Origin: Gelidibacter salicanalis
GTDB taxonomy: Bacteria > Bacteroidota > Bacteroidia > Flavobacteriales > Flavobacteriaceae
Direction: 5' to 3'
Length of the DNA stretch: 64,000 nt
NCBI RefSeq assembly: GCF_007997285.1
Contig: NZ_VORX01000007.1
Coordinates: forward strand, 62,001-126,000
Shown: positions 1-64,000 of the stretch, in pieces
Position numbering within the stretch: position 1 is the stretch's first letter
Layout: each line of letters opens with the position of its first letter
Notes under the pieces: model-generated
What the model was told of the DNA's origin: nothing
Database searches by the model: none
The model's input: only the letters and a program-made list of their open reading frames with translations
Translations under genes and position numbers: made by a program

Positions 1-456
1 GTTTTCAGTTGTAACACATCTGCACAAAAGAAAGATGATCAACTCCAAAATAAAACCGCTTTTAAAGTCACTAAAACGGACGCCGAATGGAAAGCACAGT
101 TGACGGATGACCAGTATCAAGTGTTGCGAAAGGCTGCGACGGAACGCCCCTTTTCAAGTCCATTAAATAACAACCATTCAAAAGGAACCTATGTGTGTGC
201 AGCCTGTAAAACGCCTTTGTATAAAAGTGAACACAAATTTGATTCGGGTACCGGATGGCCAAGTTTTGACCGTGTGATAGAAGGCAATGTTGCTTTTTCT
301 ACGGATACAACAATTGGCTATATGCGCAATGAAGAGCATTGTGCAACATGTGGCGGCCACTTAGGTCATGTATTTGATGACGGCCCTAGAGCTACCACCG
401 GAAAGCGTCATTGTATCAATGGAGATGCTTTAGAATTTGTGCCTGCTAAATCATAG
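1..456 (+). CDS. msrB: Peptide-methionine (R)-S-oxide reductase MsrB, lipoprotein form (5' end outside window)
   Basis: Reduces methionine-R-sulfoxide in proteins. The reading frame is open from base 1, so the start lies upstream of the window. The first visible residues (VFSC) look like the end of a lipobox, followed by a polar linker, so I infer a lipid-anchored, exported MsrB. The MsrB domain shows two zinc CxxC pairs (CAAC near visible residue 66 and CATC before GGHLGHVF), the conserved GTGWPSF segment, and the catalytic Cys in RHCINGDAL near the C-terminus. The domain is complete at its 3' end, and an intrinsic terminator follows at 481-514. A TTG at 100 would cut off the signal sequence and part of the domain and is not the start. 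Family assignment is firm; the envelope location is inference. Confidence 0.92.
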   Translation, partial: VFSCNTSAQKKDDQLQNKTAFKVTKTDAEWKAQLTDDQYQVLRKAATERPFSSPLNNNHSKGTYVCAACKTPLYKSEHKFDSGTGWPSFDRVIEGNVAFSTDTTIGYMRNEEHCATCGGHLGHVFDDGPRATTGKRHCINGDALEFVPAKS

Positions 457-480
457 CATGGAGTATTTAAGAAATTTATA

Positions 481-514
481 CCTCAATTGGAATTCATTCC
501 ATTGAGGTTTTTTT
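481..514 (+). terminator. Rho-independent terminator after msrB
   Basis: An 11-bp stem, CCTCAA(T)TGGAA against TTCCATTGAGG, has one bulged T and a short loop and is followed by seven T residues. It sits 25 bases after the msrB stop codon. Confidence 0.8.
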
Positions 515-695
515 ATGCTTTTTATGATCTCTAATTTAGAAGCTCATTTAACGCCCGCGTATTCATGTAGAAAGATATACCATCTTTGTTCTTCCGCAAT
601 GCTTGTTCAAAATTCAGTATTTTGGTTGTTCTCCTCCTCACAAATAAGAAATACCAACAGGTCTTAATAACTATTGGCATTTTAGGAATTGGTAA

Positions 696-728
696 TTTGC
701 AATTTGAAATTTACTTTTTGTAACTTCG
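696..728 (+). promoter_or_regulatory. Putative Bacteroidota-type promoter of lpdA
   Basis: TAACTTCG at 721-728 is one base away from the TAnnTTTG -7 consensus. A TTTG lies 21 bases upstream (696-699) as the -33 element. It ends 29 bases before the lpdA start codon. The rest of the 457-757 gap shows only the msrB terminator. Confidence 0.4.
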
Positions 729-757
729 TAGCTTCTAATCACGAATAAAAAATACTC

Positions 758-2134
758 ATGAGTAAATACGATATCATTGTTCTTGGAAGTGGTCCTGGTG
801 GCTACGTAACTGCTATTAGAGCATCACAATTAGGATTTAAAACTGCTGTTATTGAAAAAGAAAGTCTTGGTGGCGTTTGTTTAAACTGGGGGTGTATCCC
901 AACAAAAGCCTTGTTAAAATCAGCACAAGTTTTCGAATATCTTAAACACGCTGAAGATTATGGGCTTTCTGTAAAAGAAGCTGACAAAGATTTTGGTGCG
1001 GTTGTACAACGCAGTCGTGGTGTTGCTGAAGGCATGAGCAAAGGCGTGCAATTTTTGATGAAGAAAAATAAAATTGACGTCATTGAAGGTTTTGGAACCC
1101 TAAAAACCGGTAAAAAAGTTGAAGTAGATGGTAAAGAATACAGTGCAGACCATATCATCATTGCTACTGGCGCTCGGTCTAGAGAATTGCCAAGTTTAAA
1201 ACAGGACGGTAAAAAAGTGATCGGTTATAGAGAAGCGATGACTTTAAAAGAGCAGCCTAAAAAGATGATTGTTGTAGGTTCAGGCGCTATTGGCGTTGAA
1301 TTTGCCTATTTCTATAATTCAATGGGTACGGATGTAACTATTGTTGAGTTTTTACCAAACGTTGTTCCCGTTGAAGATGAAGACGTTTCTAAGCAATTGG
1401 AAAAATCATTCAAGAAAAGTGGTATTAAAATCATGACCTCTTCTGAAGTGACTAAAGTTGATACTTCTGGAGATGGTGTTATTGCCACAATAAAAACTGC
1501 CAAAGGTGAAGAAACCCTTGAAGCAGATATCATTCTTTCCGCTGTTGGAATCAAATCTAACATCGAAAATATTGGATTGGAAGATGTGGGCATCGCGGTA
1601 GACAGAGATAAAATTTTGGTGAATAATTATTACCAAACCAATATTCCTGGCTATTACGCCATTGGAGATGTTACTCCTGGTCAAGCATTAGCGCACGTCG
1701 CATCCGCTGAAGGCATTTTATGTGTCGAAAAGATTGCAGGTCAAAATGTAGAAGCGTTAGATTATGGTAACATTCCGGGATGTACTTATGCCTCTCCAGA
1801 AATTGCCAGCGTTGGCATGACTGAAAAACAAGCCAAAGAAAAAGGATACGATATTAAGGTTGGCAAATTTCCATTCTCGGCTTCAGGTAAAGCAAGTGCT
1901 TCTGGTGCAAAAGATGGTTTTGTAAAAGTAATCTTTGATGCCAAATACGGCGAATGGTTAGGCTGCCACATGATTGGTGCAGGCGTAACGGACATGATTG
2001 CAGAAGCGGTCTTAGGACGTAAATTGGAAACAACAGGTCACGAAGTGTTAAAAACTGTACACCCGCACCCAACGATGAGCGAAGCCGTTATGGAAGCGGT
2101 TGCTGCTGCTTATGATGAAGTGATTCATTTATAA
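758..2134 (+). CDS. lpdA: Dihydrolipoyl dehydrogenase (E3)
   Basis: FAD flavoenzyme that reoxidises dihydrolipoamide in the pyruvate and 2-oxoglutarate dehydrogenase complexes, in the glycine cleavage system, or in branched-chain complexes. It is 458 residues, normal for the family. Visible parts are the FAD-binding GSGPGG at 10-15, the redox disulfide in GGVCLNWGCIPTK (C41 and C46), a second NAD-binding VVGSGAIGVEF near 175, the FAD-contact YAIGDV near 305, and the catalytic His-Glu pair in HPHPTMSEAVMEA near the C-terminus. No E1/E2 genes lie beside it, so the complex it serves cannot be told from this window. It is a single-gene unit between two terminators. Confidence 0.96.
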   Translation: MSKYDIIVLGSGPGGYVTAIRASQLGFKTAVIEKESLGGVCLNWGCIPTKALLKSAQVFEYLKHAEDYGLSVKEADKDFGAVVQRSRGVAEGMSKGVQFLMKKNKIDVIEGFGTLKTGKKVEVDGKEYSADHIIIATGARSRELPSLKQDGKKVIGYREAMTLKEQPKKMIVVGSGAIGVEFAYFYNSMGTDVTIVEFLPNVVPVEDEDVSKQLEKSFKKSGIKIMTSSEVTKVDTSGDGVIATIKTAKGEETLEADIILSAVGIKSNIENIGLEDVGIAVDRDKILVNNYYQTNIPGYYAIGDVTPGQALAHVASAEGILCVEKIAGQNVEALDYGNIPGCTYASPEIASVGMTEKQAKEKGYDIKVGKFPFSASGKASASGAKDGFVKVIFDAKYGEWLGCHMIGAGVTDMIAEAVLGRKLETTGHEVLKTVHPHPTMSEAVMEAVAAAYDEVIHL

Positions 2135-2190
2135 AATTGGTAATTATTCCTTACTGATCTAAGATTGAATATAGATTTATAAATTTACGT

Positions 2191-2222
2191 AAAAGCGATT
2201 CAAAAATTTTGAATCGCTTTTC
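2191..2222 (+). terminator. Rho-independent terminator after lpdA
   Basis: Perfect inverted repeat GCGATTCAAAA / ATTTTGAATCGC, flanked by AAAA and TTTT, 57 bases after the lpdA stop. It could work on both strands. Confidence 0.75.
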
Positions 2223-2872
2223 TTATTGAAACTATATGTTTAAAGCATTGTTCTTCGCGAAAAAATAGCAAATATAAATTCACTTCTTAAATACAACGTA
2301 AATTTAAGCTGCGCTACCTAAAACAGGATGGATTAAAGTAGTTATTGTCTATTAAAACTTATTTGCAACAGCCGGATTCAATGTTTTAATAGGCTTTTAA
2401 AAAACACGATTCAGAACCCACACAATACAGTTGACCAAAAGGCCCATTGATCAAGTCAGCTTTTTGTTCTTTTTTAAAGTGTGTATCTCTTAGTGAAATA
2501 TCAGAGCTTTGGCTCAATTTGATCTGCATAGCAGAAAAGAGGGTTTTGGTCTTAAGGACATTTGTAATATCTAATTCTGATGAAATTTATAGAAAATTCC
2601 TAAAAATGGTTCGACAATTGACAGTGCAGAAAAGAAACACTGATTATTTAATTGGTAGCTTATTTTTAAAGAGCGACTATTTAAAAAAATACTAATCTTA
2701 AATTAGTAGTAAATAAAATATAATTAAATAATTCTTGCTTTTATTAAACCTTAATGATTAATAATTAAAAGTGTGACCTAAGTACTTCATCCACATTTCA
2801 TTACTTTTAGTTTCCTTAATGATCATTTACCATTGCAAGGATGTTATAACCTATCATAATTAAATTAATATC
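2223..2872. other. Gene-poor AT-rich stretch without a supportable gene
   Basis: About 650 bases between the lpdA terminator and a broken histidine kinase. The longest open frame is about 80 codons from a TTG (2447-2695, plus). Its protein resembles nothing I recognise, has no ribosome-binding site and lies in AT-rich sequence. On the minus strand a short frame near 2380-2450 (NGPFGQLYCVGSESC) is interrupted by stops on both sides. Decayed coding sequence is possible but cannot be shown. Confidence 0.4.
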
Positions 2873-2878
2873 TTGAAT

Positions 2879-4820
2879 ATGTACTTAAAGAAAGAACTCT
2901 ATAATCTAATAAAAACTGATGAAAGTATTTTTGATTTTATACAGGAAAGTGCGTTAGATGGTTTATGGTATTGGGATTTGGAAAATCCGGAGAACGAATG
3001 GATGAATGCCAGATTTTGGACGGCTTTAGGTTATGATCCCAATGGGATGCCACATAAAACCAGTGCGTGGCAGGACATTATAAACCAAGATGATTTAAAG
3101 CTTACCACAGAAATTCTCACCCGACACTTCGAGGATCCAAACCACCCTTATGAACAGATTGTAAGATATACCCATAAAAACGGTTCTACCGTATGGATAC
3201 GTTGCCGTGGAATGGCAGTTCGCAATAAAGATGGAAAACCTATCAGAATGTTGGGTGCCCATCACGATATATCTGATATAAAGAATAAAGAGGAAGAGTT
3301 AATAATAGCCAAAGAAGAAGCTATAGATAATGCAAAAAAATTTCGTGAGATTACTGAAAATATAAGCGAAGTTTTCTGGCTCAGTAGTGCTGATTATACA
3401 AAGATGATTTATGTAAACCCAGCCTATGAGAAAGTTTGGGGCCGCAGCTGCCAGAGCTTGTACGATAACCCTGAGTCTTTTTTTGATTCCGTATATCAAG
3501 AGGATAAAGACCGTTCCTGTAAAAAACGCCAAAGGAAAGATTGTACGCAACGTAGGTACTGCATTGAATATAAGTAATGTTAAAAATTTTCAACACACCC
3601 TTACCTTGCTCGCCAATATGGCCAAATTATTTATCAATATACCCCTTAATCATATTTCAGAAGAAATTGAAAAGACTTTGGAGACTATGGGTAATTTCGT
3701 TGATGCCGACCGAGTTTATATTTTTGATTATGACTGGGAAAAACAGATTTGCAGAAATACCTATGAGTGGTGTAATGAAGGTATTACTCCTGAAATAAAA
3801 CAGCTGCAGGCCGTATCCATTGATGACATTCCATGGTGGGTAGATGCCCATAAAAAAGGTAATAAACTAGCTATTTCTGATGTTAATGCCTTAAAACCAG
3901 ACGATGGTGTAAAAAAGATCCTTGAGCCTCAAGGTGTAAAAAGCTTATTTACTTTGCCCCTCATGCAATCTGGCAAATGTATAGGTTTCATAGGTTTCGA
4001 TAGTGTTAGGAACTTTCATCGATACTCCAAAAGAGAAGAAGTGATTCTTACTTTTTTTTCTGAACTAATGGTAAATATTCAAAACCGGAAAGCTCAGGAA
4101 AATTTATTGGTACTTGAGAAGGAAAAGGCAGAACAATCCGATAAAATAAAAACTGCTTTCATAAACACTATTTCCCATGAAATACGAACCCCATTAAATG
4201 GCATTTTGGGTATTGGGCAAATGCTTGCTGAGACCGATTTTTCTTCTGAGGAACGAGCTGAATTGTTTAACGGTCTATCCACTTCAAGTAACCGCCTCAT
4301 GAACACTATTACGGATTATATGGACATGTCCATGATTTTTTCAGATGCTGTGAAAGTGGATAAAATGGAATTCCTGTTAAAACCTTGGTTTGAGTATATA
4401 ACTAAAAAAGCAAAGGATTTGTTTTCAGAAAAGAACATTCACTTTGATGTTTTATTTCCAGCAGATCATAATGCTCTGAAAGTGACTTCAGACCCTATGT
4501 TGTTGGAAAAAATACTATATAAGCTTTTGGATAATGCTATTAAATTCACAAATGAAGGAAGCGTAACTTGCACCTATAAAGTAACATCTAAACATATTGA
4601 GTTTTTAGTACAGGATACTGGCAAAGGTGTTGCAACCAATAAACTAAAATTGATTTTTGAAATGTTTTCTCAGGAAGATTCATCCATGACTCGTGGTCAC
4701 GAAGGAAGTGGCTTGGGACTAAAAATTGCCAAAGAGTTGGTTGTACTATTGGGAGGTGAAATAAATGTTGTTTCCAAAATTGGAAAAGGTTCCATTTTTA
4801 CATTCACTATTCCATTATAA
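2879..4820 (+). pseudogene. PAS-PAS-GAF sensor histidine kinase, broken by an internal deletion and frameshift
   Basis: The first part starts at ATG 2879 (a TTG six bases upstream is less likely) and encodes a complete PAS/PAC domain ending GAHHDISDIKN. A second PAS domain begins at about residue 160 and reads normally to YQEDKDR near 3513. The frame then runs into non-homologous residues and stops at 3577. The matching continuation (PVKNAKGKIVRNVGTALNIS, the C-terminal end of a PAC motif) is in the +1 frame from about 3514. It leads into a GAF domain, a HisKA box (SHEIRTPLNG) and an HATPase domain (N box LLDNAIKF, DTGKG, GSGLGLKIAKEL), ending at 4820. About 35-40 residues of the second PAS core (the EYRI...DGSxxWI part) are missing, so a deletion of length not divisible by three explains both the loss and the shift. 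Two separate gene products are unlikely, because the second part has no start codon in frame. Confidence 0.8.
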
Positions 4821-4969
4821 TTGTTTTAAAATAGCATTTCTAATAATAACCCACTACAACAATATGAACTAAGACGCCTTAAGATTTTGAATCTGATTTA
4901 TAGCGCCAACCTGACCGCGAATCATGTTAGTAATACTTGATGAGGCAATAAGTTTATAACTACATCTGA

Positions 4970-5400
4970 AGTCTTATGCTAAGCCCAAAAACAGACCGTT
5001 TGGCTCCAATTCATTTAAACCTTAGGCATATTTGACGTGCACATCTAAAGCATTCGTAATATTATAATGTGAACTGATATCCGCACCAAATTTTAATTTG
5101 ATGCTATAAAAATCAAAAAAATAAGTCAGACTTGGTCCTGCCAATAGGTGAAGTTTTTTAGCAACTTGGTCTTAAGCATAAATGAGCACATTCAAAAAGT
5201 TGAAATCCACAACAAATATGTTCAATGCTTCAAGCTAAATGGACAGAAAATTATCAATATAGGAAATTGTACAAAGGCAGCGCTATAAAATCCTCCTTTC
5301 AGTCTTGGAATAGGACCTGTAATTTGGCTGAATAATAATTAAAAATATCAAATTCCATCCGGCTTTCATTCAATATCTTGTCTCGTAATTTTGAGCCTTT
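4970..5400 (-). pseudogene. Decayed outer-membrane beta-barrel (porin-family) gene
   Basis: The minus strand, read in more than one frame, contains pieces that match the PF13568-type barrel encoded nearby at 5979-6602: RLKGGFYSAAFVQFPI, then an FLSI-stop-LEA segment, then KKLHLLAGPSLTYFFDFY, KLKFGADISSHYNITNAL and finally a C-terminal NGLFLGLA followed by a stop. Several in-frame stops and frame changes separate them, and no start codon or signal peptide can be placed. I infer a dead paralogue or relic of a barrel gene. The remaining parts of the 4821-5456 gap show nothing else. Confidence 0.6.
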
Positions 5401-5456
5401 AAATTATTACAAGTGTCACAAAAGCACAACTAAAACTAATCTAAAATATTTTATCC

Positions 5457-5879
5457 CTATTTGTTTAAAAAACTTTGTATGGCCAATTCATAACTTTGTA
5501 ACCCAAACCCAAGAATCACGCCTTTGGCATTGGGAGCGATATACGAATGATGCCTGAATTCCTCTCGAGCAAAAGTATTGGAGATATGGACTTCTATCAC
5601 CGGAGTAGTAATGGCTTTAACCGCATCGCCAATGCCCACTGAAGTATGAGTGTAGGCGGCTGCATTTAAAATAATCCCATCATAAGTAAATCCAACTTCT
5701 TGAATTTTAGAAATCAATTCGCCTTCAATGTTCGATTGAAAATGAAAAATTTCCACAGTAGGATACTTTTCTGCTATCGTATCTAAAAACTCGTGTAGAG
5801 ATAGACTTCCATAAACATCAGGTTCTCTGGTGCCCAATAAATTTAAATTGGGACCATTAATGATCATTAATTTTTTCAT
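5457..5879 (-). CDS. aroQ: 3-dehydroquinate dehydratase, type II
   Basis: Third step of the shikimate pathway: trans-dehydration of 3-dehydroquinate to 3-dehydroshikimate, in the cytoplasm as a dodecamer. At 140 residues it has normal type II length. It shows the signature NGPNLNLLGTREPDVYG at residues 8-24 (Arg18 and Tyr23 are the catalytic pair), NAAAYTHTS near 75, and the substrate-binding EVHISN with its His near 97. It is encoded back to back with xerD across a barrel gene, a flavobacterial neighbourhood. It starts with ATG at 5879. Confidence 0.95.
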   Translation of the reverse strand: MKKLMIINGPNLNLLGTREPDVYGSLSLHEFLDTIAEKYPTVEIFHFQSNIEGELISKIQEVGFTYDGIILNAAAYTHTSVGIGDAVKAITTPVIEVHISNTFAREEFRHHSYIAPNAKGVILGFGLQSYELAIQSFLNK

Positions 5880-5916
5880 AAGTTAAAAGTATTAAAAAAT
5901 AGGGAGAATAGCGTAC

Positions 5917-5944
5917 AAAAAAAGGAAGCCAATGGCTTCCTTTT
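5917..5944 (-). terminator. Terminator of the barrel gene
   Basis: GGAAGCC / GGCTTCC stem with a 3-base loop. On the minus strand it is followed by seven T residues. It lies between the barrel gene and aroQ, so the two are probably separate transcripts. Confidence 0.75.
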
Positions 5945-5978
5945 ATAAGATTTATGATGTGCAATGCAAGCTAATGGA

Positions 5979-6602
5979 TTAGAATGAAAAGCCTACACCA
6001 AATTGCCATACTGAATTTTTAGCGTCAATATTTGTCAAATTTGCAATTGCAGAATCGTCCTTGTAAATATTGTTTAATCCAAAATTGTATCTCGCCGATA
6101 AAGAGAATCCGTTGTTAAATTTGTATCCCGTTCCTAAAGCTAAGTTGGTATCAAAACCTCTTAATTGAGAATCATCAGGATCGATTGTAGTCTCGCCACC
6201 ATCAGAATTAGGCTTGTAATCAATCTCTTCTTTAACTTTAAAGCCAAATTGTGGTCCTGCCTCTGCATACAATCCTTTAACTAAATATAATTTAGCCATT
6301 AATGGGACCTGAATATAATCTACCTTATGCTCTATTTCAGCGTTTCCTATTGAACTTGCAAATCCTTGACCTGAATACAACACTTCTGGCTGAACTGAAA
6401 AGCGCTCGCTAATTGGGATTTCCATAAATAATCCTAAATGAAAGCTTGATAATTGGTCAGAATCCCCAAAATCATCACTGGTAATATTGGATAGGTTATA
6501 ACCACCTTTTACACCAAACTGAGATGAAATAACATCTGATTGTGCAAAAATTGAAGTGACACTAAAAAGTCCCACCGTCGCTGCTAAAAATAAATTTTTC
6601 AT
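5979..6602 (-). CDS. Porin-family outer-membrane beta-barrel protein
   Basis: A 207-residue protein with a typical cleavable signal peptide (MKNLFLAATVGLFSVTSIFAQ). After it comes the PF13568-like barrel pattern: VKGGYNLSNI near residue 33, FHLGLFMEIPISERFSVQPE near 53, alternating aromatic strands, a GPQFGFKV strand and a C-terminal Phe. It is an outer-membrane protein of unknown ligand. A -7 promoter element lies just upstream and a terminator downstream, so it forms its own transcription unit. A decayed relative lies 600 bases away (4970-5400). Confidence 0.85.
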   Translation of the reverse strand: MKNLFLAATVGLFSVTSIFAQSDVISSQFGVKGGYNLSNITSDDFGDSDQLSSFHLGLFMEIPISERFSVQPEVLYSGQGFASSIGNAEIEHKVDYIQVPLMAKLYLVKGLYAEAGPQFGFKVKEEIDYKPNSDGGETTIDPDDSQLRGFDTNLALGTGYKFNNGFSLSARYNFGLNNIYKDDSAIANLTNIDAKNSVWQFGVGFSF

Positions 6603-6627
6603 AGGTTTTGTTTTAAAAATTGTTTGA

Positions 6628-6635
6628 CAAAGATA
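6628..6635 (-). promoter_or_regulatory. Putative -7 promoter element of the barrel gene
   Basis: On the minus strand TATCTTTG matches TAnnTTTG exactly, 26 bases before the start codon. No convincing -33 TTTG is seen. Confidence 0.45.
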
Positions 6636-7015
6636 AGTAGGTAAAGACTTACCACATTTTAGATTAACACAGTTTAACTGAAATTTGAGTTTTTTAACAA
6701 TTATTATGAATTAGGTCGTTTAAGCCCCGTATACCCTGACTTAAGCTAATTTTGATGATGTTAATAAGGCAAGATGCTGACTGTAAAAATCTTACAGATT
6801 TCGACTATTCTTCAAATGTAATCATTTAAGAATTCCATGTTTGATACTTTTTTAGTTGGAAATTTTTACAATCCGCATGAGTCGTAAATGACTCTTGAAT
6901 AAATTCGTTATTCGAGTTAAATTGGCGTTTATTAAACGCACATATTGCGTTATTGTGGGACAAATAGTTTATTATTGTCTATCACTTTTTAGACACCAAA
7001 TTTTTCTAGTATCCA
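6636..7015. other. Intergenic stretch between divergent barrel gene and xerD
   Basis: About 380 AT-rich bases. Two small inverted repeats are visible, CTGTAA/TTACAG near 6780-6797 and GAGTC/GACTC near 6879-6894. I see no open frame worth calling and no clear promoter for xerD. Confidence 0.4.
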
Positions 7016-7927
7016 ATGAAATGGATTGATGCCCTAAATGATTTTCAATCGTATCTTAAAATTGAGCGCGGATTATCGGCCAACTCGGTTGCTAATTACA
7101 CTTATGATATTAAGAAATTAATTCTATTTTTAGAAAATCATAGCATCCAAGCTTCACCAATCACCATAAAACACACCACGCTTCAAGAATTTATTTATGA
7201 GGTTTCCAAAACGCTCAACGCAAGATCGCAGGCGCGAATTATTTCAGGGTTAAGAAGCTTTTTTGGATATTTGATTTTTGAAGATTATATAAAAATCAAT
7301 CCTCTAGATCATATAGAATCACCAAAAACGGGTCGAAAACTTCCTGATACATTGAGTTTAGAGGATATTAATAATTTAATTTCAGCCATAGACTTAACCA
7401 AGGAATACAACGGTGTACGTATTGGTGAGCGCGATCGCACAATTCTGGAAACTTTATACAGTTGTGGCTTACGTGTAAGTGAGTTGACCGCACTGAAAAT
7501 TTCCGATTTATTTTTTGATGAAGGTTTTATTAAGGTGAACGGAAAGGGAGATAAACAACGCTTTGTTCCGATTGGACCATCAACCCAAAACTATATTACG
7601 CTCTACAAAGATGAAGTCCGCACCGCCATCAATGTCAAAAAAGAATTTCAGGACACTTTATTTTTAAACCACCAAGGCCGCCAACTCTCCCGAGCCATGG
7701 TTTTTACCATAGTAAAACGACTCGCCCAGCACATCGAACTGAACAAAACCATCTCTCCGCATACCTTCAGACATTCTTTTGCCACGCATCTATTGGCCAA
7801 TGGCGCTGATTTAAGGGCTATACAATTAATGCTCGGACATGAAAGCATCACAACCACTGAAATTTATATGCATGTGGATAGAAGTCATTTGAAAGAAGTG
7901 CTTTTAAAATATCATCCCAGAAAATAA
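7016..7927 (+). CDS. xerD: Site-specific tyrosine recombinase XerD
   Basis: Resolves chromosome dimers at dif together with its partner at the FtsK septum. It has 303 residues: an N-terminal SAM-like core-binding domain (about 1-90) and a catalytic domain with the full set of active residues, Arg in SCGLRVSEL, Lys in GKGDKQRFVP, His and Arg in SPHTFRHSFATHL, His in LGHESITTTEIY and the nucleophile Tyr in that last motif. Housekeeping rather than phage-type integrase: normal length, no attachment site or mobile cargo nearby, and a neighbourhood (aroQ) usual for flavobacterial XerD. In species with a single Xer it may act alone; that cannot be decided here. Confidence 0.92.
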   Translation: MKWIDALNDFQSYLKIERGLSANSVANYTYDIKKLILFLENHSIQASPITIKHTTLQEFIYEVSKTLNARSQARIISGLRSFFGYLIFEDYIKINPLDHIESPKTGRKLPDTLSLEDINNLISAIDLTKEYNGVRIGERDRTILETLYSCGLRVSELTALKISDLFFDEGFIKVNGKGDKQRFVPIGPSTQNYITLYKDEVRTAINVKKEFQDTLFLNHQGRQLSRAMVFTIVKRLAQHIELNKTISPHTFRHSFATHLLANGADLRAIQLMLGHESITTTEIYMHVDRSHLKEVLLKYHPRK

Positions 7928-8166
7928 TTGAGCTGTTTTAAAGTCTGTAGCTAATTTCCAGATTTCGAAATATAGATAATAGCTACGCGCTTGCGTCCAT
8001 AAAGTCAAATTTTTAGTTCAAAACAAATTAAATTTTCTGTTCCGTCATATATTTCTTAACTTACTCTTAATTCCCCTATAATAAGATGATTAGATTTTTT
8101 TCGGAATAAGTAATTTCTCCCCATAAATTACTTGAAAAAATGATTTCAAATCCTAACTAAAACGCT

Positions 8167-9276
8167 ATGACCCACGCTGCCTCTGAGGATCACCATAAAT
8201 GGCAATTGGCATTGGAGTTCTCAGGTATTGGGGTCTGGGAATTTGACGCGATTGCCAATCAAATACATTTTTCTTCAGGTTCCAAAAATATAATCGGAGT
8301 TACGGATCCCAAATTTGGATCACATAGGGATGCATGGAATGACCGTGTGCATCCAGACGATCGCGAGCGCTATTTAAGCGACTTTCAGAATCATTTAAGA
8401 GGATTGGTCCCAATGTATGAAAACGAACACCGTGTGCGTTGTGAAGATGGCTCCTACAAATGGATTCGCGATAGAGGGAAAATTGTAGAATGGGACAGTC
8501 ACAACAATCCTAAGCGCATTATAGGAACCCACACGGACATCACCAAACATAAGCTCAATGAAAATATCATTCACGAATCATTAGTATTAACTACAGCGCA
8601 CAATAACAAATTGATGAATTTCGCCCATATTGTTACGCATAATTTAAAACAACACACAGCTAATTTTGAAAGTTTAATGGATTTTTATGAAGATGCGAGC
8701 ACTGCTATGGAGAAAAAGGAAATTATTATACATCTGCGTTCATTATCGACCTCTCTCTCAAAAACCATTTCAAACCTTCACGATGTGGTGAATGTTCAGA
8801 ACAGCAAAACAATGAAAACGACTAAAATTTACGTTTCAGATGCCATAGATCATATTTTGAAACTGCTGGCAATTGTAATTACGGAAAATAATGCAACCAT
8901 CCATAATAACATCCCAAAAAAACTATTCCTGTATTACAACTATTCCTATTTTGAAAGTATCATCCAGAATTTATTGTCGAACGCTATTAAGTATAAGCAC
9001 CCAGAACGCGATCCTATAATCTCCATCGACTTTATGTATGACTTAAATAAATTTGAACTTTCTATTTCTGATAACGGAATTGGTATTGATTTAGAAAAGT
9101 ATAGCAACGATATTTTCGGATTGTACAAAACCTTTCATAACAATGAAAATGCTGAAGGAGTTGGATTATATTTGATTAAAAATCAAATTGAAAGTTATGG
9201 TGGAACTATAACAGTGGCCAGTGAAGTGAATGTTGGAACCACTTTTACCATTACCGGTAAAAACAGAAAAGTCTAG
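8167..9276 (+). CDS. Cytoplasmic PAS sensor histidine kinase
   Basis: 369 residues without membrane segments. An N-terminal PAS_3/PAC domain (about 10-125, ending GTHTDITKHKL) is followed by a phospho-acceptor helix with AHIVTHNLKQH near residue 155, a divergent His box common in Bacteroidota, and a C-terminal HATPase domain (NLLSNAIKYKHP, SDNGIGID, GVGLYLIKNQIESYGG). No response regulator is adjacent, so it is an orphan kinase. The signal is unknown; a soluble PAS points to an internal cue. It converges on rny with a 39-base gap. Confidence 0.88.
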   Translation: MTHAASEDHHKWQLALEFSGIGVWEFDAIANQIHFSSGSKNIIGVTDPKFGSHRDAWNDRVHPDDRERYLSDFQNHLRGLVPMYENEHRVRCEDGSYKWIRDRGKIVEWDSHNNPKRIIGTHTDITKHKLNENIIHESLVLTTAHNNKLMNFAHIVTHNLKQHTANFESLMDFYEDASTAMEKKEIIIHLRSLSTSLSKTISNLHDVVNVQNSKTMKTTKIYVSDAIDHILKLLAIVITENNATIHNNIPKKLFLYYNYSYFESIIQNLLSNAIKYKHPERDPIISIDFMYDLNKFELSISDNGIGIDLEKYSNDIFGLYKTFHNNENAEGVGLYLIKNQIESYGGTITVASEVNVGTTFTITGKNRKV

Positions 9277-9315
9277 CACAGGGCCAGACTTTCTTATAAA
9301 ACTTTAGTTTAATTT

Positions 9316-10890
9316 CTATTTTGCAATGTTTACTGCGCGCGTTTCTCGTATCACAGTAACCTTTACCTGACCTGGGTAAGTCATGTCAGTCTGTATTTTT
9401 TGTGAGATCTCGAAGGATAGATTTGCTGCCTGCTCATCAGAGACACGCTCACTTTCTACCATTACTCTTAACTCACGTCCTGCCTGAATAGCATAAGCTT
9501 TATTGACGCCATTAAACCCAAAGGCTACATCTTCCAAATCTTTCAGTCGTTGGATATAAGAATCTAACACTTGACGTCTTGCGCCTGGTCGAGCTCCTGA
9601 AATAGCGTCACATACCTGAACGATAGGCGCTAGCAAGGTGGTCATTTCAATCTCATCGTGATGGGCACCTATAGCATTGCACACTTCAGGTTTTTCACCG
9701 TATTTCTCAGCCCATTGCATTCCTAAAATAGCGTGAGGTGTTTCCATGTCCGCTTCAGAATCTGGTACTTTTCCAATATCATGAAGTAAACCGGCACGTT
9801 TGGCAATTTTCGGATTCAAGCCTAATTCTGCCGCCATCACCCCACAGAGTTTTGCAACTTCACGTGAATGTTGTAATAAGTTTTGACCATAAGAAGAACG
9901 GTATTTCATACGCCCGACCAACTTAATTAATTCTGGATGCAATCCGTGAATTCCTAAGTCGATCACTGTACGTTTTCCAACTTCAATGATTTCTTGCTCG
10001 ATTTGTTTCTGCGTTTTCTGAACGACTTCTTCAATTTTGGCCGGGTGGATACGTCCATCAGTGACCAATTTATGAAGCGATAAACGGGCAACTTCACGTC
10101 TCACGGAGTCAAAACAGGATAATATGATCGCTTCTGGAGTATCATCCACAATAATCTCTACGCCGGTGGCAGCTTCAATGGCGCGAATGTTTCTACCTTC
10201 TCTACCGATAATACGGCCTTTAACATCGTCAGACTCTATGTTGAATACTGACACACAGTTATCAATAGCTTCTTCCGTACCAATACGCTGAATTGTATTA
10301 ATGATAATTTTCTTTGCGTCTTGCTGGGCCGTTAGCTTCGCTTCTTCCAAAGTGTCCTGAATGTAGGCCATAGCATCAGCCTTAGCTTCATTTTTGAGCG
10401 ACTCCACAAGTTGTGATTTAGCTTCTTCAGCAGACAATCCTGAAATGACTTCAAGCTGCTTAACTTGACTCTTATGTGCTTTATCAACTTCCTCCTTCTT
10501 CTTTTCTAAAAACTCAAGACGAAAGTCATAATCTTTGATTTTCTCTTCTATTTCTTGGGAAAGCTTTTTGTTTTTGGCTAATTCATTAGACACTTGAGAC
10601 TCTTTATCACGGGTGCGCTTTTCAACTTCTGCTATTTTTTTATCACGGGAAAGAATAATCTTCTCGTGTTCAGATTTTAATTCAATAAATTTTTCCTTTG
10701 CTTGTAAAAGTTTGTCTTTTTTTATCGATTCGCCTTCAGAATTAGCTTGTTTTATGATCGAATTAGATTCGTCCTGTGCGTTTTTAATCAGCTTAGAAGC
10801 ATTATTCTTTTCAAGTGTTTTTGCAATAATAAAGCCGAGTATGATGCCCAGTATTGCCCCTCCAACAATTAATAAAATTGTATTTTCCAT
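9316..10890 (-). CDS. rny: Ribonuclease Y
   Basis: Membrane-anchored endoribonuclease that starts mRNA decay. It has 524 residues: one N-terminal transmembrane helix ([19 protein letters not shown]), a long charged coiled coil (about 30-200), a KH RNA-binding domain ([16 protein letters not shown] near 225), and an HD phosphohydrolase domain with the metal-binding HD in LLHDIGK. Length and order match the family (about 520 residues). It follows the zapA/6S RNA locus on the same strand. Confidence 0.96.
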
Positions 10891-10987
10891 GTTTAGTTTA
10901 GTTTATAAAAATTCTGACATCAATTAAGACCCGGATATCAACAGGCTTAGCATAACAAAACATTTGGTTGAAAATGTTCAGTCTAAG

Positions 10988-11162
10988 CAAAAAAAAAGCC
11001 TACATCAGCTTCGAATTTAGTATAAACTCCTTAAAAACAAGTATAGGGCTAACAAGCTGATCAAAAATCTGCTCAAAGGCAGCTCGATTTTACAACTTAA
11101 ACTCACCCTTTTTAAAGAAATAATGTTGAGTTTATCAAATAAATAACTAATGTAGGCAGTAA
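10988..11162 (-). ncRNA. ssrS: 6S RNA (flavobacterial type)
   Basis: Between zapA and rny, the minus strand carries a roughly 165-base segment closed by GCCTACAT (11150-11157) and ATGTAGGC (10998-11005), with a U-tract of eight or more right after the 3' arm. Inside are AAACTCA/TGAGTTT and CTGC/GCAG hairpins that leave a large central bubble. This is the architecture of 6S RNA, which binds the housekeeping RNA polymerase. In many bacteria ssrS lies next to zapA, and a 6S-Flavo family is known for this phylum. Structure and position are seen; identity is inference. Its own 3' stem plus U-tract acts as terminator. Confidence 0.72.
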
Positions 11163-11183
11163 CCTATTTTATTTTAAAGAACG

Positions 11184-11477
11184 TCAAGAGCTTAAATGTG
11201 AGTGAAGAAGATCGTCTAAAGCGGATAATCTATTTTTGACATCTTCACTAACATTGTCTTTATCTATTGTTTTCTGTTCCACTTGAGAAGCAAATTGTAA
11301 AGCACACATGGCTAAAACATCTTGTTTGTCCCTCACGGAATAATTTTGCTCAAATTGACCAATCATAGATTCAATTTTCTTAGCGGCTTTACGCAATCCT
11401 TCTTCTTGTCCTGGTGCAATCGTTAGCGGATACACTCTGTTAGCAATGGATAGCTTAATTTTTAGCTGTTCTGACAT
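11184..11477 (-). CDS. zapA: Cell division protein ZapA
   Basis: Small FtsZ-ring stabilising protein of 97 residues: an N-terminal globular part (KLSIANRVYPLTIAPGQEEGL, split here by a gap-free beta-alpha pattern) followed by a C-terminal helix with the conserved DVLAMCALQFA-type segment. I chose ATG 11477; a TTG codon directly in front would add one residue and is less likely. It is preceded 17 bases upstream by a coiled-coil gene and followed by the 6S-like RNA, so one transcript probably carries all three. Confidence 0.9.
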   Translation of the reverse strand: MSEQLKIKLSIANRVYPLTIAPGQEEGLRKAAKKIESMIGQFEQNYSVRDKQDVLAMCALQFASQVEQKTIDKDNVSEDVKNRLSALDDLLHSHLSS

Positions 11478-11494
11478 CAAATACTATGCTTACA

Positions 11495-11785
11495 TTATTC
11501 AGATAATTGTGCTATACAATGATCTATATCTTTTATTAATGTATTTATCTTGAGCTTTGTCTCTCGTTTATTTTCATCACTGCCCAACATTGAATTCGCA
11601 ATTTTGAGGGCTTCATATTTTTCAACCCAAGAGCTCAAAGCTTCTTGCTGCTGAATGATTTTTTGCTGATAACTAGCCAATTCTTCAGAAAGCTTAACAT
11701 TGGTCTGGTTTAAAACCTCCTGCTTGTGTAAAACTTTGCTGATTTTATTCTCTAAAGCATCAACGATATCTTCAACTTTACTCAT
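11495..11785 (-). CDS. Small coiled-coil protein encoded with ZapA
   Basis: 96 residues, nearly all predicted heptad helix (ALENKISKVLHKQEVL..., then a Gln/Glu-rich stretch), with no signal peptide or membrane segment. It is the first gene of the zapA operon with a good promoter upstream. Position and a long coiled coil suggest a partner of ZapA in Z-ring bundling, by analogy with ZapB. I see no sequence signature of ZapB, so the name is not used. Starts at ATG 11785. Confidence 0.75.
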   Translation of the reverse strand: MSKVEDIVDALENKISKVLHKQEVLNQTNVKLSEELASYQQKIIQQQEALSSWVEKYEALKIANSMLGSDENKRETKLKINTLIKDIDHCIAQLSE

Positions 11786-11809
11786 TTACAAATTTCAATA
11801 CTGATGTAA

Positions 11810-11840
11810 CAAAGTTAACATACCTTATCAAAAATCGCAA
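11810..11840 (-). promoter_or_regulatory. Bacteroidota-type promoter of the coiled-coil/zapA operon
   Basis: On the minus strand TTG (11840-11838), then 20 bases, then TAACTTTG (11817-11810), a full match to TTG-N17-23-TAnnTTTG. It ends 24 bases before the start codon. Confidence 0.55.
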
Positions 11841-12129
11841 TTGTTTTGTCATAAATTTTGAAAATTTTTAAAGTCATAATTTTAAACCACTTACCTCTGT
11901 TAAAGTTAACTATGCATTACAGCTTTTCCCAAAAAATAAACCAGACAACACTTTACTATAACTGAGTTGTTGAAAACACAGTACGAAAAATTAGAAATTA
12001 GAGTTAATAAATAGAATAAATTCAATAGGACATCCTTGCCAATTATGCTTTAACATGGGGCAACGATAAACCGCATTACTTTAGGCACTCCTAACTTTTT
12101 TTAATAATTTTAGCTTTTTAAATTTAACT
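11841..12129. other. Intergenic stretch before the M23 peptidase gene
   Basis: Divergent gap between the zapA operon and the M23 peptidase gene. It is AT-rich with no open frame worth calling and no clear plus-strand promoter. TAATTTTA near 12105 is only a partial match to the -7 element. Confidence 0.4.
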
Positions 12130-13815
12130 ATGAAATTTTTATTTATCCCTCTTCTTATCAGCTCTTTTGCATTTGCTCAAGTAGACTATCCTACGGATTA
12201 TTTTAGAAGTCCTTTAGACATTCCAATCATTCCTTCTGGTACTTTTGGCGAATTGAGAACCAACCACTTTCACGCAGGTTTGGACATCAAAACCCAGCAA
12301 CGTGAAGGTCACAATGTATACACAGTTGCAGAGGGTTACGTCAGCCGAATTAAAGTATCACATTATGGATATGGAAAGGTGATTTACATCACCCACCCAA
12401 ATGGCTACACCAGTGTATACGGACACCTTTCCAGTTATGCGCCTATATTAGAAGCTTATGTAAAAGCGGCGCAATATAAAAACGAATCTTATGAAGTGGA
12501 ATTATTTCCTGCCGTGGATGAGTTAAAAGTAAATCAGGACGAAATCATAGCGTATTCAGGAAATACTGGAAGTTCTGGCGGCCCGCATTTACATTTTGAA
12601 ATTCGGGACCAGCAAGAACGTACCATCAACCCTTTATTATTCGGCCTAGAAGTTCAGGATAAAAAGACACCTTATGTCAGAGGCATTTATGCGTATACCA
12701 AAGATGATCAATCATCCGTAAACGGGAAAACAGGCCGGGTGGAATTGCGACTGATCCCTACTAAAACAAAAGATTATACTGTAGAAAGTGTGACTGCGCA
12801 TGGCACCATCGGGTTTGGAATTGTCAGTTATGATTCGCAGGATTTGGCGGTCAACCAAAACGGTATTAACGGATTGGAAACTTTCTTTAATGGGCATAAA
12901 AAGTTTGAAATGGATTTTAACCGATTTTCATTCACAGAATCCAGACATATCAATAGGTTTTTAGATTATGAATTTTTTAAAACCAAAAGAAATCGTATTC
13001 AAAAGCTGTTTGTCGAGCAAGGCAACGTGCTCAGTATGTATCAAAACCTCGATAATAACGGCTATGTGATAATTGAAGACAGTACTGCTTCTGTGTACAA
13101 GATTCGCATCAAGGATTTTCATGACAATGAATCCTGGGTTACCATTCCTATTAACGGAAAAACAACACCCACAACCCCAACCCTTGTGGATACTACTGCT
13201 AAAACCTACATATTTTCGGACCAACCTACCAATCTTAACGAGTCCAACGTTAGTGTCTTTATTCCGGCAAACAGCTTTTATGAGGATGCCTTTATCGATT
13301 TTAAAGTGCGTAATGACACCTTATATTTACATAAAGACATTATACCGCTTCAAAAAAATATTACCATTACCTACGATGTCAGTAAATACAAAAATGCTGA
13401 AAAGGATAAATTATATATTGCTGAACTCATCGGCTCTCGAAATTACCCTAGTTACCTAAATACAAAAAGGAACGGCGATATACTAACGGCTTCTTCCAAC
13501 GCATTAGGCACCTATGCTTTGGTGATGGACACTCAAGGCCCAAATATATCAGCAACAAACTTTCAGGATGGAAAATGGTTGAGCAATTTTCGCTATCTTA
13601 AATTCAAAATCACAGATAACCTATCAGGAATCAGTAATTACAGAGCAACTATTAACGGGAAATTCATTTTAGTTGAATATGAGTACAAGACCAACACCTT
13701 AACCTTCGATTTTAACGATAATGTGGTCACCGATACTAAAAATGAAGTAAAACTTGTCGTTACTGATAACGTAGGAAATAGCTCTACATTTGAAGCAACA
13801 TTTTTTAGAAAATAA
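12130..13815 (+). CDS. M23-family metallopeptidase (LytM/peptidoglycan endopeptidase type)
   Basis: 561 residues. A signal peptide (MKFLFIPLLISSFAFAQ) is followed at once by an M23 domain: the zinc ligands are in HFHAGLDI (residues near 40) and HLHFEI (near 155), with the GNTGSSGGPHLHFE active-site block. The long C-terminal part contains beta-rich, Ig-like segments that probably position the enzyme in the envelope. Likely cleaves peptidoglycan cross-links in the periplasm; unlike regulatory LytM proteins, the metal ligands appear intact. A TonB receptor gene follows 10 bases after its stop, so the two are likely cotranscribed. Confidence 0.9.
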   Translation: MKFLFIPLLISSFAFAQVDYPTDYFRSPLDIPIIPSGTFGELRTNHFHAGLDIKTQQREGHNVYTVAEGYVSRIKVSHYGYGKVIYITHPNGYTSVYGHLSSYAPILEAYVKAAQYKNESYEVELFPAVDELKVNQDEIIAYSGNTGSSGGPHLHFEIRDQQERTINPLLFGLEVQDKKTPYVRGIYAYTKDDQSSVNGKTGRVELRLIPTKTKDYTVESVTAHGTIGFGIVSYDSQDLAVNQNGINGLETFFNGHKKFEMDFNRFSFTESRHINRFLDYEFFKTKRNRIQKLFVEQGNVLSMYQNLDNNGYVIIEDSTASVYKIRIKDFHDNESWVTIPINGKTTPTTPTLVDTTAKTYIFSDQPTNLNESNVSVFIPANSFYEDAFIDFKVRNDTLYLHKDIIPLQKNITITYDVSKYKNAEKDKLYIAELIGSRNYPSYLNTKRNGDILTASSNALGTYALVMDTQGPNISATNFQDGKWLSNFRYLKFKITDNLSGISNYRATINGKFILVEYEYKTNTLTFDFNDNVVTDTKNEVKLVVTDNVGNSSTFEATFFRK

Positions 13816-13825
13816 CACGCATTCT

Positions 13826-16288
13826 TTGAAACTAGATTCTTACTTGTTGCGCCTCGTCATCCTGTTATTGCCCTTTTTGGGGTGGTCACAAACTGCAACT
13901 ATAAAAGGAGTAGTGTTGAATGCTGCCAATGTACCCGTTGATAATGCTAACGTTACGGCAAACGGTACCGGTACAACCACGAACGCATACGGTTTTTACG
14001 AACTTAAAATCCTTGCAGAAAGCGATGTAACCGTGATTTTTACGCATCTTCTATATAAACGTGTCCTAGTTAACTTCAACCTTAAGAACGGACAGGTTAT
14101 AGAATTTAATCCGGTCATGAACTTGAATGTAGAGCAAATTGCTACCGTTGTCATCAATAGCAACCAACGCCAATCAGTAGCCGGAGTTACAAGCATAGCA
14201 CCGGATGTGCTCAGAAACATTAAAGGTGCACAACCTGGGGTTGAGAACATTTTAAAAACCTTACCTGGGGTCAACATTTCAAATGAGCTGAGCACTCAAT
14301 ACTCCGTACGCGGTGGAAATTTTGACGAAAATCTGGTGTACGTTAATGAAATTGAAGTCTACCGCCCTTTTTTAGTACGCTCAGGACAACAAGAAGGTCT
14401 AAGCTTTGTCAATACAGATTTAGTGCAGAATATCGAATTCTCCGCTGGGGGATTTCAAGCCAAATATGGCGACAAACTGTCTTCAGCTTTAGATATTACC
14501 TATAAGAATCCCATCAAATTTGGGTTGAATGCGGAAGCTTCCTTATTGGGCGGCAGTGTTTCTGCGGAAGCAGTAACGAAAGATTCAAAGCTATCGGGCA
14601 TTATAGGATTGCGTTATAGAGACAACAGTTTAATTTTAAATTCTTTAGAAACAGAAGGCACTGTTAAACCTGTTTTTGCCGATGCTCAGACTTATATAAC
14701 CTATAAGTTCTCTGATAAATTTCAGCTTAATTTCTTAGGAAATATTTCTAGCAACTCCTATACCTTTCAGCCTCAAAACCGACAGACTAATTTTGGAACT
14801 ATTGACGATCCCAAAGCATTATTAGTCTATTATGAAGGTCAGGAAAAAGATAATTACAACACTTACTTTGGAGCATTTAAGGCCAATTATTTTGCCAGTG
14901 ATGCACTCACTCTTAAACTTATCGCAGCTACATATCACACCACTGAAGAAGAGTATTTTGATATATTGGCCCAATACCGTTTAGGGGAAGTCAACAGTAA
15001 TATAGGCGATGAAAATTTAGGTGAAGTAGAATTTAGTGAAGGTATCGGATCGCAGCTGACCCACGCTAGAAATGACTTGGACGCTTTAATAAGCACAATT
15101 GAACATAAGGGCGATTATAAACTGAATAATCATACTTTTGAGTGGTCCATTAAATACACCCATGAAGATATTCGGGATCGCTTGGTGGAATGGGAAGTTA
15201 TTGACTCGGCAGGATTTTCAATCAATCCGCCTAATTTGAATATTGTCAAAGACCAACCTTACCAACCGTATCAGGGACCGTTAGTAGCATTTCAAAATGT
15301 ACGCGCTACAAACCAGGTCCAAATTGATCGCTTTCAGGCTTATGCGCAATGGAGCAAACGTTCAGAATTGGGCTCGAATGACGTGTTTTATAATTTTGGA
15401 GTGAGAGCACATCATTGGACCGTCAATGGCGACGGCATTAAAAGCAGTGCACAAACGGTGTTTAGTCCGAGAGGACAATTTGCTATTAAACCTGATTGGG
15501 ACAAAGATATATTGTTCAGAATTGCAGGCGGCGTGTATTACCAACCCCCTTTCTATAGGGAGCTACGCGATTCGTCCGGAATTGTCAGACCAGATGTCAA
15601 AGCCCAGAAATCCATTCATCTGGTTTTAGGGAATGAATACAGCTTTAAAATGTGGGACCGCCCGTTCAAACTGGTTTCTGAAGCCTATTATAAACATATG
15701 ACAGATGTCAATCCCTACACCTTAGAGAATGTCCGTATTCGGTATCGCGCCTCTAATAATGCAAAGGCTTATGCTTACGGGGTAGATTTACGATTGAACG
15801 GCGAATTTGTTCCGGGCACGGAATCTTGGTTCAGTTTTGGGTATCTTAAAACCGAAGAGAATATTGGAGATCGCGGTTATATCTCCCGACCTACGGATCA
15901 GCGTTTAAAATTTGGTGTGTTGTTTCAAGACTACGTACCAAACATTCCGGAGTTAAAAGTGTATCTCAATTTGGTGTACAACACCGGTGTTCCTGGAGGA
16001 TCTCCGAGTTATGCTGATCCATATGACTACCAAAATAGATTGCGCGATTATAAGCGTGCTGATGTTGGGTTTTCCTATGCCATTATTGATCGGAACAAAA
16101 CCTACAGTTCCCAATGGAAGAACAAGCTTAAAGAGTTAACCATTGGGGTTGAAGTTTTTAATATGTTCGATGTTCAGAACGCGATCACCAACACCTGGGT
16201 GAGAGATGTGTACAGCAAACGCCAATATGCCATCCCCAATTACCTGAGTCCGCGTGTTTTTAATGTGCGGTTAGCGATGAAGTTATAA
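13826..16288 (+). CDS. TonB-dependent outer-membrane receptor with N-terminal carboxypeptidase-D-like domain
   Basis: About 820 residues. I chose TTG 13826, which gives a compact signal peptide (LLRLVILLLPFLGWSQ) 10 bases after the upstream stop. A TTG at 13790 would overlap the M23 gene and push the signal peptide inward. The mature part starts with a CarboxypepD-reg-like domain (TIKGVVLNAANVPVDNANV), then the plug (LKTLPGVNISNELSTQYSVRGGNFDENLVYVNEI, quoted here only by its key elements PGV, SVRGG and NEIEVYRP) and a long beta-barrel. It lacks the usual C-terminal Phe, ending in MKL. Substrate unknown; no SusD-like gene follows, so a glycan PUL is unlikely. Confidence 0.88.
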   Translation: MKLDSYLLRLVILLLPFLGWSQTATIKGVVLNAANVPVDNANVTANGTGTTTNAYGFYELKILAESDVTVIFTHLLYKRVLVNFNLKNGQVIEFNPVMNLNVEQIATVVINSNQRQSVAGVTSIAPDVLRNIKGAQPGVENILKTLPGVNISNELSTQYSVRGGNFDENLVYVNEIEVYRPFLVRSGQQEGLSFVNTDLVQNIEFSAGGFQAKYGDKLSSALDITYKNPIKFGLNAEASLLGGSVSAEAVTKDSKLSGIIGLRYRDNSLILNSLETEGTVKPVFADAQTYITYKFSDKFQLNFLGNISSNSYTFQPQNRQTNFGTIDDPKALLVYYEGQEKDNYNTYFGAFKANYFASDALTLKLIAATYHTTEEEYFDILAQYRLGEVNSNIGDENLGEVEFSEGIGSQLTHARNDLDALISTIEHKGDYKLNNHTFEWSIKYTHEDIRDRLVEWEVIDSAGFSINPPNLNIVKDQPYQPYQGPLVAFQNVRATNQVQIDRFQAYAQWSKRSELGSNDVFYNFGVRAHHWTVNGDGIKSSAQTVFSPRGQFAIKPDWDKDILFRIAGGVYYQPPFYRELRDSSGIVRPDVKAQKSIHLVLGNEYSFKMWDRPFKLVSEAYYKHMTDVNPYTLENVRIRYRASNNAKAYAYGVDLRLNGEFVPGTESWFSFGYLKTEENIGDRGYISRPTDQRLKFGVLFQDYVPNIPELKVYLNLVYNTGVPGGSPSYADPYDYQNRLRDYKRADVGFSYAIIDRNKTYSSQWKNKLKELTIGVEVFNMFDVQNAITNTWVRDVYSKRQYAIPNYLSPRVFNVRLAMKL

Positions 16289-16336
16289 GTTGTTTCTCCC
16301 GTAACTTCGGTTTAAGAATAATTTCAGCAAAACATT

Positions 16337-17476
16337 TTAAATAAAATCCTTTAATACTGAAATCACATAATCAACTTCTGCTTGGGTATTAAAACGCGAA
16401 AATGAAAACCGTACTGAAGGCTTCATTAAATAATCAGCCGTTAATATTTCAGAGAGGACGTGCGAATTTTGATTGCTTCCACTTTGACAAGCCGATCCTT
16501 TTGAGCAGGCAATCCCTTTCAAATCCAATTGAAAATGCAGCATCCCTCCTTTCTCCGGGGCAATGGGCAAACACACGTTAATAACCGTATAAGTACTATT
16601 CTCTGCATTTTCGCAATTACCATTAAAAGTTATGTCTGGTGATAAGTTTTTCAACTGCTCAATAAAATAGGCTTTTAGTTCAGAAATTTGCTTGCGTTCA
16701 GCCTCAAGATTTTCATAACTGAGTTTAAGGGCAGTTTCCATCCCTACTATATTGTGGATGGCTTCAGTACCCGCGCGATAGCCCCGTTCTTGTTCCCCAC
16801 CAAATATGGAGGCTTTAATGCCAGATCCTTTACGTATAAAGGCAAAACCAACCCCTTTTGGACCGTGGAATTTATGGGCGCTAGCCGCGATAAAATCGAC
16901 AGGAATAGACTGTAGATTTAACTGATAATGACTTACAGATTGGACGGTATCACTATGGAATAGGGCCTGATGTGCTTTACATAAAACAGCAACTTTCTGA
17001 AGGTCCAATGTATTGCCAATCTCATTATTAATGTGCATCAGGCTCACCAATGTTTGGTCTGACGTTTGCAAAAGACCCTCAAGATCTTGTAAATCGACCA
17101 CCCCGTGTTTTAATAACTTAACATACTTTACGGAGATATTGTATTCTTTTTGAAGCTGCTCCACCGTATGCAATACCGCATGATGCTCCAATTTACTCGT
17201 AATGATTGTGGTAACTCCCAAATCTCTTACAGCACTCCGCAACACTAAATTATCCGCTTCCGTGCCTCCGGCCGTAAATACGATTTCTGAAGCATGGACA
17301 TTAAAAAATGAAGCAATGGTCTTTCTTGAGGTTTCAATTAACGATTTAGCAGACCGTCCCAATCCATGTGTAGAAGAAGCATTACCATAATATTGGCGCA
17401 TCACTTCCGTCATCTTTTCAATAACTTCATCTCGCATGGGTGTTGTTGCTGCATTATCAAAATAAACCTGTGTCAT
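16337..17476 (-). CDS. Cysteine desulfurase (IscS/NifS family)
   Basis: PLP enzyme that takes sulfur from cysteine as an enzyme-bound persulfide for Fe-S clusters and tRNA thiolation. It has 379 residues with YFDNAATTPM at the N-terminus, the PLP Lys in ASAHKFHGPKG near 204, and the mobile active-site Cys in KGSACQSGSNQNS near 327, the extended loop of the group I (IscS-like) type. It stands alone, without iscU or a suf cluster, so its acceptor cannot be read from context. Confidence 0.92.
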   Translation of the reverse strand: MTQVYFDNAATTPMRDEVIEKMTEVMRQYYGNASSTHGLGRSAKSLIETSRKTIASFFNVHASEIVFTAGGTEADNLVLRSAVRDLGVTTIITSKLEHHAVLHTVEQLQKEYNISVKYVKLLKHGVVDLQDLEGLLQTSDQTLVSLMHINNEIGNTLDLQKVAVLCKAHQALFHSDTVQSVSHYQLNLQSIPVDFIAASAHKFHGPKGVGFAFIRKGSGIKASIFGGEQERGYRAGTEAIHNIVGMETALKLSYENLEAERKQISELKAYFIEQLKNLSPDITFNGNCENAENSTYTVINVCLPIAPEKGGMLHFQLDLKGIACSKGSACQSGSNQNSHVLSEILTADYLMKPSVRFSFSRFNTQAEVDYVISVLKDFI

Positions 17477-17671
17477 AACTATAATTTGTAGTGAATATTG
17501 GGGTGTAGCTCTTAAAATTACTTGAGATTCTAAGTATCCTTTTACACATATTCGAGTTTTGTGTTCGTACTAAATATATATATGTGTAAGCCGGAGAATC
17601 GCTTGTGATATGCAAAAATACTCCAAATAAAATTATTTGAGAGATGAGACGTTATAAATTAGAGAATGCCT

Positions 17672-17679
17672 TATTTTTG
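17672..17679 (+). promoter_or_regulatory. Putative -7 promoter element
   Basis: TATTTTTG matches TAnnTTTG, 11 bases before the ATG at 17691. No -33 element can be seen. The close spacing implies a very short leader. Confidence 0.4.
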
Positions 17680-17690
17680 TGGCTTAATTG

Positions 17691-18608
17691 ATGGAAATGC
17701 AAAGAATTATTTACTTTTTAAGTTTGAGCCTACTATTGGTAGCGTGTGACGATGGCGATATTATTAATGTAGAATTGGATTTTGACAAACAACTCGCCAT
17801 GTGCGGTTTGGATGCATCGGTTTATTTTTTATATGACACGAAAACAGATCCATCAGAATCGTTGAGCTTAATATTCCCTAATAACTCCACAACCCGACTT
17901 ATTTTTGATCCGGAAACGAATAATTACGCCAGTACTTTCGAAATTAACGGGTCGAGCACAAAGTTTAATTATAGAACTTACGATGGCAACCCTGAAAATT
18001 TGATTTGTAATCTGTTGCCAGATGCCAACACCAACATAATTAATGATTACGCTGCCACATCAGGCATTGTGACTACTTTGACGACGTTTATCGACGATGA
18101 TGCTGACGGAATCCCATCAGCTTTTGAAGATGAAAATTCAGATGGTGATAACAATCCTGCAACCAATCCTACCGACTCAGATGGTGATGGGATACCGGAT
18201 TATTTAGACGCTGACGATGACAATGATAATGTATTGACCAAAAATGAAGGTCACAACTATTCCGAAGCTGACGGCTTATCAAAGGCACAAGATACAGATG
18301 GGGATGGCATACCAGATTACTTAGATAATGACGATGATGGCGACGGTATATTGACTAATTTAGAAGATGAAAATCGCAACGGTAACCCTAGAGATGATTT
18401 TGATGAAGCTACTGACACACCATCAGTTCCGAGGTATTTAAATAAAGTTTCCAAAGATAATTTTGATTACAAGGAGTTTAACCCAAACACTTACCAACGC
18501 ATCATCACCGTAAAATTTCAAATTAAAAATGTCAACTTGGACATTATCAGTTTAACGGATATCGATTTTGGAACTTTTACACAGACTTATACGATTGAAA
18601 CTGAGTAA
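17691..18608 (+). CDS. Lipoprotein with calcium-type (thrombospondin type 3-like) Asp repeats
   Basis: 305 residues. The N-terminus has a short hydrophobic run and a lipobox ([10 protein letters not shown]), so it is a lipoprotein. Residues about 135-230 are rich in Asp with repeats of the form [19 protein letters not shown] and [19 protein letters not shown], the pattern of calcium-binding TSP3-like repeats. The rest has no family I recognise. Probably a surface or outer-membrane lipoprotein; function unknown. ATG 17691 is used rather than the TTG directly before it. Confidence 0.82.
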
Positions 18609-18681
18609 TATTTTCATTTACTTCGATCGTTGCTATTCAACTTTTATCCAATATAAAAAACTTGGGATAAAACTTTAATAT

Positions 18682-19236
18682 TTACATATTCTGATAAACA
18701 TAAACTTCTGTAGCCCCTAATCCATATTTTTGAAAATCGGCAGCATAAAATTTGACATTGTCATAACGACTAAAGAGTGTTTCTAACTCCATTTTTAGCA
18801 CGCCTTCTCCCACACCGTGTATAAACACAATCTTTTGTATGCGTTTATTGATCGCAAATTCCAACTTATGGCGCGCAGTATCCAGTTGCAGGGTTAACAT
18901 ATCATAATTGGATAAATGGCGTTGATTTTCGGTGAGATTATGAATGTGCAAATCCACTTCCATAGCGGGCTGACTGCGTTCTTTGGGTTTTACACGTACA
19001 GACTTTCGTTTGCCGGGTTGTTCCTTCTCTGAAAGCACTTCGTCAAAAGAATGGTCCGCAAAAATACTAGATCTCATAGTATCCTTTTCTGCCATTTTCA
19101 GCAACTCAGATTCTTGAAAATCCATCAAAAATCCATCTTCAGTATCGATAAAAATAGTTTTTCCTTCAATTTTTGAAACCGTACCGGAAATGGCTTCATC
19201 CAACACAGTAACCTTATCCCCTACTTTTAAGTTCAT
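18682..19236 (-). CDS. DUF2027/Smr-domain protein (MutS2-like C-terminal region)
   Basis: 184 residues. An N-terminal SH3-like strand region (LKVGDKVTVLDEAISGTVSKI) is followed by a charged linker and a C-terminal Smr domain with the characteristic VDLHIHNL and FIHGVGEGVLKMEL motifs (about 95-180). Smr domains bind or nick nucleic acid. This protein lacks the MutS ATPase part, so it is not MutS2 itself. Its start codon overlaps the stop of a small membrane protein gene, suggesting translational coupling. Nucleic-acid role is inferred from the domain. Confidence 0.85.
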   Translation of the reverse strand: MNLKVGDKVTVLDEAISGTVSKIEGKTIFIDTEDGFLMDFQESELLKMAEKDTMRSSIFADHSFDEVLSEKEQPGKRKSVRVKPKERSQPAMEVDLHIHNLTENQRHLSNYDMLTLQLDTARHKLEFAINKRIQKIVFIHGVGEGVLKMELETLFSRYDNVKFYAADFQKYGLGATEVYVYQNM

Positions 19237-19436
19237 GATTTATCAGTATTATCAGAGGTCATTTCTGAATCATTTTTGCTAGGTATGTTTTTCGAAAGTC
19301 GGTAGACCCCAATCATCAAGATAACGATACCTCCAATAAGAATGTATTCATTTTGCTCCGTTCCAGCCTTTGCGTATATAGCAATAATGCCACCAATAAG
19401 AATGAGCAAAAAGTTTATGAGTCGTGACAATTTCAT
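19233..19436 (-). CDS. Small two-helix membrane protein
   Basis: 67 residues if started at ATG 19436 (MKLSRLINFLLILIGGIIAI), which puts the first membrane helix at the very N-terminus. An in-frame ATG at 19475 would add 13 residues. There are two hydrophobic helices, then a polar tail rich in Asp, Asn and Ser. The gene overlaps the Smr gene by four bases (ATGA), so both are likely translated from one mRNA. No family recognised. Confidence 0.72.
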   Translation of the reverse strand: MKLSRLINFLLILIGGIIAIYAKAGTEQNEYILIGGIVILMIGVYRLSKNIPSKNDSEMTSDNTDKS

Positions 19437-19529
19437 GCGTTCAATGATTAAATTATGAACTACGAAATTACACATTTAGAACTAAAAAATCAGCGGTTCT
19501 GCACAAATCTAGGTTGAAAAATTCTGAGA

Positions 19530-19859
19530 ATGGCTTGCAATCTTTTTATACATTTGCCTATGATGCTATTCAACTATATCAAGCCTGAAGATTTTATGCT
19601 CCCATGCATCAACAAGCAATTGTTTGGTATGGAGTGCTTAGGCTGTGGGATTCAGCGTGCTACCTTGTTAGTTTTTAAAGGGGACTTTGTACTGGCTTTT
19701 AAAACGTATCCCGCAATTTACGCGCTTATTTTATTGGCACTTTTTCTTATATTTAACCTGTTTATCAAATTTAAGTATGATGAAAAACTAAAAATCGCCT
19801 TGATCATCTTAAGTGTCGGTATCATTATAATCAGCTATATCTTAAAAATAACCAACTAA
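19530..19859 (+). CDS. DUF2752 membrane protein
   Basis: 109 residues with the DUF2752 hallmark MLPCINKQLFGMECLGCGIQR (C...C..CG.xR) at about 26-46 and two following transmembrane helices. The family is inner-membrane and of unknown function. An alternative ATG at 19561 would remove 10 residues ahead of the motif. It is followed 13 bases later by a CCC-motif membrane protein gene, and the pair probably forms an operon. Confidence 0.85.
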   Translation: MACNLFIHLPMMLFNYIKPEDFMLPCINKQLFGMECLGCGIQRATLLVFKGDFVLAFKTYPAIYALILLALFLIFNLFIKFKYDEKLKIALIILSVGIIIISYILKITN

Positions 19860-19872
19860 CTCAATTTTATAT

Positions 19873-20202
19873 ATGGAACAACAAAAACTGAACACCACAA
19901 TTATTTATGTACTTGCTATTTTAGGCTTATTTTGCTGCTGCTTTGGAGGTTTAGGATTTATACTTGCCGGAGTTGCTTACTATATGGCGCATACAAAACT
20001 TAACGAAGCATATTTAAACCCAGAGCAATACACAAATATTTCTGGTATGAAGACTGCCAAAACGGTTGCCTTAGTCATCTTAATCCTAAATCTTGTGTAT
20101 TTAGGTGCCACAGTTTACAGAATCTCAACAATTGGATGGGATGTGATCATGGAACAATCACGTGAAATGATGGAGGGTTACGGACTTGAAGTACCGGAAT
20201 AA
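19873..20202 (+). CDS. CCC-motif membrane protein
   Basis: 109 residues, two transmembrane helices (about 9-35 and 61-83). The first contains GLFCCCFGGLGF, the triple-Cys motif that defines this Bacteroidota family. Function is unknown. It shares a transcript with the DUF2752 gene and ends just before a strong terminator. Confidence 0.82.
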   Translation: MEQQKLNTTIIYVLAILGLFCCCFGGLGFILAGVAYYMAHTKLNEAYLNPEQYTNISGMKTAKTVALVILILNLVYLGATVYRISTIGWDVIMEQSREMMEGYGLEVPE

Positions 20203-20212
20203 TTCAATTTAT

Positions 20213-20248
20213 CATAAAAAAAGCGGCTTTACGGCCGCTTTTTTTATG
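20213..20248. terminator. Bidirectional terminator
   Basis: AAAAAAAGCGGC-TTTACG-GCCGCTTTTTTT: a six-pair GC-rich core with A and T tracts on either side. It separates the plus-strand CCC-motif gene from the convergent minus-strand gene at 20288. Confidence 0.85.
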
Positions 20249-20287
20249 ATAATTTTTAATGAAACTATCCCATCTACTAATGTTTAA

Positions 20288-20743
20288 CTACATTAAGCCA
20301 GTAAATAAGGCGCCAATAAATATCAAGAGGTATAGACTGACAATGGCAATGGTAAAAATACCTAAAAACTTATAATGTGATTTTAAGTTTGAGAATGCTG
20401 CCGTTAAATCGTCAGAATTGTTGGAGGCTAAAGCGCTCTTCATTTTTCTGGAAAAATTAAAAAGGTACAGCACAGGGAAAAAGTACACCAAAGCCATGGC
20501 TACATAAATCCATCCGAAAAATGACATATTCATATTCATCCCCATAGCTTCATAAGGATTTCCACCTGGCATCAACCCCATAGCCACACTAAAGAAAATT
20601 CCAAAGAGCAACATCAGGCCTATGCCTATAAATCCTAAAATGGAGAGAAAATAAGTCCAACTGGACGTTTCTTTTAAAAAGCCCAAAATTGCCGGAGGCA
20701 GATTCAGTTCAAAGGTATCAAAAGCAGATTTTTGTTCTATCAT
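20288..20743 (-). CDS. Multi-pass membrane protein (DUF5362-like)
   Basis: 151 residues with about four hydrophobic helices (near 30-55, 75-95, 125-148 and a short one) and an N-terminal soluble segment (FDTFELNLPPAILGFLKETSSW). It resembles the DUF5362 family, function unknown. The start codon overlaps the stop of rocD by one base (TAATG), so it is coupled to rocD. No evidence ties it to ornithine metabolism beyond that. Confidence 0.68.
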   Translation of the reverse strand: MIEQKSAFDTFELNLPPAILGFLKETSSWTYFLSILGFIGIGLMLLFGIFFSVAMGLMPGGNPYEAMGMNMNMSFFGWIYVAMALVYFFPVLYLFNFSRKMKSALASNNSDDLTAAFSNLKSHYKFLGIFTIAIVSLYLLIFIGALFTGLM

Positions 20744-21993
20744 TAGGATTTCGATTCAAATTGTTTTAAAGTTTTGATAATGATACTCACACAATCCAAT
20801 AATTGCGCTTCCGTAATCACTAATGGAGGTGCAAAACGGATGATATTGCCGTGGGTAGGTTTTGCCAATAAGCCGTTATCGCGCAATGCCAAACAGATGT
20901 TCCAAGCGGTCTCCCCATCTTCACTGTCATTAATGACGATAGCATTAAGTAAACCTTTACCTCTTACTAATGTTGTAATGGTACTGGTTTCAATAAATTT
21001 ATCCAACTCACTTCTAAAAAGCTGACCTAATTTTTCAGCATTTTCAGCTAAACTTTCGTCTTTAACAACTTCTAAAGCAGCCATTGCTACCGCAGAAGCA
21101 ACAGGATTCCCACCAAAAGTACTTCCGTGATTACCTGGTTGGATGACGTTCATGACGGGATCATTAGCCAACACCGCACTTACTGGGTAAGCACCACCAC
21201 TTAAGGCTTTTCCTAAAATTAAAATATCTGGTTTGACGTTTTCATGGTCAACTGCCAATAACCTTCCGGTTCTTGCAATCCCCGTTTGTACTTCATCGGC
21301 AATAAATAGGACGTCATGCTCTTCACATAAAGCCTTGGCTTTAGAGAGGTAATTTTCGCTTGGTACGTAAACGCCCGCTTCACCTTGAATTGGTTCTACT
21401 AAAAATCCTGCAACATTAGGGTTCGATTTTAATGTCGCCTCCAATTCTTGCAAATTATCGTATTCAATTTTAATAAAGCCATCGGTAAATGGTCCGAAAT
21501 GTTCACGTGCTACAGGATCATTCGAAAATGAAATGATGGTAGTCGTACGGCCATGGAAATTATTTTTACAGACAATAATTTCAGCCTGATGGTTCTCAAT
21601 ACCTTTGACTTCATAGGCCCATTTTCTACAAATTTTAAGAGCAGTTTCTACAGCTTCAGCCCCTGTATTCATCGGTAATACTTTATCAAAACCAAAGTAT
21701 TTTGCCACATAGGCTTCATATTTACCTAACATATCATTGTGAAACGCCCGTGAAGTTAGGGTTAAAGTTCTTGCCTGATCCACCATAGCATCGACAATTT
21801 TTGGATGACAATGCCCTTGATTGACCGCAGAGTACGCAGAAAGAAAATCGTAATATTTCTTCCCTTCAACATCCCAAACAAACACACCTTCTCCTTTACT
21901 CAGCACTACTGGTAACGGATGGTAATTGTGTGCACCATACTTGTTTTCTAAATCGATCGCTTGTTGCGAAGTTAATTGGTCTAAAACAGCCAT
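20743..21993 (-). CDS. rocD: Ornithine--oxo-acid transaminase
   Basis: PLP class III aminotransferase: ornithine plus 2-oxoglutarate gives glutamate semialdehyde plus glutamate, the entry of arginine/ornithine into proline and glutamate. It has 416 residues, with [18 protein letters not shown] at the N-terminus (typical of RocD), the [12 protein letters not shown] cofactor loop near 105, [15 protein letters not shown] near 228, and the PLP Lys in [13 protein letters not shown] near 258. The start is ATG at 21993. The upstream leader carries an inverted repeat (22015-22032). Confidence 0.94.
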
Positions 21994-22014
21994 TTTATAA
22001 GAATTTAAGGTTTT

Positions 22015-22032
22015 ATGTCTTTGTTAAGACAT
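22015..22032. promoter_or_regulatory. Perfect inverted repeat in the rocD leader
   Basis: ATGTCTT-TGTT-AAGACAT, seven pairs with a 4-base loop, 22 bases before the rocD start codon. It could be an operator or an mRNA hairpin. No family motif is recognised. Confidence 0.35.
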
Positions 22033-22059
22033 GGTTTAACCACGTATTAAAGCGGTAAA

Positions 22060-22460
22060 CATTAATAATTAAGTCTCGCTAGGCGAGGAAAATAACCATT
22101 CCTACTGTACCTTTATTCTTTCGATATCCCGGTAAGTTTGCGGGTGCGAAAAAGCAGCGTGGGAGAGAAATCATCCCTAGGGCCTGCAAATTATGAAATA
22201 ATTAAGCCTCTGAAAAATTTTAAGACTAATTTCGAGGTGCAATTTTAGATTTTTATGACTAAAGCGCATTTTTATTTCACGCACACTGATCCATATACTT
22301 TCATTCCACACACAGCATCCCATAAGGTGGATCATTTCCTGAATGACCTCGAAAATCTAAGACAATTCTCGTTCTTTAGAATACCATGGAATTACAATCC
22401 AACATAAAATCAAAACATCATGAATAAAATGACAAAATGTAATTCGTAAATCGCATTTGG
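22060..22460. other. Intergenic stretch with an unexplained GC-rich structured block
   Basis: About 400 bases between divergent rocD and rlmD. The part at about 22072-22190 is richer in G+C than the surroundings and has several short dyads: CTCGC-TAG-GCGAG, CCCG...CGGG, and GGGA...TCCC. The rest is AT-rich without an open frame worth calling. It may be a leader RNA of rocD on the minus strand or a repeat. I cannot assign it. Confidence 0.4.
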
Positions 22461-22466
22461 TTTCAC

Positions 22467-22474
22467 TATTTTTG
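22467..22474 (+). promoter_or_regulatory. Putative -7 promoter element of rlmD
   Basis: TATTTTTG, an exact TAnnTTTG match, with only four bases to the ATG at 22479. A weak TTCG lies 20 bases upstream. If used, the transcript would start at or next to the start codon. Confidence 0.4.
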
Positions 22475-22478
22475 CGGC

Positions 22479-23888
22479 ATGGGAAGACGAAATAAAAAAC
22501 AAATCTTTGAGAATGTTCTAGTGGTGGATGCTGGTGCTAAGGGAAAATCAGTTGCAAAATCGCCAGATGGCGCGGTTATTTTTATGCAAAATGTGGTTCC
22601 TGGTGATGTTGTGGATGTTGAAACCTTTAAAAAACGTAAATCCTACTACGAAGGCAAGGCTATCAAATTCCACGAGTATTCCGATAAACGCACGGAACCG
22701 AGATGTCAGCATTTTGGCGTTTGTGGCGGATGTAAATGGCAGGATATGGCTTATGAGCACCAATTGTTCTACAAGCAGAAAGAAGTTGAAGAAAACCTGA
22801 AGCGTATTGGACATTTAGAACTGCCTCCGATCACGCCTATTTTAGGTTCAGCCAAAGATTATTTTTATAGAAATAAAATGGAATTTTCGTTTAGCGATAG
22901 CCGTTGGCTAACTTTGGAAGAAATTAAATCTGAAGAGGATTTTGGCGATAAAGATGCCCTCGGATTCCATATTCCTGGAATGTGGGACAAGATATTGGAT
23001 ATCGAGAAATGTTGGCTACAAGCTGATCCGTCTAATGCCATTCGTAACTCCGTAAAAGAGTTTGCCGTAAAACACAATATGGAATTCTTCAATGCCCGCA
23101 ACCAAACCGGGTTTTTAAGAACGATGATGCTCCGCACCTCTTCTACCGGTGATATTATGGTACTTTTCCAATTTTACAAGGAGGATAAAGCCAATCGTAT
23201 TTTATTGATGGATTATATTGGTGACAAATTCCCAGAAATTACCTCATTGCAATATGTTATCAATGGGAAAGCGAATGACACTATTTACGATCAGGAAGTG
23301 ATTTGCTATAAAGGCGAAGATCATATTTTTGAAGAGATGGAAGGCTTGAAATTTAAAATCAACGCCAAATCCTTTTACCAAACCAATTCTGAACAAGCGT
23401 TCGAACTTTATAAAATTACCCGAGATTTTGCCGATTTAAAAGGTGATGAATTAGTATATGACTTATACACTGGCACCGGAACTATTGCCCAATTTGTGGC
23501 CAAAAACGCCAAAAAAGTGGTGGGCGTAGAAGCTGTAGCTGATGCTATTACCGCTGCAAACGAAAATGCACAATTAAACGGTATTGACAACGTTGAATTT
23601 TATGTGGGTGATATGAAAAATGTATTCAATGCAGATTTTATTAACCAACATGGGCATCCGGACGTCATTATTACAGACCCTCCAAGAGATGGAATGCATA
23701 AAGATGTGGTGGAACAAATTTTAAACATTGCACCAGCAAAAGTGGTCTATGTTAGCTGTAATAGTGCGACGCAAGCTAGAGATTTGCAACTGATGGACGC
23801 CATGTATAAAGTGACCAAAGTGCAACCAGTAGATATGTTTCCGCAAACGCATCACGTTGAAAATGTTGTACTTTTGGAAAAAAGATGA
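22479..23888 (+). CDS. rlmD: 23S rRNA (uracil-5-)-methyltransferase RlmD
   Basis: SAM-dependent m5U methyltransferase of the RumA/TrmA family. It has 469 residues: an N-terminal TRAM-like strand domain, the four-Cys iron-sulfur cluster motif (C of EPRCQHFGVCGGCKWQ plus a later Cys near 190), the SAM-binding VYDLYTGTGTIAQF near 327, the TDPPRDGMHKDV loop near 408 and the catalytic VYVSCNSATQARD near 425. Family and motifs are certain; whether the target is 23S U1939 or another uridine is inferred. Two small envelope genes follow on the same strand. Confidence 0.9.
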   Translation: MGRRNKKQIFENVLVVDAGAKGKSVAKSPDGAVIFMQNVVPGDVVDVETFKKRKSYYEGKAIKFHEYSDKRTEPRCQHFGVCGGCKWQDMAYEHQLFYKQKEVEENLKRIGHLELPPITPILGSAKDYFYRNKMEFSFSDSRWLTLEEIKSEEDFGDKDALGFHIPGMWDKILDIEKCWLQADPSNAIRNSVKEFAVKHNMEFFNARNQTGFLRTMMLRTSSTGDIMVLFQFYKEDKANRILLMDYIGDKFPEITSLQYVINGKANDTIYDQEVICYKGEDHIFEEMEGLKFKINAKSFYQTNSEQAFELYKITRDFADLKGDELVYDLYTGTGTIAQFVAKNAKKVVGVEAVADAITAANENAQLNGIDNVEFYVGDMKNVFNADFINQHGHPDVIITDPPRDGMHKDVVEQILNIAPAKVVYVSCNSATQARDLQLMDAMYKVTKVQPVDMFPQTHHVENVVLLEKR

Positions 23889-23889
23889 G

Positions 23890-23947
23890 ATGATTGATGA
23901 TTGATGATTGCTGATTTTTGATTGCTGATTGTTGATTGCTGATGTTG
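23890..23947 (+). repeat. Degenerate 7-bp-period array, locus A
   Basis: About eight units of the form TGATTGA, TGATTGC, TGATTTT, TGATTGT, beginning within two bases of the rlmD stop codon. It belongs to the same family as the arrays at 28491, 29004 and 56072. Confidence 0.7.
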
Positions 23948-23978
23948 AAATACGGAATTACTAGAAAAATAAAGACAC

Positions 23979-24515
23979 TTGAAAAGAAACACCCTCTATA
24001 AGTACACTAAAATCATCTGTTCGCTGGTTATGATTGCAACGCTTTGGGGTTGTGAACGTGATGATATCTGTGCAACGGCAACGCCAACGACGCCTCACCT
24101 CATTGTTCGTTTTTACAATATCAATGAGAGAACGGAAACTAAAACAGTGAGACGAATGAATGTGTATGAAGAAACCAATTCAAAATACCTTTTATTAGAC
24201 AAAACGCTCGACTCTATTGTGTTGCCATTGCGAATTGATGTTTTAGATGCTTCCAATACAACGCGATTCATTATTGAAAGAGACGGTGATTTTGAATTGG
24301 ACGAAGACCCTGAAACACAATCGAATATAGACATCTTGGAAGTCACTTACACCTCAGAACTAATTTATGTTTCTCGCGCTTGCGGTTATAAAAGTGTCTT
24401 TAATAATGTCGTAGCCAACCGTGAAAAAGATGACGACAATTGGATGATTGACGTTCAAGTAATAAACTCCACTCTAAATAATGAAGATGCTGCGCATATC
24501 AACATTTATCACTAG
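23979..24515 (+). CDS. DUF6452 family lipoprotein
   Basis: 178 residues. It probably starts at TTG 23979 (MKRNTLYKYTKIICSL). An N-terminal hydrophobic stretch and a lipobox-like LWGCERDD point to a lipoprotein. The rest fits the DUF6452 family of Bacteroidota (ICxxxxxTTPHLIVRFYN near residue 30). Function unknown. It overlaps the next gene (DUF6048) by 35 bases, and both follow rlmD, an arrangement I recall as conserved in flavobacteria. Confidence 0.78.
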   Translation: MKRNTLYKYTKIICSLVMIATLWGCERDDICATATPTTPHLIVRFYNINERTETKTVRRMNVYEETNSKYLLLDKTLDSIVLPLRIDVLDASNTTRFIIERDGDFELDEDPETQSNIDILEVTYTSELIYVSRACGYKSVFNNVVANREKDDDNWMIDVQVINSTLNNEDAAHINIYH

Positions 24516-25224
24516 TCTGATTATTTTGATGGTGTTACCCCTAACATCATTGGCCCAAACGGTACAAGACGATAATCGGAACGATACCATTACGGTCAAA
24601 CAAAAATACGGTTTGCGATTGGGTGGCGATATCGGAAAATTAGTACGCTCATTTGTGGATGACGATTATAAAGGATTTGAAATTGCTGCCGATTATAGGC
24701 TCACCCAAAAACTCTATCTCGCAGGAGAATTGGGTTCTGAAGAAAACACCGTTATTAATGATTATTTAGACGTCACTGCAAAAGGCAGTTATTTTAAAGC
24801 GGGTATCGACTATAATCTCTACAGAAATTGGCTCGATATGGAAAACCTGATTTATACAGGTATTCGTGTGGGTGCCAGCACCTTTAGTCAAGGTTTAAAC
24901 GGTTATACGGTGTATACAACAGACCAATATTATGACACCCCGTTTACATCATCAGATGTACAAGAATACAAAGGTCTTTCTGCCATTTGGATTGAAATGG
25001 TGATTGGCGCAAAAGCAGAATTGTTCACCAATCTTTTTATTGGCGCCAATGTGCAAGTTAAAGGCATGATTTCTCAGGATCAACCTTCAAATTTTGAAAA
25101 CCTATACGTACCGGGGTTTAATAGAACCTTTGACAGTGGTCGATTCGGTTTCGGGTTTGGCTACAATATCTCGTACTTGATTCCTATCTACAAGAAAAAT
25201 AAAAAAATCAGTATAGAGGATTAA
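24481..25224 (+). CDS. DUF6048 family outer-membrane protein
   Basis: 247 residues with a signal peptide (ITSLIILMVLPLTSLAQ). The mature part is beta-rich with alternating aromatic strands (GLRLGGDIGKLVRSF, FKAGIDYNLYRNW, FGFGFGYNISYLIP), fitting the DUF6048 outer-membrane family. It overlaps the DUF6452 lipoprotein gene, so the pair may form a lipoprotein-barrel couple in the outer membrane. That partnership is inference. Confidence 0.78.
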   Translation: MKMLRISTFITSLIILMVLPLTSLAQTVQDDNRNDTITVKQKYGLRLGGDIGKLVRSFVDDDYKGFEIAADYRLTQKLYLAGELGSEENTVINDYLDVTAKGSYFKAGIDYNLYRNWLDMENLIYTGIRVGASTFSQGLNGYTVYTTDQYYDTPFTSSDVQEYKGLSAIWIEMVIGAKAELFTNLFIGANVQVKGMISQDQPSNFENLYVPGFNRTFDSGRFGFGFGYNISYLIPIYKKNKKISIED

Positions 25225-25300
25225 AATCCTCCAAATCCCTTTAATTTTTCTACCTATTGTTAGCGAAATTTTCTTAACTTCTGCATACTAATCCCAACCT

Positions 25301-25825
25301 ATGCACAAAGATGAGATTGCTGATTTATTAGAGGAGAAATATCGTACCCTACTCAATTGTCTGGAAGTTCAAGACGATGAAAAATGGATACAAGGTCCGG
25401 AAGGCAAATGGACATCAGGTCAACAAGCTCTGCACATGTTACAAAGTATCAAACCTTTAAATGATGTCTTAAGTTTACCCCGATTTTGGTATAAATATGC
25501 CTATGGACTCAACGATCGTGAATTGCGCGATTATGATACCATTGTGCAACGCTATCTCCAACGCTTGGAAGACTATAAGAAAAATCCAAGAAAGGTTTCC
25601 AAAACATTAAGAATTCCAAAAATTAAAGACAAACGCTATATTCTTAATCGGTTGCAGGTAGAAAGCAAAAAACTCCAATACAAAACCCGACGCATCTCAG
25701 ACAAGAATTTGGACACCTTGGTACTTCCCCACCCCATTATGGGCAAAATGCCAGTACGTGAGCTGCTTATGTGGACGGCCTATCATGCGGAACACCATAC
25801 CAAGCAACTCCAAGAATCGTATTAA
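25301..25825 (+). CDS. DinB-family protein
   Basis: 174 residues, a four-helix bundle of the DinB/YfiT superfamily. Likely metal-binding His residues are in QQALHMLQSI near 48 and in AYHAEHHTKQLQ near the C-terminus, which together form the usual three-His site. Family members are metal-dependent thiol-S-transferases or of unknown role. It converges on the RlmL-like gene with a 47-base gap. Confidence 0.82.
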   Translation: MHKDEIADLLEEKYRTLLNCLEVQDDEKWIQGPEGKWTSGQQALHMLQSIKPLNDVLSLPRFWYKYAYGLNDRELRDYDTIVQRYLQRLEDYKKNPRKVSKTLRIPKIKDKRYILNRLQVESKKLQYKTRRISDKNLDTLVLPHPIMGKMPVRELLMWTAYHAEHHTKQLQESY

Positions 25826-25872
25826 TTAGGCTAGTAAAAAAGTCCTTAAATCTAGAAGGGTTTCACGACATT

Positions 25873-27030
25873 CTAGTCCATGTATTTCCCTTTCTTGCTA
25901 CCTTCATACATCACATATTTAACCAACCGCGCTTCCAATTTGGCGTTAACCAAATGAATTTTTCGCGAAGGTCTAAGTCCAACGTGTTTTAAGGCATCAA
26001 GATTAGAAGTGATAAACCATGCATCCGTTCCTGGGTAGTTTTGTTTTAAGGTGTCGCCAATACTTTTATAAAAAGATTCCATTTCAATATCCAAACGCTC
26101 ACCGTAGGGTGGATTGAACACCATATGTAGTTTTTCATTGCCGGCTTTTTGGGTTTTAAAGAAATCTTCGTGACGCACTTCTACAAAATCTTCCAATTGC
26201 GCATTACTGATGTTCTCCTTCGCCTTTGTTACGGCACTTGGCGATTTATCATAACCTATTATCTTATGATGGAAATCTCTGGTTTTTATCAATAGTGATT
26301 CTTCAATTTTCTCGAATAAATCGACATCCCAATCTTGCCAGCGCTCAAAAGCAAATTCCTTACGCATCAAGTTTGGTGGAATATTACAAGCAATCATCGC
26401 CGCTTCAGCCAAAATTGTTCCACTACCACACATAGGATCCATAAAATCAGATTGCCCATCCCATCCAGACAACATAATCAGACCCGCAGCCAACACCTCA
26501 TTGATAGGCGCAATATTTGTTGCAGTTTTATAACCACGTTTGTGTAAAGAATCTCCCGAAGAATCTAAGGAGATATTGCACATATTCCGATCAATATGCA
26601 CGTTAATTTTCAAATCAGGAAATTTTAAATCGACATTTGGACGTTCGCCCACCGTATCCCTAAACTTGTCTACAATGGCATCTTTGGTTTTTTGGGCAAT
26701 GTATAATGAATGTGTAAACAAGTGCGAATGTACTGTAGCATCTACTGCAATGGTGCCAGTTGGCTTTACATATTGCGACCAATCCATTTTATAAAGTTGG
26801 TCATATAAATCTTTTTCGTTGTTGACTCTAAAACTATTGATAGGCTTCAGAATTTTAATGGCGGTTCTCAGCGCTAAGTTGGCTTTGTACATAAATCCTT
26901 TATCACCTGCAAAACTTACATTTCGCACCCCAACTTTTACGTCTCGTGCCCCCAATTGGGTCAATTCTTTTGCCAGTAATTCTTCAAAACCAAATAAGGT
27001 TTTGGCAACCATATTAAAATTATTATCCAT
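25873..27030 (-). CDS. THUMP-domain RNA methyltransferase (RlmL N-terminal-like, N2-guanine type)
   Basis: 385 residues from ATG 27030 (MDNNFNMVAKTLFGFEELLAKEL). That start matches the family's conserved opening better than the ATG nine bases upstream. A THUMP RNA-binding domain (about 5-150) is followed by a UPF0020 Rossmann methyltransferase with MDPMCGSGTILAEAAMI near 200 and the catalytic NPPYGERLD near 310, the NPPY signature of N-methylation of guanine or adenine. It corresponds to the N-terminal half of E. coli RlmL, without the RlmK half. It is transcribed divergently from a second methyltransferase gene through a very compact shared promoter. Confidence 0.9.
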   Translation of the reverse strand: MDNNFNMVAKTLFGFEELLAKELTQLGARDVKVGVRNVSFAGDKGFMYKANLALRTAIKILKPINSFRVNNEKDLYDQLYKMDWSQYVKPTGTIAVDATVHSHLFTHSLYIAQKTKDAIVDKFRDTVGERPNVDLKFPDLKINVHIDRNMCNISLDSSGDSLHKRGYKTATNIAPINEVLAAGLIMLSGWDGQSDFMDPMCGSGTILAEAAMIACNIPPNLMRKEFAFERWQDWDVDLFEKIEESLLIKTRDFHHKIIGYDKSPSAVTKAKENISNAQLEDFVEVRHEDFFKTQKAGNEKLHMVFNPPYGERLDIEMESFYKSIGDTLKQNYPGTDAWFITSNLDALKHVGLRPSRKIHLVNAKLEARLVKYVMYEGSKKGKYMD

Positions 27031-27050
27031 TATTCTCATCCTATAGATTA

Positions 27051-27058
27051 CAAAAATA
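27051..27058 (-). promoter_or_regulatory. Putative -7 element driving the THUMP methyltransferase gene
   Basis: TATTTTTG on the minus strand, 20 bases before the start codon at 27030. Only three bases separate it from the plus-strand element at 27062. Confidence 0.45.
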
Positions 27059-27061
27059 AAG

Positions 27062-27069
27062 TATTTTTG
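27062..27069 (+). promoter_or_regulatory. Putative -7 element driving the class I methyltransferase gene
   Basis: TATTTTTG on the plus strand, 18 bases before ATG 27088. Together with 27051-27058 it makes a near-palindromic divergent promoter core. An in-frame TTG at 27067 lies inside this element, so it cannot be the start codon. Confidence 0.5.
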
Positions 27070-27087
27070 CAGTCAGACGAATTTATA

Positions 27088-27819
27088 ATGATAAAAGACA
27101 CAACACAGTGGTACGCTTCCTGGTTTGACACCTCGTATTACCACATACTTTATGAAGATAGAGACTATGCCGAAGCACACCAATTTATGGATAATTTGAC
27201 CCAGTATTTAAATTTACCCGAAAACGGTAAAATACTCGATCTTGCCTGCGGCAAAGGGCGTCATTCCATATATCTCAGCTCATTGGGCTATGATGTTACT
27301 GGCGTTGACCTCTCCGTGAATAGTATTGCTTACGCTAAACAGCACGAAAATGAAAAACTTCACTTTGAAGTGCATGACATGTGCAGACCGTTTAATGATC
27401 AATTTGACGCCGTATTTAATTTATTTACAAGTTTTGGATATTTTGATCGAACGGAAGACAACTTAAACACCATTAAAGCCATAAGGGATGATTTAAATGA
27501 ATCTGGCTTTGGAGTCATTGACTTTATGAACAGCGACTATGTCATTGAAAATTTAGTGCCTGAAGATGTGAAAACGGTAGGTAATATTGATTTTCATCAA
27601 AAACGCTATGTGGAAGACGGTTACATTGTTAAAGATATTAGTTTTACAGACAAGGGTGAAGATTTTCAGTATCAAGAGCGTGTTAAAGCAAAGACACTCG
27701 CTGATTTTGAAGCACTATTTGAAGAAGCCGGTGTGTATTTATTGGATGTTTTTGGCGATTACAAACTGCGAAAATTCCATAAAGCTACCTCAGAGCGTTT
27801 AATAATGATCTTTAAATGA
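27088..27819 (+). CDS. Class I SAM-dependent methyltransferase
   Basis: 243 residues from ATG 27088. Motif I is ILDLACGKGRHSIYLSSLG near 50 and motif II is VTGVDLS near 70; an FNLFTSFGYF block near 110 is common in Bacteroidota small-molecule methyltransferases of the PF13649 type. Substrate unknown. It overlaps the ZIP transporter gene by four bases (ATGA), so the two are translated from one mRNA. Confidence 0.85.
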   Translation: MIKDTTQWYASWFDTSYYHILYEDRDYAEAHQFMDNLTQYLNLPENGKILDLACGKGRHSIYLSSLGYDVTGVDLSVNSIAYAKQHENEKLHFEVHDMCRPFNDQFDAVFNLFTSFGYFDRTEDNLNTIKAIRDDLNESGFGVIDFMNSDYVIENLVPEDVKTVGNIDFHQKRYVEDGYIVKDISFTDKGEDFQYQERVKAKTLADFEALFEEAGVYLLDVFGDYKLRKFHKATSERLIMIFK

Positions 27820-28490
27820 TACACTATTTATTACCGATTCTTGCCGTTGTTATTGGTGTTTTGTTAGTCTTAATTTTTAAGCAACGCAAACCCAAGTACA
27901 CAAAATTACTATTATCGTTTAGCGGTGCTTTTTTACTAGCCTTAACCCTTTTTGAACTGTTACCAGAAGTTTATGAGCATTTAGACGCTAAGGAAACCGG
28001 GCTGTTCATCATGTTTGGTATACTCATTCAAATTTTGTTAGAGTTTTTCTCCAAAGGTGCGGAACATGGCCATGTTCATGTGCAAGAGGATGACACAGCG
28101 TTTCCGTGGGTGTTGTTTATCAGTTTGAGCATCCATAGTTTTTTGGAAGGCTTTCCCATTCACCAACACAATGATATGGTGTATGGCGTCCTTATTCACA
28201 AAATACCCATTGCGGCCTTAATTACCACTTACCTCATACAATCCAAATTCACCACAATGCAAGTAGTTGGATTTCTAGTGGTTTTTGCCGCCATGACGCC
28301 CATTGGCACACTCATTTCCAATACCGTGACCTTAGTTGAAGGGTATGTGTTTTACATTAATGCCATTGTTATTGGTATTTTCTTCCACATCTCAACAGTT
28401 ATTTTATTTGAAAGTAGTGAAGGTCATAAATTCAACCTTTCCAAACTTGTGGTGATTGTCCTGGGAATTGTAGTGGCGTATATGATTTAG
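27816..28490 (+). CDS. ZIP-family metal transporter
   Basis: 224 residues with about seven to eight transmembrane helices. The metal-site helices are SIHSFLEGFPI (near 108) and LIHKIPIAALI (near 130), the ZIP HSxxEG and HKxP patterns; a short His-rich loop (HGHVHV near 90) is typical. It imports zinc, iron or manganese across the inner membrane. The metal is not told by the sequence. A repeat array begins immediately after its stop codon. Confidence 0.85.
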   Translation: MIHYLLPILAVVIGVLLVLIFKQRKPKYTKLLLSFSGAFLLALTLFELLPEVYEHLDAKETGLFIMFGILIQILLEFFSKGAEHGHVHVQEDDTAFPWVLFISLSIHSFLEGFPIHQHNDMVYGVLIHKIPIAALITTYLIQSKFTTMQVVGFLVVFAAMTPIGTLISNTVTLVEGYVFYINAIVIGIFFHISTVILFESSEGHKFNLSKLVVIVLGIVVAYMI

Positions 28491-28525
28491 GTTTGAGGTT
28501 TGAGGTTTTAGGTTTTAGGTTTTAG
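28491..28525 (+). repeat. 7-bp-period array, locus B
   Basis: Five perfect-phase units, GTTTGAG twice then GTTTTAG three times, starting at the base after the ZIP gene stop codon. Confidence 0.75.
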
Positions 28526-28573
28526 AAAATATAAATTTTATTTAAAAAGAGTCCCGCTTTCGCGACAAATAAT

Positions 28574-29002
28574 ATGTTTAGTAAAGAAGATTCACGGAAA
28601 TTAAGAGAAGAATTCTGGATCAGTTTCGGAAAGTCATTTCCTAGAAAATGGATCCTTTATGATACGAAGCTCAAAGGGTTTGCCTTCAAATTTCATTTTG
28701 ATACAAAGTCCGCCATGGTCACTTTAGACTTAGAGGACGATTTGGAAAACCGGATCAACTATTGGGATAAACTGCAGTCCCTTAAAGCGATATTAACTGA
28801 GGAGTTTTTACCCGAAGCCATTTTTGAAGAGGAATACTTTTTAGAAAACGGCAAAGAAATCTCAAGGATCCATGTGCCTTTAAATGCAAACGTATCCATT
28901 CACAATAAAAACACTTGGAGAGACGTCATGGAATTTTTTGTTGAAAAAATGAGTTTATTTGAAACTTTCTTTGAAGATTATAAGGATTTTATTGACACTT
29001 AA
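28574..29002 (+). CDS. DUF4268 family protein
   Basis: 142 residues, cytoplasmic, acidic C-terminal part. It matches the DUF4268 pattern: FWxxFGKxFPRKWILYDTKLKGFAFKF at 14-40 (key residues W, F, G, KxF and YxTK) and a C-terminal helical stretch ending in FEDYKDFI. Function unknown; the fold is related to restriction-type nucleases in larger members, but no nuclease motif is visible here. An array starts one base after its stop. Confidence 0.8.
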   Translation: MFSKEDSRKLREEFWISFGKSFPRKWILYDTKLKGFAFKFHFDTKSAMVTLDLEDDLENRINYWDKLQSLKAILTEEFLPEAIFEEEYFLENGKEISRIHVPLNANVSIHNKNTWRDVMEFFVEKMSLFETFFEDYKDFIDT

Positions 29003-29003
29003 T

Positions 29004-29181
29004 AGTTAGCAGTAGGCAGTCTTCAGTTGGCAGTCAACAGTTGTCAGTCAACAGTTGTCAGTTAGCAGTTCAGATTAAAATAAACTCTTCATACTAAATT
29101 CTTAATACTTAATACTAAATACTCGATACTGTTTACTGAAGACTGAAGACTGAATACTGCCTACTGAATACTGAAGCCCGA
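29004..29181. repeat. 7-bp-period array with two opposed arms, locus C
   Basis: Arm 1 (29004-29073) has ten units of the type AGTnnnC: AGTTAGC, AGTAGGC, AGTCTTC, AGTTGGC, AGTCAAC, AGTTGTC and so on. After 17 bases, arm 2 (29091-29181) has about 12 units of the type nnACTnn: ATACTAA, ATACTGT, TTACTGA, AGACTGA, CTACTGA and so on. The cores are reverse complements (CAGTCTTCAGT in arm 1, ACTGAAGACTG in arm 2), so a long imperfect hairpin is possible. Confidence 0.75.
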
Positions 29182-29261
29182 AAACCCTTGCTCCTTTCCT
29201 CAAATTGTCAGATATTGTTAGCTTAGCCAAAATATTACTTAGTTAAAAGTTAAAACACATT

Positions 29262-30077
29262 ATGATTATAGACGTTCACACCCATATTAATAATTATCAT
29301 GAAGACCGAGTTGTTTCTTTAGATGACAGCCTCAACAAGTTAACAGACACCATGGCGGAAAATAACGTGGATTATTCGCTGGTATTGTCATCCTATAAAG
29401 TGAATGAACACCGCCCGAGCACTAAAAGTGTTGTGGAAGCTATCAGCAATAGAGACAATCTTGGTGTTGTGGCTGGCGTTAGTTATTTAAATTATGATTA
29501 TAAGGATTTACGCGAACTCAGCGAATTTCTAGATGCTGGACTTATAAAAGGTCTTAAGTTCTATCCAGGTTACGAGCCTTTTTACCCTAACGATATTCGC
29601 TTTAAGGTGATGTATGATATGGCCATTGAGTTTGATGTGCCCGTAATGTTTCACTCCGGTGACACCTATGCCCCTAATGGGAAAATCAAATTCTCCCACC
29701 CCATTCATATTGATGATTTGGCGGTAGACTATCCTGATTTAAAGATTGTTATCTGCCATGTAGGTAACCCTTGGATTAAGGATTGTATGGAGGTGGTTTA
29801 TAAGAATGAAAATGTGCATGCAGATATTTCCGGCTTGGTTTTGGGCGATTTCAACGAGAAGTTTGAACGCTACATGAAAAAGGAAATCGAAGAAATGATA
29901 ACCTACGCTGGCGATCCTAAATATTTATTATACGGTACGGATTGGCCTATTAGTAACATGAAGTCTTACCTCAAATTTATGGATCAATTAGATTTGGCCG
30001 ATGATAAGAAAGAATTGATCATGTGGAAAAATGCTGCTGACCTATTTAAAATCGATATCAGTAAACTCAAAAAGTAA
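29262..30077 (+). CDS. Amidohydrolase-family protein (TIM-barrel, PF04909 type)
   Basis: 271 residues. The metal-binding HTHIN motif lies at 6-10 after the first strand (MIIDVHTH), followed by FHSGDTYAPNG near 128, ICHVGNPW near 163 and the catalytic Asp in YGTDWPISN near 226. These are the ligands of amidohydrolase-2 (aminocarboxymuconate-semialdehyde decarboxylase-like) enzymes. The substrate is unknown. It stands alone between the array at 29004 and a convergent hemolysin III gene. Confidence 0.88.
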   Translation: MIIDVHTHINNYHEDRVVSLDDSLNKLTDTMAENNVDYSLVLSSYKVNEHRPSTKSVVEAISNRDNLGVVAGVSYLNYDYKDLRELSEFLDAGLIKGLKFYPGYEPFYPNDIRFKVMYDMAIEFDVPVMFHSGDTYAPNGKIKFSHPIHIDDLAVDYPDLKIVICHVGNPWIKDCMEVVYKNENVHADISGLVLGDFNEKFERYMKKEIEEMITYAGDPKYLLYGTDWPISNMKSYLKFMDQLDLADDKKELIMWKNAADLFKIDISKLKK

Positions 30078-30079
30078 TA

Positions 30080-30706
30080 TCATAAAACGTAAAGAAAAAT
30101 AAGCAAGTAGTGGCAAATGGCTCCTCCCAACACAAATAGATGCCATATAACGTGGTTGTAGGGTATCTTAGGTACCGCATAGAAAATGATTCCAATGCTG
30201 TAAAATGCGCCTCCTGCAAATAAAAGTGCAACGCCGTTTGGCCCAATCAATTGGGAAAGGTTGCTGAAATCAAAAATAATTAACCAACCCATTACCAAAT
30301 AAAGTAGTGTGGATATAATTTCAAATTTACCGGTAAAAAATAGTTTTAAAATCAGCCCAAACCCGGCAATGGCCCAAACACTCCAAAACAATGGCCAACC
30401 TAAGCTGTTGTTAAGAGCAATTAAAGTAACCGGCGTGTAAGTTCCAGCTATGAGTAGATAAATGCTGATATGGTCTACAATCCGGAAATAATGTTTTTTC
30501 CGTTCGCTTGAAACAGAATGATAAATAGCAGAGGCGGAAAAAAGAATAATTATAGAGATGCCGTAGATAATGACGCTAAACAAACTCCAGTCTGTGTTAT
30601 GCTCTTTATAACTAATCAGCAAGGCCAACCCAGCAACACCTAAAAGCGCTCCAAAGCCATGCGTCCATGCATTTAATTTTTCTTCAAATTCTGATTGTAT
30701 TCGCAT
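30080..30706 (-). CDS. Hemolysin III/TrhA family membrane protein
   Basis: 208 residues, seven transmembrane helices. The PAQR-type metal residues are visible: EEKLNAWTHGFGA near the N-terminus (E and H), ASAIYHSVS near 60, DHISIYLLIAGTYTP near 75, and IWHLFVLGGAICHYL near the C-terminus. TrhA members influence membrane fluidity homeostasis; the hemolysin name is historical. Its ATG overlaps the stop of the DUF4294 gene by one base, so the pair is coupled. Confidence 0.88.
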   Translation of the reverse strand: MRIQSEFEEKLNAWTHGFGALLGVAGLALLISYKEHNTDWSLFSVIIYGISIIILFSASAIYHSVSSERKKHYFRIVDHISIYLLIAGTYTPVTLIALNNSLGWPLFWSVWAIAGFGLILKLFFTGKFEIISTLLYLVMGWLIIFDFSNLSQLIGPNGVALLFAGGAFYSIGIIFYAVPKIPYNHVIWHLFVLGGAICHYLLIFLYVL

Positions 30707-31383
30707 TACTTTTTAACTGTTTTAGCCGTCCATTTGGCTTTAAGTTCGAAATAATCAACAGGAAATGCCGATTGTTGCCGTTCTAAATGTCCATTTTGGA
30801 ATGCGCGTTCTAAAATATCCTCAATCAAATAATCTTCACTGACCTCTAAAGGATTAAATTCTTCTTTTAAAGAGATATCAAACACTCTCGCGGTGTTATT
30901 AAACCAAAAGGCACGCCAACCACTGCGCAACTCCTTTATGAGTTCAAAAGTGGTCTTTCCGGTTTGCCTGTGGATTAACTTGACCAAAATCTGACCTTCC
31001 GTACGGGTTAATTTTTTTAGTTCAGCCGAAAATTCTTCCTCAATATATTTTTGAATAATTTTAGCATACTGCCGCTTTTGGCTATTGCGTTCTAAGGTTT
31101 CCAACCTGTTGGTCAACTCCACCAAGCGCTCTGCCGCCAATTTTGCATAAGGGTATACCTTGATGGTTTTCCGTTTTAAAATCAAATAGCGGATTCTGGC
31201 CTCTTTATCAGCAAACTTTAACCGGTTTAGAACTACCACAGCATCCAAATCAATGGTCGTCACTGGTATCGAATCGCCATCAATATAATAATACTCCACC
31301 GCGGTAGAATCTTTCTCCACAGGAGCTGTTTGTGCAAAGAGCAGAACTGGGAAAACTAAAAAAATGTAGGTCAATAACTTCAT
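30706..31383 (-). CDS. DUF4294 family exported protein
   Basis: 225 residues from ATG 31383, which gives a clean signal peptide (MKLLTYIFLVFPVLLFAQ). An ATG at 31407 would add eight residues in front. The mature part has the DUF4294 pattern (YYYIDGDSIPVTTIDLDAVVVLN near 40, a Lys/Arg-rich helix and IHRQTGKTTFELIKELRSGWRAF near 155). Periplasmic or envelope location, function unknown. It is upstream of and coupled to the hemolysin III gene. Confidence 0.8.
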   Translation of the reverse strand: MKLLTYIFLVFPVLLFAQTAPVEKDSTAVEYYYIDGDSIPVTTIDLDAVVVLNRLKFADKEARIRYLILKRKTIKVYPYAKLAAERLVELTNRLETLERNSQKRQYAKIIQKYIEEEFSAELKKLTRTEGQILVKLIHRQTGKTTFELIKELRSGWRAFWFNNTARVFDISLKEEFNPLEVSEDYLIEDILERAFQNGHLERQQSAFPVDYFELKAKWTAKTVKK

Positions 31384-31484
31384 CTGTTGCACTAGCGCTA
31401 AAATCATTCCAAAATTAAGAATTTAGACCTGCAATACCCTTAAAATACTATTAATATTGCTAATTTTATAAAAAATAATAACAC

Positions 31485-32576
31485 ATGCCCAATAAGAACA
31501 TTTTAGACAACAAATCATTAGAATTTTTAGAGAATTATTTAAACAATGCCTCACCGACAGGTTACGAATGGACCGGACAAAAATTATGGATGGAGTACCT
31601 AAAACCGTATGTGGATGAATTTATTACGGACACTTACGGAACAGCTGTAGGGGTTATCAATCCAAAAGCTAAGTACAAGGTCGTCATTGAGGGTCACGCT
31701 GATGAAATTTCCTGGTACGTTAATTATATTTCAGACAACGGACTTATTTACGTGATCCGGAACGGTGGTAGTGACCATCAGATTGCACCGAGTAAGATTG
31801 TAAATATCCATACCAAAAATGGCATCGTAAAAGGTGTTTTTGGATGGCCAGCCATCCACACCAGAGATAAAACTAAGGAAGAAGCTCCAAAACCAGATAA
31901 TATAACCATTGATGTAGGTGCCAAAAACAAAGAAGAAGTTGAGAACATGGGGGTTCACGTTGGATGCGTCATCACCTACCCTGACACTTTCCATATCTTA
32001 AATAATGATAAATTTGTATGTCGTGCTATCGATAATCGTATTGGAGGCTTTATGATTGCTCAAGTCGCCCGTTTACTGCACGAAAATAAAAAAACCTTGC
32101 CTTTCGGACTTTACATCACCAACTCGGTACAAGAAGAAATTGGATTACGTGGTGCAGAGATGATTGCAGAGCGCATCCAACCTAACGTTGCTATTATTAC
32201 AGATGTGACGCACGATACGACTACACCAATGATCGATAAGAAAAAAGAAGGTCATCTGGAGCTCGGTTTAGGTCCTGTAGTGGCATACGCCCCTGCCGTA
32301 CAACAGAAACTTCGCGATTTAATTACGGAAACCGCCGAAGAAAAGAAAATCCCTTTCCAACGCTCCGCATGTTCAAGAGCTACAGGCACTGATACGGATG
32401 CGTTTGCTTACAGCGGTATGGGCGTTGCTAGCGCTCTTATTTCACTTCCATTACGATATATGCATACAACAGTAGAAATGGTGCATAGAGACGATGTGGA
32501 AAACGTGATCAAATTAATTTACGAAACACTATTGAACATTAAAGAAAACGATACGTTCAGTTATTTTGAAGACTAA
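31485..32576 (+). CDS. M42-family aminopeptidase (endoglucanase M/FrvX type)
   Basis: 363 residues, cytoplasmic, dinuclear metal aminopeptidase. Ligands and catalytic residues appear in VIEGHADEISWYV (His, Asp; near 65), RAIDNRIGGF (Asp; near 180), VQEEIGLRGA (Glu-Glu; near 215), ITDVTHD (Asp; near 237) and YMHTTVEMVH (His; near 327). This is the complete M42 set. It probably trims peptides. It is the first gene of a run whose members all overlap or nearly touch (to 37604). Confidence 0.92.
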   Translation: MPNKNILDNKSLEFLENYLNNASPTGYEWTGQKLWMEYLKPYVDEFITDTYGTAVGVINPKAKYKVVIEGHADEISWYVNYISDNGLIYVIRNGGSDHQIAPSKIVNIHTKNGIVKGVFGWPAIHTRDKTKEEAPKPDNITIDVGAKNKEEVENMGVHVGCVITYPDTFHILNNDKFVCRAIDNRIGGFMIAQVARLLHENKKTLPFGLYITNSVQEEIGLRGAEMIAERIQPNVAIITDVTHDTTTPMIDKKKEGHLELGLGPVVAYAPAVQQKLRDLITETAEEKKIPFQRSACSRATGTDTDAFAYSGMGVASALISLPLRYMHTTVEMVHRDDVENVIKLIYETLLNIKENDTFSYFED

Positions 32577-33736
32577 TGGATATCTCGAAACAAAAAGATT
32601 TATTTGATATCCCTGAGCACATCTGCTTTTTAAACACGGCGAGTTTATCGCCGTCGTTTAAAGCAGTAGAACAAGCAGGAATTGATGCGGTATTACAAAA
32701 AAGCAGACCGTATCTCATCCCCTCATCTGATTTTTTTGACCCCGTCATTGAGTTAAAGCAAAAGTTCGCTAAACTTATTGAAGTAGATGAATATGAGCGA
32801 ATTGCTACAATAACATCCGCATCTTACGGCATTGCAACAGTAGCCAATAACATCAAATTAGAGCCAGGGCAAAATGTAATCTTGATGCAGGAGCAATTCC
32901 CGAGTAATTATTATTCCTGGAAGAAATTAACTGATCACTATCAAGCAGAATTAAAAATAGTTCAGGCTCCAAAAACCAAAATTAATCGCGGTAAATTATG
33001 GAATAAAGCCATATTAGAGGCAATTGATGACAACACTGCCGTGGTCGCCATGGGGCACATACATTGGTCCAGTGGCACACTTTTTAATTTGAAAGCTATA
33101 CGAGAAAAAACCTTTCAGCATAAGGCTTTATTAATTATTGACGGCAGCCAATCCGTGGGTGCACTCCCCTTTTCCGTTAAAGAAATTCAGCCAGATGCTC
33201 TAATTTGCGCGGGCTATAAATGGCTTTTCGGACCTTACGGTTGCGGGTATGCCTACTACGGGCCCTATTTTGATCACGGTGAACCTTTAGAAGAAAATTG
33301 GACCAATCGATTGGACAGTCATAATTTACCGGACCTCACAAAATACCAAAACGAGTATAAGCCCTTTGCTAATAGGTATGTTATGGGAGAAAGCGGAAGC
33401 TTCATCCATGTCAAAATGCAACTGGCAGCTCTAAAACAAGTGCTGTTATGGACCCCTGAAGCCATTCAAGACCACTGCAGAACACTTTCCATAAAGGCGG
33501 CGAAGGAATTGCGAAACTTGGGATGTTATATTGAAATTGATGCCTATAGGAGCCATCATTTGTTCGGACTCGAATTACCTGTTTCCGTTGACATTGAGGA
33601 GTTTAAAAAAATCCTGGCAGATCACGGCGTATTTGTATCTTTTAGAGGTGCTTATGTGCGATTGTCATGTCACCTTTTTAACACAAAACTCGATTTTGAC
33701 ACGTTTATAACCTGTTTAAAATTAGCTTTAAGATAA
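32576..33736 (+). CDS. Class V PLP aminotransferase (cysteine desulfurase-like fold)
   Basis: 386 residues. The fold-type I pattern is seen: FLNTASLSPSFKA at the N-terminus, ATITSASYGIATVANN near 75, the cofactor Asp in LIIDGSQSVGALPF near 185, and the PLP Lys in ICAGYKWLFGPYGCGY near 213. It lacks the mobile-loop Cys of cysteine desulfurases, so it is an aminotransferase-like enzyme of unknown substrate (kynureninase-type relatives exist). It overlaps both neighbours by one base (TAATG at each end), so translation is coupled. Confidence 0.88.
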   Translation: MDISKQKDLFDIPEHICFLNTASLSPSFKAVEQAGIDAVLQKSRPYLIPSSDFFDPVIELKQKFAKLIEVDEYERIATITSASYGIATVANNIKLEPGQNVILMQEQFPSNYYSWKKLTDHYQAELKIVQAPKTKINRGKLWNKAILEAIDDNTAVVAMGHIHWSSGTLFNLKAIREKTFQHKALLIIDGSQSVGALPFSVKEIQPDALICAGYKWLFGPYGCGYAYYGPYFDHGEPLEENWTNRLDSHNLPDLTKYQNEYKPFANRYVMGESGSFIHVKMQLAALKQVLLWTPEAIQDHCRTLSIKAAKELRNLGCYIEIDAYRSHHLFGLELPVSVDIEEFKKILADHGVFVSFRGAYVRLSCHLFNTKLDFDTFITCLKLALR

Positions 33737-34305
33737 TGGAAGCTGAAGAATATATCGCCATTTTGAATGCAGACGGCTCTCCTACTGGCAAGACCTGCCT
33801 TAAATCTGAAATTCACCACAAAGGTTATTACCACAATACAGCACATGTTTGGTTTTATAATGACCATGCCGAGATACTATTAGCCCAACGTGCCGCCAAT
33901 AAAGTCATTTACCCCTTACTCTGGGATATTTCCGTGGCTGGCCATGTAGATGCGGGCGAAACCATTGCCCAAGCGGCTATCAGAGAAACGAGAGAGGAAA
34001 TTGGACTAGAAATTACTGAACAAGATCTCCTAAAAGTTGGCGTTTATGACTGTTTTCAAAGTTACCCCAACGGCATTGTCGACAACGAATTCCACCATAC
34101 CTATATCGCTAAAATTAACAAAACTATAAATGATCTGAAATTAGATCCTGAAGAAGTACAACAGGCTAAGTTTGTCAGTATACCAGAATTTCTAGAACTG
34201 TTAAACAATAGTGCCAATAATAGCCATTTCGTACAGAGCAACACCAATTATTATTTGGAAGTAATTAAGGCCATTGAGAACCAAATTACAAACACAGACG
34301 CATGA
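33736..34305 (+). CDS. NUDIX hydrolase (isopentenyl-diphosphate isomerase-like type)
   Basis: 189 residues. The Nudix box is GHVDAGETIAQAAIRETREEIGLEI near 72-96, matching GX5EX7REUXEEXGU with all catalytic Glu. The N-terminal part (ILNADGSPTGKTCLKSEIHHKGYYHNTAHVW) resembles IPP-isomerase-like Nudix proteins, which often hydrolyse nucleotide-type pyrophosphates instead. The substrate is not told. It overlaps the PrsW-type gene by four bases. Confidence 0.9.
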   Translation: MEAEEYIAILNADGSPTGKTCLKSEIHHKGYYHNTAHVWFYNDHAEILLAQRAANKVIYPLLWDISVAGHVDAGETIAQAAIRETREEIGLEITEQDLLKVGVYDCFQSYPNGIVDNEFHHTYIAKINKTINDLKLDPEEVQQAKFVSIPEFLELLNNSANNSHFVQSNTNYYLEVIKAIENQITNTDA

Positions 34306-34988
34306 CCTTATTACTGCTAGCCATCTCACCTGTGCTCATCATTATCATTTATATTTATATAAAAGACAAGTACGAGAAAGAGCCGCCACGACTATTAGTT
34401 TACAATTTTATACTGGGCGCCATTGTCAGCATAATCATAACCACAATGCTGTATATGATCATCGACATCCCCTTAAAACTTGAAAACCATACCAGTGTTT
34501 TAGAACAATTTATAAAGGCCTTTTTTGTGGTTGGACTAACGGAAGAATTCAGCAAGTATGTTATTGTGCGCTATTATGCGCAGCCTCATGTAGAATACAA
34601 TGAGCCTTTTGACGGTATCGTGTATGCCGTCATGGTTTCTATGGGGTTTGCAGCAACTGAAAATGTGATGTATGTGCTACAGGGCGGCATGGAAGTAGCC
34701 ATCATCAGAGCATTTACCGCAGTTCCCGCGCATGCTACGTTCGCCATTTTGATGGGATATTTTATGGGGAAAGCAAAATTTTCCAAAAATAAGAAGCTGC
34801 TAAATCTGACCGGGCTCTTTCTCGCTACCCTATTCCATGGCGCTTATGATTTCTTTTTGTTTATTGATTTTATTCCAGGTATTTGGATAGGTGCTTTTAT
34901 TTCTTTGTTTATTGGAATTATTTTAGCAAAAAAAGCGATCAAGAACCATCAGGTGAATTCTCATTTCAACACTCAGAAAGAACGATAA
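34302..34988 (+). CDS. PrsW-family intramembrane metalloprotease
   Basis: 228 residues, about seven to eight transmembrane helices. The PrsW motifs are visible: VVGLTEEFSKYVIVR near 78 (the conserved EE), VMVSMGFAATENVMYVL near 110 (GFxxxEN), AVPAHATFAILMGYFMG near 150 (His), and LFHGAYDFF near 180 (His). Members cleave membrane proteins; in Bacillus PrsW cuts an anti-sigma factor. No anti-sigma gene is adjacent, so the target is unknown. Confidence 0.9.
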   Translation: MTLLLLAISPVLIIIIYIYIKDKYEKEPPRLLVYNFILGAIVSIIITTMLYMIIDIPLKLENHTSVLEQFIKAFFVVGLTEEFSKYVIVRYYAQPHVEYNEPFDGIVYAVMVSMGFAATENVMYVLQGGMEVAIIRAFTAVPAHATFAILMGYFMGKAKFSKNKKLLNLTGLFLATLFHGAYDFFLFIDFIPGIWIGAFISLFIGIILAKKAIKNHQVNSHFNTQKER

Positions 34989-35016
34989 ACACTAAACTTT
35001 GCTTAATTTTATCGGA

Positions 35017-36936
35017 ATGAAAAATACTATAGCCGAAAGGATTGCCGATTTCCTCAAAAACTTCCCTCCTTTTGACCAACTTTCAAAAGAGGATTTATAC
35101 GCCATTGCACAAGTAGTAACCATTACCTATCTAGAAAGGGACAATTTGGTGTATGCTGTGGGCGAGACGTTGCACGATAAATTCTACATCATTCACAAAG
35201 GCGCTATTGCACTTACTAAAGATATTAACGCTAAGGTGGAGACGATAGATCGATTTGATGAAGGTGATGTTTTTGGACTCCGACCACTCTTTGCTAAAGA
35301 AAACTATGCCACCAATGCCGTTACTGAAGAAGAAAGCATCCTTTATGGCATTCCCTTAGTCACCTTCAAGCCCTTAATAACCCGCAACAAAGCTGTTGTT
35401 GACTTTCTTATAGAAAGTTTCGCTTCCAATACTGAAAATCCTTTCTCTAAAGAGATACATGGCTCTTTATATGAGCATCGCTTGGAGGTTTTAGCTAATG
35501 ATAAAGAGCTTTTTGAACTGCAACCTGTCCGCTACATAAAAAAAGTGATTACCGCCAAGGCGAACACTAAAATCAAGGACATTGCACTACTCATGCAGAA
35601 ACACCACATTGGTTCAATATTAATTGAAGCGGATATGATTCCTGTTGGAATTGTCACTGACGTAGACTTACGCAACAAGGTCATCACTGGCGCATACCCT
35701 ATTGATACTGAAGTGCAACACATCATGAGTGCACCGGTGCTCTGTTATCCAAAAGGCGTGTCCATTAGTCAGGCACAACTCACGATGATGAAACACAATA
35801 TCAGTCATTTATGTATCACTGCAGACGGTACTCCCAATTCAAAAATCATAGGAGTCATTTCCCAAAACGACATCAATGTAATGCGGGGCAGCAATCCAAC
35901 GGTTTTGATGAAGGCCATCAAACGCTCGCAGTCTACCAAACAACTGAAGCATATCCGTAAAAAAATAATGGTGCTTTTAAAGGGGTTTGTACAACAAAAC
36001 ATCCCTTTAACTCAAACGAGCAAAATAATATTTGAACTGAATGACGCTACCATTAAGCGCATTATTGAGCGCTGTATTGTAAAAATGGGTCAACAGCCTC
36101 CAGTTAAGTTTGCCTGGATGTCCATGGGCAGCCAAGGGCGAAAGGAGCAATTATTACAGACTGATCAGGACAATGCCATCGTATTTGAAAATGTTGATGC
36201 GGAAGAGTTGGAAGATGTAAGAGCCTATTTTCTGTTGCTCTCAAAGAAAGTGAATAAACGGTTGAATGAAGTGGGTTTTGACTTTTGTCCCGCCGATATT
36301 ATGGCAAAAAACCCCAAATGGTGTTTAAGTTTGGATGAATGGAAACTTCAGTTTAACCACTGGACCTCAAACACAGGTGATGATGAAATATTATTATCTT
36401 CCATTTTTTTTGACTTTGACATCACTTATGGCGATGCCAATCTTACCAGCCAACTCTCAGACCACATTTTTGACATTACAAAAAACAACCACATGTTCTT
36501 GTCTAAACTTGCGGCAAGTGCCTTGAGAAGCGCTTCTCCACTTGGTTTTTTTAGACGATTTTTAGTTGAAAAAGATGGGGAATACAAAGATTTTTTCGAC
36601 ATTAAAAAACGTGCCATCACGCCCATTGTGGATGCCGGTAGATTGTTTGCGCTTTCCAATCAAATTAAAAACATAAATAACACAGCAGAACGATTTGAAA
36701 AAATGGCCGAAATATTTCCCGCGAATGAAGAACTGTATCTATCCTGTTCTTATGCATCCAAAGCCCTGCTCAAATTCCGAACAAAACATGGCTTGCTCCA
36801 TAACGATAACGGTCGGTTTATTGAAATTGCCGCATTAAGCAAAGAGGAGAAAATGAAATTGAAACGGTGCTTTAATACCATAGCACAGATTCAGGAATCC
36901 ATCAAACTAAAGTACAATCTAAGTAATTTTAAATGA
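35017..36936 (+). CDS. CNMP-binding/CBS/DUF294 nucleotidyltransferase-like protein
   Basis: 639 residues from ATG 35017; the TTG at 34999 is less likely. Domain order: an N-terminal cyclic-nucleotide-binding-like domain (about 15-140), a CBS pair (about 165-285, with MPVGIVTDVDLRNKVI and IIGVISQNDINVM), DUF294 with an NTase core (MSMGSQGRKEQLLQTDQDNA near 365, a GSxGRxEQ...TDxD motif), and a DUF294 C-terminal helical domain. Homologues of this type sit beside acs or the acetate permease in many bacteria. It overlaps the exonuclease gene by four bases (ATGA). Confidence 0.9.
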   Translation: MKNTIAERIADFLKNFPPFDQLSKEDLYAIAQVVTITYLERDNLVYAVGETLHDKFYIIHKGAIALTKDINAKVETIDRFDEGDVFGLRPLFAKENYATNAVTEEESILYGIPLVTFKPLITRNKAVVDFLIESFASNTENPFSKEIHGSLYEHRLEVLANDKELFELQPVRYIKKVITAKANTKIKDIALLMQKHHIGSILIEADMIPVGIVTDVDLRNKVITGAYPIDTEVQHIMSAPVLCYPKGVSISQAQLTMMKHNISHLCITADGTPNSKIIGVISQNDINVMRGSNPTVLMKAIKRSQSTKQLKHIRKKIMVLLKGFVQQNIPLTQTSKIIFELNDATIKRIIERCIVKMGQQPPVKFAWMSMGSQGRKEQLLQTDQDNAIVFENVDAEELEDVRAYFLLLSKKVNKRLNEVGFDFCPADIMAKNPKWCLSLDEWKLQFNHWTSNTGDDEILLSSIFFDFDITYGDANLTSQLSDHIFDITKNNHMFLSKLAASALRSASPLGFFRRFLVEKDGEYKDFFDIKKRAITPIVDAGRLFALSNQIKNINNTAERFEKMAEIFPANEELYLSCSYASKALLKFRTKHGLLHNDNGRFIEIAALSKEEKMKLKRCFNTIAQIQESIKLKYNLSNFK

Positions 36937-37604
36937 GGCTCTGGAACTTCAATAAAAAAACCTATCCCGACTTTTGGGAAGCGTATCTGCATCATTTTGA
37001 GAAAAAGGAAAAAAAGACCTTGGATTCTTCAAGGTTTGTTGCTTTGGATTGTGAAACTACGGGATTTGATTTCTACATCGATCGGATATTATCTATCGGT
37101 GCGGTATCAATTCTTAAAAATGAAATTGCCGTTGCCGATTCTTTGGAAATCTATGTTAAGCAGACACATTTCAATCCAGATAGTGTTCCAATCCACGGTA
37201 TTCTTCAACATGGAAAATTGGCGAAGTGTTCTGAGGAAACTGCCATAAAGCAATTTTTAAAGTATATAGAAGATGCCGTATTAGTTGCCCACCATGCCAG
37301 ATTCGATATTATTATGATCAATGCCGCATTGAAACGAATGGGTTTACCCAATTTAAAAAATAAAGTAATAGATACCATGGATCTTTATGCCAACACGCGC
37401 ATCAAATCCAATTTTATAGATCAAAACGCCCATTACTCATTAGATGAAATTGCAGAGGCCTACGCCATTAATTTAATGGATCGGCATACGGCACCTGGGG
37501 ATGCGCTGATTGCCGCACTCATATTCCTTAAAACCACAGCGCTCCTCAAAAAATCAAAATTCTTTAAATTGGAGCGCTATTTTCTTAAATCAACAATGTT
37601 TTAA
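36933..37604 (+). CDS. DnaQ-like 3'-5' exonuclease
   Basis: 223 residues. DEDD-type exonuclease: motif I FVALDCETTGFDFY near 30, a middle HGILQHGKL segment, motif II VLVAHHARFDIIMINA near 115, and motif III HTAPGDALIAALI near 180 (the DEDDh His is present). It could be a polymerase III epsilon-type proofreader or a stand-alone nuclease. Its coupling to the DUF294 gene is the usual pairing seen in acetate-metabolism loci, not replication loci, so epsilon is unlikely. Confidence 0.88.
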   Translation: MRLWNFNKKTYPDFWEAYLHHFEKKEKKTLDSSRFVALDCETTGFDFYIDRILSIGAVSILKNEIAVADSLEIYVKQTHFNPDSVPIHGILQHGKLAKCSEETAIKQFLKYIEDAVLVAHHARFDIIMINAALKRMGLPNLKNKVIDTMDLYANTRIKSNFIDQNAHYSLDEIAEAYAINLMDRHTAPGDALIAALIFLKTTALLKKSKFFKLERYFLKSTMF

Positions 37605-37652
37605 TATCCCTCATAATATTCGTAACTTTTCCACCATTAATGAAATAACCCT

Positions 37653-38138
37653 ATGCATAAACAATACCAAGTACTGATCAATGGAGAACAGGAACGGTCT
37701 CTATCCCATCAGGATATAGAATCGTTAGATGCCGTCAAGACATCGGATAAAAAATTCCACATACTCCATGGTGGGACATCATACAACGCTGAAATTATCG
37801 ATCACAAATTCAACGAAAGATCATATAAAGTAAAGATTAACAATAACACCTATAATATCAGCATAAACAATAGTTTAGATCAGTTAATAAAAGAGCTTGG
37901 ATTTGAGATTGGAAGCTCTAAAAAAGTGGATAAAATTACCGCGCCAATGCCCGGATTAATTTTGGAAATTAATGTCAATATAGGCGATGAAGTCAAGGAG
38001 AATGACCCCTTATTAATCCTAGAAGCCATGAAAATGGAAAATGTCCTTACCTCCCCCAGAGAAGGTATTATCAAGGTTATTGCTGTTACTAAAGGCGCTG
38101 CGGTGGATAAAAATCAGTTGTTGGTGGAATTTGAATAA
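37653..38138 (+). CDS. Biotin carboxyl carrier protein (acyl-CoA carboxylase)
   Basis: 161 residues. The C-terminal biotinyl-lipoyl domain (about 85-161) has the biotin Lys in LILEAMKMENVL. The Ala/Pro linker of fatty-acid-type AccB is short, and the N-terminal half is Lys/Asn-rich and unlike classical AccB. It is followed by the biotin carboxylase and carboxyltransferase genes, so the three make one complex, probably a propionyl-CoA or similar acyl-CoA carboxylase. A TAACTTTT at 37623 resembles a -7 element. Confidence 0.88.
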   Translation: MHKQYQVLINGEQERSLSHQDIESLDAVKTSDKKFHILHGGTSYNAEIIDHKFNERSYKVKINNNTYNISINNSLDQLIKELGFEIGSSKKVDKITAPMPGLILEINVNIGDEVKENDPLLILEAMKMENVLTSPREGIIKVIAVTKGAAVDKNQLLVEFE

Positions 38139-38246
38139 GCTAGTTTTTCACAATGACCATTACCTATCGAAAGCTCCTCTAAAGTAGGTTTTCGTTAACT
38201 AAAACATGAGATTCGCGCTTACGCGGGAATAAAAATACATTTTTGA

Positions 38247-39692
38247 ATGAAAAAAATATTAATTGCAAACCGAGGAGAAATCGCCATTCGCGTTATGAAA
38301 ACGGCAAAACGAATGGGGATTAAAACCGTCGCGGTCTATTCAACGGCTGATCGGAATTCCCCTCACGTTAGATTTGCAGATGAGGCCGTCTTAATTGGCG
38401 AAGCACCGTCTAATCAGTCCTATTTGTTAGGAAACAAAATTATAGAGGTCGCAAAGCGTTTAGATGTGGATGCGATTCACCCAGGCTACGGTTTTTTAAG
38501 TGAAAACGCTGAATTCGCCGAGGCTTGTGAAGCCAATAACATTATTTTTATCGGTCCAAAATCGAAGGCTATTAAAATTATGGGCAGCAAATTAGCCGCC
38601 AAAGAAGCGGTGAAACACTACGATATTCCTATGGTACCTGGCATTGATGAAGCCATAACTGATGTTGATAAAGCGCAGGCCATTGCTAAGGAGATTGGTT
38701 TCCCCATCCTTATCAAGGCCTCTGCAGGTGGCGGTGGTAAAGGCATGCGGGTGGTTGAAAAAGCTTCCGAATTGGAATCGCAAATGAAACGTGCCATTAG
38801 TGAAGCAACTTCTGCGTTTGGTGACGGCTCCGTATTTATTGAAAAATACGTGAGCAGTCCACGTCATATTGAAATTCAAGTGATGGCGGACACTCACGGC
38901 AATACCATTCACCTTTTTGAACGGGAATGCAGCATTCAGCGCCGTCATCAAAAGGTGATTGAAGAAGCGCCATCTTCTGTGCTAACACCTGAATTGCGTC
39001 ATAAAATGGGGGAAGCAGCGATCAAGGTGGCCCAAGCCTGTGATTATGTCGGTGCAGGAACAGTCGAATTCTTATTGGATGAACATCTCAATTTCTATTT
39101 TTTAGAAATGAATACGCGACTACAAGTAGAACATCCGGTAACGGAGTTTATTACTAATACGGACTTGGTAGAGCTGCAAATTCGTGTAGCTCGTGGCGAA
39201 GTACTACCCATCAAACAAGAAGACCTCAAGATTAAAGGACACGCCATGGAATTGCGGGTCTATGCGGAAGATCCACTAAATGACTTCCTTCCTAGCGTTG
39301 GAAATTTAGAAGTGTACCGCTTGCCGGTAGGCGACAATATCCGGGTAGATAATGGGTTTGAAGAAGGAATGGATATTCCTATTTATTATGATCCGATGCT
39401 GGCTAAACTGATTACCTATGGTGCTACTAGAGCCGAGGCAATCGAGGAAATGCTGAAAGCCATTGCTCATTATCATATTGAAGGTATTGAAACAACACTT
39501 CCCTTCGGAACGTTTGTATTTGAACATGAAGCCTTCCGTTCTGGCAATTTTGACACGCACTTTGTAAAGAAGTATTTTTCACCGGAAAAAATTAAAGCAC
39601 ATCGCGAGGAAGAAGCGCACTTGGCGGCCCTTATTGCTGTAAAACAGTATCTAGAAGATCAAAAAGTATTGCGCATCCCGAAAGCTGATTAA
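38247..39692 (+). CDS. Biotin carboxylase subunit of acyl-CoA carboxylase
   Basis: Carboxylates biotin with ATP and bicarbonate. It has 481 residues: KILIANRGEIAIRVMKTAKRMG at the N-terminus (key GEIA), the ATP-grasp glycine loop KASAGGGGKGMRVV near 162, ERDCS-type ERECSIQRRHQKVIEEAPS near 227, LEMNTRLQVEHPVTE near 288 with the catalytic Glu, Arg and His, and a C-terminal BC-C domain. Length is usual for propionyl-CoA or 3-methylcrotonyl-CoA carboxylase. It sits between the carrier and carboxyltransferase genes. Confidence 0.94.
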   Translation: MKKILIANRGEIAIRVMKTAKRMGIKTVAVYSTADRNSPHVRFADEAVLIGEAPSNQSYLLGNKIIEVAKRLDVDAIHPGYGFLSENAEFAEACEANNIIFIGPKSKAIKIMGSKLAAKEAVKHYDIPMVPGIDEAITDVDKAQAIAKEIGFPILIKASAGGGGKGMRVVEKASELESQMKRAISEATSAFGDGSVFIEKYVSSPRHIEIQVMADTHGNTIHLFERECSIQRRHQKVIEEAPSSVLTPELRHKMGEAAIKVAQACDYVGAGTVEFLLDEHLNFYFLEMNTRLQVEHPVTEFITNTDLVELQIRVARGEVLPIKQEDLKIKGHAMELRVYAEDPLNDFLPSVGNLEVYRLPVGDNIRVDNGFEEGMDIPIYYDPMLAKLITYGATRAEAIEEMLKAIAHYHIEGIETTLPFGTFVFEHEAFRSGNFDTHFVKKYFSPEKIKAHREEEAHLAALIAVKQYLEDQKVLRIPKAD

Positions 39693-39810
39693 AAAAAGTA
39701 GGAATTGAGTGCCTACGATTGACCGCAAAGCGATGCTACGCCAGCATCAAAAATTACAAATAATAACACGCAATACACATAAATTGCCTCTGTAAGTGAA
39801 ATTGAATACT

Positions 39811-41352
39811 ATGGAATCAAAAATAAAAGACCTTAACGAAAAACTAGCGCTCGCTTATCTTGGCGGTGGTCAAGATCGTATTGACAAACAACACGAAAAA
39901 AAGAAACTAACGGCGCGAGAACGTGTGCTCTATTTAATGGACGAAGGTTCTTTTGAAGAAATTGGTGCCTTAGTCACCCATCGGGCCAAGGATTTCGGAA
40001 TGGCCGATCAGCAATTCTACGGCGATGGTGTGGTTACGGGCTACGGCACGGTGCACGGCAAATTGGTATATGTCTTTGCTCAGGATTTTACCGTATTTGG
40101 AGGCTCTTTATCAGAAACCCACGCGGAGAAAATATGTAAGGTGATGGATTTGGCCGTGAAAGTTGGGGCTCCAATTATCGGACTTAATGATTCGGGCGGG
40201 GCACGGATTCAAGAAGGCGTGAGAAGTTTAGGCGGCTATGCGGATATTTTTTACCGCAATGTGCAAGCCTCTGGTGTGATTCCGCAAATTTCAGCCATCA
40301 TGGGGCCTTGCGCTGGTGGCGCCGTATACAGCCCTGCCATGACTGATTTTACAATTATGGTACAAGACACAAGCTATATGTTTGTAACGGGGCCTAACGT
40401 AGTAAAAACGGTAACCAATGAGAATGTGACTTCTGAAGAACTGGGTGGCGCCAGTACGCACTCCACAAAATCTGGTGTTGCCCATATTACTGCTTCCAAT
40501 GATATCGAATGTTTGGAGGATATTAAAAAGTTGATCAGTTATTTACCTCAAAACAATACAGAAACCACGCCCCTTTTACCTTTTGAATTAAAGGATGAAG
40601 TGAGAGATGTGCTCTCTGATATTATTCCAGACAACGCTAACAAGCCTTATGACATGCACAGCGTGATCAATGGGATTATTGACACCGATTCGTTTTACGA
40701 AATCCATAAAGATTATGCCGAAAATATTATTGTCGGATTTGCCAGATTAGGCGGCAGAAGTATTGGAATTGTGGCCAACCAACCGATGTATTTAGCAGGA
40801 GTGTTAGATGTGAATAGTTCCAAAAAAGCAGCGCGATTTGTACGTTTTTGTGATTGTTTCAACATTCCATTATTAGTTTTAGAAGATGTTCCGGGCTTCT
40901 TACCAGGAACTGATCAGGAATGGCGTGGGATTATCGTTCACGGCGCCAAGTTGCTTTATGCGTTTAGTGAAGCTACTGTTCCGAGAGTAACAGTAATTAC
41001 CAGAAAAGCGTACGGTGGCGCCTATGATGTTATGAATTCAAAACACATTGGTGCGGATATGAATTTTGCTTGGCCAAGTGCTGAGATTGCCGTGATGGGT
41101 GCTAAAGGAGCGGCTGAAATTATTTTTAAGAAAGAAATCAATAAGGCTGAAGATAAAGATGCCAAATTGAAGGAAAAAGAGGAGGAATACGCGCGACTTT
41201 TTGCCAATCCGTATAGTGCGGCAGAACGCGGTTTTATTGACGAAGTGATCCTACCTAAAGATACACGACGCAAATTGATTAGAGCTTTTGCCATGTTGAA
41301 AGACAAAAAGGTAGATGCACCAAAACGCAAGCACGGGAATATTCCGTTATAA
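39811..41352 (+). CDS. Acyl-CoA carboxylase carboxyltransferase (beta) subunit
   Basis: Transfers carboxyl from biotin to an acyl-CoA. It has 513 residues from ATG 39811 ([20 protein letters not shown]); a GTG 15 bases upstream is less likely. Two crotonase-like halves are seen: N-terminal with [21 protein letters not shown] near 125 and [16 protein letters not shown] near 165, C-terminal with [23 protein letters not shown] near 365 and [19 protein letters not shown] near 405. This is the PccB-type architecture. A MITE was inserted 13 bases after its stop codon. Confidence 0.93.
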
Positions 41353-41358
41353 TTGTTA

Positions 41359-41597
41359 TTTATAATCATTGTTGTCCGATCAAGAATCAAGACCGCTGCG
41401 CTGTTAGAATAAAGAATTAAGACTTGTTTGCAACTAACTGACAAACAACGATCATTTAAATTAAAATCGCACATTCCCTCTCGGTAGAAACAGCTTCTAA
41501 AATGCAAGGTCTCATTTCGGAAATCTTCTAATGTCCCTTGCTTAAAATGAGTTTGTTAATTTATTATTTATTTTTATCCGACACTAATGATTTATAA
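41359..41597. mobile_element. MITE-like non-autonomous element, copy 1 (225 bp plus 7-bp target duplications)
   Basis: The element runs from 41366 to 41590. Its ends are inverted: TCATTGTTGTCCGATCAA on the left and, on the reverse strand, TCATTAGTGTCGGATAAA on the right. It is flanked by TTTATAA at 41359-41365 and again at 41591-41597. It has no open frame that could be a transposase. A second copy of the same 225 bp, differing at only a few bases, is at 60818-61042. Confidence 0.85.
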
Positions 41598-41600
41598 TCA

Positions 41601-41638
41601 AAAAAATGCCTTCAATGAAAACTATTGAAGGCATTTTT
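41601..41638 (-). terminator. Terminator between the carboxylase and NYN genes
   Basis: AATGCCTTCAAT / ATTGAAGGCATT, a long perfect stem, with A and T tracts on both sides, so it can serve both convergent genes. Copy 1 of the MITE lies just upstream of it on the plus strand. Confidence 0.85.
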
Positions 41639-41662
41639 ATTAGAATTACGTTTTAAACCCTA

Positions 41663-42457
41663 TTAGGTTTTAGAGATCAATTTTCTTTTATTTCGGGTTT
41701 GCTTTTTAGGTTTTATTTGTGCTTCTTTAATACGTACATAAATTAGCTTAAAATGCCCTTTGGAATCTTCTCTTCGGTCGATTTCAAATTCTTTTAGCGA
41801 CTTGATTAATGGGGTCAATTTTTGAAAGCCATAATTACGGGAATCAAAGTTAGGCTGTTTCTTTTGCATCAGTCCACCAACATCTCCCAAGAAAGCCCAG
41901 CCATCTTCATCCGCCACATCTTCAATGGTTGCGGCAATAAACTTTATTTCCTTTTGGGTGATTTTATCCACGTTGCTCTTCGCCGTTTTTGACTCTTCCG
42001 TAGACACCACTTCCTCGTCTGAACTCTGGTTTTTAAGAATTTCAATATAAATGAACTTGTCACAAGCCACGATAAATGGATTTGGTGTTTTCTTTTCGCC
42101 AATCCCGTAAACTTTCATACCTGCTTCACGTAAACGTGTTGCCAAACGTGTAAAGTCACTGTCGCTGGATACAATACAAAAGCCATCTACTTTAGCGGTA
42201 TATAAAATATCCATCGCATCAATAATCATGGCCGAATCTGTAGCATTTTTACCTACGGTATATCCATATTGCTGAATTGGCGTAATGGCATTTTCCAAGA
42301 GCATATTCTTCCATTTTGAAAGGTGCGGCTTGGTCCAATCTCCATAAATACGCTTAATTGTCGGGTTGCCGTATTTGGCAATTTCCTCCATCATCTCTTT
42401 TACATAGGCTGAAGGGATGTTATCCCCATCTATTAATACTGCAAGTTTTATATCCAT
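41663..42457 (-). CDS. NYN-domain protein with C-terminal OST-HTH/LOTUS domain
   Basis: 264 residues. The N-terminal NYN (PIN-like) nuclease domain shows LAVLIDGDNIPSAYV near 5-19, KNATDSAMIIDAMDILY near 89-105 and CIVSSDSDFTRLATRLREAG near 112-131, the Asp residues that chelate metal. A charged linker is followed by an OST-HTH/LOTUS RNA-binding domain (about 155-235, with FLGDVGGLMQKKQPNFDSRNYG). This LabA/DUF88 pattern suggests RNA cleavage or binding. It forms a single-gene unit. Confidence 0.88.
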   Translation of the reverse strand: MDIKLAVLIDGDNIPSAYVKEMMEEIAKYGNPTIKRIYGDWTKPHLSKWKNMLLENAITPIQQYGYTVGKNATDSAMIIDAMDILYTAKVDGFCIVSSDSDFTRLATRLREAGMKVYGIGEKKTPNPFIVACDKFIYIEILKNQSSDEEVVSTEESKTAKSNVDKITQKEIKFIAATIEDVADEDGWAFLGDVGGLMQKKQPNFDSRNYGFQKLTPLIKSLKEFEIDRREDSKGHFKLIYVRIKEAQIKPKKQTRNKRKLISKT

Positions 42458-42555
42458 CTGTGATATTGTAATTGTTAAAAAATAAAATTGAATTAAAAAG
42501 TTAAAGATACTATTTAAATAGGAAATTTCGCGTCAAACCTGATTTAAGAGGGCGT

Positions 42556-42594
42556 TAAAAAAAATGAAACCATAGCCGAATCGACTATGGTTTC
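42556..42594 (-). terminator. Terminator after the 125-residue protein gene
   Basis: On the minus strand GAAACCATAG, a short loop with further pairing, CTATGGTTTC, then an A followed by eight T residues. It ends the gdh cluster transcript. Confidence 0.7.
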
Positions 42595-42635
42595 TTGCTC
42601 AACCAAATATTATAGTATTCAACTAATAAGAACAA

Positions 42636-43013
42636 CTAAACGAGCAATTTTTTATAAACACTGTTTTTTATTGCTTGGTTTTGGGACACACAAGCCACAT
42701 ATTTTTCAAAAATGAAGTCGTGCTTTTGAATGTAAAATTGATCACATTCCGTTTCATCACATTCCCTAACATTATTAAATAAGTTTCTATAGGTGTAAAA
42801 CTCATTCAACAGGTTGATATTTTCATTAATATCATCCAACAAGGCATTCCGCAATTCTTTATCCCCAATGCGATGGGTGACAATTTTTGCGAGTTGGTCA
42901 GCCTCAACGTTCATGGCATCCAAATGGGAAATCCACGTATGAAGCTCACGATGCATGTGTCTTTTCACAATTTCATCATCCGTCTCATGACCGTAATTAA
43001 CTAAAGATTCCAT
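42636..43013 (-). CDS. Hypothetical helical protein
   Basis: 125 residues, all-helical in appearance, soluble, with two His/Cys-containing segments (HMHRELHTWISHLDAM near 19-34 and ECDETECDQFYIQKHDFI near 88-105). No family recognised. The gene touches the GreA/GreB-like gene upstream (shared base at 43013), so it is coupled to the gdh cluster. The His/Cys pattern might bind metal; that is a guess. Confidence 0.65.
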   Translation of the reverse strand: MESLVNYGHETDDEIVKRHMHRELHTWISHLDAMNVEADQLAKIVTHRIGDKELRNALLDDINENINLLNEFYTYRNLFNNVRECDETECDQFYIQKHDFIFEKYVACVSQNQAIKNSVYKKLLV

Positions 43014-43426
43014 TACGCAATATTTAATTTTGTTATGTTATTCTGTTTGACATCTAAAATTGTAATGTCCTTGTCGCCACCTGGAAACGTCCAACTGATG
43101 CTGTCGTTTTTAGCGTAGCCTAAAACTGCCGCACCCATTGGTAATAACAAAGAAATTTTCTTTTGAGAATTATTACTTTCTGCAGGCAAAACCACCTGAA
43201 ACGTGTAAGACCAGCCATCATTGGTTGCTATGGTTATTTCAGAATTAATTCTGACCACATCATCTGGCATTTTATCGTCATCCAAAATTTCTGCACTTTC
43301 CATTTCCTTGGCGAATTTGGTGAGCGAGACCTTTTGGGTGGAATCTTTATAATCATTTGTGAGGGTCAACAAACGTTTGATCATCACATACTCTTTCTTT
43401 TCTAATATCAAATTACCGTACTTCAT
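43013..43426 (-). CDS. GreA/GreB-family C-terminal domain protein (Rnk-like)
   Basis: 137 residues. The C-terminal half has the GreA/GreB C-terminal FKBP-like domain (VRINSEITIATNDG, then FQVVLP and ISLLLPMGAAVLGYAKNDSI near 90-115). The N-terminal helical part is short and lacks the coiled coil with acidic tip, as in Rnk-type regulators, so it is not GreA. Members bind RNA polymerase or regulate nucleoside diphosphate kinase. It follows gdh by 20 bases. Confidence 0.82.
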   Translation of the reverse strand: MKYGNLILEKKEYVMIKRLLTLTNDYKDSTQKVSLTKFAKEMESAEILDDDKMPDDVVRINSEITIATNDGWSYTFQVVLPAESNNSQKKISLLLPMGAAVLGYAKNDSISWTFPGGDKDITILDVKQNNITKLNIA

Positions 43427-43446
43427 GTTTACATATTTATTAATAA

Positions 43447-44742
43447 TTAAGGAAAAATACCACGTTGTATATACGCTCTTTCAATACGCTCAATCGCAAT
43501 TATATACGCCGTTGAGCGCATATCAAGATCTTTTATTTGAGAGGTTTCATATACTTTTTTAAACACCTCTTTAATTCTTTTGTCTATTCTAACCATGATC
43601 TCATCAAGAGCCCATAGTTCGCCATTCCGATTTTGTAACCATTCAAAATAACTCCCTACAACACCACCTGAGTTACATAGAATATCCGGTATAATTTCAA
43701 TACCGCGTTCCTTCAAAATCGCTTCCGCCTCTACTGTGGTTGGCCCATTGGCACCTTCAGCAATTAAAAAGGCTTTTATCTTACCTGCCCGATCTTCGGT
43801 TATTTGATTGCCCAAGGCGGCTGGGATGCAGATGTCGCAATCCAATTCAAAAAAGAGATCCTTATCTAAAACCTCAGATCCAGGAAATCCTAAAATACTA
43901 CCATCATTCGTAGTTGTATAATTAAATAGGGATTCTACTTCCAAGCCATTTGGGTTGACGATTGTTCCAAAGGCATCTTGTACTCCCACTAACTTCGCTC
44001 CTACCTCTTGTAAGAAATGGGACGCCCAATACCCTACATTTCCAAAACCTTGAACAATAAACGATTTACCGTTTAAATCGATATTTTTATATTCAGACCA
44101 ATATTTAATGGTCAAAAACACACCAAATCCTGTTGCTCTATCACGCCCTTCCAAACCTCCAGATCCTACAGGTTTCCCAGTAACCACGTGTTGGTTTTTA
44201 GAACGCTCAGATGGCGCTTTTGTAGACATATACGTGTCTGCAATCCAAGCCATGGTTTGCGCATTGGTATTGACATCAGGTGCTGGAATATCGTGTTCAG
44301 GACCAATGTTATCTCCCAATGCATAAGTGAAACGTCTGGTAATGCGTTCCAATTCTGAAATAGAATAATTTTTAGGATCCATTTCTATTCCTCCCTTGGC
44401 ACCACCGTAAGGCAAACCTGCCAATGATGTTTTCCAGGTCATCCACATGGCCAATGCTTTTACTGAATCAATATCAATTGTCGGGTGATAGCGCAAGCCT
44501 CCTTTATAAGGTCCTAACGCATTGTTATGTTGTACACGGTAGCCTTTAAAAATCTCAACTTCGCCATTGTCCATACGCACCGGAAAATGAATAATCAATT
44601 CATTGTTGGTGACCGCAAGGATTTTTTTGATGTTTGGATTCAGGTTCATCCGTTCAGCAGCAGCTTCAAATTGTTGCATCACGTTTTGAAGCATCCCTTG
44701 TTTGGGAGCTTCTTTTTTAATTATCTTTTTTGTTAAGGTCAT
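43447..44742 (-). CDS. Glu/Leu/Phe/Val dehydrogenase (glutamate dehydrogenase)
   Basis: Oxidative deamination of glutamate to 2-oxoglutarate, or the reverse. It has 431 residues: the N-terminal substrate domain with GGLRYHPTIDIDSVKALAM near 79, the catalytic Lys region PYGGAKGGIEMDP near 112, GSGGLEGRDRATGFGV near 193 and the NAD(P) Rossmann loop VQGFGNVGYWASHFL near 228. Length is that of the hexameric catabolic GDH class rather than the 450-residue GdhA class. It follows a Cys-rich mini-gene by 10 bases, and that mini-gene is preceded by a sigma-54-like promoter. Confidence 0.92.
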   Translation of the reverse strand: MTLTKKIIKKEAPKQGMLQNVMQQFEAAAERMNLNPNIKKILAVTNNELIIHFPVRMDNGEVEIFKGYRVQHNNALGPYKGGLRYHPTIDIDSVKALAMWMTWKTSLAGLPYGGAKGGIEMDPKNYSISELERITRRFTYALGDNIGPEHDIPAPDVNTNAQTMAWIADTYMSTKAPSERSKNQHVVTGKPVGSGGLEGRDRATGFGVFLTIKYWSEYKNIDLNGKSFIVQGFGNVGYWASHFLQEVGAKLVGVQDAFGTIVNPNGLEVESLFNYTTTNDGSILGFPGSEVLDKDLFFELDCDICIPAALGNQITEDRAGKIKAFLIAEGANGPTTVEAEAILKERGIEIIPDILCNSGGVVGSYFEWLQNRNGELWALDEIMVRIDKRIKEVFKKVYETSQIKDLDMRSTAYIIAIERIERAYIQRGIFP

Positions 44743-44752
44743 GGGTTTATAT

Positions 44753-44950
44753 TTAAAAGAACACCTCTTCCGTTGTGCTGGAAGCAGATATATCTTTGGA
44801 TTGATTCAATAATTTTTCTTGAAAAATTTGATCATGATCCCCAGACACCTCGTATTCACTACAAGACCAAATCGCGCTTTTATCATTGGTCAAACAGCAA
44901 TAGATCAGATGCTCACACGAGCCACATAAACTATTTTCGAGAGTGTTCAT
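44753..44950 (-). CDS. Small Cys-rich protein upstream of glutamate dehydrogenase
   Basis: 65 residues from ATG 44950, which lies 20 bases after the expected transcription start of the sigma-54 promoter. An upstream ATG at 44974 would overlap the transcription start. Five Cys are clustered in CGSCEHLIYCCLTN plus SCSEYEV (positions near 8-37), suggesting metal binding, followed by an acidic tail. No family recognised. It is the leader gene of the gdh transcript, so it may be a small regulator or redox partner. Inference only. Confidence 0.68.
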   Translation of the reverse strand: MNTLENSLCGSCEHLIYCCLTNDKSAIWSCSEYEVSGDHDQIFQEKLLNQSKDISASSTTEEVFF

Positions 44951-44979
44951 AATTAAATATTTAAAGCTTAGCATGTTAG

Positions 44980-44995
44980 TGCAATAGCTGTGCCG
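44980..44995 (-). promoter_or_regulatory. Sigma-54-type (-24/-12) promoter of the Cys-rich/gdh operon
   Basis: On the minus strand CGGCACAGCTATTGCA. Compared with the consensus TGGCACGNNNNTTGCW it has GGCAC and TTGCA with the invariant GG and GC dinucleotides exactly 10 bases apart. The predicted start is near 44970, leaving a leader of about 20 bases before ATG 44950. Direct evidence is the motif; activation by the adjacent NtrC-type regulator is inferred. Confidence 0.65.
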
Positions 44996-45066
44996 TTAAA
45001 CAGAAATAGATCCGTCACTTTAAATAATTAACTGGAAATCAGTAAGTTATAAAATTATTATTATTG

Positions 45067-45079
45067 TATGGTCACCATA
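45067..45079. promoter_or_regulatory. Dyad upstream of the sigma-54 promoter (candidate activator site 1)
   Basis: TATGGT-C-ACCATA, perfect six-base arms around a central base, about 97-109 bases upstream of the predicted start at 44970. That is within the usual enhancer range. Confidence 0.5.
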
Positions 45080-45113
45080 TACCTGGGGTGCTTTTACTCA
45101 CCGGGTAAATTAC

Positions 45114-45127
45114 ACCCATATATGGGT
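45114..45127. promoter_or_regulatory. Dyad upstream of the sigma-54 promoter (candidate activator site 2)
   Basis: ACCCATATATGGGT, a perfect 14-base palindrome that overlaps the last base of the regulator gene by one. Its centre is about 47 bases from site 1. Between them are further GGTG/CACC pieces. Confidence 0.5.
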
Positions 45128-46452
45128 TATTTTATTTTTTCCCGCAAAGTCTTTCGGTCGATCTGCAGAATTTCAGCAGCTTTGGTTTTATTGTTATCCA
45201 TAGCCTCCAAAACCTTTAAAATATGTCGTTTTTCAACTTCCTTGAGGGGTAAAAAAACATCTTGTTTTGGAAATTCTATTTGATACTTTAAATAAGATGG
45301 TAAATTTTCAATTTCCACTTGCTTATCGCACATAATCACCGCGCGTTGGATGCTGTTTTCCAGTTCCCTGATATTTCCAGGCCAATCATAACGTTCTAAT
45401 GCCAATAAGGCATCGTCTGATATTTTAACAATACGGTCCTTATATTCCACCCCATACTTAAATAAAAATTTATCCACTAAGAGCGGAATGTCAGATTTCC
45501 GATCTCTCAACGGGGGCACATCAATCTGAACCACGGTAAGACGGTAATATAAATCTTCCCTGAAACGACCGTTTTTGATAAGCTCTTTTAAATCGACGTT
45601 GGTCGCAGCAATTACCCGAACATCAATTTTTTCAACTTTTTGTGAGCCCACCCTCATAATTTCTTTTTCTTGCAAAACCCTTAACAGACTCAATTGGGTA
45701 GCCATGGAAGCATTTCCGATTTCATCTAAAAACAGAGTGCCTTTATTTGCCGCTTGAAAAAATCCGCTCCGATCGTCATTGGCTCCGGTAAAAGACCCTT
45801 TAGTGTAGCCAAACAATTCAGCTTCCAACAGGTTCTCCGGAATCGCCCCACAATTGACTGCAACAAAAGGTGCTGCCGCAAATTTCCCCATATAATGGAT
45901 AGCGCGTGCTACCAATTCTTTCCCTGTCCCGCTTTCGCCTTGAATAAAAACGGTGGCTTTGTTTTCTTTAACTCTTTCAATGATATTCGATACGTGTTTA
46001 AAAGCTTCAGATTGCCCAATTAATTCTCCAAAAACTGGATTGCGTAAGGAGGCAGCTCCGGGTTTTGAATGGGATATCGGGCGTAATGCAATGGATTTTT
46101 CGACGGCATTTTTGAGTTCCTCTTTGGTGAATGGTTTGGTAAGATAATCCATTACCCCAGACTTCATCGCTTTTAATGCGCCGTCAATTGAGGGATAACC
46201 CGTAACCGCCAATTTGGGGATTTCAGGAAAGTGCTCGGACACATATTTCACCAACTGTAAGCCGTCAACACCTGGCATCTGAAGATCCGTAATCAAAAGA
46301 TCAATGGTTTGGTCCTGTAAAATACAGATCGCCTCCTTTACCGAAATGGCTTTATAGGTGTGATAGTTCAACGATTTCAGATGCCTCTGAATCAACTCCA
46401 AGATCTGCACGTCATCATCAACAATTAATATGTTTTCCTTTTCCAACGGCAT
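45127..46452 (-). CDS. Sigma-54-dependent response regulator (NtrC family)
   Basis: 441 residues. Receiver domain (about 5-120) with the phosphorylation Asp in LLITDLQMPG near 56. Central AAA+ domain with Walker A GESGTGKELVARAIH near 172, the sigma-54-contact GAFTGA-type loop present as GSFTGAND near 220, Walker B TLFLDEIGN near 240, and a C-terminal Fis-type helix-turn-helix (NKTKAAEILQIDRKTLREKI). All parts of an enhancer-binding activator are present. It is preceded two bases upstream by its likely sensor kinase, and an operator-like region with a sigma-54 promoter lies just downstream. Confidence 0.93.
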   Translation of the reverse strand: MPLEKENILIVDDDVQILELIQRHLKSLNYHTYKAISVKEAICILQDQTIDLLITDLQMPGVDGLQLVKYVSEHFPEIPKLAVTGYPSIDGALKAMKSGVMDYLTKPFTKEELKNAVEKSIALRPISHSKPGAASLRNPVFGELIGQSEAFKHVSNIIERVKENKATVFIQGESGTGKELVARAIHYMGKFAAAPFVAVNCGAIPENLLEAELFGYTKGSFTGANDDRSGFFQAANKGTLFLDEIGNASMATQLSLLRVLQEKEIMRVGSQKVEKIDVRVIAATNVDLKELIKNGRFREDLYYRLTVVQIDVPPLRDRKSDIPLLVDKFLFKYGVEYKDRIVKISDDALLALERYDWPGNIRELENSIQRAVIMCDKQVEIENLPSYLKYQIEFPKQDVFLPLKEVEKRHILKVLEAMDNNKTKAAEILQIDRKTLREKIK

Positions 46453-46454
46453 AT

Positions 46455-47555
46455 TTATAGTTTAGGAAATGTGAGAGTAAATAAGGTTCCGTTTGGTTTA
46501 TTGCTACTATGCGAAATGGTCCCGCGATGGCTCTTCATGATGCCGTGTACAACGCTCAAACCTAATCCGGAGCCATCACCAACGGGTTTTGTGGTATAAA
46601 ACGGATTAAAAATAAACTCGGCAATGTCTTTAGAAATGCCTTTACCTTCATCGCTGATAAGCAAAACAACCTCTTTAAATTGATTGCTGACATTCACCAC
46701 AATTTTGCCGCCCTCTGGCGAAAAATAGATGGCATTAATAACCAGATTAAAAATAACTTGGGTCAGTTGGATAGCATCAACTCTAAGGGTAATATCCGCC
46801 TCACTAAATTCTAAAACACATTCAAGATTCTTTTTATTAAAACTCGGTTGTAATAAATGTATGGCATCCGTAATAATTGGGTTGATATTGACCAGCTCCA
46901 TATGATGAGGCATTTCGCAAGAAAAGAACATCAATTTTTTAACCACTTCTCGAGAAAAAATGGCACTGTTCATGATTTTATCCAAATCTTTTAAAGCGTC
47001 TTTATCGTGTATAAAGCGTTCCTGCAATAATTCAGAAAAACCTAAAATACTTGCTAACGGGGTGTTGAGTTCATGTGCAATTCCGGCCGTAATTTCTCCC
47101 AAAATGGCCATGCGGTCTGCACGTTCCATTTGACGCTTGGTCAGTTCTTCCTTATCAATAATTTGCTTGCGCTCAATCAGATTACCTATTTCGGCAGCAA
47201 TAGTTTTTAAAAGCTGTCGCTCTTCCTCCAAAAATGCATTTTCATTATACTTAGCTTTAGAATATCCTATTTTTATAGAGCCATAAGGCAAATTAAAAAC
47301 TTTTATAGCCGATAAAATAAATACCTGATCAAGTAGCCTTACCCCAGAACACACCAACTCATCTCCCAATTTCATTTCAACAAAAGCTTCCTCATTATAA
47401 AGGATAGCTGCCTTAAGACTGGCAGCTATTGCTTTAAATGTGGGGTCTAAATCATACAAATTACAATTGGCAATATAGGAGCTGACATTGTATAGACAGG
47501 TCAGTTCCTTAATGCGTTCTTTTAATTGATCTTCTGTTGAAACTAAAGCTCCCAT
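46455..47555 (-). CDS. Sensor histidine kinase, partner of the NtrC-type regulator
   Basis: 366 residues, no membrane segments. An N-terminal GAF-like sensing region (about 20-140) is followed by HisKA (AGIAHELNTPLASILG, His near 162) and HATPase_c (NLVINAIYFSPEGG, DEGKGIS, GSGLGLSVVHGIM). It sits nine bases after acs and two bases before the response regulator gene, so the three form one transcript. By position I infer a role in acetate metabolism; the signal is unknown. Confidence 0.9.
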   Translation of the reverse strand: MGALVSTEDQLKERIKELTCLYNVSSYIANCNLYDLDPTFKAIAASLKAAILYNEEAFVEMKLGDELVCSGVRLLDQVFILSAIKVFNLPYGSIKIGYSKAKYNENAFLEEERQLLKTIAAEIGNLIERKQIIDKEELTKRQMERADRMAILGEITAGIAHELNTPLASILGFSELLQERFIHDKDALKDLDKIMNSAIFSREVVKKLMFFSCEMPHHMELVNINPIITDAIHLLQPSFNKKNLECVLEFSEADITLRVDAIQLTQVIFNLVINAIYFSPEGGKIVVNVSNQFKEVVLLISDEGKGISKDIAEFIFNPFYTTKPVGDGSGLGLSVVHGIMKSHRGTISHSSNKPNGTLFTLTFPKL

Positions 47556-47563
47556 ATTGTTAT

Positions 47564-49468
47564 TTAAATCCTATGATCGATGATGTCCTGAACCACTTCA
47601 GGATTCAATAATGTACTGGTATCGCCTAAATTGGACATATCATTTTCGGCAATTTTGCGCAAAATACGACGCATAATCTTTCCGCTTCTTGTTTTTGGCA
47701 AGGCTTCGGTAAATTGTATTTTATCGAGTTTTGCAATGGGTCCGATCCGTTCAGAAATCAACTGATTAATTTCTTTACGTAAATTGTCGTGTACCCTACT
47801 TTCGCCTGTTTCTTTTAAGGACACATAGCCATAAAGAGCATTTCCTTTGATCTCATGAGGAAAACCAACAATGGCACTCTCAGAAACCGCAGGATGCTCA
47901 TTAATAGCATCTTCTAAAGGTCCCGTGCCCAAATTATGGCCGGATACGATGACCACATCATCTACCCTACCGGTAATTCTGTAATAGCCCACTTCGTCTC
48001 TTAACGCGCCATCCCCAGTAAAATACATATTTTTGTAAGTAGAAAAATAGGTTTCTTTATAGCGTTCGTGGTTGTTCCAAATGGTACGCGCCATGCCTGG
48101 CCAAGGAAATTTGATACACAAGCGTCCTTCTACTTGGTTGCCTTTTAACTCTTCTCCGGATTCATCCATCAAAGCCGGTTGTACCCCTAAAAATGGCAAG
48201 GTAGCGTAGGTAGGTTTGGTAGGGGTTACGTATGGCAAGGGAGAAATCATAATGCCTCCAGTTTCGGTTTGCCACCAGGTATCCACAATCGGATTTTTAC
48301 CTTTCCCGATGATATCATTATACCAATGCCAAGCTTCTTCGTTAATCGGTTCTCCAACAGAACCCAAGACTTTAATTGAGGATAAATCGACATTTTCAGC
48401 AAAGGACAAGTTTTGTTTCGCCAAGGCGCGGATAGCAGTTGGAGCGGTATAGAACTGATTGACTTTATGTTTTTCAACAATTTGCCAGAACCTTCCAAAA
48501 TCGGGATAATGCGGCACGCCTTCAAACATTAATGTCGTTGCACCGTTGGCCAACGGTCCATAAACAATATAGCTATGACCCGTAATCCATCCAATATCCG
48601 CAGTACACCAATAGACATCGTTTTCCTTATATTGAAAAACGTTCTTAAACGTATAGGCCGTGTACACCATATATCCACCGGTGGTATGCACCATGCCCTT
48701 CGGTTTTCCTGTAGAACCGGAAGTGTATAAAATAAATAATGGATCTTCAGCATCCATAAGTTCTGCTTCAAAATCTGAAGAAGCCTCATCGAGTAATGGT
48801 TGCAACCACACATCTCTATCCTCTACCATGGTAATATCAGAATTGGTGCGTTTAACCACCAATACTTTTTCAATGTCACAGTCCTGCAGCGCCTCATCGA
48901 CAATCCCTTTTAGGTCAATACTTTTACTGCCTCGGTAAGAGCCATCTGCCGTAATGACAATTTTACAATCGCTATCAACGATTCTTGTAGAGAGCGCTTT
49001 AGATGAAAATCCCGCAAATACCACATTGTGAATGGCACCAACTCTAGCACAGGCCAATAAAGTAACTGCTAATTCCGGAATCATTGGTAAATACACACAA
49101 ACCCGATCACCCTTTTTGATGCCTTGATCCCTGAGCACGTTGGCCATTTTACAAACCCGTTCATGCAATTGTTTGTAAGTGATATGTTGTGCTTCCTCTT
49201 CAGGATTATTAGGTTCAAAAATGATGGCAGTCTTATGACCACGGCTGAGTAAATGGCGATCTAGACAATTTTCTGTAATATTTAATTTTGCGCCTTCAAA
49301 CCATTTGACTTCTGGGGAGCTAAAATCCCAGCTAAGAACTTTATCCCACTTTTTGCGCCATAGGAAATGTTCTTCTGCAATCTCTTCCCAAAAATTTTCA
49401 GGCTCCCTGACGGATTTCCGATACACTTGGTAATACTCCTCTAAGTTTTTGATACTATAATGACTCAT
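47564..49468 (-). CDS. acs: Acetate--CoA ligase (acetyl-CoA synthetase)
   Basis: Activates acetate to acetyl-CoA via acetyl-AMP. It has 634 residues: an N-terminal ACAS_N domain (YYQVYRKSVREPENFWEEIA), the phosphate loop YTSGSTGKPKGMVHTTGGY near 247, the substrate-pocket VDTWWQTETGG near 395, the hinge ITGRVDDVVIVSGHNL near 505 and the acetylatable Lys in PKTRSGKIMRRIL near the C-terminus. Length is slightly below the 650 of E. coli Acs. It heads an operon with a histidine kinase and an NtrC-type regulator, both adjoining, which I infer to control it or its neighbours. Confidence 0.94.
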   Translation of the reverse strand: MSHYSIKNLEEYYQVYRKSVREPENFWEEIAEEHFLWRKKWDKVLSWDFSSPEVKWFEGAKLNITENCLDRHLLSRGHKTAIIFEPNNPEEEAQHITYKQLHERVCKMANVLRDQGIKKGDRVCVYLPMIPELAVTLLACARVGAIHNVVFAGFSSKALSTRIVDSDCKIVITADGSYRGSKSIDLKGIVDEALQDCDIEKVLVVKRTNSDITMVEDRDVWLQPLLDEASSDFEAELMDAEDPLFILYTSGSTGKPKGMVHTTGGYMVYTAYTFKNVFQYKENDVYWCTADIGWITGHSYIVYGPLANGATTLMFEGVPHYPDFGRFWQIVEKHKVNQFYTAPTAIRALAKQNLSFAENVDLSSIKVLGSVGEPINEEAWHWYNDIIGKGKNPIVDTWWQTETGGIMISPLPYVTPTKPTYATLPFLGVQPALMDESGEELKGNQVEGRLCIKFPWPGMARTIWNNHERYKETYFSTYKNMYFTGDGALRDEVGYYRITGRVDDVVIVSGHNLGTGPLEDAINEHPAVSESAIVGFPHEIKGNALYGYVSLKETGESRVHDNLRKEINQLISERIGPIAKLDKIQFTEALPKTRSGKIMRRILRKIAENDMSNLGDTSTLLNPEVVQDIIDHRI

Positions 49469-49537
49469 ATATTTTGTTTGTTGTGTTATTAGTGATGCCG
49501 CTGCTTGCTAGTTACTCTAAGCAAAATGCTTGTTTCT

Positions 49538-49545
49538 CAAAAATA
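49538..49545 (-). promoter_or_regulatory. Putative -7 promoter element of the acs operon
   Basis: TATTTTTG on the minus strand, 69 bases before the acs start codon. No clear -33 element or sigma-54 motif is found in this region. Confidence 0.35.
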
Positions 49546-49654
49546 TCAATTTATTTTTAAAATTTGCCCTCATGTTAACAATAGCTGAAGAAATATCTAT
49601 TTAGCTCGCACCATTCGGTCTAGTCTATGGTGTTCAAAATATCTTAGCTTTAAA

Positions 49655-51025
49655 TTACAATTTCATCCGCTTTGCGTACGCCTTCATCTCCTTAATTACT
49701 TTTGGTGCCAATATAATAGTTGCCGTCATGGTTGGAATGGCCATCAACGCAAATGTGCCATCAATCAGATTCAACATCATACTTAATGGCGTAACTGCCC
49801 CAAATATAATACTGGCGATATAGAAATAATTGTAATAATGCTGGTTGTGTGCGCCAAACAAGAAGGACATGCATTTTGTTCCGTAATAGGAATAGGTAAA
49901 TAAAGACGAAATACTAAATGTAGCAATACAAATTAATAGCAAGTAATTACCGTATCCGGGAATGGCATTATTAAAAGCTGCTGCCGTTAAGCTCACCCCA
50001 TTAGCCTCACTGGTTTGCCACACGCCGGTTACCAAAATAGCGAGTGCGGTTAAGGTACATACCACCAAAGTATCAATGGCAGGCCCTAACATAGCCACCA
50101 AGCCTTCACGCACAGGTTCATTGGTTTTTGACGCGCCGTGAGCCATAGGTGCTGTACCGATACCCGCTTCATTTGAAAATGCACCACGTCTTACGCCCAA
50201 TAGAATCAGTCCACCAACAATGCCTCCTAAGAAGGAATCGCCTTTAAAATAATCGCCAGCAAAAGCATCGGTAAACATTAAAGCAAGATAACGAGGAACT
50301 TCTTCAATATAGACTCCCAAAATAATCAGGACCAATACAAAATAAAGCACCACCATACTAGGCACCAACTTTGAAGCGGTTTTACTGATCCGGTCCAATC
50401 CACCTAAGATAACCACTGCCGTAATGGCTACAAGGATAATCCCAATGATGATGTTAGAGGTGGTAGTTACTTCAACACCGTTGGGTTCTAATAATATAAA
50501 ATTGATGGCCTGCTTTAACTGATTCACGTTAAAAACGGGCAATGCGCCAATAAGTCCGCAAATACTGAAAAATATAGCCAAAGGTTTCCATGATTTGCCC
50601 AAGCCTTCTATGATAAAATACATCGGGCCTCCTTGAATATCGCCATTGCTATCTTTACCTCTATACATAATGGCTAAGGTGCAGGTGAAAAATTTGGTCG
50701 ACATTCCAATAATGGCACTGATCCACATCCAAAACATGGCGCCAGGTCCACCAATATGAATGGCAACTGCTACACCGGCAATATTCCCCATGCCGATGGT
50801 TGAAGCCAAAGCTGTAGAAAGGGCTTGAAAATGAGTGATTTCACCAGGGGCATTTGGGTCATCATATTTACCTCTTAACACGTTTAGAGCATGAAAAAAA
50901 TAGCGAAAGGGTAAAAACCCAGAGCGTACCAATAAATACAGGCCGCCTCCAATTAAAATAATCAATAAAGGTAATCCCCATGCGTAGTCAGCAAAGGTTT
51001 GAAAGATTGAATCTAAAGTGTTCAT
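49655..51025 (-). CDS. Alanine/glycine:sodium symporter (AGCS family)
   Basis: 456 residues with about 11 transmembrane helices, typical of AGCS. Family signatures are IGMGNIAGVAVAIHIGGPGAMFWMW near 75-99 (substrate and sodium site in the first core helix; key residues GNI and GGPGA) and GAFSNEAGIGTAPMAHGA near 255-272, which is close to the AGCS consensus. It takes up alanine or glycine with sodium. It is transcribed toward acs with a 180-base gap but probably alone. Confidence 0.92.
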   Translation of the reverse strand: MNTLDSIFQTFADYAWGLPLLIILIGGGLYLLVRSGFLPFRYFFHALNVLRGKYDDPNAPGEITHFQALSTALASTIGMGNIAGVAVAIHIGGPGAMFWMWISAIIGMSTKFFTCTLAIMYRGKDSNGDIQGGPMYFIIEGLGKSWKPLAIFFSICGLIGALPVFNVNQLKQAINFILLEPNGVEVTTTSNIIIGIILVAITAVVILGGLDRISKTASKLVPSMVVLYFVLVLIILGVYIEEVPRYLALMFTDAFAGDYFKGDSFLGGIVGGLILLGVRRGAFSNEAGIGTAPMAHGASKTNEPVREGLVAMLGPAIDTLVVCTLTALAILVTGVWQTSEANGVSLTAAAFNNAIPGYGNYLLLICIATFSISSLFTYSYYGTKCMSFLFGAHNQHYYNYFYIASIIFGAVTPLSMMLNLIDGTFALMAIPTMTATIILAPKVIKEMKAYAKRMKL

Positions 51026-51139
51026 TTGTGAAATCTGGTTAGCGATTTTAAAGATATAGTTTTCGGTTTACAAATTTTAAGAATGTCCTATAAAAAATCC
51101 CGTTTACACCTAAAAGTTATTAATTTTGAGTTTTAACAT

Positions 51140-51147
51140 TATATTTG
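51140..51147 (+). promoter_or_regulatory. Putative -7 promoter element of the acyltransferase gene
   Basis: TATATTTG, exact TAnnTTTG match, 21 bases before TTG 51169. An earlier in-frame TTG at 51145 lies inside this element, so it cannot be the start codon. Confidence 0.45.
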
Positions 51148-51168
51148 CATTTACTAGCCAAAACCTCA

Positions 51169-52293
51169 TTGAAAGCAAACCGACTTTATTTTATTGACGC
51201 TGTACGCGCGTTTGCCATTTTAATGATGCTTCAGGGTCACTTCGTGGACACACTACTCAACCCTATTTACAGAGACGATTCTTATACGGCCTATACGGTT
51301 TGGTCCTATTTTAGAGGGATTACCGCACCTACGTTTTTTACTATTTCAGGAGTTGTCTTTCTCTATTTACTTTTAAAAGCCCACGCAAAAGGCAGTGATA
51401 AACAGCGTTTGCGAAAAGGTGCTACCCGAGGGGTGATGCTGATTGGCATTGGGTACGCCCTACGGATCCCGTTTTTCTCGTGGCTAAAAGGCGATTTTGA
51501 TTCCTATTTCTTGGTCATTGATGTGCTGCAGTGCATCGGTCTGTCCTTATTGATGTTGATTGGTCTCTATTTATTATGCCGACGAAATAGCACCATCCTA
51601 TCTATCGTATTACTGACTATTGGCTGTGTTATTTTTGTGACTGAACCTCTGTATCGAAATTTGACCTTAGAAAACGTGCCCGCTGTATTTGCGAACTATT
51701 TGAGTAAATCTAACGGGAGTGTCTTTACCATTTTACCCTGGTTTGGCTATGTGGCGTTTGGCGGCTTCTTAGCTACTTTATTCTTTACCTATTCCCAAAA
51801 AAAATATTTTAAACAGATTACTGTAAGCTCTTTTTTTGTGTTGGGGATTATTCTCCTGCTCTACTCGACACAAATCCTACAGCAATTGTTTGTGATGACC
51901 AATATTGAATTGTTTGAACGAGCGGCAAACTACAATTACCTCTTCTTAAGATTGGGTAATGTGTTGTTGTACTTTGGATTCTTTTACCTGTTGGAACGTT
52001 TCATGAAGCAATCCATTGTGACCCGCATTGGAGAAACCACACTGAATATTTATGTGGTGCATTTCATCATCATTTACGGAAGCTTTACAGGCATTGGTCT
52101 TAAGCACTTTTATTACAAATCCTTAGAACCTTGGGAAGCCGTATTTGGCGCCTTAGCATTTATAATAGCCGTGTGCGTTATTGTATTTCACATTGGGAAG
52201 ACCAACGCGTTTATATACAAATACCTCCGAAAATTATTGCATTTAATTAGACCTTCAGATAAGAATCTGAATGAAACTAACGACCAAGTTTAA
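51169..52293 (+). CDS. DUF1624 (heparan-alpha-glucosaminide acetyltransferase-like) membrane protein
   Basis: 374 residues. I place the start at TTG 51169 ([15 protein letters not shown]), downstream of a good promoter element. About ten transmembrane helices. The N-terminal [18 protein letters not shown] (His near 20) is the catalytic pattern of DUF1624/HGSNAT-type transmembrane acyltransferases. Substrate unknown; may modify a cell-surface glycan. It overlaps purC by four bases on the opposite strand. Confidence 0.85.
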
Positions 52294-53243
52294 GCCTGCT
52301 CAGCTAGATAACGCTCTACGTTTTTCTGGATGCGCTCTTGTATGTGCACCACATCAGCCTTTACAAAATCTTCTCCCATTATTTTTTCATAGAGTTCAAT
52401 ATAGCGATCAGAAACGGTCTCAATATAATCATCTGTCATTTGAGGGACAGTTTGACCTTCCAAACCTTGAAAACCATTCGAAATTAACCACTGGCGTACG
52501 AATTCTTTAGACAATTGTTTTTGTTGCTCACCTGCCTCCTGACGGTCTTGGTAGCCATCTGCATAGAAATATCTAGAAGAATCTGGAGTATGAATTTCGT
52601 CAATTAAAACAATTTTATCATCCTTTGTTTTTCCAAATTCGTATTTCGTATCCACTAAAATCAAGCCTCTACTTGCGGCAATTTCTGAACCTCTTTGAAA
52701 AAGTTTTCTAGTGTAATCTTCTAAAACCAGATAGTCTGCTTCGCTGACAATGCCCCGTGCTATTATATCTTTCCGAGATATATCTTCATCATGATCTCCC
52801 ATTTCAGCTTTGGTGGCCGGCGTAATAATGGGTTGTGGAAATTTGTCATTTTCTTTCAAGCCTTCAGGAAGTGGAACGCCACATAAGATGCGTTTTCCAA
52901 CTTTATATTCGCGAGCCGCATGTCCGGACATATACCCACGAATCACCATTTCCACCTTAAAAGGTTCACATAAATGCCCCACAGCAACGTTAGGATCTGG
53001 CGTTGCAATTAACCAATTAGGCACCAAATCTTCCGTTTGCTTCATAAACTTAGTCGCAATCTGATTAAGGATTTGACCTTTGTAAGGAATTCCTTTAGGC
53101 ATCACCACATCAAACGCACTTAAGCGATCAGTAGCAACCATAACTAACAAATTGTCGTTGATGTTATAAACTTCTCTGACCTTGCCTTTGTAAAGTCCTT
53201 TTTGTCCGGGGAAATTAAAATTGGTATCTATGATGGTGTTCAT
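52290..53243 (-). CDS. purC: Phosphoribosylaminoimidazole-succinocarboxamide synthase
   Basis: Purine biosynthesis: condenses CAIR with aspartate using ATP. It has 317 residues, the length seen in Bacteroidota. Seen are [39 protein letters not shown] at 18-56 (key GKVR and DR.SAFD), the [12 protein letters not shown] loop near 128, [13 protein letters not shown] near 198 and [14 protein letters not shown] near 215. Starts at ATG 53243. Confidence 0.95.
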
Positions 53244-53308
53244 GTAGCAGAAATTTTAGCAGTTAACTCTCCCACAAAAATAAGGGTTATGGACTTTAGA
53301 ATGCAAAA

Positions 53309-53335
53309 AAAAAGAGCAGTAAAAACTGCTCTTTT
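53309..53335 (-). terminator. Terminator of the 170-residue barrel gene
   Basis: AAAAGAGCAGT-AAAA-ACTGCTCTTTT, with nine T residues after it on the minus strand. Confidence 0.8.
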
Positions 53336-53357
53336 AAAATCTTTTAATTTTAGGGGA

Positions 53358-53870
53358 CTAAAATCTTAAATTGTAGGTTGCGCCAATCCCAAGGACGCGA
53401 ATATCGAAATCATTTTCAGCAAAGGTGTTTTGGTAAAAGGCAAAAATATTCCAATCTTCATTATGATAGCCAATTTGAGGGTTGACGTATAGTCCGCCTT
53501 CATTATTTTCGACATTCATTAAGAATCCGTAACCTAAATCGGCACCAATAAATAAACCTGTCTTTTGGAAATAATATCTAGCAAAACCAGCGGCAGGAAT
53601 AATTCCAAAATCATCTGCACCATCTTTACCAAACAAATGGCTGTACCCCGTGGCCAGACCGATTCCGAAATTAGGCGTCACCAAAAATTGGCCTTTGACA
53701 TCCAGACCGAGAGCAAATGAAGCAAAATCATCAGCGTCTCCCATTGGAACACCAGCATTCAATCCTAATTTTAACCACGAATTTTTAGAAGTAATATCTT
53801 TTACTTTTACTTCTTGTGCGAACGTGGACAACCCCACGAACATCGCAAACACTAAAACAAGCTTCTTCAT
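53358..53870 (-). CDS. Small outer-membrane beta-barrel protein
   Basis: 170 residues with a signal peptide (MKKLVLVFAMFVGLSTFAQE). The mature part is an eight-stranded-type barrel pattern: LKLGLNAGVPMGDADDF, LGLDVKGQFLV, IGLATGYSHLFG, GLFIGADLGYGFLMN, YVNPQIGYH and a C-terminal Phe. Outer-membrane protein of unknown role. It stands between purC and phoH as a single-gene unit. Confidence 0.85.
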   Translation of the reverse strand: MKKLVLVFAMFVGLSTFAQEVKVKDITSKNSWLKLGLNAGVPMGDADDFASFALGLDVKGQFLVTPNFGIGLATGYSHLFGKDGADDFGIIPAAGFARYYFQKTGLFIGADLGYGFLMNVENNEGGLYVNPQIGYHNEDWNIFAFYQNTFAENDFDIRVLGIGATYNLRF

Positions 53871-53991
53871 TATTTAAAATAGTTTTAAGTTAATGATGAG
53901 CGAATGTCAAAACCTGTACCACAAATGCATTTAAAATGACGTACGATATGAAAAAAAAATTAAAGGATTGACAGTGATAATATTACCTCTT

Positions 53992-54049
53992 AAAAAAAAA
54001 GCTTCACTGTTGTCAGGCTAGGCCAGACATGTCAGATGAAGCTTTTTTT
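53992..54049 (-). terminator. Structured terminator of phoH
   Basis: AAGCTTCA / TGAAGCTT arms with A and T tracts on both sides; the interior forms a second TGTC...GACA hairpin. It directly follows the phoH stop codon. Confidence 0.75.
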
Positions 54050-54062
54050 AAATTTTACGCTG

Positions 54063-55019
54063 CTATAATTCGCGACTGTCAATAGTCTTATAGGCTTCAA
54101 TAATTTTTCGAACCAGTTTGTGTCGAATGACATCGGTTTCGTCCAAAAAGACAATCCCCACGCCTTCAACATCTTTCAAAATTAAAAGGGCTTCTTTTAA
54201 TCCGGAAGTGGTACGCCTCGGCAAATCAATTTGTCCAGGATCTCCCGTCAGCAAAAATTTTGCATTTTTACCCATCCTGGTTAAAAACATCTTCATTTGA
54301 TTATGTGTAGTATTTTGTCCTTCATCCAAAATGACAAATGCATTATCTAAAGTACGTCCACGCATAAAGGCCAATGGAGCAATTTGAATAGTACCATTCT
54401 CAATAAATTGCGCCAATTTCTCCGCTGGAATCATGTCTCTAAGGGCATCATATAAAGGTTGCATATACGGATCTAATTTTTCCTTTAAATCTCCAGGAAG
54501 AAATCCTAAGTTTTCGCCGGCTTCAACCGCAGGTCGCGTCAAAATAATACGCTTAACCTCTTTATTCTTCAAAGCTTTTACCGCCAAAGCAACACCCGTG
54601 TAAGTTTTTCCTGTCCCCGCAGGGCCAATGGCAAATACCATGTCATGTTTTCGCATGCTCTCCACCAACTTGCGTTGGTTGACGGTTTGGGCTTTGATCA
54701 CTTTACCTCCAACCCCATGAAGAATGGCTTCACTACTTTTCTCGGTTGTAGTATAGTCTTCGCTCGAAACGCTTGTCAGCACTTGTTCTATGGCATTTTC
54801 GTCAATTTTATTATATTTTGCGTAATGCTTTAACAGCATGGTCATACGCTTGTCAAATTCTTCCAACAAATCCTCATCACCGTAGGCTTTAATTTTATTA
54901 CCTCTTGCTACGATTTTAATTTTTGGGAAATATTTTTTAAGTAGTTCAATATTAACGTTATGGGGTCCAAAAAATTCTTTTGGCGCAATTTCTTCTAATT
55001 CTAATATAAGTTCATTCAA
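54063..55019 (-). CDS. phoH: PhoH-family ATPase
   Basis: 318 residues. The PhoH domain (about 110-315) has Walker A FAIGPAGTGKTYTGVALAV near 129-147, LTRPAVEAGENLGFLPGDL near 160, Walker B AFVILDEGQNTTHNQMKM near 225 and LLTGDPGQIDLPRRTTSGL near 255. The N-terminal part has a KH-like region. Predicted RNA helicase or ATPase. In flavobacteria it is usually close to purC and the SAM hydrolase gene, as here. Confidence 0.92.
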   Translation of the reverse strand: MNELILELEEIAPKEFFGPHNVNIELLKKYFPKIKIVARGNKIKAYGDEDLLEEFDKRMTMLLKHYAKYNKIDENAIEQVLTSVSSEDYTTTEKSSEAILHGVGGKVIKAQTVNQRKLVESMRKHDMVFAIGPAGTGKTYTGVALAVKALKNKEVKRIILTRPAVEAGENLGFLPGDLKEKLDPYMQPLYDALRDMIPAEKLAQFIENGTIQIAPLAFMRGRTLDNAFVILDEGQNTTHNQMKMFLTRMGKNAKFLLTGDPGQIDLPRRTTSGLKEALLILKDVEGVGIVFLDETDVIRHKLVRKIIEAYKTIDSREL

Positions 55020-55229
55020 AAGCTGTCGGATTTAATAAATTAATCTCTTAAGTTTTATTAGTTTTGTGTGGACAAAAAAAGTCGCTCAAATTTCAGTCTA
55101 CTATTCAAATCTAATTGAAAAATATACAAATGTTTGATTAAAACATAGAATAAATAGATTTTTTTTGAATTACGAATTAAAAGTATCAAAACCGTTTAAT
55201 CCAACCTAAAAAAGAACCCTCACAAGTAC

Positions 55230-56063
55230 ATGGCAATCATCACATTAACTACTGATTTTGGAGAAAAGGACCATTTTGTAGGGGCCATAAAAGGATCCAT
55301 TTATAGCGAGTTGGAAGATGTAAAGATTGTTGATATCTCTCACGCCATCTCGCCTTTCAATGTTTTGGAAGCTGCATATATTATACAAAACGCTTACAAC
55401 AGTTTTCCTAAAGGCTCCATACACCTCATTGGAATTGATTCAGAACTAAATCCTGAAAACAAACATATAGCAGTTAAATTGAACGATCATTACTTTATCT
55501 GTGCCAATAATGGCATTATGAGTATGATTTGTAATGAAGTAACTCCTGAGAAAATTGTGGAAATCAACATTCACGATAAAATAGAGACTAATTTTCCTGT
55601 TTTGGACGTTTTTGTCAGAGTCGCTTGTCATATTGCCCGTGGCGGCACCTTAGAAGTTGTAGGGAAGATCATTCCAGAAATTAAGCCAATCAAAAATTTG
55701 AATCCGTTTGTAAATGAAGACAAAACTCAAATTATTGGCAGCGTCATCTATATTGATAATTATGGGAATGTAGTGACGAACATTCGTCGTAAGTTTTTTG
55801 AACTGACCCAAAAAGGACGGTTCTTTGAAGTATCAGCGCGCAGTTATAAGTTTAAGGAAATTCACAAAAAATATAGCGATATTGTCAATTATGACATGCC
55901 CGAAGAAGATCGGCAGGATGAAGGCCGCGGACTGGTGGTTTTCAATTCGTCCGATTATTTGGAAATCGCCATTTATAAAAGTGATTTAGCCACGGTGGGC
56001 AGCGCGTCGAGCCTTATGGGTCTGGAGATGCGGGACACGGTGACGGTGAATTTTTTGAAGTAG
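55230..56063 (+). CDS. SAM hydrolase (SAM hydroxide adenosyltransferase, DUF62)
   Basis: 277 residues. The fluorinase/DUF62 fold: TLTTDFGEKDHFVGAIKG at 5-22, DISHAISPFNVLEAAY near 38, a CANNGIMSMI segment near 90, NVVTNIRRKFFEL near 178 and GSASSLMGLEMRDTVTV at the C-terminus. Most members hydrolyse SAM to adenosine and methionine. It is followed by a repeat array and then by a small monooxygenase-like gene. Confidence 0.9.
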   Translation: MAIITLTTDFGEKDHFVGAIKGSIYSELEDVKIVDISHAISPFNVLEAAYIIQNAYNSFPKGSIHLIGIDSELNPENKHIAVKLNDHYFICANNGIMSMICNEVTPEKIVEINIHDKIETNFPVLDVFVRVACHIARGGTLEVVGKIIPEIKPIKNLNPFVNEDKTQIIGSVIYIDNYGNVVTNIRRKFFELTQKGRFFEVSARSYKFKEIHKKYSDIVNYDMPEEDRQDEGRGLVVFNSSDYLEIAIYKSDLATVGSASSLMGLEMRDTVTVNFLK

Positions 56064-56071
56064 CCGGATTT

Positions 56072-56187
56072 GATTGATAATTGAGGATTGTTGATTTGTG
56101 ATTGATGAATGACTGATTATTGAGGACTGAGGACTGAGGACTGAAAACTGAAAACTGAAGACTGAAAACTGCAAACTGAAGACTCAC
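56072..56187 (+). repeat. 7-bp-period array, locus D
   Basis: First GATTGAT, AATTGAG, GATTGTT, GATTTGT, GATTGAT; after a 4-base phase slip (56107-56110) GACTGAT, TATTGAG, GACTGAG twice, GACTGAA, AACTGAA twice, GACTGAA, AACTGCA, AACTGAA, GACTCAC. It starts eight bases after the SAM hydrolase stop codon. About 16 units. Confidence 0.75.
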
Positions 56188-56216
56188 TATTTCAAACTTA
56201 ATACTAAGAAAAAAAA

Positions 56217-56513
56217 ATGTTTATACGAATTGTGAAAATGAGTTTTGAACCTTCAAAAATTGAAGCGTTTTTAGAATATTTTGAAACTAAAAAAATGCTA
56301 ATTAGAGGATTTGAAGGCTGTAATTTTTTAGAACTCTATAGAGACAAGCAGAACACCAACATTTTTTTCACCTATAGTTATTGGAATGCGGAATCGGATT
56401 TGGAAAACTACAGAAATTCTGATCTCTTTAAAAGTGTTTGGGCTACTACCAAGCAGTCTTTTAATGACAAACCAGAAGCGTGGAGCGTTGATAAAATAGT
56501 ATCACTTAAATAA
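56217..56513 (+). CDS. Antibiotic-biosynthesis-monooxygenase-like (ABM) domain protein
   Basis: 98 residues, a single dimeric alpha-beta barrel domain: FIRIVKMSF, an FLELYRD strand near 43, IFFTYSYWNAESDLENY near 53 and a C-terminal W-containing strand. Similar to quinol-monooxygenase-type or stress ABM proteins; substrate unknown. It precedes gldF by 16 bases. A cotranscript is possible but no function in gliding is known. Confidence 0.8.
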   Translation: MFIRIVKMSFEPSKIEAFLEYFETKKMLIRGFEGCNFLELYRDKQNTNIFFTYSYWNAESDLENYRNSDLFKSVWATTKQSFNDKPEAWSVDKIVSLK

Positions 56514-56529
56514 TTTACAACAGATATAC

Positions 56530-57240
56530 ATGTTTGCAATACTTAAAAAAGAAATCAATTCCTTCTTTGCGTCTCCAATAGGCTACTTGGTCATCGGGTT
56601 ATTTTTGGTACTTAATGGTCTCTTTTTATGGCTTTTTAAAGGTGATTTTAACATCTTAGAAAGTGGCTTTGCTGAATTAACTCCGTTTTTTCTTTTAGCG
56701 CCTTGGATCTTAGTCTTTCTGGTGCCTGCCGTTACCATGCGCAGCTTTTCTGATGAAAAAAAGCAAGGCACCTTAGAGCTGTTGGTAACCAAACCACTCT
56801 CCCATTTAGAAATTGTATTAGGAAAATATATGGGCGCATTGGTGTTGATTATTTTTGCCTTACTGCCCACCTTACTGTATATCCTTGCGCTCGACAATTT
56901 AAAAATGCCTGCAAATGATTTAGATTACGGGAGCATCATGGGTTCTTACCTTGGTCTGTTCTTCTTAGTGGCGGCTTATACTGCCATCGGGCTATTCGCT
57001 TCTACCCTTTCAGACAACCAAATAGTGGCTTTTTTAAGTGCCGTATTTCTCTGCTTTTTCTTTTACTTCGGGTTTGAAGGATTGTCCAATTTAAGCGCTT
57101 GGCCTTTAGAAACCTTAGGAATGGAAGCCCATTATAACAGTATCAGCCGAGGCGTTTTAGATACTAGAGATCTTCTTTTCTTTGTTAGCATTTCCGTCTT
57201 TTTTATTGCTTTGACCCAATTCAACATCCAAAAAAAATAA
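56530..57240 (+). CDS. gldF: Gliding-motility ABC transporter permease GldF
   Basis: 236 residues with six membrane helices of the ABC-2 type. It shows FAILKKEINSFFASPIGYLVIGLFL at the N-terminus (an amphipathic helix then the first helix), TMRSFSDEKKQGTLELLVTKPLSH near 72-95 (the conserved EEKxxGTxELLLT-type loop) and a final helix near the C-terminus. With GldG and the GldA ATPase (not in this window) it forms the ABC transporter of the gliding machinery. Gene order gldF then gldG is the flavobacterial one, with an extra gene between. Confidence 0.93.
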   Translation: MFAILKKEINSFFASPIGYLVIGLFLVLNGLFLWLFKGDFNILESGFAELTPFFLLAPWILVFLVPAVTMRSFSDEKKQGTLELLVTKPLSHLEIVLGKYMGALVLIIFALLPTLLYILALDNLKMPANDLDYGSIMGSYLGLFFLVAAYTAIGLFASTLSDNQIVAFLSAVFLCFFFYFGFEGLSNLSAWPLETLGMEAHYNSISRGVLDTRDLLFFVSISVFFIALTQFNIQKK

Positions 57241-57241
57241 T

Positions 57242-57736
57242 ATGATCATCACGCCATTCCTTGTTGTCCTTTTAATTATTGTATTTGTTCTGACCTATAT
57301 GTTTGTGAATACAATTGATAAGCGCCAATGGATCACCATTCCGTTGAGCCTCATTTTAACGCCGTTCATTTATTTTTACGCGTTTTATCCGTTGATTAAT
57401 ATTTTTAGCAGCTATCATCACGAAAAATATTTCGATTCAGAAGTTTGGCATAAAAACCCGTCTTTTCGTTATGAAATGTACGATAATATCACTGATACCG
57501 ATACTTTAGTTGGCGTTTCTAAGCCACAGATTAAAGAACTTTTAGGAACCTATGAGTGGCTAACTTGGGATGACGCCAAAAAAGGACATGATGAAAACCG
57601 ATGGAATTACGGTCTTGGAATTTTACCTGGTGCCTTTAATAGCAAATCTGAAGCGATGGAAGTGGTATTTACTAATGACACCGTCAGCCAAATAAACACC
57701 TATAAAATTACCCTCAAAGTAGATGCTAAAAAATAA
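57242..57736 (+). CDS. BamE-like membrane-anchored protein between gldF and gldG
   Basis: 164 residues. Two N-terminal membrane helices (IITPFLVVLLIIVFVLTYMF and TIPLSLILTPFIYFYAFYPL) precede a periplasmic C-terminal domain. That domain contains LVGVSKPQIKELLG, a segment of the BamE/SmpA/OmlA type (LIGKSKxEVxxLLG), then YGLGILPGAFNSKSEAMEVVF. It starts two bases after the gldF stop and overlaps gldG by 14 bases, so it is in the operon. Function unknown; a role beside GldF/GldG is inferred from position only. Confidence 0.8.
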   Translation: MIITPFLVVLLIIVFVLTYMFVNTIDKRQWITIPLSLILTPFIYFYAFYPLINIFSSYHHEKYFDSEVWHKNPSFRYEMYDNITDTDTLVGVSKPQIKELLGTYEWLTWDDAKKGHDENRWNYGLGILPGAFNSKSEAMEVVFTNDTVSQINTYKITLKVDAKK

Positions 57737-59393
57737 ATCAAATCTGATTAAAATTGTTGTTTTCTTTGTGGCGCTTCTCGCTCTTAATTGGCTAGGCACA
57801 AAGGTGTATCAACGTTTTGACCTCACCCAAAACAAGAGATACACGTTATCTCAGTCCGCTTTGGCTACGGTAGACGGGGTAAAGTCACCCATAATTGTCG
57901 ATGTGTTTTTGGAAGGGAATTTCCCATCTGAATTTAGACGCTTAAGGAATGAAACGAAGCAATTGTTAGCCGAGTTTGCCTTAAACAACGATCAGATTAT
58001 TGTGAATTTCATCAATCCGCTAGAAGATGAGCAATCGCGTGATGCCAATATTGAGCAGTTGGTGCAACGCGGATTGGCACCTTTGCAACTCAGCGTGAAT
58101 AGTAATGGCAAAACTTCACAAGAATTGATTTTTCCGTGGGCTTTGGCGAGCTATAATGACCAAACTGTAAAAATTCCGCTGATTAAGAATCAGATAGGCG
58201 CTTCACAACAAGAACTGGTTACCAATTCCGTTCAACATTTAGAATATGCCTTTGCGGAAGGCTTTCAAAAATTGGTAACCCCAAAGAGTAAAAAGATCGC
58301 TATCTTAAAAGGGAATGGTCAATTAGGCGACGCGTATATCGCCGATTTTCTCCAAACTATAAAAGAGCATTACTTTCTGGCGCCGTTTACTTTAGACAGT
58401 GTTGCTACGAATGCAGAAGGCACGTTACATAAATTGAAGGCATTTGATTTGATCATATCTGCAAAACCAACCCAAGCCTTTACAGAAGAGGAAAAATTGG
58501 TTTTGGACCAGTACACCATGAACGGTGGCAAAAGTTTATGGCTTACGGAAAGTATCCTAATGGATAAAGACAGCCTGTACAATGAAGAAGGTCGTGGTAT
58601 TGCCATGAGAAATGAGCTCAATTTAAATGACTTCTTCTTCTCCTATGGCGTGCGTATCAATCCAGTTATTGTGAACGACCTGTACTCCGCTCCTATCACT
58701 ATTGCTATGGGCGAAGGCAGCAATGCGCAATTTCAACCTTTAAAATGGCCCTATTCGCCATTAGCAGCTGGCAATCCGAAACACCCTATTACAAGCAATT
58801 TAAATTTGGTGAAATTTGACTTTGCGAGCCAATTGGACACTTTAAAGAGTAGTACCAAAAAAACGATCCTTTTACAAAGTTCTAAATTGACAAAACTGGA
58901 AGGGGTGCCCAAGGAAATTTCTTTAGAAATTGTCACTCAAGATCAAGACCCTGCCTCCTTTACCAAAGGCCCGCAAACCTTGGCGGTGTTGTTGGAAGGC
59001 CAATTTACATCGGCTTACGAAAATCGGATCAAACCTTTTAAAATGGCAGCGCACAAAGACAGCAGCCCCCAGACCAAAATGATTGTAATTGCAGATGGTG
59101 ATGTAATTAAAAATGACGTTATCAAAAACAAACCTCAAGAATTAGGTTTTGACCGTTGGACGGGTCAAAGTTTTGGCAACAAAGAGTTTTTAGTCAATGC
59201 CGTAAATTATCTTTTAAACGATGACGGATTGTTGGATGTCCGCACCAAAGATATCAAAATCGCCTTTTTAGATGCGGAAGCAACAGCAGACCATAAAACG
59301 CAATGGCAATTGATTACAATCGCACTACCTTTAGTGCTTCTGGCTATTTTTGGAGTCGTCTTCAACTATATCCGACGTAAGAAATACGCTTAG
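57723..59393 (+). CDS. gldG: Gliding-motility ABC transporter substrate-binding-like subunit GldG
   Basis: 556 residues. An N-terminal membrane helix (LIKIVVFFVALLALNWLG) is followed by a large periplasmic IFT52/GldG-type domain (KRYTLSQSALATVDGVKSPIIVDVFLEG near 38, VIADGDVIKND near 459) and a C-terminal anchor helix (LITIALPLVLLAIFGVVFNYI). It overlaps the BamE-like gene. GldG partners GldF and GldA in gliding and type IX related functions. Confidence 0.93.
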   Translation: MLKNKSNLIKIVVFFVALLALNWLGTKVYQRFDLTQNKRYTLSQSALATVDGVKSPIIVDVFLEGNFPSEFRRLRNETKQLLAEFALNNDQIIVNFINPLEDEQSRDANIEQLVQRGLAPLQLSVNSNGKTSQELIFPWALASYNDQTVKIPLIKNQIGASQQELVTNSVQHLEYAFAEGFQKLVTPKSKKIAILKGNGQLGDAYIADFLQTIKEHYFLAPFTLDSVATNAEGTLHKLKAFDLIISAKPTQAFTEEEKLVLDQYTMNGGKSLWLTESILMDKDSLYNEEGRGIAMRNELNLNDFFFSYGVRINPVIVNDLYSAPITIAMGEGSNAQFQPLKWPYSPLAAGNPKHPITSNLNLVKFDFASQLDTLKSSTKKTILLQSSKLTKLEGVPKEISLEIVTQDQDPASFTKGPQTLAVLLEGQFTSAYENRIKPFKMAAHKDSSPQTKMIVIADGDVIKNDVIKNKPQELGFDRWTGQSFGNKEFLVNAVNYLLNDDGLLDVRTKDIKIAFLDAEATADHKTQWQLITIALPLVLLAIFGVVFNYIRRKKYA

Positions 59394-59580
59394 TATTACA
59401 TCTTGTTAAGCTGTCGAATATTAGTGAATGGACCTGATTAGTTTTAAAAATGAAGTCCGAATATTTACTGTTTTTATTGCCAATAATTGCTTCAAAAAAA
59501 TGCCATTAAAGGGCCAAACATATGCACAAACTGTTAATAAAATTGTATAAGTTAGCCCTACGAGTATCAGTTTAAACAAA

Positions 59581-59588
59581 TATATTTG
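59581..59588 (+). promoter_or_regulatory. Putative -7 promoter element of dnaN
   Basis: TATATTTG, exact TAnnTTTG match, 37 bases before the dnaN start codon. No good -33 element. The remaining 59394-59580 gap shows nothing else. Confidence 0.45.
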
Positions 59589-59625
59589 CTTTGTCTAATA
59601 TCTAACATACAAAATAAACACATAC

Positions 59626-60744
59626 ATGAAGTTTATCGTATCAAGTACCTATTTACTCAAACAATTGCAAGTGTTGGGAGGGGTCATCAACAACTCAAAC
59701 ACCTTACCTATCTTGGATAATTTCCTGTTTGAATTGAATGATTCAAAACTCACCGTTTCTGCAAGTGATTTAGAGACCACAATGTCTTCAATAATTGATG
59801 TTGAAAGTACAAGTGTTGGAAGCATCGCCTTGCCGGCACGTTTGTTATTGGACACTCTTAAAACGTTTCCAGAGCAACCACTAACCTTTGTGGTTGAAGA
59901 TAATAATACTGTTGAAATCAGCTCTAACCACGGTAAATATGCCTTGGCTTATGTAGATGGCAACGAATTTCCTAAAGCAGTCGCGTTAGAAGATCCTAGT
60001 ACTACTATGGTCATGGGTGATATTTTAGCGACAGCAATCAGTAAAACCATTTTTGCTGCAGGTAATGACGATTTACGTCCGGTGATGAGTGGCGTCTTTT
60101 TTCAATTCTCTACAGAAGGATTAACCTTTGTGGCAACAGATGCTCATAAATTGGTAAAATATACGCGTGAGGACGTTACCGCTAATCAGGTAGCCGAGTT
60201 CATCATGCCTAAAAAACCTTTAAATTTATTAAAGGGAATATTAGCAGGAAATGATGATGCGGTGACTATTGAATATAACGATTCCAATGCGAAATTCACG
60301 TTTGAAAACTCGGTATTGGTGTGTCGCCTTATTGACGGAAAATATCCTAACTACGAGGCGGTAATTCCTAAGGAGAATCCTAATAAATTGACCATTGACA
60401 GAAATCAATTTTTGAATTCTGTTAAGCGTGTGAGTATTTTCTCCAATAAAACCACACATCAGATCCGTTTAAAAATTGCGGGTGCTGAATTAAATATTTC
60501 TGCAGAAGATATTGATTACAGCAATAAGGCAGAAGAACGTCTCACTTGCGATTACCAAGGTGACGACATGCAAATTGGCTTCAATTCGCGCTTCTTAACA
60601 GAAATGTTGAACAATCTTGGTGCTAGTGAAGTACAATTAGAAATGAGTTTACCAAACCGCGCTGGAATTTTGACTCCTATTGATGGTTTAGATGAAGGTG
60701 AGCGCGTAACTATGCTAGTAATGCCAGTAATGTTAAATAATTAG
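59626..60744 (+). CDS. dnaN: DNA polymerase III beta subunit (sliding clamp)
   Basis: 372 residues with the three repeated clamp domains: KFIVSSTYLLKQLQVLGGVINNSNTLPILDNFLFEL at 2-37 (key LPIL), a middle MSGVFFQF...VATDAHKL near 155 (the strongly conserved TDxHRL-type motif), and a C-terminal MLNNLGASEVQLEMSLPNRAGILTPID near 330 (peptide-binding pocket residues ending in VMPVMLNN). Housekeeping; dnaA is not in this window. An intrinsic terminator follows. Confidence 0.96.
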   Translation: MKFIVSSTYLLKQLQVLGGVINNSNTLPILDNFLFELNDSKLTVSASDLETTMSSIIDVESTSVGSIALPARLLLDTLKTFPEQPLTFVVEDNNTVEISSNHGKYALAYVDGNEFPKAVALEDPSTTMVMGDILATAISKTIFAAGNDDLRPVMSGVFFQFSTEGLTFVATDAHKLVKYTREDVTANQVAEFIMPKKPLNLLKGILAGNDDAVTIEYNDSNAKFTFENSVLVCRLIDGKYPNYEAVIPKENPNKLTIDRNQFLNSVKRVSIFSNKTTHQIRLKIAGAELNISAEDIDYSNKAEERLTCDYQGDDMQIGFNSRFLTEMLNNLGASEVQLEMSLPNRAGILTPIDGLDEGERVTMLVMPVMLNN

Positions 60745-60762
60745 AACCACCTTATTTTATAT

Positions 60763-60796
60763 AAAAAACGCCTACTCCAATACAGTAGGCGTTTTT
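60763..60796 (+). terminator. Terminator after dnaN
   Basis: AAAAAACGCCTACT-loop-AGTAGGCGTTTTT, a perfect GC-containing stem with T-tract. MITE copy 2 begins 21 bases later. Confidence 0.85.
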
Positions 60797-60810
60797 GCTT
60801 TATTTAATGA

Positions 60811-61049
60811 TTGTTAATCATTGTTGTCCGATAAAGAATCAAGACCGCTGCGCTGTTAGAATAAAGAATTAAGACTTGTTTGCAACTAACTGACAAACAA
60901 CGATCATTTAAATTAAAATCGCACATTCCCTCTCGGTAGAAACAGTTTCTAAAATGCAAGGTCTCATTTCGGAAATCTTCTAATCTCCCTTGCTTTAAAT
61001 GAGTTTGTTAATTTATTATTTATTTTTATCCGACACTAATGATTGTTAA
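60811..61049. mobile_element. MITE-like non-autonomous element, copy 2 (225 bp plus 7-bp target duplications)
   Basis: The element runs from 60818 to 61042, flanked by TTGTTAA at 60811-60817 and again at 61043-61049. It has the same ends and length as copy 1 and differs at only a few bases (about four in what I compared). The right target duplication contains the stop codon of the DUF4870 gene (61046-61048, minus strand). Confidence 0.85.
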
Positions 61050-61384
61050 TTAATAAAATTAAAAGATAAAGGGTATTTTGTTGGTTCGCCATTGCTCGCT
61101 TTAATGGCATTTAAAATAGGAAATACAATGGAAAAAAGTCCCAAAACTAGAAAGCCGATGAGTCCTATTCCACAAAATAAGATTAGCGGAACGCAAATAA
61201 TACAATAGATGATTAAGCTCAATTGAAAATTGATAATCTGCTTTCCGTGTGCGTCCATCTCGTAGACTTTTTCTTTTTGGGTGAGCCAAATAATTAAGGG
61301 CAGAATTAAACTTCCAAACCCAGCAACAAGGGTTACCAATTGACTTAAATGCGTAATAACGAGTAATTGTCGGTCTTCTCTCAT
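61046..61384 (-). CDS. DUF4870 membrane protein
   Basis: 112 residues with three to four membrane helices, fitting DUF4870: LVITHLSQLVTLVAGFGSLILPLIIWLTQKE near 8-38, EMDAHGKQIINFQLSLIIYCIICVPLILF near 42-70 and a closing helix, then a short tail NGEPTKYP. Function unknown. Its 3' end is bounded by a MITE that appears to have inserted exactly at its stop codon without changing it. Confidence 0.85.
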   Translation of the reverse strand: MREDRQLLVITHLSQLVTLVAGFGSLILPLIIWLTQKEKVYEMDAHGKQIINFQLSLIIYCIICVPLILFCGIGLIGFLVLGLFSIVFPILNAIKASNGEPTKYPLSFNFIN

Positions 61385-61449
61385 GGTGATTATTTTTTGA
61401 TGATTGATGTGCCTATATGACGTACAACCCTCAAAAAAGTTACAATACC

Positions 61450-63738
61450 TTAAAAGTGATAGTTCAATGTAAAGCCACCGTAATAGTTTCTTGGATTTCC
61501 TGGGTAATAATAGCGCGGTTCAGAATTGTTAAATCCTGTAGCATTAATGAGAATTGAAGATGCGTATGCCGTATCAGCCAAGTTATTAACACCAAAATTC
61601 ACTTTGTAATTCAATGACTTTACTAATCTACCCGTATAATGCAGCTTTAAATTCAATACACTGTAGGCGTCACTAAACAGACTATTGGCATCGTTCATTG
61701 GCATTTCTCCTACATATAAATGGTTTACAAACAAGGCCAGTTGCTGCAGTTTAAAAGCGATTCCGGAAGCTACTGTTATATTCGGAACGCCCGTGAGCGC
61801 TTTACCTGAATAGTCGACATCTTCGTTTATAAATTCTTTAAACTCGTGCCAGTTAAAGGCCGCATTGACAAATGGCGACACGCTAAAGTCTTTTGACACT
61901 GAAAAGTTGACATCGGTTGACACTTCCAAACCTTGGTGTAAAGTCCGTCCTGCATTTCTTCCAATATATTGATCGTCTCCTACGCATTGGGCTACCAATA
62001 AATCCTTGATATCTAAAATATAATAAGAGGCTAAGACGTGTAAACGGCGGTTAAAAAAGTAGGCTTCCGTACCCAATTCATAATTAAAGCCTTTTTCGGG
62101 AGCTATTTCAGGATTGACCAGGCCTTCCGGAGTTAAAGTCTCTTCTAAACTCGGATAATTAAAGCCATAACTCACATTCGCAAAGAGTTGTTGCTGCGGG
62201 ATAAACTGATAGGAGAGATTGATATTGGGGGCCACAATGGGATCAAAACTTCTAGAAGCAGTGGTATTGGTATCGGATAAATTGAAGGTGTCTTTATAAT
62301 CGTAGGTGGCTTTATTGTAATTCACTCCAAACTGAATATTCAATTTTTCTACTACGGGCAAGGTCAAGCTAGAAAATAAATTGATCTTTTTCCTCTGCTC
62401 TTCGTTTTTATTCAATAGGTCACCTTCCAAACTGCCATTTCCATTGTTGCTGGCGTACAGATTCTCAATGGTGCTCCATTGATAGTCATCTTTAAAAAGT
62501 TCAGTACCAAAATCCCAAGTTGCTGGTCGTCCTAAAAATTTAAACGTGTTTGTAAAAACAGAGCGCAACCCAACACCCTCAGTAGTCTCATCTAGAATAT
62601 TAAAAGGTCTAGGCTCATAATGATCTGTATAGGTATAAAATATGCTTGTGGTGTTTTCAAAAGAGTTAGAGAATTTATGCTGGAGACTCAATCCGGCTAA
62701 ATTTTGTTTGTCTGCTTCATAACCTTGAGCTTTAGACCAAGTAAAAGCTGCTTTCGATGGGTTTTCCATGAAATCAGTCTTTCCAATGGAACTCGGAATT
62801 TGTGCTTCATAATTGGTATGATTAAGCACGATAGACAATTGAGTTTTGTCGTTTATTTTATAACTGGAATTTACAAAATAGGAGTTTTTATTATATTGAC
62901 TGTTATCGCGATAGCCATCTAACTCTAAGTGATCATAGGCTACATGCAGGGTGATGTTTTTATCAGAATAGTCAGCTGACATGCTGTTTTTAAACAGTCC
63001 GTAAGAGCCTACTGTAATGCTGTTTTTAACCGAAAGTCCTTGCGTTTTGGCATTTTTGGAATTCAACAATATCGTTCCGCCCAAATTGGTGCCGTACAAA
63101 GTTGCTTTTGGACCTTTGATAACTTCAACAGATTGTAAATCTTCAGCGTCATAAATATCAAAAGCGGTTTCGCCCACCCCATTGGTAATGGGAATCCCAT
63201 TAAAATAGGCCTTAATTTTATTGGTGCCGTAGAGTGTCCGCGACCCCACGCCCCTTATGGTAATTCGATTGGTGTTAATGGCGCCGCTTTGTATATAAAC
63301 GCCGGCAGTTTGATTTATGGCATCTACCAGCGCCACCGGACTTTGCTGATCTATGGCTGCATTCGTAATAAATTGCGTTGGAATAATGACCTCACTCTTG
63401 GTTTCTGAAGGCGCCATGACCACCACAGTACTGAGTTCTTCGGTCGGAATTAACTGTTTGAGAAAAAAGGTTTGCTCAAGTTCAGTAAACTGAAAGGTTT
63501 CGGTTTGATATTTAGGATGCTCCAAACGAATCTGTAACGGCAGACGCAACTCCGTTGGTATATAAAACACACCTTCACTATTGGTTTTTGAAATTATCTG
63601 ATTTTCATAAATAACAACCACCTCTGGGATGGGACCCTGTCGTTCAGATACGACGACGCCCCTTAATTGTTGTGCTTGTAATACATTAAAAAAAACGGTT
63701 ATGAAGAACATAACCGCTTGTAGCTTAAAAAATTTCAT
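61450..63738 (-). CDS. TonB-dependent outer-membrane receptor (FecA/siderophore-like)
   Basis: 762 residues. A signal peptide (FKLQAVMFFITVFFNVLQAQ), a CarboxypepD-reg-like domain (LRGVVVSERQGPIPEVVV), the plug (AIDQQSPVALVDAINQTAGVYIQSG near 132, then RITIRGVGSRTLYGTNKIKAYFNGIPI; key residues ITIRG and NGIP) and a 22-strand-type barrel ending in FTLNYHF, which has the terminal aromatic residue. The plug sequence is like that of siderophore or metal-complex receptors. It is six bases downstream of a dehydrogenase gene, so the two are cotranscribed. The substrate is inferred, not shown. Confidence 0.9.
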   Translation of the reverse strand: MKFFKLQAVMFFITVFFNVLQAQQLRGVVVSERQGPIPEVVVIYENQIISKTNSEGVFYIPTELRLPLQIRLEHPKYQTETFQFTELEQTFFLKQLIPTEELSTVVVMAPSETKSEVIIPTQFITNAAIDQQSPVALVDAINQTAGVYIQSGAINTNRITIRGVGSRTLYGTNKIKAYFNGIPITNGVGETAFDIYDAEDLQSVEVIKGPKATLYGTNLGGTILLNSKNAKTQGLSVKNSITVGSYGLFKNSMSADYSDKNITLHVAYDHLELDGYRDNSQYNKNSYFVNSSYKINDKTQLSIVLNHTNYEAQIPSSIGKTDFMENPSKAAFTWSKAQGYEADKQNLAGLSLQHKFSNSFENTTSIFYTYTDHYEPRPFNILDETTEGVGLRSVFTNTFKFLGRPATWDFGTELFKDDYQWSTIENLYASNNGNGSLEGDLLNKNEEQRKKINLFSSLTLPVVEKLNIQFGVNYNKATYDYKDTFNLSDTNTTASRSFDPIVAPNINLSYQFIPQQQLFANVSYGFNYPSLEETLTPEGLVNPEIAPEKGFNYELGTEAYFFNRRLHVLASYYILDIKDLLVAQCVGDDQYIGRNAGRTLHQGLEVSTDVNFSVSKDFSVSPFVNAAFNWHEFKEFINEDVDYSGKALTGVPNITVASGIAFKLQQLALFVNHLYVGEMPMNDANSLFSDAYSVLNLKLHYTGRLVKSLNYKVNFGVNNLADTAYASSILINATGFNNSEPRYYYPGNPRNYYGGFTLNYHF

Positions 63739-63744
63739 CTTTTT

Positions 63745-64000
63745 CTATTTACGCTTGTAACTTACTTTCCATAGTGCATTTCCTGAATCATCGTTCACCA
63801 GCAAATCACCTTGTGGCGTTACGGTTACGGCTACGGGGCGTCCGTAAACATCTGTCCCATTTTTATCCGCGATAAACCCAGTTAAAAAATCTTCAGGCTG
63901 TTTTGGTGCGCCATTTTCAAAAGGAATAAAAACCACTTTGTACCCTGACAGTATTGAACGGTTCCAGGAGCCATGTTGTCCAACAAAGGCGCCATTTCTA
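63745..64000 (-). CDS. Sorbosone-dehydrogenase/PQQ-type sugar dehydrogenase-like protein, C-terminal part (5' end outside window)
   Basis: About 85 visible residues, open to the window edge. They show GAFVGQHGSWNRS, GYKVVFIPFENGAPKQPEDF, a DVYGRPVAVTVTPQGDLLVNDDSGN motif and an NALWKVSYKRK end. GQHGSWNR and the last strand block are typical of the beta-propeller L-sorbosone/PQQ-dependent dehydrogenase family. A GTG at 63936 inside the frame is not the start. It is upstream of and close to a TonB receptor gene, so the pair is one unit. Oxidation substrate unknown. Confidence 0.8.
   Translation of the reverse strand, partial: RNGAFVGQHGSWNRSILSGYKVVFIPFENGAPKQPEDFLTGFIADKNGTDVYGRPVAVTVTPQGDLLVNDDSGNALWKVSYKRK

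Follow-up and report, generated by a model that had tools for sequence, protein, structure and literature searches.

Two copies of a 223-bp repeat lie in the 64,000-nucleotide stretch of the Gelidibacter salicanalis genome analysed here (the window), and the repeat is very probably a non-autonomous IS4-type element (MITE) whose helper is an IS4-family transposase (DUF4372 + DDE_Tnp_1, IS4Sa-like). The preliminary description of the window had proposed transposition and not an ancestral duplication as the origin of the two copies. This proposal is borne out by the variety of insertion sites, by target duplications that exceed their control, by element-free sites in congeners and by a full insertion sequence (IS) in a congener.

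Structure of the element and its target duplications

The mobile unit begins and ends with the outer bases CATT...AATG in both window copies, and the inverted ends noted in the preliminary description are seen in each of them (Table 1). That description gave the copies a length of 225 bp. Its coordinates hold, and the two 225-bp stretches show 4 differences in a full-length alignment, but the unit itself is 223 bp. The consensus ends are identical at 15 of their first 17 positions. The element had been described as lacking a transposase gene, and indeed no listed ORF long enough for a transposase lies within copy 1. A mechanical ORF on the minus strand (41022-41507, 161 aa) partly overlaps copy 1 and is antisense to the upstream gene. 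Copy 1 contains two half-modules and no tandem array of one short repeat.

Table 1. Features of the two window copies and their surroundings
Feature	Coordinates	Strand	Details
MITE copy 1	41367..41589	+	223 bp, inverted ends CATTGTTGTCCGAT / CATTAGTGTCGGAT
MITE copy 2	60819..61041	+	223 bp
Copy 1 left target duplication	41358..41366	.	9 bp, ATTTATAAT
Copy 1 right target duplication	41590..41598	.	9 bp, ATTTATAAT
Copy 2 left target duplication	60810..60818	.	9 bp, ATTGTTAAT
Copy 2 right target duplication	61042..61050	.	9 bp, ATTGTTAAT; includes the stop codon of ORF 61046-61384 (minus strand)
Interior module, genus-wide intergenic repeat also found outside MITEs	41382..41426	+	AAGAATCAAGACCGCTGCGCT...AAGAATTAAGACTTG; approximate boundaries
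Hairpin with T-run, terminator-like, adjoining copy 1	41602..41638	.	flagged by the scan on the minus strand

A 21-base interior pattern matched the window twice and had 0 matches in 100 shuffles. The end pattern gave 10 window matches at ≤3 mismatches versus 8.70 expected, which is chance level, and the window sites with 0 or 1 mismatch are the four MITE ends only. One right-end base within CATTAGTGTCGGAT is common to both window copies and absent from the other genomic sites listed at 0-1 mismatch, and this private base indicates that the two copies probably descend from a recent common source copy.

The target duplication is 9 bp and not 7 bp as first described; the shorter figure arose because the outermost duplicated base on each side had been assigned to the element. 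The duplications do differ between the two window copies, as that description had noted (Table 1). Among the 42 copies scored in the genome, the nine flank columns match in 37-42 copies, compared to 5-22 copies for the neighbouring columns. All nine bases are identical in 31 of the 42 copies and at least eight are identical in 39, leaving three copies with only 5-7 of 9 matching. A control in which flanks from different loci were mispaired (1712 pairs) gave 4 pairs that reached 9/9 and 23 that reached at least 8. Flanking bases shared by all copies had been named beforehand as an argument against mobility; what was found is 38 distinct left targets among the 42 copies. With an A+T content of 89%, these left targets roughly resemble ATTNNNAAT, and the consensus TTNNTAA suggested earlier fails as a general description of them.

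Copy number and variation in the G. salicanalis genome

The source genome (G000) is a 3.78-Mb draft in 24 contigs with a listed completeness of 99.97%, and it was compared with eight congeners at the genus level (G001-G008). BLASTN of the copy 1 body against the source genome, the check proposed at the outset, gave 44 matches, and at least 42 full-length copies with both ends were present after all the matched places were fetched. The count is a minimum, with 40 of the 94 first-look candidates scored and three end pairs at element-like spacing (L077, L079 and L080, with flanks matching at 2/9, 8/9 and 7/9) left uncounted along with several single ends. The 42 copies correspond to 40 sites, with one site shared by a tandem trio of 244-bp copies (L034:1509-2258; G000:C15:463208-463957). 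The 9-bp target sequence follows each copy of the trio, which looks like an amplification of a unit composed of element plus target.

Copy length is 223 bp in 28 cases (counting L037, which is 222 bp), 244 bp in 6, 216 bp in 3 and different from these in the other 5. The median pairwise identity between the 42 copies is 96%; divergence from the consensus is at most 5.4% in 39 of them and 10.8-18.1% in three older copies. A 21-bp palindrome, CTGCC...GGCAGGCAGGC, occupies one spot in the interior module of 6 of the 42 copies (L031, L032, the three of L034, and L036). In L075 the same palindrome sits at the corresponding place next to a lone end. The window was also searched for the palindromes TCCCGATAGCTATCGGGA and CCTGCCTNNTCGGCAGGCAGG, with no match at ≤3 mismatches.

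End sites at ≤1 mismatch number 92 in the source genome and 20 in G001, versus 0 and 3 for a control pattern; G004 and G006 have one such site each, as many as the control gives there. The 92 sites compared to one each in G004 and G006 place the expansion of the family after the split from these two congeners.

Element-free sites and diverged relatives in congeners

No element end (≤3 mismatches) was present within 400 bp after the upstream gene in any of the eight congeners at either window site. This comparison with genus-level relatives takes the place of the empty-site check in sister strains that the preliminary description proposed, and its outcome favours mobility. The copy 2 junction was alignable on both sides in three of the eight congeners (G001, G004 and G006). 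The ORF upstream of copy 2, which ends at 60744 and which we take to be dnaN from its looks, is followed in these three genomes by a similar hairpin and then by the same bases, and a single ATTGTTTAAC-like site replaces the 232 bases that the window has in addition. Between the copy 2 target and the three congener sites there are one or two substitutions and a one-base insertion. G002, G003, G005, G007 and G008 were not alignable by eye at this junction.

The copy 1 junction was informative in two of the eight congeners (G004 and G006), in which the spacing from stop codon to hairpin equals that of the window minus the element and the target sequence is unrecognisable. G001, G002, G003, G005, G007 and G008 were not alignable by eye at this junction, and G001 has what appears by eye to be a copy of the interior module at the site. 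G004 and G006 are each the best match for one flanking gene.

Diverged relatives of the element were found in 12 of 39 genomes searched, and 9 of these 12 belong to the genus, the source genome included. The relatives were compared at 15 loci from G001-G008 plus two named species. Near-full-length relatives with ~70-80% identity are present in seven of the eight congeners, in two pieces in the case of G004, and the match in G002 is limited to the left 78 bp of the element. Four relatives (L042, L046, L052 and L063) have perfect 9-bp duplications of their own. Two MITE insertions, each with the same duplicated target in both genomes, are apparently common to G003 and G007 (L042/L052 and L043/L054) and look old and inherited within the genus. 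Two stretches in the genome collection contain the exact 27-base end pattern, and both are from Gelidibacter (salicanalis and pelagius).

An IS4-family insertion sequence as the probable helper

The preliminary description suggested a search for a full IS with the same ends, and a 1385-bp IS4-family element was found in the congener G001 (L086:402-1786). Its ends, CATTAATGTCCGATAAAAA and CATTGTTGTCCGATAAAAA, are both exact matches to CATTNNTGTCCG. The MITE consensus agrees with the two IS ends at 21/23 and 19/20 bases and has no convincing match to the IS interior, the middle of the element included. G001 contains five copies of a 400-aa IS4-type transposase ORF, each 100% identical to the query. 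The protein matches PF01609 (1.1e-21) and PF14294 (1.3e-17) and scores 205.4 bits against the NCBIfam IS4 model NF033592 (cut-off 115), and these matches place it in the IS4 family.

The published hallmarks of IS4 are a YREK motif, DDE spacers of 60-110 and 100-150 residues and a target duplication of about 10 bp (De Palmenaer et al. 2008, PMC2266710). The G001 transposase has the arrangement D-69-D-104-E, within both spacer ranges, and the Y(2)R(3)E(6)K motif, YKIRWQIEILFKQLK. The IS4Sa subgroup is described with ends that start with CA and have T at position 9, duplications of 8-10 bp and lengths of 1150-1750 bp; the G001 IS shares with it the CA------T end pattern, the size and the YREK and DDE motifs, and a duplication of 9 bp would also lie within the range given for the subgroup (PMC2266710). 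The helper would be IS4Sa-like, a subgroup placement judged by these table features only.

None of the G001 IS copies has a clean duplication pair. Three of them (L087-L089) are cut by contig ends. The other two (L084 and L086) have unlike flanks, and the left flank of one is the right flank of the other. The flanks of these two copies look exchanged, either by recombination between copies or by misassembly. The 9-bp duplication of the helper thus rests on more distant IS relatives, which at E ≤1e-50 were found at 16 loci in 11 of 397 Flavobacteriaceae genomes. A 9/9 duplication at ends of the helper type is present at 8 of the 16 IS loci, compared to 0/16 for two control patterns in the same DNA; only three of the eight (L107-L109) have ≤2 mismatches over both ends. 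Flank matches of 8/9 show no excess, with 3 pairs versus 5 and 0 in the controls.

An IS fossil of 115 bp with 88.7% DNA identity to the G001 IS is located at C8:3562-3676 in the G. salicanalis genome. Searches of this genome with PF01609, PF14294 and the G001 protein found no intact transposase of the G001 IS4 type. PF14294 (DUF4372) has matches in 4 of the 9 genus genomes and none in G. salicanalis, and the sole PF01609 match is an IS1182-type remnant close to one MITE copy. This fragment (C19:410996-411565; L069:1522-2154), a C-terminal remnant, was considered as the helper and set aside. It looks as if the MITE family spread in this lineage and its helper was lost afterwards; it is possible that a helper copy fell into a gap between the 24 contigs of the draft assembly.

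The mechanism that we propose starts with an IS4-family transposase that would recognise the ~17-bp CATTNNTGTCCGATAAA ends of the element. The target, in A+T-rich and mostly intergenic DNA, would be cut with a 9-bp stagger, so that insertion generates the 9-bp duplication; cut-and-paste chemistry is predicted from what is published on the IS4 family. The 115-bp fossil would be the remainder of a close helper relative that once resided in the G. salicanalis genome. The family is probably immobile at present because no intact helper copy was found there.

Genomic placement of the copies

Copy 1 lies as far from the upstream stop codon at 41352 and from the hairpin as the preliminary description states, and the ORF that ends at this stop codon is presumably a carboxylase, as it was labelled there. 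The hairpin lies between the convergent ORFs 39796-41352 and 41663-42457. The positions of the stop codon and the hairpin suggest that the upstream transcript probably includes copy 1. Across the genome, 39 of the 42 copies are outside ORFs of ≥80 aa, as delimited by a crude ORF caller with a 40-base overlap tolerated. Fifteen of these are between convergent ORFs, 15 between tandem ORFs and 9 between divergent ORFs, with the tandem trio counted thrice. L003, L011 and L031 overlap ORFs that the same crude caller starts inside the element.

Alternative explanations

An old segmental duplication, or a fixed intergenic repeat that is not mobile, is an extremely improbable explanation for the two window copies. 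It could appeal to the interior module, which is found outside the element too and in each of the 9 genus genomes searched, and to the two insertions apparently common to G003 and G007, by which parts of the family are old and inherited, but the 38 distinct left targets among 42 copies, the 9-bp duplications and the element ends in 0/8 congeners at the window sites contradict it. Mobilisation by a transposase of another kind than the DUF4372 IS4 type, able to act on similar ends, is very unlikely. An intact IS4 helper was not found in the source genome, where the IS1182-type remnant is the sole PF01609 match, and this leaves room for such an enzyme; the ends, the 9-bp duplication and the IS4 fossil nevertheless all favour the IS4 type.

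It is also unlikely that the element is kept for an interior that works for the host, as a transcript end, an RNA or a binding site, and that its mobility is secondary. Near-full-length relatives at ~70-80% identity in seven of the eight congeners (the left 78 bp only in G002) and the location of 39 of the 42 copies outside ORFs are what a host function would lead one to expect, but the intergenic placement is equally expected from selection against harmful insertions. The folding of copy 1 is ordinary, with z scores of -0.94 on the plus strand and -0.04 on the minus strand, and Rfam gave four matches with E ≤1, each below its gathering score; a structured-RNA role was rejected on these values. 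The single promoter-like match does not exceed the shuffle mean of 1.8.

Relationship to known elements

Read as an IS4-type MITE, the window element fits the bacterial MITEs in its size of 223 bp, its terminal inverted repeats, its many copies with duplicated targets and the ends that it shares with an IS, here one in a congener; the size range given for MITEs is 50-1000 bp (PMC4596501). It differs from the ISs of the IS4Sa subgroup in being 223 bp long and without a transposase, and the word MITE does not appear in the main text of the IS4 survey (PMC2266710). BrickBuilt of Porphyromonas gingivalis is an intergenic MITE said to have captured a short direct repeat (PMC4596501). Both elements are intergenic and from Bacteroidota, and an interior shared with a repeat recalls BrickBuilt, a likeness by description only. 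BrickBuilt differs in that its ends are reported to be nearest to those of ISPg1/ISPg9 and its interior is a 23-nt tandem array, a type of array that window copy 1 does not have (PMC4596501). The IS982-derived MITE of Cardinium resembles the window MITE in its lineage-specific spread in a Bacteroidota genome; the parental IS982 is reported to be intact in the Cardinium genome, whereas the helper of the window MITE is of another family and was found there only as a fossil in the source genome (PMC9769881).

A literature search that covered titles and the starts of abstracts, with subscription papers and ISfinder outside its scope, found nothing on this element or on a MITE tied to a DUF4372 transposase. 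The kind of element is known, and the family is undescribed as far as these titles and abstract starts show. The MITE is ordinary in kind and the evidence for it is unusually complete. A sister species has the full helper IS, the element has reached 42 or more copies in one lineage, congeners lack it at both window sites and the helper has shrunk to a 115-bp fossil, which together give a near-complete history. Non-coding elements without genes are easily missed, and any copy may change a neighbouring gene's untranslated region.

The interior module and its occurrence across the genus

An interior module of ~45 bp is common to the element and to a genus-wide intergenic repeat. A 25-base module pattern was searched in all 9 genus genomes at one mismatch and gave 6-18 matches per congener and 56 in the source genome; the reversed pattern gave 0 matches. 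The 56 matches divide into 34 inside MITE copies and 22 outside. One of the outside matches (C8:106474) borders a single MITE-like end, which means that not all 22 are free of the MITE family. The left 81 bp of locus L091 in Gelidibacter pelagius match the consensus; the ends are shared as well, the middle differs, and a perfect 9-bp duplication flanks the element. The structure of L091 suggests that the module and the transposon ends may be recombinable.

A tentative reading of the interior is that the MITE is a vehicle in which an IS4 end pair captured the genus-wide module (AAGAATYAAGACCGCTGCGCTNTTAG...), with the transposase spreading, and possibly swapping, a repeat that is perhaps functional and that has the CTGCC...GGCAGGCAGGC palindromes at a fixed spot. 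The chimeric L091, whose left 81 bp match and whose middle differs, fits such modular exchange. If the MITE is such a vehicle, one transposase would spread a pre-existing intergenic repeat. The tie between the interior and the genus-wide repeat makes repeat spread in Bacteroidota testable.

A tandem array of ~7 units with a period of ~110 bp, formed by others of the 22 outside matches, is located at L154:506-1303 (G000:C8 ~147705-148502), and each unit of this array consists of a CGCTGCGCT module and ACGAATTTCACGAAT-like repeats. Similar module arrays occur outside the element in stretches of G001, G004 and G006.
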